From Deltaproteobacteria bacterium RIFOXYD12_FULL_55_16 (lineage in GTDB: Bacteria > Desulfobacterota > Desulfobulbia > Desulfobulbales > Desulfurivibrionaceae), in assembly GCA_001799255.1 (NCBI GenBank), contig MGTC01000043.1:1-40847 (forward strand): DNA of 40,847 nt, given 5' to 3'. The notes under the pieces are model-generated. The model was not told where the DNA came from. It ran no database searches and saw only the letters and a program-made list of their open reading frames with translations. Positions within the stretch are counted from its first letter, which is position 1. Each line of letters starts with the position of its first letter. Both the position numbers and the translations under genes were made by a program. Positions 1 through 40,847 of this stretch are shown here, piece after piece.

Positions 1-2
1 GG

Positions 3-947
3 AACCGGCTTCTGCTGCAGCTCGACAAGGTGGGGCCCAAGACGGCCCAGAATATCCTGAGCCGGGTCAAGAGTGCGGATGATCCTCTAACGGCCCTTAA
101 GCAATACCCGGCTGGTAAAACCTGGGCCAAGGGTTTGACGGAGCTGCTGGCGATACTTGAAGATCTCAGGCAGCCGGAGATGGGCGTGGGCCAGATGTTT
201 GAGCGGATCATGGACTACTATGAGCCCATTTTTGAGCGACTCTACCATGATGATTATCCCCGACGCCGCCGGGATCTGGACGAATTGGGTCGGGTGATGG
301 GAGGGTATGCTGAGTTACAGGTCTTTCTCGACGATGCCTCTCTCGATCCGCCTCAGGCCGGGGCGGTGGCGGAGGATGGGGGCAAGCGGCTGGTGCTTTC
401 CACCATTCATTCGGCCAAGGGCCTGGAATGGGACACGGTCTTTATCATCAATCTGGCTGAGGGCCGCTTCCCTTCGGCCCAGGCCGTGCTTCCGCCCCAC
501 CGGGAAGAGGAGCGCCGCCTGCTCTATGTGGCCGCGACCAGAGCCAGAAAGCAGCTGTATCTGGTTTACCCCCAAGAGATTATGTCCTACGATTCTTCCT
601 CGGCTGCGGGCGGGCCTTCTCCCTTTATCCAGGAATTGCCCCATGGCCTGACCCAGTCGCCTGCCGCTGCCGCCTGGCAGCCGCATTCTTCCGCCTGCTC
701 CTACGGGGGGGAGAAGAATGAGCGGCCTGATTACCGCATTCCGCCGAGCAGATCTGTCTCACCAACGAGTCCATCCGGGGCTGAGCTAGCCCCGAAGATC
801 AAGCTCGGCAGCCAGGTGCGGCATCCATTTTTCGGGGAGGGCGTGGTGGAAAAGATCATCAGCCCCAAATCGGTGGAGATTCTCTTCTCACGGCACGGCA
901 GAAAGACCCTGCATCTTGACTATGCCAAACTGGAGTTGGCGCCATGA
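3..947 (+). CDS. UvrD/PcrA-type DNA helicase, C-terminal part (5' end outside window)
   Basis: Superfamily I 3'-5' DNA helicases of this type unwind DNA in repair and replication using ATP. The reading frame is open from base 3, so only the last 314 residues are visible. They hold helicase motif V (TIHSAKGLEWD, about residues 134-144), motif VI (EEERRLLYVAATRAR, about 168-182) and a C-terminal domain (GSQVRHPFFGEGVV) like the small Tudor-like tail of UvrD/PcrA proteins. The start of the visible part (LDKVGPKTAQ) resembles the helix-hairpin-helix-like stretch seen within these helicases. The Walker A motif is outside the window, so activity cannot be judged. The stop overlaps the folC start by 4 bases (ATGA), which suggests translational coupling. 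Whether it is UvrD, PcrA or Rep cannot be settled from this fragment. Confidence 0.9.
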   Translation, partial: NRLLLQLDKVGPKTAQNILSRVKSADDPLTALKQYPAGKTWAKGLTELLAILEDLRQPEMGVGQMFERIMDYYEPIFERLYHDDYPRRRRDLDELGRVMGGYAELQVFLDDASLDPPQAGAVAEDGGKRLVLSTIHSAKGLEWDTVFIINLAEGRFPSAQAVLPPHREEERRLLYVAATRARKQLYLVYPQEIMSYDSSSAAGGPSPFIQELPHGLTQSPAAAAWQPHSSACSYGGEKNERPDYRIPPSRSVSPTSPSGAELAPKIKLGSQVRHPFFGEGVVEKIISPKSVEILFSRHGRKTLHLDYAKLELAP

Positions 948-2278
948 ATTATCAGGAGGCCTGGGCCTTTCTCGATAACCTGCAATTCTTCAAGATCAAA
1001 CTGGGGCTTGAGAGCATGAGCCAGTTTCTCGAGGCGGTGGGCAACCCGCACCGGGCCTTGCGTTTCGTGCATGTGGCGGGCACCAACGGCAAGGGCTCTG
1101 TTTCCACAACCCTGCGAACTATTCTGACCAGGGCAGGCTATAAGGTTGGGCTGTATACCTCCCCGCACTTGAGCTGTGTACGGGAGCGTTTCCGGATCGA
1201 TGAGCGCTTTATTTCCGAAGAGGTGTTCGCCCGGCAGGCCAGGGTAATCCGCGAGGCGCTGGGGGAGGGGCAGATCACCTATTTCGAATTCGCCACTGCC
1301 CTGGCCCTGCTCTGGTTTGCCGAGGAACAGGTGGAGGTGGCCATTCTGGAAGTTGGCTTAGGCGGCAGGCTTGATGCCACCAACGTAATAACCCCGCTGG
1401 TCTCTGTGATTACCAACGTCAGTATGGATCACGAGCAGTATCTGGGCAACACCCTGGCGGCGGTGGCGTCTGAAAAGGCCGGGATCATCAAGCCCGGGGT
1501 GCCTGTGGTTGCCGGCCTGGCTGCGGATGAAAGTCTGACGGTGGTGACGCAGGTCTGTCAGGAACGCCAGGCGCCTCTGTTTTTACTGGGGAGGGAGTTT
1601 GCCGGGCTTCGTGGTTCTGAGGGAAACTGGGAATATAGGGGAATCGATGACAGCCACTCCCTTGCCGGGATCCACTGCCGTCTTCAGGGAAGATACCAGA
1701 TCGACAACGCGGCCCTGGCTCTGGCCGCGCTGGAAATCATCTCTGCTTGTTTGCCGGTAAGCGGAGAGGCGATCCGGCAAGGATTGCTCTCCGTGGCCTG
1801 GCCAGGCCGCCTTGAATATTTTTGTCTTGCGGACGGAACCCTGGTGGAATGTCCTGCCGAGGCCGCCATCGAACAACCCCCCTCTTTACACCGTTATCTG
1901 CTGGACGGCGCTCATAATCCCGCCGGGGTGGAGAGCCTGCGAGATGCCCTGCTCAGCGAGTTTTGCTACGACCGGCTCATTCTGGTCTGGGCCTGCATGG
2001 CGGACAAGGATGTGGCCGCAACCCTCACCGCCATTGCTCCTCTAGCTGACCGGCTTATCTTCACCCGACCGGAAAGCGAGCGTTCGGCAACGCCGGAGCA
2101 GCTTATCGCTATCCTGGCTCAAGAGGAACGCAGCAAGGCGCAGTCCGCCGCAACGGTTGCCGAGGCCCTGGCCCTGGCTGCCGATCTGGCGCAAAGCGGG
2201 GATCTGATCTGCGTGGCCGGGTCTCTCTATCTGGTGGGGGCGGCGCGGAAGATTCTTCTGGGGGAGGTGGCGCCATGA
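944..2278 (+). CDS. folC: Bifunctional dihydrofolate synthase/folylpolyglutamate synthase
   Basis: A 444-residue Mur-ligase-like enzyme that adds glutamate to dihydropteroate and to folates in the cytoplasm, using ATP. The N-terminal P-loop GTNGKGS is at residues 46-52, followed by the family signature LYTSPHL. Further conserved blocks are EVGLGGRLDATN, SMDHEQYLG, EKAGIIKPGVP and the C-terminal-domain LLDGAHNPAG. Length is normal for FolC. The start is the ATG overlapping the helicase stop (ATGA), and the stop region overlaps the HNH gene in the same way. The three genes therefore probably form one transcript. Family assignment is firm; whether both activities are kept is inferred. Confidence 0.95.
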   Translation: MNYQEAWAFLDNLQFFKIKLGLESMSQFLEAVGNPHRALRFVHVAGTNGKGSVSTTLRTILTRAGYKVGLYTSPHLSCVRERFRIDERFISEEVFARQARVIREALGEGQITYFEFATALALLWFAEEQVEVAILEVGLGGRLDATNVITPLVSVITNVSMDHEQYLGNTLAAVASEKAGIIKPGVPVVAGLAADESLTVVTQVCQERQAPLFLLGREFAGLRGSEGNWEYRGIDDSHSLAGIHCRLQGRYQIDNAALALAALEIISACLPVSGEAIRQGLLSVAWPGRLEYFCLADGTLVECPAEAAIEQPPSLHRYLLDGAHNPAGVESLRDALLSEFCYDRLILVWACMADKDVAATLTAIAPLADRLIFTRPESERSATPEQLIAILAQEERSKAQSAATVAEALALAADLAQSGDLICVAGSLYLVGAARKILLGEVAP

Positions 2279-2592
2279 GCGGGGAAGAAAATCTGTACGG
2301 CGAGGGAGTGGCCGAGGAGGATATCCGCCGCGAACGAGCCAAGGCGCGGGAGATCAGGAAGAGCAGATGGTGGCAGACCAGGCTTTCTCTGGGCCTCTGT
2401 TACTACTGCGGCAACAAGACCCCGGCCAAGGAGCTGACCATGGACCACATCGTCCCTCTGGCCAGGGGAGGGACAAGCTCCAAGGGCAATCTTGCCGCCT
2501 GCTGCAAGGAATGCAATAATCTAAAGAAAACCATGCTGCCCATCGAGTGGGAGGTCTATATGGAGAGACTGGCGGAAGATAGTGAAAAATGA
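2275..2592 (+). CDS. Small HNH endonuclease-domain protein
   Basis: A 105-residue protein with a basic, Arg-rich N-terminal helix (residues 17-36) and a compact HNH domain. Zinc ligands appear as CYYC at 42-45 and CKEC at 77-80. The ββα-metal core has the catalytic pair DH at 57-58 (MDHIVPLARGG) and Asn72. The HNH fold cuts or nicks nucleic acid using a divalent metal. Stand-alone proteins this small are widespread in bacteria and mostly have no assigned substrate. It overlaps folC by 4 bases, so it is co-expressed with housekeeping genes and shows no linkage to a phage or restriction system here. The domain call is secure and the biological role unknown. Confidence 0.85.
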   Translation: MSGEENLYGEGVAEEDIRRERAKAREIRKSRWWQTRLSLGLCYYCGNKTPAKELTMDHIVPLARGGTSSKGNLAACCKECNNLKKTMLPIEWEVYMERLAEDSEK

Positions 2593-2599
2593 AGAGTGG

Positions 2600-2674
2600 A
2601 GAGTGAAAAGTTAAAGGAAAAAAGCTTGCCTCCCTCGCCCTTGGATCTTGTCGGTGCCGTTCACTTTTCACTCT
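2600..2674. repeat. Inverted repeat between convergent genes
   Basis: AGAGTGAAAAGT at 2600-2611 is matched exactly by its reverse complement at 2663-2674. Outside these arms, GAAGAGTG (2591-2598) and CACTCTTC (2683-2690) continue the pairing imperfectly. It fills the gap between the HNH gene and the convergent pfkA, so it could stop transcription from both sides. There is no clean U-run, so that role is an inference. Confidence 0.6.
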
Positions 2675-2697
2675 GAATTTTTCACTCTTCACTATCT

Positions 2698-3792
2698 TCA
2701 ATCTCCCAGGCAGATGCCGATTTCCCGGGCGGTCAGCACCTTGTCGCTGTCCAGGGGCACTTTTTTCCGGGTTTTGATCGCCTCTGACAGGGGAACGGCA
2801 ACAATATCCGTGGCGGACAGCGCCACCATGTGATCGAAGATTCCCTGTTCGGCCAGGCGCACCGCCGCCCCGCCAAAGCGCAGGGCCAGCATCCGGTCGA
2901 AGGTGGTGGGCGAGCCGCCGCGTTGCAGATGCCCCAGCACCAGGGAACGGGTATCCTTGCCGGTTTTCTCCCTGATCTGTTGCGCCACCCAATCCCCTAC
3001 TCCGCCCAAAAGAATCTCCTGACGTCCGATTTCATGGGCATCGGTGGCCTTGTGAATGACCTCGGCATCCTTGGCCCTGGCCCCTTCGGCCACCACGACA
3101 ATGGCGTAATGTTTGTGATGCAGTTCGTTGTCGTTGATCTTGGCGCAGGCTTTTTCGATATCAAAAGGGATCTCCGGGATGAGGATGACATCGGCGCAGC
3201 CTGAGATCCCGGAGTTGAGGGCGATCCAGCCGGAATCCCGGCCCATGACCTCGACCACCATGACCCGGTCGTGGGATTTGGCGGTGGAATGCAGCCGGTC
3301 GATGGCCTCGGTTGCAGTGGCCACGGCGGTGTCGCAGCCAAAGGTTCTCTGGGTGGCCTGCAGGTCGTTGTCAATGGTCTTTGGCACCCCGATCACCGGC
3401 ATCCCCTTTTCCGTGGCGAAACGGTGGGCGATCTCCAGGCTGCCGTCGCCGCCCACGGCAATGTGGCAGAAAAAACCCATGCGGGTAAAGGTTTGCATGA
3501 TCAGGTCGGAAACATCGCGGAGCTGCACCTCGCCGGCCAGATTTTTTACCGGCATGGCAAAGGGGTTGCCCTTGTTGGTGGAGCCGAGAATCGTGCCGCC
3601 GGTGGGGGTGATGTCCTCAACGATCTCCGGGGTGAGACGAACAAGTTCATTCGGGTCGAGCAGGCCCTTGTAGCCGCTGTGGCTGCCATAGACCTCCCAG
3701 CCCCGGTAATGGGCGGATTTGGTTATTGCGTAGATAACCGCATTCAGGCCAGGGGCGTCGCCGCCGCCGGTGGATATAACGATTTTTTTCAT
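2698..3792 (-). CDS. pfkA: 6-phosphofructokinase
   Basis: Phosphorylates fructose 6-phosphate to fructose 1,6-bisphosphate in glycolysis. The ATG at 3792 is chosen over one 15 codons upstream because a GAGG sits 8 bases before it and the protein then begins at the conserved strand (MKKIVISTGGGDAPGLN). That gives 364 residues. Motifs are GGDAPGLN at 10-17, GGDGS at 114-118, PKTIDND at 137-143 with catalytic Asp141, and MGRDSGW. In this family Gly in GGDGS goes with ATP use, while Lys in PKTIDND is typical of PPi-dependent enzymes but also occurs in ATP-dependent plant and trypanosome-type PFKs. ATP is therefore the likelier donor, but not certain. The gene stands alone, convergent with folC-HNH. 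Confidence 0.93.
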   Translation of the reverse strand: MKKIVISTGGGDAPGLNAVIYAITKSAHYRGWEVYGSHSGYKGLLDPNELVRLTPEIVEDITPTGGTILGSTNKGNPFAMPVKNLAGEVQLRDVSDLIMQTFTRMGFFCHIAVGGDGSLEIAHRFATEKGMPVIGVPKTIDNDLQATQRTFGCDTAVATATEAIDRLHSTAKSHDRVMVVEVMGRDSGWIALNSGISGCADVILIPEIPFDIEKACAKINDNELHHKHYAIVVVAEGARAKDAEVIHKATDAHEIGRQEILLGGVGDWVAQQIREKTGKDTRSLVLGHLQRGGSPTTFDRMLALRFGGAAVRLAEQGIFDHMVALSATDIVAVPLSEAIKTRKKVPLDSDKVLTAREIGICLGD

Positions 3793-3896
3793 CTGTTCAA
3801 CCTCGCAAAGTGACGGAAAAAAAATTCTATTGGTCAAGGGAGTTCTCCTTTTGTTTATAGCCTGAATCAGGCGGAGAGCAAAACAAAAAACCAGCC

Positions 3897-3925
3897 TTGA
3901 CTTATGCGGGTATATTTCTTAATTT
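3897..3925 (+). promoter_or_regulatory. Candidate sigma70 promoter for the selenoprotein gene
   Basis: TTGACT at 3897-3902 and TAATTT at 3920-3925 are separated by 17 bases and lie about 95 bases upstream of the ATG at 4019. A palindrome, GCCTGA-A-TCAGGC, sits just upstream at 3860-3872. The boxes are only moderately close to consensus. Confidence 0.4.
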
Positions 3926-4018
3926 GTTTGATAAGAAAAGACTGAAATTACTTTTTTCTTACCGGTCTCTCAGCGCCGGATATTTTTTTTATGAACCTTT
4001 TGATGAGGAGATCACAGG

Positions 4019-4363
4019 ATGCTTGAAGTAACAGAGCAGGCGGTTGTCAAATTGAAAGCGTATCTGGCCGATAATAATATCGATTCTGCCGTACGTGTTG
4101 CCCTGATGCAGGGCGGTTGATCTGGGCCCTCTTTGGGATTGGCTCTGGATGAGCCAAAAGAAAATGATGCAACGTATGAACATGGTGGAATTAAATTCTT
4201 GCTGGATAATAATCTCAGCAATCAGTGTGGGGTCATCAAGGTAGACTTCATCGAGGCCGGGCCCCGTTCCGGTTTTGGGATCTCCTCGGCCAAGCCTCTC
4301 GGGGGCGGGGGCGGTGGAAGCTGTGGCAGTTCCTGCGGCAGCGGCGGTTCTTGCGGTTGCTGA
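4019..4363 (+). CDS. HesB/IscA-like selenoprotein (in-frame TGA read as selenocysteine, U34)
   Basis: A-type Fe-S carrier-like protein of 114 residues. Translation from the ATG at 4019 (strong GAGGAG, 8 bases upstream) runs 33 codons to TGA at 4118-4120 and continues in the same frame to a TGA stop at 4361-4363. Around the internal TGA the protein reads LMQGG-U-SGPSLGLALDEP. Homologues without Sec have Cys exactly there, the position equivalent to the first Fe-S ligand of IscA. A 7-bp hairpin lies 18 bases after the TGA (separate entry). The C-terminus is a Gly/Cys tail, SCGSSCGSGGSCGC. HesB-like selenoproteins are known from bacterial selenoproteome surveys. A gene caller that treats TGA as stop would give only the part from about 4133. 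It appears monocistronic, with a promoter candidate and terminator. Its client protein is unknown. Confidence 0.92.
4139..4157 (+). promoter_or_regulatory. Bacterial SECIS-like hairpin
   Basis: TTGGCTC (4139-4145) and GAGCCAA (4151-4157) form a perfect 7-bp stem around the 5-base loop TGGAT. The apical loop begins 25 bases after the TGA, and one of its first two bases is G. Both fit the usual rules for bacterial SECIS elements, which bind SelB and recruit Sec-tRNA. The hairpin lies within the coding sequence, as is normal in bacteria. Confidence 0.85.
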
Positions 4364-4386
4364 TGATATTGTTTTGAATTTGTTGC

Positions 4387-4416
4387 AAAAAACCCTGGTC
4401 TTGGCCGGGGTTTTTT
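4387..4416 (+). terminator. Rho-independent terminator after the selenoprotein gene
   Basis: Six A, then stem CCCTGG (4393-4398) pairing with CCGGGG (4405-4410, one U-G pair) around loop TCTTGG, then six T. It lies 24 bases after the stop at 4363 and upstream of amrA, which separates the two transcripts. Confidence 0.88.
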
Positions 4417-4496
4417 ATTGTCCCTTGCAGCACAGGCCACCTTCACAGCTGTGGTGCGGCCTGAACGGTGACAAAGAAAGTACAGAGGAGAGGAGT

Positions 4497-5102
4497 ATGG
4501 CAAAGGATGAGAGCGCACAGGCTGCGGGCCTGACAGAAGAACAGGGGAAGGCATTGCTCTGGCTGGCGCGGGAGACCATCGCCCGGCAACTTGGCCTGGA
4601 GGCTCACGAGCCGGGGGGCGATATCGCGGCCAGCTTGCGGGATCAGGAGCTGCAAGGCAAGAGGGGAACCTTTGTCACCCTGAAAGAGCATGGTGAGTTG
4701 CGCGGCTGTATCGGCAGCCTTGCCGCCCTTGAATCTATTGTGGAGAGTGTGAAGCGCAATGCCCTTCATGCCGCTTTTAATGATTCTCGATTCAGTCCGG
4801 TGAGGGAAAATGAACTGGCCGCAATCGAGCTAGAGATCAGCATCCTCACTGAGCCGACCACCTTGGCCTATGCTGATGCCGCGGATCTGCTCCGCTCCTT
4901 GCAGGTAGGGATCGATGGGGTCATTCTCCGAAAGGGCGCACAGGGCGCCACCTTTTTGCCACAGGTCTGGGAGCAGCTGCCCAGGCCGGAGGATTTTTTA
5001 AGCCACCTCTGCCACAAGGCGGGGTTGCCCGCCGAGGCCTGGCGATCAGAAGGGCTGGATGTGTTCACCTATCGGGTGCAGTATTTCGCGGAACACGGCT
5101 AA
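4497..5102 (+). CDS. amrA: AMMECR1-domain protein (AmmeMemoRadiSam system protein A)
   Basis: A 201-residue protein of the AMMECR1 family. The signature LRGCIGS is at residues 68-74, followed by a conserved stretch (NALHAAFNDSRFSPV) and FLPQVWEQLP near the end. The start at 4497 is chosen because GAGGAG lies just upstream; an in-frame extension further up would run through the terminator and the end of the selenoprotein gene. In many bacteria and archaea this family travels with a MEMO-like protein (AmrB) and a radical SAM protein (AmrS), but neither partner is adjacent here. The biochemical role of the bacterial A component is not established. The family call is confident. Confidence 0.88.
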   Translation: MAKDESAQAAGLTEEQGKALLWLARETIARQLGLEAHEPGGDIAASLRDQELQGKRGTFVTLKEHGELRGCIGSLAALESIVESVKRNALHAAFNDSRFSPVRENELAAIELEISILTEPTTLAYADAADLLRSLQVGIDGVILRKGAQGATFLPQVWEQLPRPEDFLSHLCHKAGLPAEAWRSEGLDVFTYRVQYFAEHG

Positions 5103-5135
5103 GTGCCCTGAGAGAAAAGCAGAGACGCACCGTTG

Positions 5136-5164
5136 TTGATTTTTACCGGGTGATATGGTACATC
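5136..5164 (+). promoter_or_regulatory. Candidate promoter of tRNA-Leu
   Basis: TTGATT (5136-5141) and TACATC (5159-5164) are spaced by 17 bases. The -10 box ends 21 bases before the tRNA. Both boxes match the sigma70 consensus only in part. Confidence 0.35.
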
Positions 5165-5185
5165 GCCGTTTGAGTTGAGTATCAT

Positions 5186-5272
5186 GCCTGGGTGGCGGAA
5201 CTGGTAGACGCAAGGGACTTAAAATCCCTCGGGGGCAACCCCGTACGAGTTCGATTCTCGTCCTGGGCACCA
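5186..5272 (+). tRNA. tRNA-Leu (anticodon UAA)
   Basis: An 87-base class II tRNA with a long variable arm and encoded CCA. The acceptor arms GCCTGGG and CCTGGGC pair with two G-U pairs. The anticodon stem AGGGA/TCCCT closes the loop CTTAAAA, giving anticodon UAA. The T arm carries GTTCGATTC. It lies in the gap between amrA and the convergent J-domain gene. Confidence 0.97.
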
Positions 5273-5281
5273 AGGAAAAAC

Positions 5282-5320
5282 AAGCACTTAGCGGATTACC
5301 GTTGGGTGCTTTTCTTTTGT
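5282..5320 (+). terminator. Rho-independent terminator of tRNA-Leu
   Basis: AAGCACTTAGCGG and CCGTTGGGTGCTT form a 13-bp stem (several G-U pairs) around loop ATTA at 5282-5311. A T-rich tail (TTCTTTTG) follows. It begins 10 bases after the tRNA. Confidence 0.8.
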
Positions 5321-5383
5321 GTCTGAAGTTCGGCTAAACAATATTGGCCCCTTGCTTCCGTGCGGCACAGAGGGGGGGGCAGA

Positions 5384-5692
5384 CTACTTTCCCCAGAGAG
5401 GATCGTGGCCGAATTGTCGGCGCAGGTGCTGGTCGGGGTTTTGGCGATAAAACTCCGTTTCGCTGAAGGAAAATCGGTAGGATTTCAGATAATCGAGGAT
5501 GAGTCCATAGGCCGTGTTGATCCGTCTGATTTGCTCGGGGTCGCTTTGCTCCCCGTCACTGCTATCCTGCCTGGCCTGATCAGGATGATGAATCTTGACC
5601 AGCGCGTGGTGGCGTTTCTTGATCTCTTGGAGTGAGGCCCTTTCGTCGAGACCAAAGACTTCCAGCGCTGCCTGTAGTTCCTGATAAGTCAT
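5384..5692 (-). CDS. Small J-domain (DnaJ-like) protein
   Basis: A 102-residue protein whose N-terminal two thirds form a J domain. It has helix I (YQELQAALEVFGL), a basic helix II (IKKRHHALVKIH), the invariant HPD at residues 36-38, then helix III (IRRINTAYGLILDYL). J domains stimulate ATP hydrolysis by DnaK-type chaperones. The Gly/Phe-rich and zinc-finger regions of true DnaJ are absent, so this is a specialised co-chaperone. It starts 7 bases after the stop of the upstream methyltransferase, so the two are probably co-transcribed. The client is unknown. Confidence 0.85.
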   Translation of the reverse strand: MTYQELQAALEVFGLDERASLQEIKKRHHALVKIHHPDQARQDSSDGEQSDPEQIRRINTAYGLILDYLKSYRFSFSETEFYRQNPDQHLRRQFGHDPLWGK

Positions 5693-5699
5693 GGGTGCA

Positions 5700-6323
5700 T
5701 CATCCTTTTTCTGCCCGGATCACGACAAAACCGCCTTGCCCATAACCTGTAAGCACCTGTTCTGCCGAGGCTGGTTCAGGCAGCAGGGTCTGCCGCCAAT
5801 GCAGGGTTCCGAAGCCTGCTGCCCGCAGGGATTTTTCCAGATCTGCCGGGGAATGGAACCTGGCCTGCCGGTAAAAGCGGCTCTTTTTTTGTTCCCGAAG
5901 ATATTTTAGTCCCAGTCGGCTTTCCCGGTCGATAAAACCGAGGAGCAGGCAGGCTTGGGCCCCAAGCACTCGGTTCGCCTCCCGTAAAGACAGCGTCAGG
6001 TCATCAAGGAAGCAATCAACCGTCACCATCAGGGCGAAATCGAAAAGGCCGTTCGCCAAGGGCAAAGCCTCGGCTACCCCCTGAACTACCGTAATCCCTC
6101 TGGTCTGAGCGATTGCGGCCATTGCCCGAACCGGCTCCACCCCCAGGCCGATCCCAAGCGGCGCGGCGAAACGGCCGGTGCCGACCCCGATCTCCAGGCC
6201 TTTGCCTTTGGTGGGCAGAAGTGTGCTGATCGCGGCCAGTTCGGCCTGGTAGGGGGCCGGATGCCGGGTAAACCAGTCATCGTAAGTCTTCGCCTGGCTG
6301 ACAAAGGGGTTGGCTTCGTGCAT
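5700..6323 (-). CDS. Class I SAM-dependent methyltransferase (Methyltransf_11-like)
   Basis: A 207-residue protein with a Rossmann-type methyltransferase core. SAM-binding motif I is GLEIGVGTG (residues 42-50), the acidic-loop region is GLGVEPVRAM, motif II is GVAEALPLANGLFDFALMVTVDCFLDD and a later strand is LLLGFID. The layout resembles small-molecule or lipid methyltransferases of the UbiE/Methyltransf_11 group, but no substrate can be inferred. It is first of a two-gene minus-strand unit with the J-domain protein. Confidence 0.85.
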   Translation of the reverse strand: MHEANPFVSQAKTYDDWFTRHPAPYQAELAAISTLLPTKGKGLEIGVGTGRFAAPLGIGLGVEPVRAMAAIAQTRGITVVQGVAEALPLANGLFDFALMVTVDCFLDDLTLSLREANRVLGAQACLLLGFIDRESRLGLKYLREQKKSRFYRQARFHSPADLEKSLRAAGFGTLHWRQTLLPEPASAEQVLTGYGQGGFVVIRAEKG

Positions 6324-6444
6324 TTTGGCTCTGGTGGTCCGGCTCCAAGGGGTAGAAAAAATGGCCTGTCAGCGGAAGCTGGGGAAAAGAACGGGGGCAG
6401 GCTTGATATTCTGATTTTCGTGGCATAAATATCAAGGGAAAAAG

Positions 6445-8043
6445 CTACCGCGTCTCAATCCCCTTGCCTCGCAGATGCTCTTTTACCGCGCTGATCGGCA
6501 CCTCCTGCCGGTGAAAGATCCCCGCCGCCAGGGCCGCTTCCACGCCGGTTTCCGCAAAGACCTCGGAGAAATGCTCCACCTTGCCTGCGCCGCTTGAGGC
6601 GATAACCGGGATGGAGACCGCCTGCCGCACCTGATTGATCAGTTCGAGGTCAAAACCTGAATTGGTGCCGTCCTTGTCAATGCAGTTCAGGAGAATTTCC
6701 CCGGCCCCCAGTTCTTCGCAGGAGGTGGCCAGTTCCACAACATCCACCTCGCGTCCTTCCCGACCGCCTTTCACGGTACACTGGTACCAGCAATACTCTT
6801 CGCCGTTTGGCCCGGGGAAGCGGGTTTTAATGGTGTGGCGTGGGGTGTCGGAGGGTGATTTTACATAAACCCGGCGCGGGTCGATGGAGATCACCACGGC
6901 CTGGTTGCCGTACACCGCCGAGATCTGCTCGATGGAGCTGGCTCCGGATTTTTCCCCGCTCTTCAGGTATTCCTCCGCAATGATTACCGCATCGCTGCCG
7001 ATGGAGATCTTGTCGGCCCCGGAGCGGAAATATTCCGCAGCTACGTCCAAGGCCGAGTAGTGTTTTCCTTCTGAGTCGGTGAATTCACGGATGCCGCCGC
7101 CGATGGTGAGCGGCACGAAGACCTGTTCCGAGGTGCGTTGCAGCACCTCAAGCATGGGCTGATCCTTCATGGGAAAGTCCCTAAAGCCGGTGATGTTTAA
7201 AAAGGTGATCTCGTCGGCGCCTTCCTCATAGTAGCGCCGGGCCAGCTCCACCGGTCGGCCGAGGTTTCTTACCTCGCCCTGGGCTTCGCGGACATCGTAC
7301 TGGTCGCCCTTGGTCACCACCAGGTCGCCGTTGTCGTTGCTGCGCACATCGAGGCAGGCGATGATTCTTTTGGCGATTCTTGTTTCAGTTGGGTTTGTGG
7401 CGGGATTGATGGTGCTGACTGGAGTGGAGAGGTCTGTGGCTTCCAGAAAGTTTTTGAGAATTGTCAGTCCGGCCGCGCCGCTTTTTTCCGGATGAAACTG
7501 GCAGGCCGCCACCTTGCCCTTCTGCACCGCGCTGATGAATTCCTCGCCGTAGTTGGTGGTGGTCAGCACCCAGTCCTCGTTGCCGGCCTCAATGGCAGCC
7601 CGGTAGGAGTGGACAAAGTAGAGCTTTTCCTCTTTGAACCCGGCAAGGAGCCGGGAAGGCTTTCTGATGCGGATGCCGTTCCAGCCGATCTGCGGCACGG
7701 AAAGGGTTTTTTCGGTGAACCTTCGTACCTGGCCCTTGATGATCCCCAATCCGGCCACGCCCAAGGCCTCTTCACTTCCCTCGAACAGGGTTTGCAACCC
7801 CAGGCAGATGCCTAGAAATGGGCGGTCGGCCCGGAGGTATTCCAGCAGAGGCTCGACATAGCCGTATTGGTGCAGACGCTGCATGGCGCTGCCAAAGCTG
7901 CCGACCCCGGGGAAGATCAGTTTTTCCGCAGTCAGGATATCTGCCGGAGTTTTGGCGTCTGTAACGGTAAAACCGAGCCTTTTGATGGCGTTGCGGACGC
8001 TGCGGACATTGCCGGCCCCGTAATCAAGTAGTGTTATGTTCAT
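6445..8043 (-). CDS. hisHF: Imidazole glycerol phosphate synthase, fused HisH-HisF
   Basis: A 532-residue fusion of the glutaminase and cyclase subunits that close the imidazole ring in histidine synthesis. The N-terminal part is a class I amidotransferase with nucleophile Cys80 (GICLG) and His184/Glu186 (CQFHPEKSG). After a linker near 205-225 comes the HisF barrel (KRIIACLDV), with likely catalytic acids Asp232 and Asp388 (SIDPRRVY). The barrel carries extra segments (for instance after residue 395) like those of the eukaryotic HIS7 fusion and unlike the usual ~250-residue bacterial HisF. The ATG at 8043 is chosen over an in-frame TTG at 8055, which has no ribosome-binding site. No other his gene is nearby. 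Family is certain; phylogenetic origin is not. Confidence 0.95.
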   Translation of the reverse strand: MNITLLDYGAGNVRSVRNAIKRLGFTVTDAKTPADILTAEKLIFPGVGSFGSAMQRLHQYGYVEPLLEYLRADRPFLGICLGLQTLFEGSEEALGVAGLGIIKGQVRRFTEKTLSVPQIGWNGIRIRKPSRLLAGFKEEKLYFVHSYRAAIEAGNEDWVLTTTNYGEEFISAVQKGKVAACQFHPEKSGAAGLTILKNFLEATDLSTPVSTINPATNPTETRIAKRIIACLDVRSNDNGDLVVTKGDQYDVREAQGEVRNLGRPVELARRYYEEGADEITFLNITGFRDFPMKDQPMLEVLQRTSEQVFVPLTIGGGIREFTDSEGKHYSALDVAAEYFRSGADKISIGSDAVIIAEEYLKSGEKSGASSIEQISAVYGNQAVVISIDPRRVYVKSPSDTPRHTIKTRFPGPNGEEYCWYQCTVKGGREGREVDVVELATSCEELGAGEILLNCIDKDGTNSGFDLELINQVRQAVSIPVIASSGAGKVEHFSEVFAETGVEAALAAGIFHRQEVPISAVKEHLRGKGIETR

Positions 8044-8274
8044 GGTTGTTTCCAAGAAAAAGAGGGTGCGTCCCGAAAGCGAAAAGGAAAGACGCTATAT
8101 TAGACGATTAGCGCGCAGGCAACAATGAAGATTTTCCCCCTGCTGTCTATGCGTAAAGCTTGCCATAATGAAAGGAAAAAGGCATGATTAAAAACATGAG
8201 TTATGCCGTTCCCATGGCATTGCAGTCCGTCGGTCGCGGCGCGCATGTAACCTTAACCCTCAGGAGTGCCAATC

Positions 8275-8394
8275 ATGAGTAAAGCCCAGGACACCAAAAA
8301 AGCAGTCAAGAAGGAACCGGCGAAGAGCATGAAGGAAAAGAAGGCAGCCAAACAGGCCAAAAAAAGTGAAAAGTCCAAGTTCAAACCGCAATAA
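8275..8394 (+). CDS. Small lysine-rich protein of unknown function (39 aa)
   Basis: The ATG is preceded by AGGAG at an 8-base spacing, a better ribosome-binding site than most here. The 39-residue product is about one third Lys, with Ala, Glu and Gln (for example [19 protein letters not shown]), and would be strongly basic and helical or disordered. I do not recognise a named family. Such short basic proteins sometimes bind nucleic acid, but nothing here shows that. The end of the gene overlaps the longest version of the next reading frame. Confidence 0.6.
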
Positions 8395-8428
8395 CAGGCA
8401 GGGGGGTGAGGGGCATGGCCGTTGCAAG

Positions 8429-8668
8429 ATGGAGGCGCCAGGGAAGGTGCTGTCCGCTCTGTCCGCCAACCAGCTGCACGGCATTACCCTGGAGATGATT
8501 CTTGAGCAGCTGGTTGCCCGGTATGGCTGGGAGGGGTTGGGTCGAAAAATCAGGATCCGGTGTTTTACTGCTGATCCCAGTATCAAATCGAGTCTGACTT
8601 TTCTGCGAAAAACTCCGTGGGCCAGAAAAGAGGTGGAGGAGTTGTATCTTCGCAGTCGTAAAAAATGA
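8429..8668 (+). CDS. VF530/DUF2132 family small protein
   Basis: A 79-residue protein matching the VF530 family. It reads [22 protein letters not shown], split here as [10 protein letters not shown] followed by [12 protein letters not shown], then the hallmark [19 protein letters not shown] and [14 protein letters not shown]. Family members are small, conserved, structurally characterised proteins of unknown function, usually annotated as DNA-binding. The start is uncertain: ATG 8429 is used, but GTG 8447 has a better-placed GGAGG and an upstream GTG at 8366 would overlap the lysine-rich ORF. All keep the conserved domain. A 54-bp repeat array starts 16 bases after the stop. Confidence 0.82.
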
Positions 8669-8683
8669 AGAAGGAAAAGTTAA

Positions 8684-8845
8684 AGCTGAGTTGAGCAGCT
8701 TGCCTGCTCAAACGAAACTTATGCCCTTTGGGTGAAAAGCTGAGTTGAGCAGCTTGCCTGCTCAAACGAAACTTATGCCCTTTGGGTGAAAAGCTGAGTT
8801 GAGCAGCTTGCCTGCTCAAACGAAACTTATACCCTTTGGGTGTAA
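8684..8845. repeat. 54-bp tandem repeat, three copies
   Basis: Three near-identical head-to-tail units start about 8685, 8739 and 8793 (period exactly 54). Copies 1 and 2 are identical over the unit, and copy 3 differs slightly (TATACCC for TATGCCC). Each unit contains TTGAGCAG-CTTGC-CTGCTCAA, an 8-bp hairpin, and a second small one, CCC-TTT-GGG. There are no unique spacers, so this is not a CRISPR array. Related copies lie at 19425-19490 and 23153-23330, in reverse orientation and also between genes. Confidence 0.93.
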
Positions 8846-8894
8846 GAATGTAAATCTGGGGAATTTTCCTTAACTTTGCCCTTCAATGCGGTGA

Positions 8895-9899
8895 TTAAGG
8901 CCGGATTTCCTGCTTGAGAAGGCAGCAGGAAATCCGGTGGCGCGGGGTGCCGTCCGATCTGTATTCGAGGTTGCCTGGTTGCAGGAGCTTGTTCATCACG
9001 CAGCCCTCGGGGATGTTCAGCGAAAAAAGCCTTTTTTCGTTGATCCCGCTGTTTTCAACGAGGCAATTGTTCTCAAGGCGGAAGGTATGCAGGGGGAAAT
9101 CCTCGCATAGCGGGCAGAGATAAACCCGGCCATTGGGGAAGATGAAGTAGTTCTCCGCCACAAGGCCTGCGCACTGAAACTCCTCCCCCGGCTCCAGAAA
9201 AACCTTGGGATAGATGACCTGGATTCCCCGTCGCGCCGCATCTCTGGCCACCCCAGGGATCACCGCCAGCCACTCTTCCGGGGAAACCTGTAGCCTGGCC
9301 TCCTGTTCGCTTGCCGATTTGCCGCGCAGACCGATGACCTGAATAAAAAACCGCTTGCAGCCCAGGCGCGCCAGCAGTTCGGGCATTGCCTGGAGATGCT
9401 CGATATTCAAACGGCTCACCGTATAGATCACGCTTACCTCAAAGCCCAGGCCAATGGCCTTTTGCAGATTGGCGGTGCAGGTGGCAAAAACCCCTTTTCC
9501 ACGCAGCGCATCGTTTACTGCCGGGGTCGGCCCGTCCAGGCTGAAGCTGAGTACCGCCTCGTCTGGTTTGAGCCGATTGAGCAGGTCATGATGCAGATAG
9601 CCGTTTGAGTCCACGGTGATGGTTTTGTAGCCCAGGGCCCGGGCATGGCGGATGCCGTGGATCAGATCCGGGTGCAGGGTTGGCTCGCCGCCCAGGAAGA
9701 TGACGTTGCTTTCCTTTTGGGTATCATAAAAAAGGTTGAGCCATTGTTCCATGGTTTCGCGGGAAACGGCCGCAGTGCCGTGTTGGGCCGGGTTGATGTA
9801 GCAATGTTTGCAGGTGAGATTGCAGGCGGTCAGGAGGTGGAAGAAGATGTTACGCTCGTGCGGTCTGAAGTGCAGGGTTTTGGCGACAGGCTGATTCAT
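8895..9899 (-). CDS. Radical SAM protein with cysteine-rich C-terminus
   Basis: A 334-residue radical SAM enzyme. The [4Fe-4S] ligands are the C-x3-C-x2-C set Cys26, Cys30, Cys33 (ACNLTCKHCYI), followed by the SAM-binding LGGEPTLHPD and a DSNG/SLDG pattern typical of SPASM or MoaA-like members. The C-terminal 110 residues carry further cysteines (FQCAGL, VYLCPLC, EGCVM, SCCLL) that could hold auxiliary clusters. It starts 12 bases after the stop of the nucleoside deaminase gene, so the two are probably one operon. No peptide substrate gene is obvious beside it. The reaction is unknown; the class assignment is secure. Confidence 0.88.
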   Translation of the reverse strand: MNQPVAKTLHFRPHERNIFFHLLTACNLTCKHCYINPAQHGTAAVSRETMEQWLNLFYDTQKESNVIFLGGEPTLHPDLIHGIRHARALGYKTITVDSNGYLHHDLLNRLKPDEAVLSFSLDGPTPAVNDALRGKGVFATCTANLQKAIGLGFEVSVIYTVSRLNIEHLQAMPELLARLGCKRFFIQVIGLRGKSASEQEARLQVSPEEWLAVIPGVARDAARRGIQVIYPKVFLEPGEEFQCAGLVAENYFIFPNGRVYLCPLCEDFPLHTFRLENNCLVENSGINEKRLFSLNIPEGCVMNKLLQPGNLEYRSDGTPRHRISCCLLKQEIRP

Positions 9900-9911
9900 G
9901 GCGCGGGCTGC

Positions 9912-10421
9912 TCAGGGTTGGGCCAGGGTGTATTCTGCCAGCAGGCTGCTCTGCCAGTAGTTGTTTTTCTGGCTGGTAAAAAAGGCCTTGAAAAGTTCCA
10001 GGCTTTCCTGCCGCAGGACATGGGGCAGGAGGCGCACCTGCGGGGCCATGTCCTGGTACAGGGGGGCAAGGTGCGCCAGCTGCAGGCTGGTGCCGCCGCC
10101 CATGGCGTCTTCATAGGCATAGACAAAGGTGCGGATGCCATTGAGCAACAGAGCGCTGTAGCACATGAGACAAGGCTCCATGGTGGAATAGACCGTGAGG
10201 GTGTCTCGCTTGATATCCGGTCTGCGGGCAAGCAAATCCCTCAGGGCGACGATCTCGGCATGGTCAAGTTCGTTGGCTGTTTCGTTCAGGCTGTTTTTGC
10301 GTCGGCCCATGGCCACAGCTTTGTCTCCGGCGACAATGACGGCGCCTACCGGAAATTCGTTGTCGGCCAAGGCCTGTCGCGCCTGTTGCAGGGCAAGGCG
10401 CATGAATGTTTCGTGCTGCAT
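9912..10421 (-). CDS. Nucleoside/tRNA-adenosine deaminase family protein (TadA-like)
   Basis: A 169-residue zinc-dependent deaminase. The zinc-binding and catalytic residues are His54 and Glu56 (HAEI) with Cys84 and Cys87 (EPCLMC). The family includes TadA, which makes inosine in tRNA, and guanine or cytosine deaminases. Here the motif continues CYSALLLNG rather than the CAGA-type sequence usual in TadA, and the C-terminus is longer, so a free-base or nucleoside substrate is at least as likely. The ATG at 10421 is chosen over an in-frame TTG two codons upstream because AAAGG lies 6 bases before it. It sits upstream of the radical SAM gene in the same transcript. Confidence 0.85.
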   Translation of the reverse strand: MQHETFMRLALQQARQALADNEFPVGAVIVAGDKAVAMGRRKNSLNETANELDHAEIVALRDLLARRPDIKRDTLTVYSTMEPCLMCYSALLLNGIRTFVYAYEDAMGGGTSLQLAHLAPLYQDMAPQVRLLPHVLRQESLELFKAFFTSQKNNYWQSSLLAEYTLAQP

Positions 10422-10591
10422 GGGCAACCTTTAAGTGAGGATTGATTTTGTATTACCAGTCTGCCTGGAAGCCGTCAAGCTGGAAAGCGGGCGAAAAACC
10501 ACGGCGGGGAGAGGCAGGGATTGCTTGAAAAACGCAGAAAAATGAGGTAGTGAGTGCGGCGGGATATCAAAAAAAGATCGAGGAGAAATTG

Positions 10592-10894
10592 ATGAACGCA
10601 GAAGATATGCAATGTATTCCCTATGAGGTGGCCAAGAAGCTGGTCGGCGCGGTGATGGAAGAGGAGCATCTGCATGAGTCCAACCGGCGGGTGTTGACCG
10701 TGTATGGCACCAACGATCAGGAAATCTGCTGGTTTGACGCCGAGGATATTTTTACTGAGATGGCGGCCAGCGAAGGCGGAATTCCCAGAAATGACGAGGA
10801 GATGAAGGCCAGGGCCGTGGAGTTGATCCTGCATCAGATCCCGAAATGGGCGGTGGAGGATCTGCTTAGAAAGATGGGGCTCGAAAAGAAATAA
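10592..10894 (+). CDS. Conserved-looking small protein of unknown function
   Basis: A 100-residue acidic protein that I do not recognise. The ATG at 10592 has GGAG 6 bases upstream; an earlier in-frame GTG at 10550 has no such signal. The sequence is rich in Glu and Met with predicted helices (YEVAKKLVGAVMEEEHL) and ends in a basic helix (AVEDLLRKMGLEKK). There is one Trp-Phe-Asp strand segment (QEICWFDAEDIF) and no signal peptide or membrane segment, so it is probably cytoplasmic. It is divergent from the deaminase-radical SAM pair and convergent with the SDR gene. Confidence 0.7.
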   Translation: MNAEDMQCIPYEVAKKLVGAVMEEEHLHESNRRVLTVYGTNDQEICWFDAEDIFTEMAASEGGIPRNDEEMKARAVELILHQIPKWAVEDLLRKMGLEKK

Positions 10895-10972
10895 GAGCCA
10901 AGGGGCAAGGGGCAAGAAAACCTGAAAAAAGCACGGCCCTTTTCCTTCTGCCTTTTACATTCCGCCCTGTTT

Positions 10973-11788
10973 TCACCCCACCCCCGGCGGCATGGGCGGG
11001 ATGCTCTCGCCGCCCAGCACATAGCCGCCGTCCAGCCGCAGCACCGCCCCGGTCATGTAGGTGGCGTCTTGTAAAAGAAAAAAAACCGCAGTCACAATTT
11101 CCTCGATCTTGCCGGTGCGTCTTAGCAGGATATGCTCGCGGATGGCCTCTTGCTGTGCTGCGCTGAGCAGATCCCAGCCCCGGGTCTGTTCAGCGTGTCT
11201 GGTTGCAAAGAATCCCAGCATCAACTCATTGACCCGCACCGTGGGAGCGCCTTGTCTGGCCCAGGTTTCCGTAAAGGAGGAGATGGCGCGATTGGCTGCG
11301 CTGTAGCCATCGTTGAAGATCAGGCCCGCAGGGCCGGAGCGGCCTACAAGCCCGGCAATGGAAGAAAGGGTGACTACCGCAGCTTCGGCGTTTTCCTGCA
11401 ACAGGGGGAGAGCGGAACGCATGACCCACCACTTGGCCCGCAGGGTGGTGGCCATTTCCAGCTCCCATTGTTCGGGGGTGTAATGGCCGTGGATAATCGG
11501 CATGCCGCCGCGTTCGATATTGTTGATCAGGATGTGGAGGGCGCCGCAGCGCGCCCGGAGGGTGGCAAAGAGTTCCTGAATGGCGGCTGGTTCGCGCAGA
11601 TCGACCTTGATCGTCAGATGGTCGCTGCCGATGGCGGCAAGCTCCTTCTGGGTGGCGGCAGCTTCTTTGGGCCAGTCATAGTGGGTGAGGATCACCGTGA
11701 CTCCCGCCCTGGCCAAGGCCAGGGCGATGGCCTTGCCAATCCCCTTTGCTCCTCCGAGAACCAGGGCTGTTTTTCCTTGAAGTTTCAT
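10973..11788 (-). CDS. SDR-family oxidoreductase-like protein with altered active site
   Basis: A 271-residue Rossmann-fold protein of the short-chain dehydrogenase/reductase family. The cofactor-binding GGAKGIG is at residues 12-18, LINN at 87-90 and the C-terminal LDGGYV is normal. The active-site region differs from the standard Ser...Tyr-x3-Lys. Ser142-Ser143 and Tyr162 are present with a longer gap than usual, and the Lys position is Asn166 (GYSAANRAIS). Loss of Lys usually weakens or abolishes catalysis, so it may be inactive or use a different chemistry. ATG 11788 is chosen over TTG 11818. The mltD-like gene ends 35 bases upstream, suggesting one operon. Confidence 0.82.
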   Translation of the reverse strand: MKLQGKTALVLGGAKGIGKAIALALARAGVTVILTHYDWPKEAAATQKELAAIGSDHLTIKVDLREPAAIQELFATLRARCGALHILINNIERGGMPIIHGHYTPEQWELEMATTLRAKWWVMRSALPLLQENAEAAVVTLSSIAGLVGRSGPAGLIFNDGYSAANRAISSFTETWARQGAPTVRVNELMLGFFATRHAEQTRGWDLLSAAQQEAIREHILLRRTGKIEEIVTAVFFLLQDATYMTGAVLRLDGGYVLGGESIPPMPPGVG

Positions 11789-11823
11789 CAGCTTGTTCCA
11801 GTCTCGGGCTGTTGTCAAAAAGG

Positions 11824-13374
11824 TTATTTCTTCTTGGCGGAACCGGATTTCTTTTTAGATGGTTCCAGAGATTTTTTGCTCTTTTCTTTTTTGGCGGCAG
11901 GAGCGGCTTTTTTCTCCTTTGTCGGTGAGGCGATAATTTTCTTTTTTGAGTTTGACGCTTTCCCCTTCCCTTTCTTTTTTTTCTTGGGTTCGCTGAGTTG
12001 ATCTTTCTTCGCCGTCTGGTTTTCCGAGGATTCCTTGCGCATGTTGAACAAGGGGATGGTATTTGCGGCCCGCTCTAATTGCAAAGGTTCATCAGTCAGT
12101 TTGTAGGCGGTTGTCTGGTAGGGGATTCTTAGATGCTGCCCCAAGGAAAGGCGCTCATATTCGAGATTGTTCGCCTTCAGCAGGGTGGTTTTGCTGAGCT
12201 TGTATTTCTTGCTGATGGTGGTCAGGGTTTCTCCGCGTCCCACCTCATGGAGATTAAATTCGGTGCTTGTGACCTTGCGGACTCTGGGCAGGTTTTTCGT
12301 TATTATTTCCTTTGTTCCCGTCGGTACTCGCAAGGGGTAAGCCATTTCGGACGGCGGGGTAATGGATTTGGACAGGTGCTGGTTGAGGGCGACAATCTTC
12401 TCCTCGGGAAGACTGCAGGCCACCGCGACAGCCTTGAGTTGGGTTCCCTTGGGCACATGGACGATTTCGTAGTCCAGCGGTTCGGCATAATCAATGTCGG
12501 CAAATCCGTATTTTTCAGGATCCTTGGCAATCATGATGGCGGCGATGAGCTGTGGGACATAGAGCTTTGTTTCCGAGTGGATGTACTGACTCTTGGCGAT
12601 TGCCCAGAAATCGTCTTTCTCGGACTGCTTCATGGCCCGTTTGATTCTGCCTTCTCCGGCATTGTAAGCGGCCACAGCCAGGTGCCAGGAATCAAAATCC
12701 TTGTACAGTTTTGAAAGGTAGGCTGCCGCAGCCTTGGTTGATTTTACCGGATCGCGCCGTTCGTCGACATAATCGTTGACAGTCAGGCCATAGTCGCGAC
12801 CGGTGGCGCGCATGAATTGCCAGGTGCCCACCGCGCTGGCCCTGGAAATGGCCGTGGTGTTGAAGCCGCTTTCAATCATGGGAAGATAGGCAAGATCAAG
12901 GGGGAGTCCAGCCCTGGCGAACTCCTCCTTGATCATGGGCAGATATCTGGCCGAGCGGGCGAGCCAGCGGGCAAAGGTTTTGCGATGGCGGTTCGTGAAA
13001 AAATCCAGGTAGTATTCCACCTGCTCGTTCATGGTGACGGGGAAGTCGTAGGCCTCAGTTTCTTCCCCGGTGCTGAGCAGCGGCAGGATATCCCAGGCGT
13101 TGACTTGCGCCAGCTCGCTTATTCCCGGGCTTACCGCCAGCTGGAGTGCCAGGGGGTTTGCTTCATCCGGGGCCGGTTGTTCTTCGTCTGGCGAGGAGCT
13201 TTGCTGTTCCGGCGCCCTTGACCTGGGCTCCGGGGAGACCATTATAGAAGCGGATCTTTCCAGTGGAGCGCAGGCGGTTAAGTTCCCCACTATCAGAGCG
13301 GCAGCCGCCATGATCAAAAAAATCCTGGAGAGGGAGGAGGAGTGGAACTTGAAAATTTCTGAATGAATATGCAA
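11824..13374 (-). CDS. Lipoprotein lytic transglycosylase with LysM domain (MltD-like)
   Basis: A 516-residue peptidoglycan-cleaving lipoprotein. The signal peptide ends in the lipobox LTAC, with Cys35 as the lipidation site. The SLT domain spans about 140-275, with catalytic Glu168 (MIESGFN), then GTWQFM and AVAAYNAGEGRI. One LysM peptidoglycan-binding domain follows at 376-418. Residues 446-516 form an unusual Lys/Ser/Ala tail. The start is TTG at 13374 with AGGGA 8 bases upstream; the next ATG, 21 codons on, would cut the signal peptide's N-region. MltD-type enzymes cleave glycan strands between MurNAc and GlcNAc to give 1,6-anhydro ends. Probably first gene of a unit with the SDR gene. 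Confidence 0.92.
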   Translation of the reverse strand: MHIHSEIFKFHSSSLSRIFLIMAAAALIVGNLTACAPLERSASIMVSPEPRSRAPEQQSSSPDEEQPAPDEANPLALQLAVSPGISELAQVNAWDILPLLSTGEETEAYDFPVTMNEQVEYYLDFFTNRHRKTFARWLARSARYLPMIKEEFARAGLPLDLAYLPMIESGFNTTAISRASAVGTWQFMRATGRDYGLTVNDYVDERRDPVKSTKAAAAYLSKLYKDFDSWHLAVAAYNAGEGRIKRAMKQSEKDDFWAIAKSQYIHSETKLYVPQLIAAIMIAKDPEKYGFADIDYAEPLDYEIVHVPKGTQLKAVAVACSLPEEKIVALNQHLSKSITPPSEMAYPLRVPTGTKEIITKNLPRVRKVTSTEFNLHEVGRGETLTTISKKYKLSKTTLLKANNLEYERLSLGQHLRIPYQTTAYKLTDEPLQLERAANTIPLFNMRKESSENQTAKKDQLSEPKKKKKGKGKASNSKKKIIASPTKEKKAAPAAKKEKSKKSLEPSKKKSGSAKKK

Positions 13375-14032
13375 GCCGTGTTTCCCTGCTTACGGTAAGT
13401 CGTCGTTCGAAAATGGGCGTAACTTGTGTAGTTACGCAAGAACCCCTGCCTGTTTGATCCGGTGACGAGATGATTTTATGGCAACGGCGGACAGGCTGGT
13501 TAAAGGATGAATGATCCGTCACTTTTACAGGACAACCTGCCTTCCTGCAATGAAAAAACACGGCCCCGCCAGGGGGGGGTAGTGTTTTTGTTAAACATTC
13601 AGAGTGGTTAGCAGTGGTTTTTCGGCGAGTCCGGTGATAACCTTCGTTGTGCGCGGCGGCAAGTGCGGTCACAGGCCAGAAAGTCGCAGCAGCCCTTTAT
13701 TCCGGCTCTTTTTGCCCCCAGAGATTATTGCCTGAAGACAGGCGCGGCACGTTACTTTTTCAAGGGAACCTTGAAAAATCCGCAGGATTCAGAATTCAGG
13801 AGTCATAATTTAAGATGGGCGTAAATACGCCCTCCTGAATTCTGAGCAGTTACTTTCTTTGGGAGAGCGATGAAAAGGCAGTTATTCAAGGTTTCCTCAA
13901 GGCATTATCCGTGGCGAGGCAAGAAAGAACTTGCAATATTTATTGATGTTTGCCCAGGATGAGAGCATAATAACTTTCATGTATCCATAGTCCCGGTGGG
14001 TATTGTTTTTCTTCTTTTGCAAGGAGTCACGC
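13375..14032. other. Long intergenic region with several palindromes
   Basis: This 658-bp divergent gap lies between mltD (-) and cheA (+). I see no convincing gene in it. It holds three hairpin-forming sites: GCGTAACT/AGTTACGC at 13417-13437 (5-base loop), TTTTTCAAGG/CCTTGAAAAA at 13756-13778 (3-base loop) and a nested palindrome at 13789-13845. The cheA promoter should lie near its right end, but no strong sigma70, sigma54 or sigma28 match was found. Confidence 0.7.
13789..13845. repeat. Nested palindrome (57 bp)
   Basis: Outer arms CAGAATTCAGGAG (13790-13802) and CTCCTGAATTCTG (13832-13844) are exact reverse complements. Between them is a second perfect hairpin, GGGCGTA-AA-TACGCCC (13817-13832). 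The right side continues into CTGAGCAGTTAC, a 12-base sequence that also forms the right end of the element at 16351-16482. Confidence 0.85.
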
Positions 14033-16345
14033 ATGCCAGTTGCTCATAAAACATTGTCTGATCTTCTTGATGAGGTGGCCTTGAAGATTCTGATGATCGA
14101 GCCAGGGGATCTTTCCATTGTCGGCGAGTTGCTTGATCTGATTGATAAGTTGTTGCCTGGGAACGCAGCTGCTGAGATACCGATGGTTATTCAGCGGATG
14201 GCCGTTGCTTTCAAGGGGGCTCTTGAAAAAATCATTATGGGAGAGCTGTCCGATTCGGCGGAAAATTATGATCTCCTTGGTCAGTGTGTTGTTGAGATGC
14301 AGGAGTCGGCCAGGAAGGGGGGGCAACCAGGTGAGAAAATTATTGAGCGGTTTTGCTTCAACCTGCAACAAATCGGCGTCGCGCTGCAACCATCGGTACT
14401 CCTTGGCCTAACCGGGGTTGATTCAGCCGCGCCCGAAAAGGATGCGGCTGAAGATGAGACTGGGGCCGAAGAAGAATGTGCTGTTGCCTCGGCACAGATT
14501 GATTCGGTGCAGGCGCAGGGCGTTGCTGCGGTCGGGCCGACCCAGGAGGCGCTGCCGGATTTTCTTCAGGATACGGATCTGCTGGCCGGATTTATCGAGG
14601 AGGCTTTTGAGCATCTTGAATCCATCGAGGTTAACGTGCTTGAGCTTGAGCAAAGCCCGGATGACCTGGAGATTATCAACAACATCTTCCGGCCTTTCCA
14701 TACGATCAAGGGTGTTTCCGGCTTTCTTAATCTGAAAACCATCAACAGGCTTGCCCATGCCACGGAAAATCTGCTGGATGATGTGCGCAATGGCCAGCGC
14801 TCCATGGACTCCGCAGTTATCGACATCGTTTTAACCGTTGGCGATGCGCTTAAATCCATGGTGGTTGATATCAAGGGAGTTTTGCAGAATGGGCCAGCCA
14901 ATTACCAGGATCCCGATATCAGCGGCTTTCTGGCGGACATAACCAGATTGCAGGAGGGAGAAATTGGCCCTATGCCGGGCGATTCTGCTGTTCTTTCAGC
15001 GCCGGATTTTTCGCCTGAAGTTTTCGAGCCTGAAGAGACTGAAGTGGTGGCAAGCGAGGAGCCCGCAACTGCTGCCCCGTCCATGCCGATCGTTGCCAGG
15101 GCCGCGCAGGGGGGAGTTTTTCCTGGGGCTGTCCAGTCCCAGATCAGTCCTGCGGCCCGTCCGGTTGTTGATTCGGGGATGAAAAAATTCGGCGCCTCCA
15201 TCAAGGTTGATGTAGAAAAACTTGATGCCCTGGTGAATGCGGTAGGGGAACTGGTGATCATGCAGTCGCTGGTTCGTCAGAACAGGCTTGTTTCCCGGAT
15301 CGCAGACGCCAAGCTCACCAAGGATTTTTCCCAGCTGACCAGAATCACCTCCGAGTTGCAGCGCACGGCCATGTCCATGCGCATGGTGCCCATCAAGCAG
15401 ACCTTTGACAAGATGATCCGGCTGATCCGTGACCTTGCCAAAAAATCAGGAAAAAAGGTTGATCTGATCATGGAGGGCGCCGAGACCGAGATTGATCGCA
15501 ACATGGTGGAATCGATCTATGACCCGCTTGTTCACATGATGCGAAATTCGGTGGATCATGGCATCTCTTCCCCGGCCGACCGGGAGAAGTGTGGTAAACC
15601 GGAAACCGGTAAAGTGTCTCTTCGCGCCTACCAGAAAGGTGGGAGCATGATGATCGAGATCGAGGATGATGGCGAAGGTCTTAACACCTTGAAAATCAGG
15701 AAAAAAGCCATTGAGCGCGGTCTGGTCGGCGAGTCTGACAACCTGTCTGATTTTGAGTTGAACAATCTGGTTTTTCTGCCTGGTTTTTCCACGGCGGACA
15801 GGATTACCGATGTTTCCGGCCGTGGGGTGGGGATGGATGTGGTGAAAAAGGCCGTGGAAAAGCTGCGGGGCAAGGTGGAGGTGCAAAGCCAGCCTGGCAA
15901 GGGATCCCTGTTCATGATCCGCCTGCCTTTGACCCTGGCGATTATTGATGGAATTATTGTTCGGGTCGGCAGTGAACGTTATATAATTCCGACCATCGCC
16001 ATTCAGGAATCAGTGCATCCGGAGCGAAAAAACTACAGTACGGTGCATGGCAGGGGGGAGAACCTGATGGTGCGCGGCGAACTGGTGCCCATTATCAGGC
16101 TGTATGAGATCTTTAGCGTACCATCCACCTATACGGATCCCTGTGACGCCATTGTGGTGGTGGTGGAAAATGAGGGGCGTCGTCGCGCCTTGATGGTTGA
16201 TGAACTTCTGGGCAAGGAGGAGGTTGTCATCAAAAATCTCGGTGGTCTTGACGTGCCTGGCGTTGCCGGAGGAACCATTCTCGGGGATGGTAGAGTCGGT
16301 TTGATCCTTGATCTGGCTGGGGTTATTGCCGACAGGGCGGATTGA
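14033..16345 (+). CDS. cheA: Chemotaxis histidine kinase CheA
   Basis: A 770-residue kinase that receives receptor signals through CheW and phosphorylates CheY and CheB. The ATG at 14033 has AAGGAG upstream; a longer in-frame start at 14003 lacks one. Residues 1 to about 170 form an extra helical region. Then comes the HPt domain with phospho-accepting His223 (PFHTIKG), a linker rich in Pro/Ala/Glu, the dimerisation helices, and the HATPase domain (MRNSVDHGI N-box, DDGEGL, GRGVGMDVV). The CheW-like regulatory domain forms the end. A P2 (CheY-binding) domain is not obvious. The extra N-terminal region makes the gene longer than E. coli cheA. First gene of the chemotaxis cluster. Confidence 0.96.
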   Translation: MPVAHKTLSDLLDEVALKILMIEPGDLSIVGELLDLIDKLLPGNAAAEIPMVIQRMAVAFKGALEKIIMGELSDSAENYDLLGQCVVEMQESARKGGQPGEKIIERFCFNLQQIGVALQPSVLLGLTGVDSAAPEKDAAEDETGAEEECAVASAQIDSVQAQGVAAVGPTQEALPDFLQDTDLLAGFIEEAFEHLESIEVNVLELEQSPDDLEIINNIFRPFHTIKGVSGFLNLKTINRLAHATENLLDDVRNGQRSMDSAVIDIVLTVGDALKSMVVDIKGVLQNGPANYQDPDISGFLADITRLQEGEIGPMPGDSAVLSAPDFSPEVFEPEETEVVASEEPATAAPSMPIVARAAQGGVFPGAVQSQISPAARPVVDSGMKKFGASIKVDVEKLDALVNAVGELVIMQSLVRQNRLVSRIADAKLTKDFSQLTRITSELQRTAMSMRMVPIKQTFDKMIRLIRDLAKKSGKKVDLIMEGAETEIDRNMVESIYDPLVHMMRNSVDHGISSPADREKCGKPETGKVSLRAYQKGGSMMIEIEDDGEGLNTLKIRKKAIERGLVGESDNLSDFELNNLVFLPGFSTADRITDVSGRGVGMDVVKKAVEKLRGKVEVQSQPGKGSLFMIRLPLTLAIIDGIIVRVGSERYIIPTIAIQESVHPERKNYSTVHGRGENLMVRGELVPIIRLYEIFSVPSTYTDPCDAIVVVVENEGRRRALMVDELLGKEEVVIKNLGGLDVPGVAGGTILGDGRVGLILDLAGVIADRAD

Positions 16346-16350
16346 GTTTT

Positions 16351-16482
16351 GTAACTGCTCAGCAGCACCACATCTGCTTTGTCATCGACCTGCTCATGTG
16401 CAATAGCACACTTTGCAGGCCTCATTGCCGGCACTTCTGCCGACGATTGACACGCGCATCTGTGGCACTGCTGAGCAGTTAC
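16351..16482. mobile_element. MITE-like element with 22-bp inverted ends
   Basis: GTAACTGCTCAGCAG at 16351-16365 is exactly matched by its reverse complement at 16468-16482. Including flanking bases the ends match 20 of 22. The 132-bp interior has no gene. The element sits 5 bases after the cheA stop. No clear target duplication is visible, so it could instead be a large hairpin-forming repeat. Its right end, CTGAGCAGTTAC, recurs at 13841-13852 region upstream of cheA. Confidence 0.6.
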
Positions 16483-16534
16483 ATTCCGTGGTTCTCTGTC
16501 AATTACGGTATTAAGCTGGATAGTTACTGAGTTT

Positions 16535-16563
16535 TTTGCAACCAGGCGTAAACATTGGATAAT
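16535..16563 (+). promoter_or_regulatory. Candidate promoter of cheW
   Basis: TTGCAA (about 16536-16541) and GATAAT (16558-16563) are spaced by 16 bases and lie about 60 bases upstream of cheW. If real, cheW and following genes can be transcribed independently of cheA. Confidence 0.45.
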
Positions 16564-16625
16564 GTTTTCATCCCCTGGGGTTGAGGAGCCGCTCTGTGGG
16601 TCTTTCATGAAAAAGGAGAAAGTTG

Positions 16626-17126
16626 ATGGAAGCAGCAAGCGTAGCACAGAGGTCAGGGCAAGGGGCGGAACTGGCAGGGAAATACCTTACCTTTTCCCTG
16701 GGGCAAGAGGGATATGGCGTCGGGATTCTCAGTGTCAGGGAGATCATCGGGGTTATGGAGATTACGGCTGTGCCTCACACCCCGGCTTATATCAAGGGAG
16801 TAATCAATCTGCGGGGCAAGGTCATTCCCGTGTTGGATCTGCGGCTTAAATTCAACATGAGTCACAAGGAATATGATGAAAGAACCTGTGTCATTGTGGT
16901 CGAGGTTCAGGGGCAGGCAGCCCCGATGCAGGTCGGTATGGTCGTTGATTCGGTTTCGGAAGTTCTGAATATTGTCGCCGGTGAAATCGAACCGCCGCCT
17001 TCCCTTGGCTCTTCGTCTGAAACCGAGAATATTATGGGTATGGCGAAAGTTAAAGGCGAGGTCAAGATCCTGCTTGATGTGGACAGGGTTGTTGGCGAAG
17101 GACTTTTACAGCAGTTGTCCTCCTGA
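16626..17126 (+). CDS. cheW: Chemotaxis coupling protein CheW
   Basis: A 166-residue adaptor that links chemoreceptors to CheA in membrane arrays. It has the CheW β-barrel core: YLTFSLGQEGYGVGILSVREII, then the conserved YIKGVINLRGKVIPVLDLR, and a second subdomain ending VKGEVKILLDVDRV. The ATG at 16626 has GGAG 7 bases upstream and is preferred to a TTG one codon earlier. It is separated from cheA by 280 bases containing the MITE-like element and a promoter candidate, which is unusual spacing for a cheA-cheW pair. cheR follows. Confidence 0.95.
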   Translation: MEAASVAQRSGQGAELAGKYLTFSLGQEGYGVGILSVREIIGVMEITAVPHTPAYIKGVINLRGKVIPVLDLRLKFNMSHKEYDERTCVIVVEVQGQAAPMQVGMVVDSVSEVLNIVAGEIEPPPSLGSSSETENIMGMAKVKGEVKILLDVDRVVGEGLLQQLSS

Positions 17127-17164
17127 AAGGTGGATTTCTTTGCCAGGATAACAAGGGGGACTTT

Positions 17165-18025
17165 GTGGGATTGAACAGTGATGGATCAGGCGGTTGTCGC
17201 TATCAGCGGCTTAGCGATGACTTGTTTAATAAATTCAGCGAGCTGGTGTATGAAAAAACCGGAATCTTTCTGAAACCGGAAAAAAAAGAGCTGCTGAACG
17301 CCCGATTGGGCAAGAGACTGCGAGCCACCGGGATAGACTCCTTTAAAGAATATTATGCTTACGTCATCAATGACAGATCCGGGGGGGAGCTTGTTCATCT
17401 CATAGATTGTGTTTCTACCAATTTCACTTCATTTTTCAGAGAAAATTCCCATTTTGAGATATTGAAAGCCACTGTTTTGCCCACCTTCGTCAGGGAAGGC
17501 CGGGGGAAAAACAAGGAGATTCTTCTCTGGTCCTCCGCCAGTTCATCCGGGGAGGAGCCATATACCATGGCTATGGTGGTGGCGGATTTTATCAGTCAGC
17601 ATCCAGAAATGCGCTATCGTATTATGGCTACGGATATCTCGACCCGGGTTTTGGCGCAAGCCAAAGCTGGGGTGTATGCCGAAGAAAGGATTGTCAAGGT
17701 GCCAGTGCCTTTTCTGAAGAAATATTTCCAGAAAGGGGTGGGCAGCTCTGAAGGCTATGTTAAGGTAAAGGAAGATCTTCGGCGGATGGTGCATTTTGAC
17801 CGCTTCAATCTCATGGGCGACTTCCCCTGGTGTGAAGCCATAGATGTTATTTTCTGCCGAAACGTCATGATCTATTTTAATCGGGAAACCCAACAGGAGC
17901 TGGTGCATAAATTTTATCAGGCGCTTACTCCGGGCGGGTATCTTTTTATTGGCCATTCCGAAAGCATCAGCGGACTGAAGCATGATTTTACCCAGATTGA
18001 TGCGACCGCATATCAGAAACGATGA
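17165..18025 (+). CDS. cheR: Chemoreceptor methyltransferase CheR
   Basis: A 286-residue enzyme that methylates glutamates of chemoreceptors using SAM, resetting sensitivity. The N-terminal helical domain (about 15-80) is followed by the SAM domain with VSTNFTSFFRE, SASSSGEEPYTMAM (motif I region), MATDIS and the late FCRNVMIYF and GGYLFIGHSESI blocks. The start is GTG at 17165, 5 bases after a GGGGG stretch; no ATG in frame precedes the conserved region. It lies 39 bases after cheW and 58 before cheD, so probably the same transcript. Confidence 0.95.
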   Translation: MGLNSDGSGGCRYQRLSDDLFNKFSELVYEKTGIFLKPEKKELLNARLGKRLRATGIDSFKEYYAYVINDRSGGELVHLIDCVSTNFTSFFRENSHFEILKATVLPTFVREGRGKNKEILLWSSASSSGEEPYTMAMVVADFISQHPEMRYRIMATDISTRVLAQAKAGVYAEERIVKVPVPFLKKYFQKGVGSSEGYVKVKEDLRRMVHFDRFNLMGDFPWCEAIDVIFCRNVMIYFNRETQQELVHKFYQALTPGGYLFIGHSESISGLKHDFTQIDATAYQKR

Positions 18026-18082
18026 GATTTGCTGCCTGGGTTGAGGGGCCTTGGTTAATGATGGTTACAGGACAAGGAGCGC

Positions 18083-18562
18083 ATGAAGATAATCGTTGGC
18101 ATTTCAGATATGAAGGTCAGCAATAATTTGGATGATGTTCTGATTACCTATTCTCTTGGTTCCTGTATCGGGGTGGTGATCTGGGATCCGGTGGTCAAGG
18201 TCGGGGGAATCCTGCATTATATGCTGCCTGATTCCAACCTTGACAAGGAAAAGGCGGAGGCTAAACCCTTCATGTTCGGGGATACCGGGATTCCCAGGCT
18301 GTTTAAGGAAACCTACAAGTTCGGGGCTCTTAAAAATCGCTTGATCGTCAAGGCGGTTGGTGGTTCGCAAATCATGGACAACGCCGGGATATTTAATATT
18401 GGCAAGCGAAACCAGGCTGTTCTGCGGAAAATGTTCTGGAAGAACCAGATCATGTTGGCCAAGGAAGATGTCGGCGGCACCGGGAACCGTACGGTCAGCC
18501 TGGATGTCGCGACAGGGGTTACCTATCTGAAGGTTTCTGGAAGAGGGGAGTTTGAGCTATGA
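18083..18562 (+). CDS. cheD: Chemoreceptor glutamine deamidase CheD
   Basis: A 159-residue protein that deamidates receptor glutamines and, in systems with CheC-type phosphatases, also regulates CheY-P dephosphorylation. Catalytic Cys28 (SLGSCIGV), His45 (GGILHYMLP) and Thr22 match the known CheD triad in position and spacing. The ribosome-binding site is AAGGAG, 4 bases from the ATG. Its stop overlaps the HDOD gene by 4 bases, so these two are coupled. Presence of CheD with a CheX-like protein suggests CheD-regulated adaptation, but the partners are inferred. Confidence 0.95.
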   Translation: MKIIVGISDMKVSNNLDDVLITYSLGSCIGVVIWDPVVKVGGILHYMLPDSNLDKEKAEAKPFMFGDTGIPRLFKETYKFGALKNRLIVKAVGGSQIMDNAGIFNIGKRNQAVLRKMFWKNQIMLAKEDVGGTGNRTVSLDVATGVTYLKVSGRGEFEL

Positions 18563-19404
18563 GCCGTCTGGAAGAGATACTGTCCCTGGTGAAGCATGTC
18601 CCTCCTTTTCCCAAGGTGGCGCAGAGGGTCGCGGAGATGTTGAATGATCCGGAGGTAAGCGCCACAGCTCTGGCCGAGGTTATTCAATACGATCAGGTGA
18701 TTACGGCCAATGTGCTGAAGATCTGCAACGCCGCTTATTTTGGTCTGCCCCGCAAGGTTTCTTCTCTGGATGAGGCCCTGGTTATTGTTGGTCATGACAC
18801 CCTCAAGAATATTATCATTACCAGCAGCAGCGCCAGGTTTTATAAAGGCGCGGCCGGAGAGGGTTACAAGCTGGATCAGGGAGAGCTGTGGAAACATTCC
18901 ATTGCCGTTGGCATAATGGCTAAGGAGCTGGTCAGATATATCAAGGGGGTGGATCAGGGAAGCGCTTTTACCGCAGGATTGCTGCATGATATCGGTAAAC
19001 GGTTTTTGAGCAGTTTTGTCGCCGATGATTTTCAAAAGATCATGATAAAGGTGGTACAGGACGGTTGTTCTTTTGTCGAGGCGGAAAAGGAGTTGCTGGG
19101 GACATCCCATGCCGAACTTGGCGGCATGATCATGCGCCAGTGGGATTTCCCCAAGGAGATAGAGCTGGCTATCTCTCAGCACCATGACCAGGATGCCTTG
19201 GACAAGGATCATCTTACGGCAATCGTTGCCCTGGCCAATGCCCTGGTCATCAGCATGGGGATCGGGGTCGGAGCTGATGGTCTGGCCGTGAAAATACAGG
19301 GTGAAGGCCTGGAAAAATTTGGCATTACTCCGATGCAACTGGAGTTGTGCATGGCAAGTCTTCTCATGGAGATCGACCGGGCGCAGGAGCTTTTTCATAT
19401 ATAA
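18559..19404 (+). CDS. HDOD-domain protein
   Basis: A 281-residue protein made almost entirely of one HDOD domain (residues about 15-210). It has an HD-like core (LWKHSIAVGIMAKEL, FTAGLLHDIGKRFL) and the typical opening PPFPKVAQRVAEMLNDP. HDOD proteins are related to HD-GYP phosphodiesterases, and many lack catalysis and act in signalling. Here the HDIGK motif is kept (GLLHDIGKR), so phosphohydrolase activity cannot be excluded. It starts inside the cheD stop (ATGA), placing it in the chemotaxis transcript. A 54-bp repeat copy follows its stop. The role in chemotaxis is unknown. Confidence 0.88.
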   Translation: MSRLEEILSLVKHVPPFPKVAQRVAEMLNDPEVSATALAEVIQYDQVITANVLKICNAAYFGLPRKVSSLDEALVIVGHDTLKNIIITSSSARFYKGAAGEGYKLDQGELWKHSIAVGIMAKELVRYIKGVDQGSAFTAGLLHDIGKRFLSSFVADDFQKIMIKVVQDGCSFVEAEKELLGTSHAELGGMIMRQWDFPKEIELAISQHHDQDALDKDHLTAIVALANALVISMGIGVGADGLAVKIQGEGLEKFGITPMQLELCMASLLMEIDRAQELFHI

Positions 19405-19424
19405 GCAGTAACGGGCCAACTCTT

Positions 19425-19490
19425 AACTCAGCTCTTCACCCAAAGGGCATAAGTTTCGTTTGAGCAGACAAGCTGCTCAACTCAGCTCTT
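19425..19490. repeat. 54-bp repeat family, single copy (reverse orientation)
   Basis: One full unit plus a partial second start, reading as the reverse complement of the 8684-8845 array. It runs from CACCCAAAGGGCATAAG through GTTTGAGCAG and CTGCTCAACTCAGCT. It differs from the array by about one base in the hairpin loop (GACAAG for GGCAAG). AACTCAGCTC flanks both ends, as expected from a truncated tandem copy. It lies between the HDOD gene and cheY. Confidence 0.88.
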
Positions 19491-19537
19491 ATGATTGGAG
19501 CTAAGAGATTGTAATCATGGAAGCGGGAGACAGGGCG

Positions 19538-19975
19538 ATGTCTTTTAATATTCTGGTGGCGGATGATTCTGAAACCATGCGGGCCGTGATCAAGAAGAGC
19601 GTAAGCATGTCCGGGGTGTCTGTGGGGGAGTTTTATGAGGCGGCCAATGGCAGAGAGGCTCTGGCTGTTTTGGCTAAAACCTGGATTGATGTCATCCTGT
19701 CAGACATCAATATGCCGGAAATGGACGGCATGGAACTTCTGGAAAAGATCAGTGAAGATGATGAGTTCAGGAAAATCCCGCTGATCTTCATTTCCACCGA
19801 GGCCAGCGAGGCTCGTCAGGAAGAGGCGCGAAAGCTTGGAGTTGCGGGCTATGTGAAAAAACCATTCCATCCCGAGGCGATCAAGGCTGTTCTTCATGAG
19901 GTGCTGGGAAAGGCCTATGCGCACAGGCTGGAAGAGAAGCCGACAGAGGCTGCTGGCGAGGAGATTGATTTTTGA
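19538..19975 (+). CDS. cheY: CheY-like response regulator
   Basis: A 145-residue single-domain receiver. The acidic pocket is VADDSE near the start, the phospho-acceptor is Asp56 (LSDINMPEMDG), Thr/Ser is in FISTEA and Lys in YVKKPFHP. About 20 residues follow the receiver, acidic and without known motif. ATG 19538 is chosen because GGGAG lies 8 bases upstream; an in-frame ATG at 19517 has no close signal. CheY-P would act on the flagellar switch or another target. Cut off from the HDOD gene by 133 bases with a repeat copy. Confidence 0.92.
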   Translation: MSFNILVADDSETMRAVIKKSVSMSGVSVGEFYEAANGREALAVLAKTWIDVILSDINMPEMDGMELLEKISEDDEFRKIPLIFISTEASEARQEEARKLGVAGYVKKPFHPEAIKAVLHEVLGKAYAHRLEEKPTEAAGEEIDF

Positions 19976-20103
19976 TAGCCTTGCAGATAAGGGTGGATCG
20001 CGAAAAGTTTAAGGCTGCTGCATCATAAGAGTTTTTTTGTTTGTTCGGCGTACCCTATGTGAGACTTGTTCCAGCAAATATACATACCGGGGAGGATTGC
20101 TGA

Positions 20104-21656
<1,553 letters not shown>

Positions 21657-21957
21657 AGCTTATCGGTTGATTGCAGGGCGCACCAGATCCTGCGGTTGGT
21701 CTGGTATTCTTCGTGGCTGGAAAAACAACAGATCAACGGGATAGAGCAACAACCTTAGAAAAAGCTTGATTTTGCAGCCAGGTATAAAATATACTTATGG
21801 ATAATGTTTTGTTGGGAATGAGTAATCTTGTCCGCAGGCAAGGAGTGAGCGAGGAAGAAAAGGCTTCGGCGTGACACTGGATATTGAGCCAGGATTCAAG
21901 AAGTTGCAATTATGCCCCCTTTTTTTATAAACTTTTCAACCTGAAGGTGGACACACT
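21657..21957. other. Intergenic region before the carboxypeptidase gene
   Basis: This 301-bp gap holds no convincing gene. It contains TTTTGCAGCCAGG (about 21770-21782) and GGATAATGTTTT (21799-21810), both resembling the sequence before cheW. The short frame from ATG 21798 codes only about 25 residues. A ribosome-binding site for the next gene lies at its right end. Confidence 0.55.
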
Positions 21958-23073
21958 ATGGGTCTCTTTTCTTACCGACGGCTTTTTTCTGTTGTCTTGC
22001 TGGTTTTTCTGCTTGTTTCTCCGGCAGGAGCGCAAACGCAGGCAAAAAATGCCAAGGCGGTGTCTCTGCGGTCGTTGCACAAGTTTACGCCTGATCAGAG
22101 CAAGATAACGAAAAAGCAGGAAAGATATACAGATGCCGCGCGAGTCTCCGTAGAGGAGTTGAAACGAAAGCTGGCGGCGGAATCGTTACCTTCGCCACAC
22201 AATGTCGCAGCCGAGGTTCCCGCGAAGCTGAAGGGAAAGCTTACCTGTCGCAGCGCCTATATCATGGATGCCAGAACCGGCAGGGTTTTGTACGATCGCA
22301 GTGCTGACCAGCCTGGTCAGCCTGCCAGTACCATCAAGATCCTTACCGGACTTATTGCCGTTGAGAACCTTAATGGCAAGGAAATGGTGCAAGCCAGCGC
22401 CTATGCCGCTAACATGCCAGCCTCAAAGATTCATCTGAAAAAGGGGGTCTTCTATCGGGCCGCTGATTTGATTAATGCGGTGTTGCTTGCTTCGGCAAAT
22501 GATGCCAGCGTGGCTTTGGCGGAAAAGCTGGCCGGTTCCGAGCAGGCCTTCGCCAGATTGATGACCAAAAAGGCCCAGTCCCTTGGCGCGCAGAATACCA
22601 TCTGCAAGAGTGCCAATGGTTTGACCCGGCCTGGCCAGCAGACCACGGCCCGCGATCTGGCCACGGTCTTTAACCGGGCCATGCATAATCCTGATTTTGC
22701 CGAGCGCATGGCCACTGCTCAGGTTCGCACCAGCGATGGCAAGGTGCTGCGCAGTCACAATAAGGCCTTGTGGACTTTGGATGGCGCGGTTGGTGGAAAA
22801 ACCGGTTACACGGATGCTGCGGGAAAGACCTATGTCGGCAAATTTCAGCGGGGCGGTCAGGCTATTATTGTTTCCTTGCTGGGTAGCGCCTCCATGTGGG
22901 AGGATGTCGCCACCCTGGTCGAGCATGGTTTTGCCAGACAGGAAATGGCCGCACGGCTGCCGGAGGATGTTCCCGGCGGGGCGTTGGCTTTGCAGGGCAA
23001 CCAGAAGAGCATGAGGGAAGAACATGTTCAGTACGCCATGTTGGCCGGGCAAAAGAAAAAGACCCGGATCTAA
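21958..23073 (+). CDS. D-alanyl-D-alanine carboxypeptidase (peptidase S11, DacA/PBP5-like)
   Basis: A 371-residue exported penicillin-binding protein that trims the terminal D-Ala of peptidoglycan stem peptides. A Sec signal peptide covers about residues 1-25, with AGA before the likely cut. The serine-peptidase motifs are in order: Ser124-x-x-Lys127 (STIK), SAN at 179-181 and KTG at 281-283. The C-terminal PBP5 domain is short, and a poorly conserved region of about 65 residues (26-90) precedes the catalytic domain. No amphipathic membrane anchor is obvious. AAGGTGG lies 7 bases upstream of the ATG. Probably transcribed alone. Confidence 0.9.
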   Translation: MGLFSYRRLFSVVLLVFLLVSPAGAQTQAKNAKAVSLRSLHKFTPDQSKITKKQERYTDAARVSVEELKRKLAAESLPSPHNVAAEVPAKLKGKLTCRSAYIMDARTGRVLYDRSADQPGQPASTIKILTGLIAVENLNGKEMVQASAYAANMPASKIHLKKGVFYRAADLINAVLLASANDASVALAEKLAGSEQAFARLMTKKAQSLGAQNTICKSANGLTRPGQQTTARDLATVFNRAMHNPDFAERMATAQVRTSDGKVLRSHNKALWTLDGAVGGKTGYTDAAGKTYVGKFQRGGQAIIVSLLGSASMWEDVATLVEHGFARQEMAARLPEDVPGGALALQGNQKSMREEHVQYAMLAGQKKKTRI

Positions 23074-23439
23074 TAATGATGGATGCGTAGTAACTTGTTT
23101 TTTAAAGCAGTGGTGTAAAGTCAAAAAGTTTTAATCATTTTATTTCAGCAGGTTGCACCCAAAGGGTATAAGTTTGTTGAAATCGTAAAAAGCCACGATT
23201 ACAACGGGTAATAAGGTAAGCGCTTGATTTACTGTGGTGGGCCTGTGAGCTTTTCAGGTTGTTGCGAGTTCATCAAGTTTCGTTTGCACCCTGAAGGGCA
23301 TAAAATCCGGCAAGCTGCTCAACTCAGCTTTATCTTTGCATCTCTGCGTTTTGCCGTTACTTTTTCTAGTTGTTACGAGTTCATCAATAATAACCTGATT
23401 AGCTATTCCGGAATCAGGAGGGAGTAAGGAGCAGTTTGC
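23074..23439. other. Intergenic region with repeat remnants
   Basis: A 366-bp gap with two diverged pieces of the 54-bp repeat (23153-23179 and about 23280-23330) and a 19-bp direct repeat, GTTGTTGCGAGTTCATCAA at 23258-23276 and GTTGTTACGAGTTCATCAA at 23369-23387 (18 of 19 match). No gene or clear terminator is seen. Confidence 0.7.
23153..23330. repeat. 54-bp repeat family, degenerate copies
   Basis: GCACCCAAAGGGTATAAG (from 23155) matches one end of the unit. CACCCTGAAGGGCATAA with GGCAAGCTGCTCAACTCAGC (from about 23287) matches most of a second unit but lacks part of the hairpin arm. Orientation is as at 19425. They appear to be decayed copies. Confidence 0.75.
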
Positions 23440-24609
23440 ATGGCTGAGTTCAAGGTTCAGAAGACATACGAAGAAATCAATGCCAGAATCAAGGCGGGCG
23501 AGGCCGTGGTGGTCACCGCTGAAGAGATGGTCGGCATTGTGAAAGAGTACGGTTCGGTTGATGCGGCCAGAAAGGTGGATGTGGTCACCACCGGCACCTT
23601 TTCGCCCATGTGTTCTTCTGGGGCGTTTATCAATTTTGGCCACTCCAATCCTACCACCAAGGCGTTCAAGGTGTGGCTGAACAATGTTCCTGCCTATGCC
23701 GGGCTTGCTGCGGTTGATGTCTATGTCGGAGCGACAGAGCCGACGGAGGATGATCCCTTGAACAAGGTTTTCCCCGGCGAATTTCTTTATGGCGGTGGGC
23801 ATGTGCTTGAAGAACTGGTGGCAGGGAAAAAGGTGCTGCTTAAGGCTGTGGCTTATGGAACCGATTGCTATCCCAATAAAAATCTGGAAAAAGAAGTGAC
23901 GCTTGCCGAGTTGCCCTATGCGCTCCTGGTGAATCCCCGTAACTGCTATCAGAATTATAATTGCGCCATCAATCTTTCCGAGCGAACCGTCTATTGTTAC
24001 ATGGGCACGCTGAAACCACAGATCGGCAACGCGACTTTTTGCAGCGCCGGCGAGTTGAGCCCTCTGTTGAACGATCCATTTTATAAGACTATTGGTCTGG
24101 GCACGAGGATATTTCTGGGGGGTGGCATCGGTTATGTGACCTGGCATGGCAGTCAGCACAATCCGAAAGCGCTGCGTTCGGAAAACGGCACTACCAGAAG
24201 AGCGGCAGGCACCCTGATGGTGCAGGGGGACTTGAAGCAGATGTCTGCCCGCTGGCTTAAGGGGGTTAGCATGCAGGGCTACGGGAGTTCCCTGGCTGTG
24301 GGAATCGGGGTGCCAATTCCCATTCTGAATGAGGAGATGGCCGCTTATACCGGGGTGTCCGATGCGGAGATTTTTACCCAGATTGTTGATTATTCTTATG
24401 ACTACTCCCATGGCGTGGCGCGCAACTACGGGGAGGTCAGCTATGCGCAGTTGAAGAGCGGTCAGATTGAGGTGAATGGCAAGATGGTGCCCACGGCTCC
24501 ACTCTCCAGTGTGGCGCGGGCCCGGGAAATTGCCGAGACTCTCAAGGGTTGGATAACGACCGGAAAGTTTTTTCTTGAAAAGCCAATCCAGACCTTGCCT
24601 TCAGAGTAA
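23440..24609 (+). CDS. Homocysteine biosynthesis enzyme (L-aspartate semialdehyde sulfurtransferase, DUF39)
   Basis: A 389-residue DUF39/HcyBio protein. In methanogens and some anaerobic bacteria this family turns aspartate semialdehyde directly into homocysteine with a sulfur donor, bypassing homoserine. Recognisable family blocks are TGTFSPMCSSGAFINFGHS, GATEPTEDDP, NPRNCYQNYNCAIN and GGIGYVTWHGSQHN. Cysteines in MCSSG and in YNCAINLS are candidate sulfur carriers. The methanogen enzyme also has a CBS region and works with a ferredoxin-domain partner; neither is seen here. AAGGAG lies 8 bases upstream. larE follows after 11 bases in the same transcript, and asd lies 13 kb downstream. Confidence 0.88.
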   Translation: MAEFKVQKTYEEINARIKAGEAVVVTAEEMVGIVKEYGSVDAARKVDVVTTGTFSPMCSSGAFINFGHSNPTTKAFKVWLNNVPAYAGLAAVDVYVGATEPTEDDPLNKVFPGEFLYGGGHVLEELVAGKKVLLKAVAYGTDCYPNKNLEKEVTLAELPYALLVNPRNCYQNYNCAINLSERTVYCYMGTLKPQIGNATFCSAGELSPLLNDPFYKTIGLGTRIFLGGGIGYVTWHGSQHNPKALRSENGTTRRAAGTLMVQGDLKQMSARWLKGVSMQGYGSSLAVGIGVPIPILNEEMAAYTGVSDAEIFTQIVDYSYDYSHGVARNYGEVSYAQLKSGQIEVNGKMVPTAPLSSVARAREIAETLKGWITTGKFFLEKPIQTLPSE

Positions 24610-24620
24610 GGGCTGCCAGG

Positions 24621-25433
24621 GTGGATATTTTTTTATCCCAAAAATATCTGAAGCTGCAAAACATACTTTTACAACATAGAGAAATTGCCATCGCCTTTTC
24701 CGGGGGGGTGGACAGCGCCTTTCTTCTGCACGCGGCCTGCGCTGCTCTGGGTTCTTCGTCGGTTCACGCCTTTCATGCCAGTTCAGAACTTCTGCCGCCC
24801 TTGGAAACAGAACGGGTTAAACTGGTTGTTCAGGAGCGGGGCTGCTTTTTTCATCTTATCGAGATCAAGCCGTTAAGCTGGCCGGAGTTCGTGGCCAATG
24901 GCGCCGACCGTTGTTATCTCTGCAAGAAGAAAATTTATCAGGAATTTCTGGCTGATCCATTCTTTGTCGAGGGTGCGGTGTTGTGCGATGGCACCAACCG
25001 TGACGATCTCGGCCAGAATCGACCAGGGCTGAAGGCTGTTGCTGAACTGAAGGTGCGGACGCCCCTGGCTGAGGTTGGCTTTACCAAGAAAGAGATCCGT
25101 TTGCTCAGCAGGGAGTTTGCCCTCTCAACCTGGGATACCCCTGCCTCTTCATGTTTGGCTACGAGAATAGCGCCAGGGGAATCGGTTACCAGGGAAAAGA
25201 TTTTACTGGTTGCCCGGTGTGAGGCGCTCCTGCAAGAAACGGGTTTTATGGGGGTGAGGGTGCGCCTTTGTGAAGGGATTGCAACCATTGCCGTGCTACA
25301 GAAAGATTTGCCTGAAATACAAAAAAAACATGTATTTTCAGCTATTAATAAAGGTCTTGCGTTTTTGGGGCTGCGTAAGGTTGTGCTCGATCCACAAGGG
25401 AGATCGGATTTGCTGGGCTGCTTTTCGGTCTGA
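24621..25433 (+). CDS. larE: ATP-dependent sacrificial sulfur transferase LarE-like
   Basis: A 270-residue PP-loop protein. The ATP-binding loop SGGVDS is at residues 27-32. CYLCKKK at about 99-105 and Cys178 in PASSCLATRI follow; the latter matches the cysteine that LarE of Lactobacillus gives up to build the nickel-pincer cofactor of lactate racemase. No larB, larC or larA is in the window, so it may serve another thiolation. The start is GTG at 24621, 11 bases after the homocysteine gene's stop. That pairing links it to sulfur transfer. An upstream run of seven G encodes the loop. Confidence 0.88.
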   Translation: MDIFLSQKYLKLQNILLQHREIAIAFSGGVDSAFLLHAACAALGSSSVHAFHASSELLPPLETERVKLVVQERGCFFHLIEIKPLSWPEFVANGADRCYLCKKKIYQEFLADPFFVEGAVLCDGTNRDDLGQNRPGLKAVAELKVRTPLAEVGFTKKEIRLLSREFALSTWDTPASSCLATRIAPGESVTREKILLVARCEALLQETGFMGVRVRLCEGIATIAVLQKDLPEIQKKHVFSAINKGLAFLGLRKVVLDPQGRSDLLGCFSV

Positions 25434-25513
25434 GGACGTTTAAAAAAATGCATCCGTAGGCCATTTTCTTCTTATTTCATCGCATTTTTTGTTTGACAGA
25501 CGCCTTTTTTTGT

Positions 25514-25541
25514 TTGACAATCACCACACATAAGTTTAAAT
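25514..25541 (+). promoter_or_regulatory. Candidate sigma70 promoter of the HU gene
   Basis: TTGACA (25514-25519) is followed after 16 bases by TTAAAT (25536-25541), 75 bases before the ATG. A second TTTGACA stands 22 bases upstream at 25491-25497 with similar flanks, so a duplicated -35 region is possible. Confidence 0.6.
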
Positions 25542-25615
25542 CGCCCCTAAGGCAACATGGTTACGGTGCTTGAGACGGCAGAGAATCTCTAAATTCACGA
25601 GGAGGAAGGAGAGGA

Positions 25616-25888
25616 ATGAACAAAAGTGAATTAGTCGAGAACATGGCAAAGGCTGGTGGTATCAGCAAGGCTGCAGCTGAAAAAACCCTTGGTGGCATGC
25701 TGGCCGCAGTTACCACCGCTTTGAAAAATGGTGAGAAGGTAACCTTGGTCGGGTTTGGCACATTTTCTGTGACCAAGAGGGCTGCCCGTCAGGGGCGTAA
25801 TCCTCAGACCGGAAAGGCTATCACCATTAAGGCCCGGAAAGTTGCGCGCTTTAAGCCCGGCAGCAAGCTTGCTGAATCAGTAAAGTAG
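25616..25888 (+). CDS. hup: DNA-binding protein HU
   Basis: A 90-residue histone-like protein that bends and compacts DNA as a dimer. It has the N-terminal helices (MNKSELVENMAKAGGISKAA), the hydrophobic core VTLVGFGTFSV, the DNA-grasping β-arm with RQGRNPQTGKAI and the Pro of the tip (NPQTG), and the final KPGSKLAESV. Length is typical. Several GGAGG-like ribosome-binding sites precede the ATG, a strong promoter candidate lies upstream and a terminator downstream, all consistent with high expression as a single gene. Confidence 0.96.
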   Translation: MNKSELVENMAKAGGISKAAAEKTLGGMLAAVTTALKNGEKVTLVGFGTFSVTKRAARQGRNPQTGKAITIKARKVARFKPGSKLAESVK

Positions 25889-25900
25889 GCTGATTTTTAT

Positions 25901-26010
25901 TTAGGGGCCGTAAAAAATAACCATTACATTTTTCGAACATTTAGTTACGGCCCCCTAATGCCGTTTACGATATGAGCATGTTATAGTTATTTGTTTACAA
26001 CGGCTTAGTT
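25901..26010. repeat. Palindromic repeat family, copy A
   Basis: About 110 bp after the HU gene. Stem GGGGCCGTAA (25904-25913) pairs with TTACGGCCCC (25945-25954) around a 31-base loop. The downstream half (ATGCCG, ATGTTATAGTT, ACGGCTTAGTT) also matches copy B at 33409-33516. No U-run follows the stem, so it is not a simple terminator; a separate terminator lies further on. Confidence 0.7.
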
Positions 26011-26033
26011 GCTGTATCTGTGTGTAACAGGCA

Positions 26034-26071
26034 AGGCAGGTACTCCTTACGAAGGGTTCCTGCCTTTTTTT
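26034..26071 (+). terminator. Rho-independent terminator downstream of HU
   Basis: AGGCAGG (26034-26040) pairs with CCTGCCT (26059-26065), with inner pairing CCTT/AAGG, followed by seven T. It lies before tRNA-Pro. Confidence 0.85.
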
Positions 26072-26072
26072 A

Positions 26073-26102
26073 TTGACGTATCAGGAAGCTCTGGGGTACA
26101 TA
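26073..26102 (+). promoter_or_regulatory. Candidate promoter of tRNA-Pro
   Basis: TTGACG (26073-26078) and TACATA (26097-26102) are spaced by 18 bases and stand 67 bases upstream of the tRNA. It lies directly after the HU terminator. Confidence 0.5.
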
Positions 26103-26169
26103 ATGGCCCATAATTTTTCTTGCTGGAGACGAGACTAACGGAAAAATTGTGGAAGACAAGTCTGAATGT

Positions 26170-26246
26170 CGGGATGTGGCTCAGCCTGGTAGAGCACGTG
26201 CTTCGGGAGCACGGGGTCGGAGGTTCGAATCCTCTCATCCCGACCA
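26170..26246 (+). tRNA. tRNA-Pro (anticodon CGG)
   Basis: A 77-base tRNA with encoded CCA. The acceptor CGGGATG pairs with CATCCCG. The anticodon stem CGTGC/GCACG encloses TTCGGGA, giving anticodon CGG. The T arm is GGAGG-TTCGAAT-CCTCT. Confidence 0.97.
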
Positions 26247-26254
26247 GTAATAGC

Positions 26255-26290
26255 AACGGTTTGCGGGTGATTCTGCAAGCCGTTTTTTTT
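26255..26290 (+). terminator. Rho-independent terminator of tRNA-Pro
   Basis: AACGGTTTGC pairs with GCAAGCCGTT (10 bp, one G-U) around a 10-base loop, followed by T8. It starts 9 bases after the tRNA. Confidence 0.9.
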
Positions 26291-26355
26291 GTGGGGAATC
26301 AGCAACGGTTGGCGACAGAGGGTACATGGGCGGGCCGGGGTTGTTTCAGTCGGAA

Positions 26356-27699
26356 TCATCTGTGTTGGCTGATTTTTTTCACCTCGCAGTCAATCCCCCC
26401 CTGGGCAAGGGTGATGCTGATGTTTTCGCCCGGATGAACCTCTGCCCAGCTCCGGATAATCTTGCCGTCTTTTTGCTGGACAATGCTGTATCCTCTGCCA
26501 AGGATCGCCAATGGGCTTATGGCATGGAGGAGACTCGCGTTTCGGGCAAGGGCGGCCCGCTTGTGTTCCTGATGGTGACGCATGGCCTGAAGTAAGCCCC
26601 GGCGCAGTTCGCGGGTTTTTTGTCGTTGATGTTCGAGGCGCTGTTCCGGGGCGTGGCTGGCCAGGGCCTGGTTGAGTCCGGCAAGAGCGAGCTGGCGTTG
26701 ATGGATGGCGCTTAAAAAGGCGAATTGCAGGGCGGCCAGGGCATGATTTGTTTTCAGGCGGGACTGGTCAAGCAGTGAGGTGGGATCGCCCAGTATCAAA
26801 AGATGGTCTTCGATGGCGTGACGGAAGATCGCCAGTCTGTCCGCAACTGTTTTTGTCAGCCGGTTGCCGAGATTGTCCAGCCGGGCGCACAATTGGCCGC
26901 GGCTGGGGACAACTGTCTCGGCTGCGGCGGTCGGGGTTGGCGCCCGTAAGTCCGCGACCAGATCGGCGATGGTGAAGTCAATCTCATGGCCGATTGCCGA
27001 GACAACCGGGATATGTGAGCCGGCAATGGCTCTGGCGATACCTTCTTCGTTAAAGGTCCACAGATCTTCCAGGGAGCCGCCGCCACGGCAGATGACGATA
27101 ACATCATTGAGCCCTCTTTTGTTACAGAGGGTGATGGCCTCGATGATGTCTTCCCTGGCGCCGACCCCCTGTACCCTGACCGGGATAATTTCCACGGCGA
27201 CAGAGGCGCATCTTTTTGCGGTCATGGTGAGGAAATCATGCACCGCTGCCCCGTTTGGCGAGGTGATGAGGGCTATTCTTTCGGGCAGCATCGGCAGGGG
27301 CCTTTTCCGTTCCCCGGCAAAAAGGCCTTCTGCGGCCAGTTTGCGTTTAAGCAGGTCGAAGGCCAGCTGTAAGGCTCCCGCACCCTTTGCCGCAATGATG
27401 TCCACGATGAGCTGGTATTCGCCACGAGCCTCATACAGTGAGATCCGGCCCCGGCAGGCCACCTTCAGGCCGTCTGCCGGGGTGCAGGCGAGATAGCGCT
27501 GCTGGGGCTTGAAGAGCACCGCTTTTATCTGGGCGCTTTCATCCTTGAGGGTGAAATAGAGATGACCGGAGTGAGGACAGCGCAGGTTGGAGATCTCGCC
27601 AACCACGGTCACGAAAGGAAAGGAAACCTCAAGCACCCCCCGGATCGACTGGGTAAGTTCGCTGACGGTCTGGATCTGTTCGCTGGTCATGCTGTGCAT
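26356..27699 (-). CDS. xseA: Exodeoxyribonuclease VII large subunit
   Basis: A 447-residue protein that degrades single-stranded DNA together with the small XseB subunit. The N-terminal OB-fold runs over about residues 1-100 (VTVVGEISNLRCPHSGHLYFTLKDE). The catalytic region includes SPNGAAVHDF, VICRGGGSLEDLWTFNEE, VSAIGHEIDFTI and DLRAPTPTAAAE. A coiled-coil segment and the C-terminal ILGRGYSIV follow. ATG 27699 is preferred to the GTG at 27705 and ATG at 27690, with AGG at a good distance. xseB, often next to xseA, is not seen. Confidence 0.95.
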   Translation of the reverse strand: MHSMTSEQIQTVSELTQSIRGVLEVSFPFVTVVGEISNLRCPHSGHLYFTLKDESAQIKAVLFKPQQRYLACTPADGLKVACRGRISLYEARGEYQLIVDIIAAKGAGALQLAFDLLKRKLAAEGLFAGERKRPLPMLPERIALITSPNGAAVHDFLTMTAKRCASVAVEIIPVRVQGVGAREDIIEAITLCNKRGLNDVIVICRGGGSLEDLWTFNEEGIARAIAGSHIPVVSAIGHEIDFTIADLVADLRAPTPTAAAETVVPSRGQLCARLDNLGNRLTKTVADRLAIFRHAIEDHLLILGDPTSLLDQSRLKTNHALAALQFAFLSAIHQRQLALAGLNQALASHAPEQRLEHQRQKTRELRRGLLQAMRHHQEHKRAALARNASLLHAISPLAILGRGYSIVQQKDGKIIRSWAEVHPGENISITLAQGGIDCEVKKISQHR

Positions 27700-27902
27700 G
27701 TTCACTACCTAGCATGGCCGCCCTGTTCGGGACAAGTATTTTGTTCTGCGACTGTGGGGCTGAAGCATCGCCCCACGGCTGGATGCCGCGAACAACGGCT
27801 TAAAATGACAGATGCTTTTTCCGGGCGAAAAAGGTATAGTGCCAGCAAATTTTGTTGTTTCAGGAGAAAAATATAAGCCGTGTGACGGCGAGGGGTGGAG
27901 GC

Positions 27903-28577
27903 ATGTCTGAACAGAATACCTATTTCCAGCAAGAGATACTGACCAGGCCTTTGCAGAAACACGGCCTGCTTGAAGAACTCAACCTGCCTCCCAAGGCAAT
28001 TATTTTTATCAGGAATAACCGGCGGAATATAATAATTGTTCTGTTGTGCTGTGTGCTGGCAATCCTGGGCTGGTCCTCTCTCAGCTATTATATTGCCAGA
28101 CAGAATGATCGGGCCGCTGTTCTGTTGGCCGAGGCGGTGGGGCAGAGTTCGCTTGAAAAACGCAAGGAGCTTCTGCAACAGCTTCTGGCTGATTATGCCC
28201 GAACCGGGTCTGCCATGTGGGCAAAGGTTGAACTGGGGCATCTTGCCTTTGATGCGCAGCAGTATGATGAGGCCGTTCGGGTGTATCTTGGGGTGCGTGA
28301 TGAGCTGGCCAAGTCCAGTCCGGTTTTCCCCCTGGTGCAATTGAATCTGGCTCAGGCCTATGAAAATAAGAATGCCTGGCCCGAGGCTCTTGTTGCCTAT
28401 CAGGACTTGGCCAAGGTCAAGGGGTTTGCCGGGGAGTCTTATTTGGCTATGGCTAGAATTCACGAGTTGCAGAAGGCTGTCTCCCTGGCAAAAGAGATGT
28501 ATGGCAAGGTGCTGGCAGAGGAAGGCGTTTCTCCTGCGCTCAAGGAAAAGGCGCAGGTCAGGCTGGGCCAGCTTTAG
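27903..28577 (+). CDS. Membrane-anchored TPR-like protein (YfgM-like)
   Basis: A 224-residue protein with a cytoplasmic N-terminus (1-42), one membrane segment at about 43-64 (IIIVLLCCVLAILGWSSLSY) and an outer part of TPR-like helices (AKVELGHLAFDAQQYDEAVRVY, NLAQAYENKNAWPEALVAYQ). The shape resembles YfgM, an ancillary SecYEG and periplasmic chaperone partner, but identity is low-confidence. GAGGGG lies 7 bases before the ATG, and an upstream in-frame start at 27852 has none. Divergent from xseA, it precedes panC by 48 bases. Confidence 0.7.
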   Translation: MSEQNTYFQQEILTRPLQKHGLLEELNLPPKAIIFIRNNRRNIIIVLLCCVLAILGWSSLSYYIARQNDRAAVLLAEAVGQSSLEKRKELLQQLLADYARTGSAMWAKVELGHLAFDAQQYDEAVRVYLGVRDELAKSSPVFPLVQLNLAQAYENKNAWPEALVAYQDLAKVKGFAGESYLAMARIHELQKAVSLAKEMYGKVLAEEGVSPALKEKAQVRLGQL

Positions 28578-28625
28578 GCCTTTGCTGGATAATCAGGCAA
28601 GATCAGACCCGGTACAGAGCAAGTC

Positions 28626-29474
28626 ATGGAGATCATCCGTACGCCTGCCGAGATGACCGCTTGGGCAAACAGGGCTCTTGCCGCCAGGGAGACAATCGCT
28701 CTGGTGCCCACCATGGGGTCTTTTCATGAGGGGCATTTGCGCTTGATGCGCAAGGCCAGAGAGAGGGCAGGGCGCACGGTGGTGAGCCTGTTTGTCAACC
28801 CGATCCAGTTTGGGGCCAGCGAAGATCTTGGCAGGTATCCCCGCGATTTTCCCAGGGATTGTCAACTTGCCGAGGCCGAAGGGGTGGATGTTCTTTTTGC
28901 CCCGGAGGCCCAGACCATGTATCCACCGGAGGCCAGCACCAGAGTGATCGTTTCTGGTTTGACGGATGTCCTCTGTGGCAGGAGCCGTCCGGGGCATTTT
29001 GCCGGAGTGACCACGGTTGTCGCCAAGCTTTTTCACCTTATCAAGCCGCATTTTGCAGTTTTCGGGGAAAAGGATTTTCAGCAGCTGGCAGTGATAAGGA
29101 GAATGGTGGCGGATCTCAACTGGGATGTGGAGATTATCGGCCATCCTATTGTTCGGGAGGTGGACGGTCTGGCCATGAGCTCCAGGAACATCTATCTTTC
29201 CGTCCCGGAGCGGCAGGCGGCGCTCTGTCTTTTTAAGGCCATTGGCCAGGCGAGAAAACGGGTGCGTGCCGGGTTGGTTGAGGCAACGTTGCTGCTGCGG
29301 GAGATAGAGGAGTTGTTGCAGCAGGCGGCGGTGACGGTTGAGTATGCAAGTCTTGTTGATCAGACGACCTTGCAGCCGCAAGCCGTGTTGGGCAAAGGGA
29401 CGGTGCTGGCCTTGGCTGTAAAGGTCGGAGCGACCCGCCTGATCGACAACGATAATCTTTTTGAGGAAGGCTGA
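28626..29474 (+). CDS. panC: Pantothenate synthetase
   Basis: A 282-residue enzyme that joins pantoate to β-alanine using ATP in coenzyme A synthesis. Nucleotide-binding motifs are PTMGSFHEGH at residues 28-37 (usually PTMGxLHxGH) and the later MSSRNIYLS (KMSKS-like). FVNPIQFG and the FGEKDFQQLAVIRRMV block are also typical. Length is normal. panD follows after 9 bases, supplying the β-alanine substrate, so the two form a pathway operon. Confidence 0.96.
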   Translation: MEIIRTPAEMTAWANRALAARETIALVPTMGSFHEGHLRLMRKARERAGRTVVSLFVNPIQFGASEDLGRYPRDFPRDCQLAEAEGVDVLFAPEAQTMYPPEASTRVIVSGLTDVLCGRSRPGHFAGVTTVVAKLFHLIKPHFAVFGEKDFQQLAVIRRMVADLNWDVEIIGHPIVREVDGLAMSSRNIYLSVPERQAALCLFKAIGQARKRVRAGLVEATLLLREIEELLQQAAVTVEYASLVDQTTLQPQAVLGKGTVLALAVKVGATRLIDNDNLFEEG

Positions 29475-29483
29475 GAAACTATC

Positions 29484-29873
29484 ATGTTGCAATACATGCT
29501 GAAAGCAAAGATTCACCGGGCCACGGTGATTGAGGCCGATCTCAACTATGAGGGCAGCCTCACCGTGGACAAGGATCTGATGGATGCCGTTGGTCTTTAC
29601 CCTTATGAACGGGTGAATATTTATAACATCAACAATGGCGAGCGCTTTGACACCTATGTGATCGAAGGCCAGGCCGGTTCCGGGATGATTGGCTTAAATG
29701 GCGCGGCGGCTCGCAAGGGGCTGCCCGGAGATCTGCTGATTATTGTCAGCTATGCCCTGTATGCCCCGGAGGAACTTGCCGGATACAAGCCCAGGATCGT
29801 CGTGCTTGACAAGGGCAATCTGATCAAGACCGTGATGCATGTTGAGGAGGCGCAGCATCCGTATCGCGGGTAG
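29484..29873 (+). CDS. panD: Aspartate 1-decarboxylase
   Basis: A 129-residue pyruvoyl enzyme that converts aspartate to β-alanine for pantothenate synthesis. The self-cleavage site is Gly24-Ser25 (YEGSLTVD), and Ser25 becomes the pyruvoyl group. Lys9 (KAKIHRA), NGAAARK and GD-LIIVSY are family features. It lies 9 bases after panC and is part of the same unit. Confidence 0.96.
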   Translation: MLQYMLKAKIHRATVIEADLNYEGSLTVDKDLMDAVGLYPYERVNIYNINNGERFDTYVIEGQAGSGMIGLNGAAARKGLPGDLLIIVSYALYAPEELAGYKPRIVVLDKGNLIKTVMHVEEAQHPYRG

Positions 29874-29960
29874 TTTTCTTTTCGGGCGCTCTTTTAGCGC
29901 GGCCAGCCGGAAAGCCAGCTGGTTCCTTTGTTTATGCCCTTTATTCTTTGATAGACGTTC

Positions 29961-30608
29961 ATGATTCTTCTGGTTGCCGCCACAGAGATGGAGGCCCTGC
30001 CCCTGGCAGGGAAAAAGATCGCTCAGCCCCATGAGCTTTTTGTTGCGGGGGTGGGGCTCCTTGAAACAGCGGTTCGCCTTACCCGGCGGCTGGGCGAGGG
30101 GAGAGAGGGTATCTCTCTGGTGCTTAATTTTGGCGTGGCCGGAGCCTATGGCGGTTCCGGGGCGGGTTTGCTGGATATCTGTCTGGCCGGGAGCGAGGTT
30201 CTGGGCGATTTCGGAATCTGTCATGAAGAAGGTGTTGAACCCTTTGCCGGGCAATTGGCAACCAGCGTCGCTTTTCCTTTGGATCCCCGGTATCTTGCCC
30301 AGGCTTGGGAAATTCTTGGGAAGCAGGATTATGGTTGCAAGAAAGGCGTGTTTGTTACGGTCAATGGGGTCACGGCCACGGCAAGGCGTGGGGCTATGCT
30401 GCACGCGGCCCATAACGGCCTTTGTGAGAATATGGAAGGCGGAGCAGTGGCCAGGGTCTGTGCGGAATTTGCCATCCCCTGTCTTGAAGTGCGCTGCGTC
30501 AGCAACCTGGTGGAAGACCGCAACCCTGCCAACTGGCAACTTGCCGCGGCTGTGCGCAAATGTGGCCAGGCCGTGTCTCTGCTTGTTGATCACCTGATAC
30601 TCACTTGA
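29961..30608 (+). CDS. mqnB: Futalosine hydrolase
   Basis: A 215-residue nucleosidase-fold protein that splits futalosine to dehypoxanthine futalosine in the alternative menaquinone pathway. It shows the phosphorylase-type NFGVAGAYG, and ENMEGGAVARVC, the conserved ME(G)GGA helix carrying ribose-binding Glu. mqnD follows after 16 bases. The pathway presence suits an anaerobe using menaquinone. 5'-methylthioadenosine nucleosidases share the fold, but pairing with mqnD makes MqnB much likelier. Confidence 0.9.
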   Translation: MILLVAATEMEALPLAGKKIAQPHELFVAGVGLLETAVRLTRRLGEGREGISLVLNFGVAGAYGGSGAGLLDICLAGSEVLGDFGICHEEGVEPFAGQLATSVAFPLDPRYLAQAWEILGKQDYGCKKGVFVTVNGVTATARRGAMLHAAHNGLCENMEGGAVARVCAEFAIPCLEVRCVSNLVEDRNPANWQLAAAVRKCGQAVSLLVDHLILT

Positions 30609-30624
30609 GGCAGGAAGAAAATCC

Positions 30625-31491
30625 GTGTCGCTTCCGCCAGAAAAAAACCGGCTTACCCTGGGCTTTTCTCCCTGCCCTAATGATACCTTCATCTTTTATG
30701 CCCTGGTGCATGGGCAGACGGGTGGCGAGTCGCTGGGCTTTGCAGAGGCGGCGCTGGCTGATGTTGAAACCCTGAATGAGTGGGCGCTTGCCGGGCGGCT
30801 TGAGGTAAGCAAGCTTTCCTTTCATGCCCTGGGAAAGGTTCTTGACCGGTATGTCCTGCTCATGGCCGGAAGCGCCCTTGGGCGCGGCTGCGGCCCTTTA
30901 CTGGTTGCAAGGGAACAAATTACTGCGGCGGCGCTGCCTCGTCTGACCATCGCCATTCCAGGCCGGTACACCACGGCGGCTTTGCTGCTGCGGATGTATT
31001 CTCCTGTTGCCCTTACGACCAGGGTGATGCGTTTTGACGAGATCATGCCGGCCATTGTGGCAGGTGAGGTCGATGCCGGAGTAATCATCCACGAGAGCCG
31101 TTTTACCTTTCAGAAACATGGCCTGTTGCTGCTCCAGGATCTTGGCGCCTGGTGGGAGCAGGAGACCGGCTTTCCTCTTCCGTTGGGCGGTATTGTGGCA
31201 AAGCGATCCCTGGGCAAGGAGAAAATTCAGGCCATTGACCGGTGTATCCGTGCCAGTGTTTCTGCCGCCTTTGCCAGTCCGGAGGCGGGCCTGTCGTATA
31301 TCAGACGACAGGCCCAGGAGCTTGACGACAAGGTTCTCCGGGATCATATTGGACTATATGTGAATTCGTTTTCTCTTGATCTGGGAGAGGAAGGGGTTGC
31401 CGCAGTGCGGGAATTCTTGCGACGGGGCCGGGCTGCCGGGGTTTTCCCGCCGCAGTTTGCGAGCTTGCCGTTGACCAGCAAGGAGCTGTAA
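30625..31491 (+). CDS. mqnD: 1,4-dihydroxy-6-naphthoate synthase
   Basis: A 288-residue periplasmic-binding-protein-fold enzyme that forms 1,4-dihydroxy-6-naphthoate from the cyclic dehypoxanthine futalosine of the futalosine menaquinone route. Family features are the opening LGFSPCPNDTFIFYAL, the LARGCGPLL-like segment and EVDAGVIIHESRFTF. The start is GTG at 30625 with AGGA 9 bases upstream. It follows mqnB in the same unit. A short hairpin (31500-31514) and a T-run come after the stop, suggesting a weak terminator. Confidence 0.95.
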   Translation: MSLPPEKNRLTLGFSPCPNDTFIFYALVHGQTGGESLGFAEAALADVETLNEWALAGRLEVSKLSFHALGKVLDRYVLLMAGSALGRGCGPLLVAREQITAAALPRLTIAIPGRYTTAALLLRMYSPVALTTRVMRFDEIMPAIVAGEVDAGVIIHESRFTFQKHGLLLLQDLGAWWEQETGFPLPLGGIVAKRSLGKEKIQAIDRCIRASVSAAFASPEAGLSYIRRQAQELDDKVLRDHIGLYVNSFSLDLGEEGVAAVREFLRRGRAAGVFPPQFASLPLTSKEL

Positions 31492-31564
31492 GGTCTGAGG
31501 CTTATATGATAAGCTGCGGGGTATTTTTTTAGTTCGCCCTTTCAGGCTTAAGTCAGAAACGTGC

Positions 31565-31592
31565 TTGACAAGAAATATATTCAGAATATATT
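31565..31592 (+). promoter_or_regulatory. Candidate sigma70 promoter of ilvB
   Basis: TTGACA (31565-31570) and TATATT (31587-31592) are spaced by 16 bases, 120 bases upstream of ilvB. The spacer and -10 box lie within a perfect palindrome (separate entry). Confidence 0.7.
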
Positions 31593-31594
31593 TC
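31572..31594. promoter_or_regulatory. Perfect 23-bp palindrome, possible operator
   Basis: GAAATATATTC, a single A, then its exact reverse complement GAATATATTTC. It spans the spacer and the -10 box of the ilvB promoter, where a bound dimeric repressor would block RNA polymerase. The regulator is not identified. Confidence 0.6.
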
Positions 31595-31711
31595 AAAATT
31601 CACTTTTTTGTAAGGTGCCTGGCCAGGGGTGTGGCTTGTGCGGGGTATATTTTCGGGATACATCCGACTTCCATCGGTATATGAATTGAATTCAAAGGTA
31701 AGGAACAGAAC

Positions 31712-33412
31712 ATGAAACTTACAGGAGCACAGGCATTCCTCAAGTGTCTGGAAGAACATGGGGTCGAAGTTATCTTCGGCTATCCTGGTGGGGCGCTCAT
31801 CGACGTCTATGACGAGTTGATGAAAAACGACAAAATCCATCACGTTTTGACCCGGCATGAGCAGGCTGCGGTTCATGCCGCCGACGCCTACGGCCGGGTG
31901 AAGGGCGAGGTCGGTGTCGCTCTGGTGACTTCCGGCCCTGGTGCCACCAATGCGGTTACCGGCATTGCCTCGGCCTATCTGGACTCGATCCCCCTGATTG
32001 TTTTTACAGGGCAGGTGCCGACCAAACTGATTGGCAACGATGCCTTTCAGGAGGTTGATATTGTTGGCATCACCCGTCCGATAACCAAACATAATTATCT
32101 GGTGAAAGACGCAGATGAGCTGGTTCCTATTATTCGGGAGGCCTTCCATCTGGCCAAGACCGGTCGTCCTGGCCCCGTGCTTATTGACATGCCCAAGGAT
32201 GTTCTGGCCACCCGGATCACCTATCCCGAGCTTAAACCCATCAGCATGCGGACTTACAAGCCCACCTACGAGCCGCATCCCGGTCAGGTCGAGAAGGCCT
32301 GCCAGGCAATGCTCAAGGCCAAAAAACCGGTGATCTACGCGGGCGGCGGGGTTATTCTCTCCAATGCCAATGAGGAGCTTACCGAACTTGCCAGAAGGCT
32401 TGACATTCCTGTGACCATGACTCTCATGGGCCTGGGTGGTTTCCCGGGTACGGATCCGTTGTCCATGGGCATGCTGGGGATGCACGGCACCTACTTTGCC
32501 AACATGGCCGTGGCTAACTGTGACCTGCTGATTGCGGTCGGCGCCCGTTTTGATGATCGGGTCACGGGCCGGATTGACGCCTTTGCCCCCCATGCCGAGA
32601 TCATCCATATTGATATCGATCCTTCCTCCATCAGTAAAAACGTCCGGGTGGATATCCCCATCGTGGCGGATTGCAAGAATGCGCTCGACGCCATCAATGC
32701 CTGGTTTGCCAGGAGCACGGAGTTCAATGCCAAAGCGTGTCTGGAAAAAAACCGGCCCTGGCATGAGCAGATCAAGGAATGGAAGATCAAGCATCCCCTG
32801 GGTTATGTTGAAGAAACCGATATCATCAAGCCCCAGTTTGTTATTCAGAAACTGCATGAACTGACCGGTGGCGATGCGATTATCACCACCGAGGTCGGCC
32901 AGCACCAGATGTGGACCGCTCAGTTCTATCATTTTAACAAGCCCCGCCAGTTTGCCACCTCCGGCGGCCTTGGGGTTATGGGCTATGGCTTCCCTGCGGC
33001 TATTGGGGCCCAGATGGCCGCCCCGGACAAGATTGTTATCGACATTGCCGGGGATGGCTCCATCCAGATGAATATCCAGGAACTGGCCACCTGCAGGCAG
33101 GAAAAATTGCCGGTCAAGGTTGCCATCTTGAACAATGGCTATCTGGGCATGGTTCGCCAGTGGCAGGAGCTTTTTTATAACAAGCAATATTCATCGACCG
33201 TCATGGAGGTTGCCCCGGATTTTGTCAAGGTGGCCGAGGCCTATGGCGCGGTGGGACTGCGGGCGACCAAGCCAAGCGAGGTCGAGCCGGTTATCCGGGA
33301 GGCCTTGAAGATTAACAATACTGTGTTCATGGACTTTGTCATTGCCAGGGAAGAGGGCGTGTACCCCATGGTTCCTGCGGGTAAGGCTACTACAGAGATG
33401 CTGCTGGTTTAG
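31712..33412 (+). CDS. ilvB: Acetolactate synthase large subunit
   Basis: A 566-residue thiamine-diphosphate enzyme that makes acetolactate or acetohydroxybutyrate, the first common step of Ile/Val/Leu synthesis. ThDP-activating Glu50 is in [13 protein letters not shown]. The FAD-region motif ([11 protein letters not shown]), central domain and ThDP-binding motif [14 protein letters not shown]...[11 protein letters not shown] are all present. It is followed by the regulatory subunit ilvN after 121 bases; the space holds copy B of the palindromic repeat, which starts within the ilvB stop region. Transcription probably continues into ilvN. Confidence 0.96.
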
Positions 33413-33516
33413 GAGCCGTTGCGAAAGAATCATTAGCTTTTGATCATTTCGTTACGGCTCCTTATGCCGGTCATACCACTTCAATGTTACAGTTCAGTCA
33501 TGAACGATGGCTTAAT
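33409..33516. repeat. Palindromic repeat family, copy B
   Basis: Starts at the ilvB stop. Stem AGGAGCCGT (33411-33419) pairs with ACGGCTCCT (33454-33462), extended by CGAAA/TTTCG inside. Beyond it, ATGCCGG, CAATGTTACAGTT and GATGGCTTAAT parallel copy A at 25901-26010. Overall identity is moderate, estimated by eye. It lies between ilvB and ilvN without a U-run. Confidence 0.7.
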
Positions 33517-33533
33517 ATTTAAGGATATCCGCG

Positions 33534-34016
33534 ATGAAACATACCATTTCCGTACTGTTGCAGAATAAACCCGGAGTTCTTTCTCGAGTTACGGGCCTTT
33601 TTAGTGGCAGGGGCTTCAACATCGAAAGCCTGTCCGTAGCCCAGACCCTTGAGCAGGATGTTTCCTGCCTGACCCTGGTGACCTCCGGCGAGGATACCAT
33701 CATTGAGCAGATCACCAAACAGCTCCACAAGCTCATTGATGTTATCAAGGTCACTGATATGTGTGAGCATGATAATGTGGAGCGGGAGATGGCCTTGATC
33801 CGGGTAAAGGCCGAGGCGCACACCAGGGCTGAGGTTTTGCGGATAGTCGATATTTTTCGGGGCAAGGTTATTGATGTCGGGCCCAAGAGCTATGTGGTGG
33901 AGATTACCGGCAAGGCCAGCAAGCTTCAGGCGGTGATTGATATTTTGCGGCCCATTGGTATTCAGGAGATTGTCCGCTCTGGAACCATTGCCATGACTAG
34001 AGCCCAGAAGTCGTAA
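33534..34016 (+). CDS. ilvN: Acetolactate synthase small (regulatory) subunit
   Basis: A 160-residue regulatory subunit of acetolactate synthase (ilvN/ilvH type). An N-terminal ACT domain (HTISVLLQNKPGVLSRVTGLFSGRGFNIESL) binds valine for feedback inhibition. The C-terminal part (EVLRIVDIFRGKVIDVG, VEITGKASKLQAVID) is the conserved activating domain. AAGGAT lies 7 bases before the ATG. A terminator follows 31 bases after the stop. Confidence 0.95.
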   Translation: MKHTISVLLQNKPGVLSRVTGLFSGRGFNIESLSVAQTLEQDVSCLTLVTSGEDTIIEQITKQLHKLIDVIKVTDMCEHDNVEREMALIRVKAEAHTRAEVLRIVDIFRGKVIDVGPKSYVVEITGKASKLQAVIDILRPIGIQEIVRSGTIAMTRAQKS

Positions 34017-34047
34017 TGACTTTTTGCCGGGCAGACAGGGTTTGCAG

Positions 34048-34091
34048 ATGAACTGACAGGCGGCAGCTGTGGTCTGTTAGTTCATTTTTTT
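34048..34091 (+). terminator. Rho-independent terminator after ilvN
   Basis: ATGAACTGACAG (34048-34059) pairs with CTGTTAGTTCAT (34074-34085), 12 bp with one G-U, around a 14-base loop and followed by seven T. It separates ilvBN from psd-pssA. Confidence 0.9.
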
Positions 34092-34149
34092 ATATGGGTC
34101 GAAATGATCCGGGCCTTGAAAAATTATTTTGCATCGAGACAGAAAACGC

Positions 34150-34794
34150 ATGAAAAACCCACAAGTTCCTGTGGCCCTTGAAGGATATCCGTTCATCGGT
34201 CTTGCGGCTTTGACCACCCTGGTTCTTGCCCTTCTGGATTATGACTGCAGCGCCTTGCTGGCCTTGTTCGTCACCGCCTTTGTCCTGTACTTTTTTCGGG
34301 ATCCGGAACGGATATCCCCAGAAGATGAGGATGTGCTGGTTTCGCCGGCAGATGGCAAGGTCATCATCATCGAGAAGGTCTTTGATGACAAATTTCTGAA
34401 GGAGCATGCCTACAAGGTGAGCATCTTCATGAATGTTTTTAACGTGCATGTGAACAGGGCGCCCTGTCCTGGCACCGTAACCAGGGTGCAGTATTTCCCG
34501 GGCCTATTTTTTTCGGCCAACACCGAACGTGGGGCTTTGGAAAATGAGGCCTGCGCTCTTACCCTTGAAACCAGGAGCAGCCGCAAAATCGCGGTGGTGC
34601 AGGTGGCTGGTCTAATTGCCCGGCGGATTGTCTGTTGGGCTGGCAAGGGGGACTGGCTGATGCGTGGCGAGCGCTTTGGCCTGATTCGCTTTGGTTCAAG
34701 GGTTGATCTTTATCTTCCGCAGCAGATTCAACTGGAAGTCGTACTCGGCCAGAAAGTCAGGGCCGGGGAGACGGTTCTTGGTTATCTTCCCTGA
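34150..34794 (+). CDS. psd: Phosphatidylserine decarboxylase (short type)
   Basis: A 214-residue membrane enzyme that forms phosphatidylethanolamine from phosphatidylserine. One or two hydrophobic segments cover about residues 15-50. The self-cleavage/pyruvoyl site is Gly182-Ser183 in RFGSRVDLYLP, corresponding to the usual LGST. SPADGK and NVFNVHVNRAP are conserved family blocks. ATG 34150 is used; a TTG at 34129 is weaker. pssA, which makes the substrate, lies 95 bases downstream. Confidence 0.94.
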   Translation: MKNPQVPVALEGYPFIGLAALTTLVLALLDYDCSALLALFVTAFVLYFFRDPERISPEDEDVLVSPADGKVIIIEKVFDDKFLKEHAYKVSIFMNVFNVHVNRAPCPGTVTRVQYFPGLFFSANTERGALENEACALTLETRSSRKIAVVQVAGLIARRIVCWAGKGDWLMRGERFGLIRFGSRVDLYLPQQIQLEVVLGQKVRAGETVLGYLP

Positions 34795-34889
34795 TACCTC
34801 TTTGCAGAAAAGTATTTTTTCAATATACTGCTCAAGATAAGAGTGTGAGCATGGCGCTGTCTGCAAAAACATAGCAGAAGGAGGAGCAC

Positions 34890-35672
34890 ATGAACAGGCA
34901 CCACAAAGCCAAAAATGTAGTTTCCCCAAAGGGCACAATCTGTCTCTTGCCAAGCGTCATTACCACGGCAAGTCTTTTTAGCGGCTTTTACGCCATAGTT
35001 GCGGCCATTAATGGTCAGTATTTTCACGCCGCCGTTGCGATTATCGTCTCCGGGGTTTTTGATGGCCTTGATGGCAGGGTGGCCCGCCTTACCGGCACGA
35101 CCAGCAAGTTTGGCATGGAGTATGATTCCCTCTGCGATCTGGTGGCCTTTGGCGTGGCTCCGGCGGTGCTGGCTTATCAGTGGGTGCTGCGGCCCTATGG
35201 ACGTTATGGCTGGCTGGCGGCTTTTCTTTATGTGGCGACTACGGCTTTGCGTCTGGCTCGGTTCAACAGTCAGGACATTACTTCGAGCAAAAACGAATTT
35301 ACCGGCCTGCCGTGTCCTGCCGCCGGAGGGATGATCGCCGCCTCTGTTTTGTTTTGCAGTTATAATGAAAGATTTGAGATCATCGGCACCTTGAGAAATT
35401 TTATCATCCTGGGAACCGTATACGGTCTTTCTTATCTCATGGTCAGTTCCGTGAAATATCTGAGCTTCAAGCATGCGCAAACCGAGCGGACCAAAAAATT
35501 TCAGGTTCTGGTAGGGCTGGTTCTGCTCATCACCCTGCTGGCCACCGAACCACAGATCACCCTCTTTTTCCTGGGAGTGATCTATGTTCTATCCGGACCG
35601 CTGGCGGCGGGGTATCGTTTGGTGAGGAGGAGCAAGAGTCCTGTCGAAGAAGAACAGGGAAATTCGGTATAG
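34890..35672 (+). CDS. pssA: CDP-diacylglycerol-serine O-phosphatidyltransferase
   Basis: A 260-residue multi-span membrane enzyme that makes phosphatidylserine from CDP-diacylglycerol and serine. The CDP-alcohol phosphatidyltransferase motif D-G-x2-A-R-x8-G-x3-D-x3-D is present as DGLDGRVARLTG with TSKFGMEYDSLCD. Hydrophobic segments alternate along the protein, and the C-terminus is basic. AAGGAGG lies 5 bases before the ATG. Together with psd it completes the PE branch. leuA follows after 58 bases. Confidence 0.95.
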   Translation: MNRHHKAKNVVSPKGTICLLPSVITTASLFSGFYAIVAAINGQYFHAAVAIIVSGVFDGLDGRVARLTGTTSKFGMEYDSLCDLVAFGVAPAVLAYQWVLRPYGRYGWLAAFLYVATTALRLARFNSQDITSSKNEFTGLPCPAAGGMIAASVLFCSYNERFEIIGTLRNFIILGTVYGLSYLMVSSVKYLSFKHAQTERTKKFQVLVGLVLLITLLATEPQITLFFLGVIYVLSGPLAAGYRLVRRSKSPVEEEQGNSV

Positions 35673-35730
35673 GTCTGGCCTTGGGCGGCATTCTTCTTGT
35701 GCTGCCTGGGATGAGAGGAGTGACAAGGCA

Positions 35731-37263
35731 ATGTCTGATAAAATAATTATTTTTGATACCACCTTGCGTGATGGGGAACAGTCGCCCGGCGCAAGCATGA
35801 ATATGCAGGAAAAATTTCGCCTGGCCCAGCAACTGGTCAAGTTGAAGGTGGATGTGATTGAAGCCGGGTTTCCCGTGGCCTCGCCGGGGGATTTCGAGTG
35901 CGTGCGCAATATCGCCGAACATATCCGGGGGGCGCAGATCGCTGGTCTCGCTCGTTGCAGTGTCAAGGATATAGACCGGGCCTGGGAGGCGCTCAAGGCT
36001 GGGGAAAATCCCCGGATCCATACCTTTCTCGCCACCTCGGACATTCATTTGCAGCACAAGCTGAAGATGAGTCGGGAGCAGGTGCTGGAACTGGCCGTAG
36101 CCTCGGTGAGGCATGCCGCCAGATACACGAGCAACGTGGAGTTTTCCGCCGAGGATGCCTCGCGCAGCGATCTTGATTTTGTCTGCAAGGTCTTTGCCGC
36201 CGTAATCGAGGCTGGGGCTACAACCCTGAATTTTCCGGATACAACCGGCTATGCCCTGCCTGAGGAGTTTGGCCGTAAGATAAGTTATCTTGTTGAAAAC
36301 ACGCCCAATATTCACAAGGCTGTCCTCAGTGTCCATTGTCATAATGATCTTGGCCTGGCCGTGGCCAATTCGCTGGCAGCGGTCAACCATGGGGCCAGGC
36401 AGGTGGAGTGCACCATCAACGGTTTGGGCGAGAGGGCGGGGAACACGGCCATGGAAGAACTGGTCATGGTCATCCGCACCCGCGCCGACCAGATGCAGGT
36501 GCATACCGATATTGTCACCGAACACATCTATCCCACCAGCCGACTGGTCACCACCATTACCGGGATGCCGGTTCAGCCTAACAAGGCTATTGTCGGGGCT
36601 AACGCCTTTGCCCATGAATCAGGGATTCACCAGGACGGGGTACTCAAGGAACGAACCACCTACGAGATCATGAATCCTTGTGATATCGGGATCTCCACCG
36701 GCAATATCGTGCTGGGCAAGCATTCCGGGCGTCATGCCCTGAAGGACCGCATTGCGGTTATGGGCTACAGCCTGAAAGACGATGAGCTGGAGCGGGTCTT
36801 TACCCGGTTCAAGGAGGTGGCTGATGTCAAGAAGGAGATGTTCGACGAGGATCTTGAGGCCATCCTCATGGATGAGGTGCTGCGGATCACCGAGACCTTT
36901 TCCCTGGTGCATCTGGGGGCGATGAGCGGCAACAAGAGTCTGCCCACCGCAGCGGTGCGGCTGCTCATCGACGGGAAAGAGCTGGAGCAGGCCTGTATCG
37001 GCATCGGGCCCATCGATGCCTGTTTCCGGGCCATTGCCGAGCTGACCCAGACCAGGAGTAAACTCCTTTATTTCTCCGTTAGTTCCATCACCGGCGGCAC
37101 CGATGCCCAGGGCGAGGTGCTGGTGCGCATCGAAGATGAAGGCAAGGTTGTGGTCGGGCAGGGGGCGGATCCGGATATTGTCACCGCTGCGGCCAAGGCC
37201 TATCTTAATGCCTTGAATCGGCTGGTTTTTTTGAATAGGGAAACTATGCGGCAGGGAAGCTAA
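35731..37263 (+). CDS. leuA: 2-isopropylmalate synthase
   Basis: A 510-residue enzyme that condenses 2-oxoisovalerate with acetyl-CoA in leucine synthesis. The TIM-barrel part begins DTTLRDGEQSPG (residues 9-20), with the metal-binding HCHNDLG and the GLGERAGN block. The C-terminal LeuA regulatory domain (about 400-510, with VRIEDEGK) binds leucine for feedback. Length is that of the full bacterial type. The related homocitrate and citramalate synthases are less likely because of the overall match. Confidence 0.94.
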   Translation: MSDKIIIFDTTLRDGEQSPGASMNMQEKFRLAQQLVKLKVDVIEAGFPVASPGDFECVRNIAEHIRGAQIAGLARCSVKDIDRAWEALKAGENPRIHTFLATSDIHLQHKLKMSREQVLELAVASVRHAARYTSNVEFSAEDASRSDLDFVCKVFAAVIEAGATTLNFPDTTGYALPEEFGRKISYLVENTPNIHKAVLSVHCHNDLGLAVANSLAAVNHGARQVECTINGLGERAGNTAMEELVMVIRTRADQMQVHTDIVTEHIYPTSRLVTTITGMPVQPNKAIVGANAFAHESGIHQDGVLKERTTYEIMNPCDIGISTGNIVLGKHSGRHALKDRIAVMGYSLKDDELERVFTRFKEVADVKKEMFDEDLEAILMDEVLRITETFSLVHLGAMSGNKSLPTAAVRLLIDGKELEQACIGIGPIDACFRAIAELTQTRSKLLYFSVSSITGGTDAQGEVLVRIEDEGKVVVGQGADPDIVTAAAKAYLNALNRLVFLNRETMRQGS

Positions 37264-37350
37264 GGCCTTTAGTGTCTGTTTTGCAACCTGCTGTTATCTG
37301 CTAACAATTGCCGGGTGATGCCCGGCGGCTGTCTGTAAGGGATCTTGATC

Positions 37351-38379
37351 ATGACTGCTGCAAAAAAGAAATTCAATGTTGCTGTGGCCGGGGCCACCGG
37401 GGCTGTGGGCGGCGCCATGCTGGATGTCCTGGCGCGAAGGAACTTCCCTCTGGATGAGTTGCGCTTGCTTGCCTCGGAACGATCCGTGGGTAAAACCCTC
37501 AGCTTCAAGGGCCGGGAGATCCCGGTGCAGCTGTTGAGCAAGGATGCCTTTGCCGGGATCGATATCGCCCTTTTTTCCGCAGGCGCGGCCCGATCCTTCG
37601 ATTTTGCCCCGGCTGCGGCGGCGGCAGGGGCGGTGGTTATTGACAACTCCAGCGCCTACCGCATGGACCCGGAAATCCCTCTGGTGGTGCCGGAGGTGAA
37701 CCCTCAGGCCATTGCCAGGTATAAAAAACGGGGGATCATCGCCAATCCTAACTGTTCCACGATCCAGATGCTGGTTGCCTTAAAACCCATCCACGACCAG
37801 GTGCGGATCAAGCGGATTGTAGTCTCCACCTATCAGGCGGTTTCCGGCACCGGGGCCAAGGCCATTGAGGAACTTAAGCAGCAGGTGCTTGATTATGCGG
37901 CGGGCAGGCCTATGACGCATAGTGTGTATCCGCACCAGATCGCTTTCAACTGCCTGCCCCAGATCGACAGCTTCCTTGAGAACGGCTACACTAAGGAAGA
38001 GATGAAGATGGTCAACGAGACCCGCAAGATCTTTGAAGATCAGAGCATCGGCGTCACCGCCACCACGGTGCGGGTCCCGGTTTTCTACGGTCATTCCGAG
38101 TCGGTCAATATTGAGACCGAAAAGAAGATCAGCGCAGCCGAGGTCAAGGCCCTGCTGAAGAATGCTCCTGGCGTGCGCTTGGTGGATGAGCCGACCCTGG
38201 GCCAGTATCCCATGGCTATTGACTGCGCGGGCAGGTTTGAGACCCTGGTGGGCCGGATTCGGGAGGATGAGTCTATCCCCAACGGCATCAACCTCTGGGT
38301 GGTCTCTGACAATATCCTCAAAGGCGCGGCGCTCAACGCGGTGCAGATCGCCGAGGAACTTATCCGGGATTATCTGTAA
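37351..38379 (+). CDS. asd: Aspartate-semialdehyde dehydrogenase
   Basis: A 342-residue NADPH enzyme that reduces β-aspartyl phosphate to aspartate semialdehyde, the branch point to Lys, Met and Thr. The Rossmann start is VAVAGATGAVG, catalytic Cys135 lies in NPNCSTIQ, and GTGAKAIEEL and RVPVFYGHSESV are typical. ATG 37351 has AAGGGA 8 bases upstream; TTG at 37345 is weaker. The product is also the proposed substrate of the DUF39 enzyme at 23440. rsmD begins 3 bases after the stop. Confidence 0.95.
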   Translation: MTAAKKKFNVAVAGATGAVGGAMLDVLARRNFPLDELRLLASERSVGKTLSFKGREIPVQLLSKDAFAGIDIALFSAGAARSFDFAPAAAAAGAVVIDNSSAYRMDPEIPLVVPEVNPQAIARYKKRGIIANPNCSTIQMLVALKPIHDQVRIKRIVVSTYQAVSGTGAKAIEELKQQVLDYAAGRPMTHSVYPHQIAFNCLPQIDSFLENGYTKEEMKMVNETRKIFEDQSIGVTATTVRVPVFYGHSESVNIETEKKISAAEVKALLKNAPGVRLVDEPTLGQYPMAIDCAGRFETLVGRIREDESIPNGINLWVVSDNILKGAALNAVQIAEELIRDYL

Positions 38380-38382
38380 CCG

Positions 38383-38964
38383 GTGCGGATCATTGGCGGC
38401 AGTGCCCGGGGGCGCAAGCTGCTGGCGCCGGGGCGGCGTTTCGGTGCGCTGATTCGGCCTACCTCAGACCGGGCCAGGGAGGCGATTTTTAATATCCTCG
38501 CGGCCAGGGTTGCCGGGGCCACGGTGTTGGATCTTTTTGCCGGCACCGGCGCCCTGGGGCTTGAGGCCTTGAGCCGGGGCGCGGCGCGGGCGGTTTTCGT
38601 CGATGGCCAGCGTTTGGTCACCGAGCTGATCGAAAGTAATGTCGCTCTCTGTGGTTTCGCCGAGCGCGCCACGGTGCTGCATAAGGATCTGTCGCGTGGG
38701 CTTGCTTTTCTTGCGGCATTTAAACCACCCGGCGGATTTACTCTGATCTTTCTCGATCCGCCCTATGAGAGTACGCTTGCTCTGCGTGGGCTTGAGTTTC
38801 TTGCAGGCGGAAGTTTCCTGGCCGCCGGGGCCATTGTTGTGCTTGAAGATGCGGCGGCAGCGCAATACCCGCAAACCCTGGGGCCGCTTGCCTGTTTTGA
38901 TCAACGCCGATATGGAGAGGCTGGTTTCTGGCTTTACCAGCAGATGGAGGCAGGGGTGCCATGA
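38383..38964 (+). CDS. rsmD: 16S rRNA (guanine966-N2)-methyltransferase
   Basis: A 193-residue methyltransferase that modifies G966 of 16S rRNA. The opening RIIGGSARGRKLLAPG and RPTSDRAREAIFN are RsmD hallmarks; motif I is DLFAGTGALGLEAL and the catalytic DPPY is at residues 125-128. GTG start at 38383. It is packed between asd (3 bases) and coaD (4-base overlap), the usual rsmD-coaD neighbourhood. Confidence 0.95.
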   Translation: MRIIGGSARGRKLLAPGRRFGALIRPTSDRAREAIFNILAARVAGATVLDLFAGTGALGLEALSRGAARAVFVDGQRLVTELIESNVALCGFAERATVLHKDLSRGLAFLAAFKPPGGFTLIFLDPPYESTLALRGLEFLAGGSFLAAGAIVVLEDAAAAQYPQTLGPLACFDQRRYGEAGFWLYQQMEAGVP

Positions 38965-39485
38965 CTGACTACGAGCCGTTTGTCTCTGAAAAGACCTCCG
39001 AATCAGTGGCCGTGTACCCTGGCACCTTTGATCCCATAACCAACGGGCATCTCGATATCGTTCACCGGGGGCTGCACCTGTTTGACCGGATTATCATTGC
39101 CGTTGCCAGCAACCCCGCCAAGCAGCCTTTTTTTTCCCTTGATGAACGACGCAGGATGATCGAGGACTGTTTCCCCGGCGAAGAAAACCGGATTTCGGTC
39201 GAGAATGTTTCCGGGCTTCTTGTTGATTTTGCCTACAAGCGCGGGGCCAAGGCGATCATTCGCGGCTTGCGGGCCGTGTCGGATTTTGATTACGAGTTTC
39301 AGCTGGCTCTGATGAACCGCCGGATCGAGCGGGAGGTGGAAACGGTTTTCCTGATGACCGGCTTCCGCTGGATCTTTATCAGCTCCAGCATCATCAAGGA
39401 TGCGGCCAGGTATGGCGGGGACGTGAGCGGCCTGGTGCCGGATCATGTCTGCGAGAAACTGCGGGCCAGGTATCTGCAACCATGA
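38961..39485 (+). CDS. coaD: Phosphopantetheine adenylyltransferase
   Basis: A 174-residue enzyme that adds AMP to phosphopantetheine, the penultimate step of coenzyme A synthesis. It shows AVYPGTFDPITNGH (TNGH at 27-30), GLRAVSDFDYEFQ and the nucleotide-binding ISSSIIKDAA. About 14 extra residues precede the usual start. The ATG overlaps the rsmD stop and the stop overlaps the Rieske gene start, both by 4 bases. Pathway link: panC-panD lie in the same window. Confidence 0.95.
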   Translation: MTDYEPFVSEKTSESVAVYPGTFDPITNGHLDIVHRGLHLFDRIIIAVASNPAKQPFFSLDERRRMIEDCFPGEENRISVENVSGLLVDFAYKRGAKAIIRGLRAVSDFDYEFQLALMNRRIEREVETVFLMTGFRWIFISSSIIKDAARYGGDVSGLVPDHVCEKLRARYLQP

Positions 39486-39904
39486 GAGGGGAGCCTTTAA
39501 CCCGGCGGATATTTCTGGCGGGTTCCTGGTCCTGGCTGCGCTGGGCCGCAGGTATCCTGCTGTTGTATCCTCTTTTTCGCTTTCTTGGCTACCGCGCCCC
39601 CAAACAGCCACGCATCGTCAAGGTTGGCAAGATTGTGCCGGTGGGCGGCTTTGCGCTGGAGCATGATTTTATCCTTTTTGTCGGGCAAGGCGGGCCGTGG
39701 GCCGTGTCGCGGAAATGTACCCATCTGGGCTGCCGACTTAATTACCAGGAAAAAGAAGGTGTTCTTCTCTGCCCTTGTCATCAGAGCCGATTCAGCAGGG
39801 AAGGTGTCCGGCTCAGCGGCCCGGCCAGAAAAAATCTTCCCCGTTTTCAGGTGGTAACGGTGCGGGAGGCAAAGGACGGAAAGGGATACCTTGTCAGTCT
39901 CTAA
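39482..39904 (+). CDS. Rieske [2Fe-2S] protein
   Basis: A 140-residue electron carrier. An N-terminal twin-Arg-like segment (LTRRIFLAG) and one membrane helix (about 16-36) precede the cluster domain. The ligands are Cys79, His81, Cys97 and His100 in CTHLGC and CPCHQSRF, with Cys84 and Cys99 placed for the disulfide of bc1-type Rieske proteins. It overlaps coaD by 4 bases, and the cytochrome b gene follows 4 bases after its stop. It probably delivers electrons from menaquinol via that subunit. Confidence 0.92.
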   Translation: MRGEPLTRRIFLAGSWSWLRWAAGILLLYPLFRFLGYRAPKQPRIVKVGKIVPVGGFALEHDFILFVGQGGPWAVSRKCTHLGCRLNYQEKEGVLLCPCHQSRFSREGVRLSGPARKNLPRFQVVTVREAKDGKGYLVSL

Positions 39905-39908
39905 AGCC

Positions 39909-40751
39909 ATGAATATTCGCGCCCTGATCATCGAGACGAAATGGGGAGGCCTGAGCCTGGTCTCGCTTTACCTCTCAGTTTTATCAGGGATGGTGGTGGC
40001 CCTCCAGTACGATCCCTCCACCCCGTATTTTTCCGCCAGCTCCCTTGATCTGCTGACGCCGTTTGGGCAATTCTTTCGCGCCTGCCATTTTTATTCCAGC
40101 CAGCTGTTTTTTCTCTTTTCCCTGGGCCATCTAGCGGCGGTTATTCTGGCAAAGGCCGAGCAGCAGCTACGTTTCGGCAAATGGCTCCTGCTGCTCGGCT
40201 CTGTCCCTGCCGCGCTGTTGCTGCTTTTTACCGGTTATGTCCTGCGGGCGGATGCAACCGGGGAGGCAGCCGGGGTCATTGCGGAAAATATCCTCCTTTC
40301 CATTCCCTGGCTGGGAGAGCCGCTGAACTCGCTGCTTTTTACCATCGAGGCCGAGGGGATGAAGCGGGTTTACGCCAACCATCTCCTTGGCCTGGGCCTT
40401 GTCTGGGGGCTCTGCTGCTGGGAGCATCTGCGCCGCTACCGGGTTGGCTTTGCCCAGCATCGCCTGCTGCTGTTTGCCACGGTTGGGATCAGTTTATGCC
40501 TGGCCGCGCCCATGGAGCCCAGCCGCCTTGGGCTGTTCCATATCCAGGGGCCCTGGTTTATGCTTGGCTTGCAGGAGCTGCTCCGCTACCTTCAGCCCTT
40601 TTGGGCCGGGGTGATCTTTCCGCTCGCCGTGGTTGTCGCCCTGGTCTGGGTGGGCAAAGAGAATCCGCTGCGGCGAAGAGCGCTGCTGTTTGTTGCAAGC
40701 TGGCTTGTTGTCTATTTTTGCCTTTCCGTGCTTGCCGTTCTAACCTGCTGA
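39909..40751 (+). CDS. Cytochrome b (N-terminal-type) subunit of a quinol-oxidising complex
   Basis: A 280-residue membrane protein with about seven or eight hydrophobic segments. Two His pairs, His60/His74 (14 apart) and His157/His172 (15 apart), match haem b ligation by cytochrome b/b6. The 15-residue second spacing is of the b6 type. No PEWY motif is recognised and there is no cytochrome c gene beside it, so the complex composition is open. It follows the Rieske gene directly. ATG 39909 is chosen; a TTG at 39891 would overlap the Rieske gene. Confidence 0.88.
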   Translation: MNIRALIIETKWGGLSLVSLYLSVLSGMVVALQYDPSTPYFSASSLDLLTPFGQFFRACHFYSSQLFFLFSLGHLAAVILAKAEQQLRFGKWLLLLGSVPAALLLLFTGYVLRADATGEAAGVIAENILLSIPWLGEPLNSLLFTIEAEGMKRVYANHLLGLGLVWGLCCWEHLRRYRVGFAQHRLLLFATVGISLCLAAPMEPSRLGLFHIQGPWFMLGLQELLRYLQPFWAGVIFPLAVVVALVWVGKENPLRRRALLFVASWLVVYFCLSVLAVLTC

Positions 40752-40788
40752 ACTTGATGGACGTGTAATTCCATTTCTAAATCAAATA

Positions 40789-40797
40789 TGCTATAAT
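40789..40797 (+). promoter_or_regulatory. Extended -10 promoter for the last gene
   Basis: TGCTATAAT is a consensus extended -10 (TG-N-TATAAT). The -35 region is weak. It lies 26 bases before the ATG at 40824. Confidence 0.6.
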
Positions 40798-40823
40798 ACC
40801 CTCACCAAAACGGAGGTGAGACT

Positions 40824-40847
40824 ATGGCACGAACAGCGAGCGGCAAA
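40824..40847 (+). CDS. Start of an unidentified gene (cut by window end)
   Basis: An ATG with a near-perfect GGAGGTGA ribosome-binding site (40811-40818) and an extended -10 promoter upstream. Only eight codons (MARTASGK) are visible. Too little to assign a family. Confidence 0.6.

Follow-up and report, generated by a model that had tools for sequence, protein, structure and literature searches.

A HesB-like gene of a Desulfobulbales-type anaerobe with an in-frame TGA predicted to encode selenocysteine

Is the TGA at codon 34 of a small IscA/HesB-like gene a stop, or is it read as selenocysteine, and what might a protein with selenium at this place do? The gene lies in the window (the whole 40,847-nucleotide stretch of DNA analysed here), where translation gives 114 codons on the forward strand (4019–4363) with the TGA at 4118–4120. 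The context of the codon is LMQGG-U-SGPSLG, the full product with the TGA read is MLEVTEQAVVKLKAYLADNNIDSAVRVALMQGG-U-SGPSLGLALDEPKENDATYEHGGIKFLLDNNLSNQCGVIKVDFIEAGPRSGFGISSAKPLGGGGGGSCGSSCGSGGSCGC, and tandem stops, TGA TGA, close the frame (4361–4366), the stop of the coding sequence being the first of them (4361–4363). The initial annotation had described a readable frame containing this TGA, and its coordinates, codon number and full length of 114 residues all proved correct. Codons 97–114 (4307–4360, forward strand) encode a tail rich in Gly, Ser and Cys, identified by alignment, with cysteines at 102, 106, 112 and 114; in relatives, Cys102 and Cys106 never vary and Cys112 hardly does. 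Cys70 is missing in the Desulfobacula group.

The same codon recurs among relatives. In the family sample of 27 genomes, 24 have a match above the NF038090 cut-off, and a copy from every one of these 24 contains exactly one in-frame TGA. Of the 247 genomes that make up the phylum sample, 124 gave a match at E <= 1e-12, with one TGA in most of the matches listed. Desulforhopalus and Desulfopila (L021-L023) have a cysteine codon (TGT or TGC) at the Sec position, as had been claimed for Cys-type homologues. Across the aligned homologues, codon 34 is TGA or Cys and never the true end of the protein; a real stop at this point, named at the outset as the finding that would speak against the reading, was not found. 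Among close relatives in the genus, the differences are mainly synonymous both before and after the TGA (in L009, for example, 17 synonymous changes versus 1 nonsynonymous change after it). A separate NF038090 match (G257:C66:233-529) has two TGA codons read through and could be either a member with two Sec residues or artefactual.

A hairpin with the stem TTGGCTC/GAGCCAA and the loop TGGAT is located at 4139–4157 (forward strand); it starts 18 nt past the TGA, its loop lies 25 nt past the TGA, and G occupies the second loop position. The rules for bacterial SECIS elements are an upper stem of 4–16 bp, a loop of 3–9 nt with G in the first two positions, 16–37 nt from UGA to loop, and a minimum free energy of <= -7.5 kcal/mol (PMC13188914). 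The perfect 7-bp hairpin with a loop G that had been noted is indeed present, at the spacing stated for it, and obeys these rules (7 bp, 5-nt loop UGGAU, 25 nt, -10.2 kcal/mol). In a single sequence, this is weak evidence, because a hairpin of at least 7 bp obeying the loop rules arises in 8.3% of synonymous recodings, our chance control, and a rule-obeying hairpin of at least 7 bp follows 11% of in-frame positions in the window genes; a 7-bp stem at exactly the SECIS site arises in 0.85% of recodings. Single-sequence folding is likewise not decisive alone, since over 51–84 nt there are competing folds and z runs from -2.1 to -0.35. The Rfam model SECIS_1 found no match in the genome itself and none in any of the control genomes, which makes its silence uninformative, and Rfam searches near the gene with E values allowed up to 10 returned chance-level matches only, all under gathering scores. 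The structure of SECIS elements varies among bacteria.

The comparison of many Sec genes is more informative than any single fold. Over 27 Sec genes near the window's (its own included), the synonymous identity of the hairpin codons 41–46 is 0.99, a value that no other six-codon stretch of the gene attains; it is 0.59 upstream of them and 0.56 downstream. Five to seven of the seven stem pairs are kept in 65 of 67 distinct Sec sequences, 66 of the 67 have UGGAU or UGGAC as their loop, and the position and size of the loop are constant in nearly every Sec form, in many families of the phylum. Only two or three pairs are kept in 13 of 16 Cys sequences. Two tandem Cys copies keep six pairs and are perhaps remnants of a Sec ancestor; a remnant of this kind has been reported for another HesB-like protein (PMC1794560). 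In 36 diverse Sec rows, picked for their variety, pairing holds in 86.9% of cells, whereas sliding the register by up to 3 columns gives 52.8% at best. In four of the pairs, both sides have changed. The double-changed cells number 8, versus 1.2 in shuffles with 0 of 500 as high, in a control that ignores relatedness. As a signature in aligned genes, we regard the comparative evidence for selection on the hairpin as decisive.

The same genome encodes tRNA-Sec with the anticodon TCA (71 bits), selB (354 bits), selA (612 bits) and selD (388 bits), and thus the genome search that the initial annotation had asked for found selA, selB, selC and selD all present; it had named absence of selB or selC as evidence against the reading. 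The selD gene (L048, G000:C57) has an in-frame TGA of its own near the N-terminus (TVKAAGUAAKLSPGDL), at the usual active-site position.

These observations allow two other readings of codon 34 to be judged. The TGA might genuinely end the protein, or it might reflect a sequencing error or a mutation in a pseudogene, with the downstream frame a mere remnant. In favour of this, table 11 formally lists TGA as a stop, and the draft assembly, in 90 contigs, is incomplete. However, independent assemblies from many genera and families carry the same TGA codon, change after it is mostly synonymous in the genus and the NF038090 model is matched over its full length, which leaves such an accident scarcely credible. 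Conservation of the frame by itself shows read-through alone, and the UGA could in principle be read other than as selenocysteine, by mis-reading as Trp or Cys or in a reassigned code. Against this stand the complete Sec machinery of the genome, the covarying hairpin in its fixed register, Cys at the Sec column in homologues and the fact that this gene itself terminates at a TGA; we consider it very improbable. The gene almost certainly encodes, on this body of sequence evidence, a HesB-like selenoprotein with selenocysteine at UGA-34.

The signals around the gene are consistent with its expression. The Shine-Dalgarno sequence claimed for it is seen as GAGGAG at 4005–4010 (forward strand), separated from the ATG by 8 nt; throughout the genus, AGGAGAT shows little or no variation. 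A probable sigma-70-type promoter, TTGACT-N17-TAATTT, spans 3897–3925 (forward strand), with boxes at 3897–3902 and 3920–3925 and a 17-nt spacer. In 16 upstream regions, TTG is invariant and TTGAC and TAA are nearly so, and this part of the earlier promoter claim holds; the consensus promoter scanner, by contrast, made no call at 3897–3925. Between promoter and gene, a scan located a terminator-like leader hairpin (CCGG..CCGG with a T run behind it, 3962–3990, forward strand). Fourteen sequences of the genus conserve this hairpin, though its loop varies, and it is a possible transcription attenuator. The terminator noted downstream is recognisable as the hairpin AAAACCC...GGGTTTT at 4387–4416 (forward strand), paired in the alignment and also present in L009 and L065.

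The gene is flanked by a divergently transcribed phosphofructokinase gene (PF00365, 2701–3792, reverse strand), a neighbour in most relatives, and by a downstream AMMECR1-domain gene (PF01871, 4497–5102, forward strand), also a conserved neighbour. As a hint of function, both were considered and set aside: they are conserved and say nothing clear on Fe-S delivery. In relatives, a small c-type-cytochrome-like gene lies on the minus strand between the selenoprotein gene and AMMECR1 (L009, 3403–3765, with a CLTCH motif; L065, about 1900–2260); it is absent from the window.

The product scores 142.1 bits with the NCBIfam model NF038090 (IscA_HesB_Se; cut-off 85), covering profile positions 1–99 of 101. 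The likeness to this subfamily is thus a full-length match, its Sec form is common across the phylum, and the window's member has no distinguishing feature. TIGR01911 (HesB_rel_seleno), which describes HesB-like selenoproteins of Methanococcus and bacteria, has the same fold family and the UxGP motif in common with it (UAGP/USGP here), a motif noted for HesB-like selenoproteins (PMC13188914, 2026); however, the window protein reaches 40.4 bits, below the cut-off of 66.35, and we therefore treat it as belonging to a sister subfamily. Its match to the A-type carrier model TIGR00049 is 49 bits with C for U and 41 bits as read from the DNA, under the cut-off of 58.8, and that to Pfam PF01521 is 25.6 bits, just under the cut-off of 26.3. 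The canonical C-terminal CGCGxSF is absent, and the tail SCGSSCGSGGSCGC stands in its place.

An AlphaFold model built from 29 relatives has a mean pLDDT of 79.7 with the tail disordered, and its best PDB matches are E. coli IscA and SufA (1r94, 1s98, 2d2a). The predicted fold is like that of these proteins, while identity is 24–26% and the window protein differs in its longer Gly/Ser/Cys tail and in having Sec in place of Cys. From the family alignment and what is known of IscA, Sec34 presumably takes the place of the first conserved cluster-ligand Cys. A canonical Cys A-type carrier from the window's genus (L077, CGCGQSF) shares the superfamily and is distant in the tree; no carrier of this kind was detected by a TIGR00049 profile search in the window's own draft genome. 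A PF01521 search of that genome also found no match, which we do not take as proof of absence because it missed the selenoprotein gene itself. The profile match and the model agree in describing the product as an IscA-fold, HesB-like protein of the NF038090 subfamily, from a Desulfobulbales-type anaerobe.

That HesB-like selenoproteins had been reported before, as the initial annotation stated, is borne out by the literature: they were described in 2005 (PMC1242214), 11 bacterial cases followed in 2006 (PMC1794560), and an NCBIfam model is named for them. PMC11097638 cites 75Se labelling of the M. maripaludis HesB-like protein. Since such proteins have been published since 2005–2006, the gene belongs to a kind already catalogued, of which it is a well-documented further member.

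We suggest that SelB with Sec-tRNA-Sec would bind the SECIS hairpin within the gene, just past UGA-34, and that selenocysteine would be inserted where IscA holds its first cluster-ligand cysteine. Sec34 together with Cys102 and Cys106 of the flexible tail, and usually Cys112, could then bind a labile Fe-S cluster, iron or another soft metal, which the protein may subsequently pass on; in an anaerobic and sulfide-rich setting, the selenolate, which is softer and a stronger nucleophile, would tune both binding and release. We favour the Fe-S carrier step, though with reserve. Nitrogen fixation persisted in the HesB-like mutant of M. maripaludis (PMC11097638), which thus offers no phenotype in support of a cargo. 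Because the protein is not one of the canonical carriers and its neighbours give no clue, there is room for a selenoprotein of another function, either selenol-based redox or the binding of soft metals such as mercury, arsenic or excess copper. The 41 bits to TIGR00049, the Gly/Cys-rich tail in place of CGCGxSF and the lack of an Fe-S link in phosphofructokinase and AMMECR1 fit such a function, and heavy-metal binding has been proposed for other prokaryotic selenoproteins (PMC13188914). On the other hand, the IscA fold, the position of Sec at an IscA ligand site and the absence of adjacent metal-resistance genes among the neighbours in the window argue against it, and we consider it the less likely function, if one to be taken seriously.

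Thirteen phylum genomes carry Sec and Cys copies of the gene as a same-strand tandem within about 1 kb; the sequences of both copies were read in eight of them (L102-L106 and L110-L112, from G152, G206, G123, G049, G247, G225, G111 and G268). In G268, the HesB-like gene is present three times. A tree of 77 rows, built on only 96 columns, needs nine changes between Sec and Cys, at least six of which are forced by well supported branches. We considered loss of Sec decoding as the origin of the Cys forms and rejected it, because selA persists in the Cys-form genomes tested.

The complement of A-type carriers varies among these organisms. The Sec gene is the sole TIGR00049-type match in six family genomes that are 85–100% complete (G001, G006, G007, G022, G023 and G025), and a canonical carrier is additionally present in nine genomes of the window's genus. 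The search for A-type-carrier-like genes in the window's own draft (85% complete, 90 contigs) found the Sec gene only. Elsewhere in several family genomes there is a Cys paralogue that has a similar Gly/Cys tail and carries SGCGC as an additional insertion (L080, L081); no copy of it was detected in the draft genome of the window. It is conceivable, if rather doubtful, that in part of the clade the selenoprotein is the cell's only A-type Fe-S carrier, which would make Fe-S delivery selenium-dependent, and that elsewhere the tandem Cys copy provides a selenium-free alternative.

The new leads are the tandem Sec/Cys pairs, the conserved leader hairpin and several near-complete genomes whose sole A-type-carrier-like match is the Sec gene. 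The analysis confirms the reality of such genes, which are prone to being split at the TGA, and supplies for the subfamily a SECIS model of fixed geometry backed by covariation. The tandem pairs and the genomes with a sole A-type gene are natural systems for learning what selenium contributes to an IscA-like protein.
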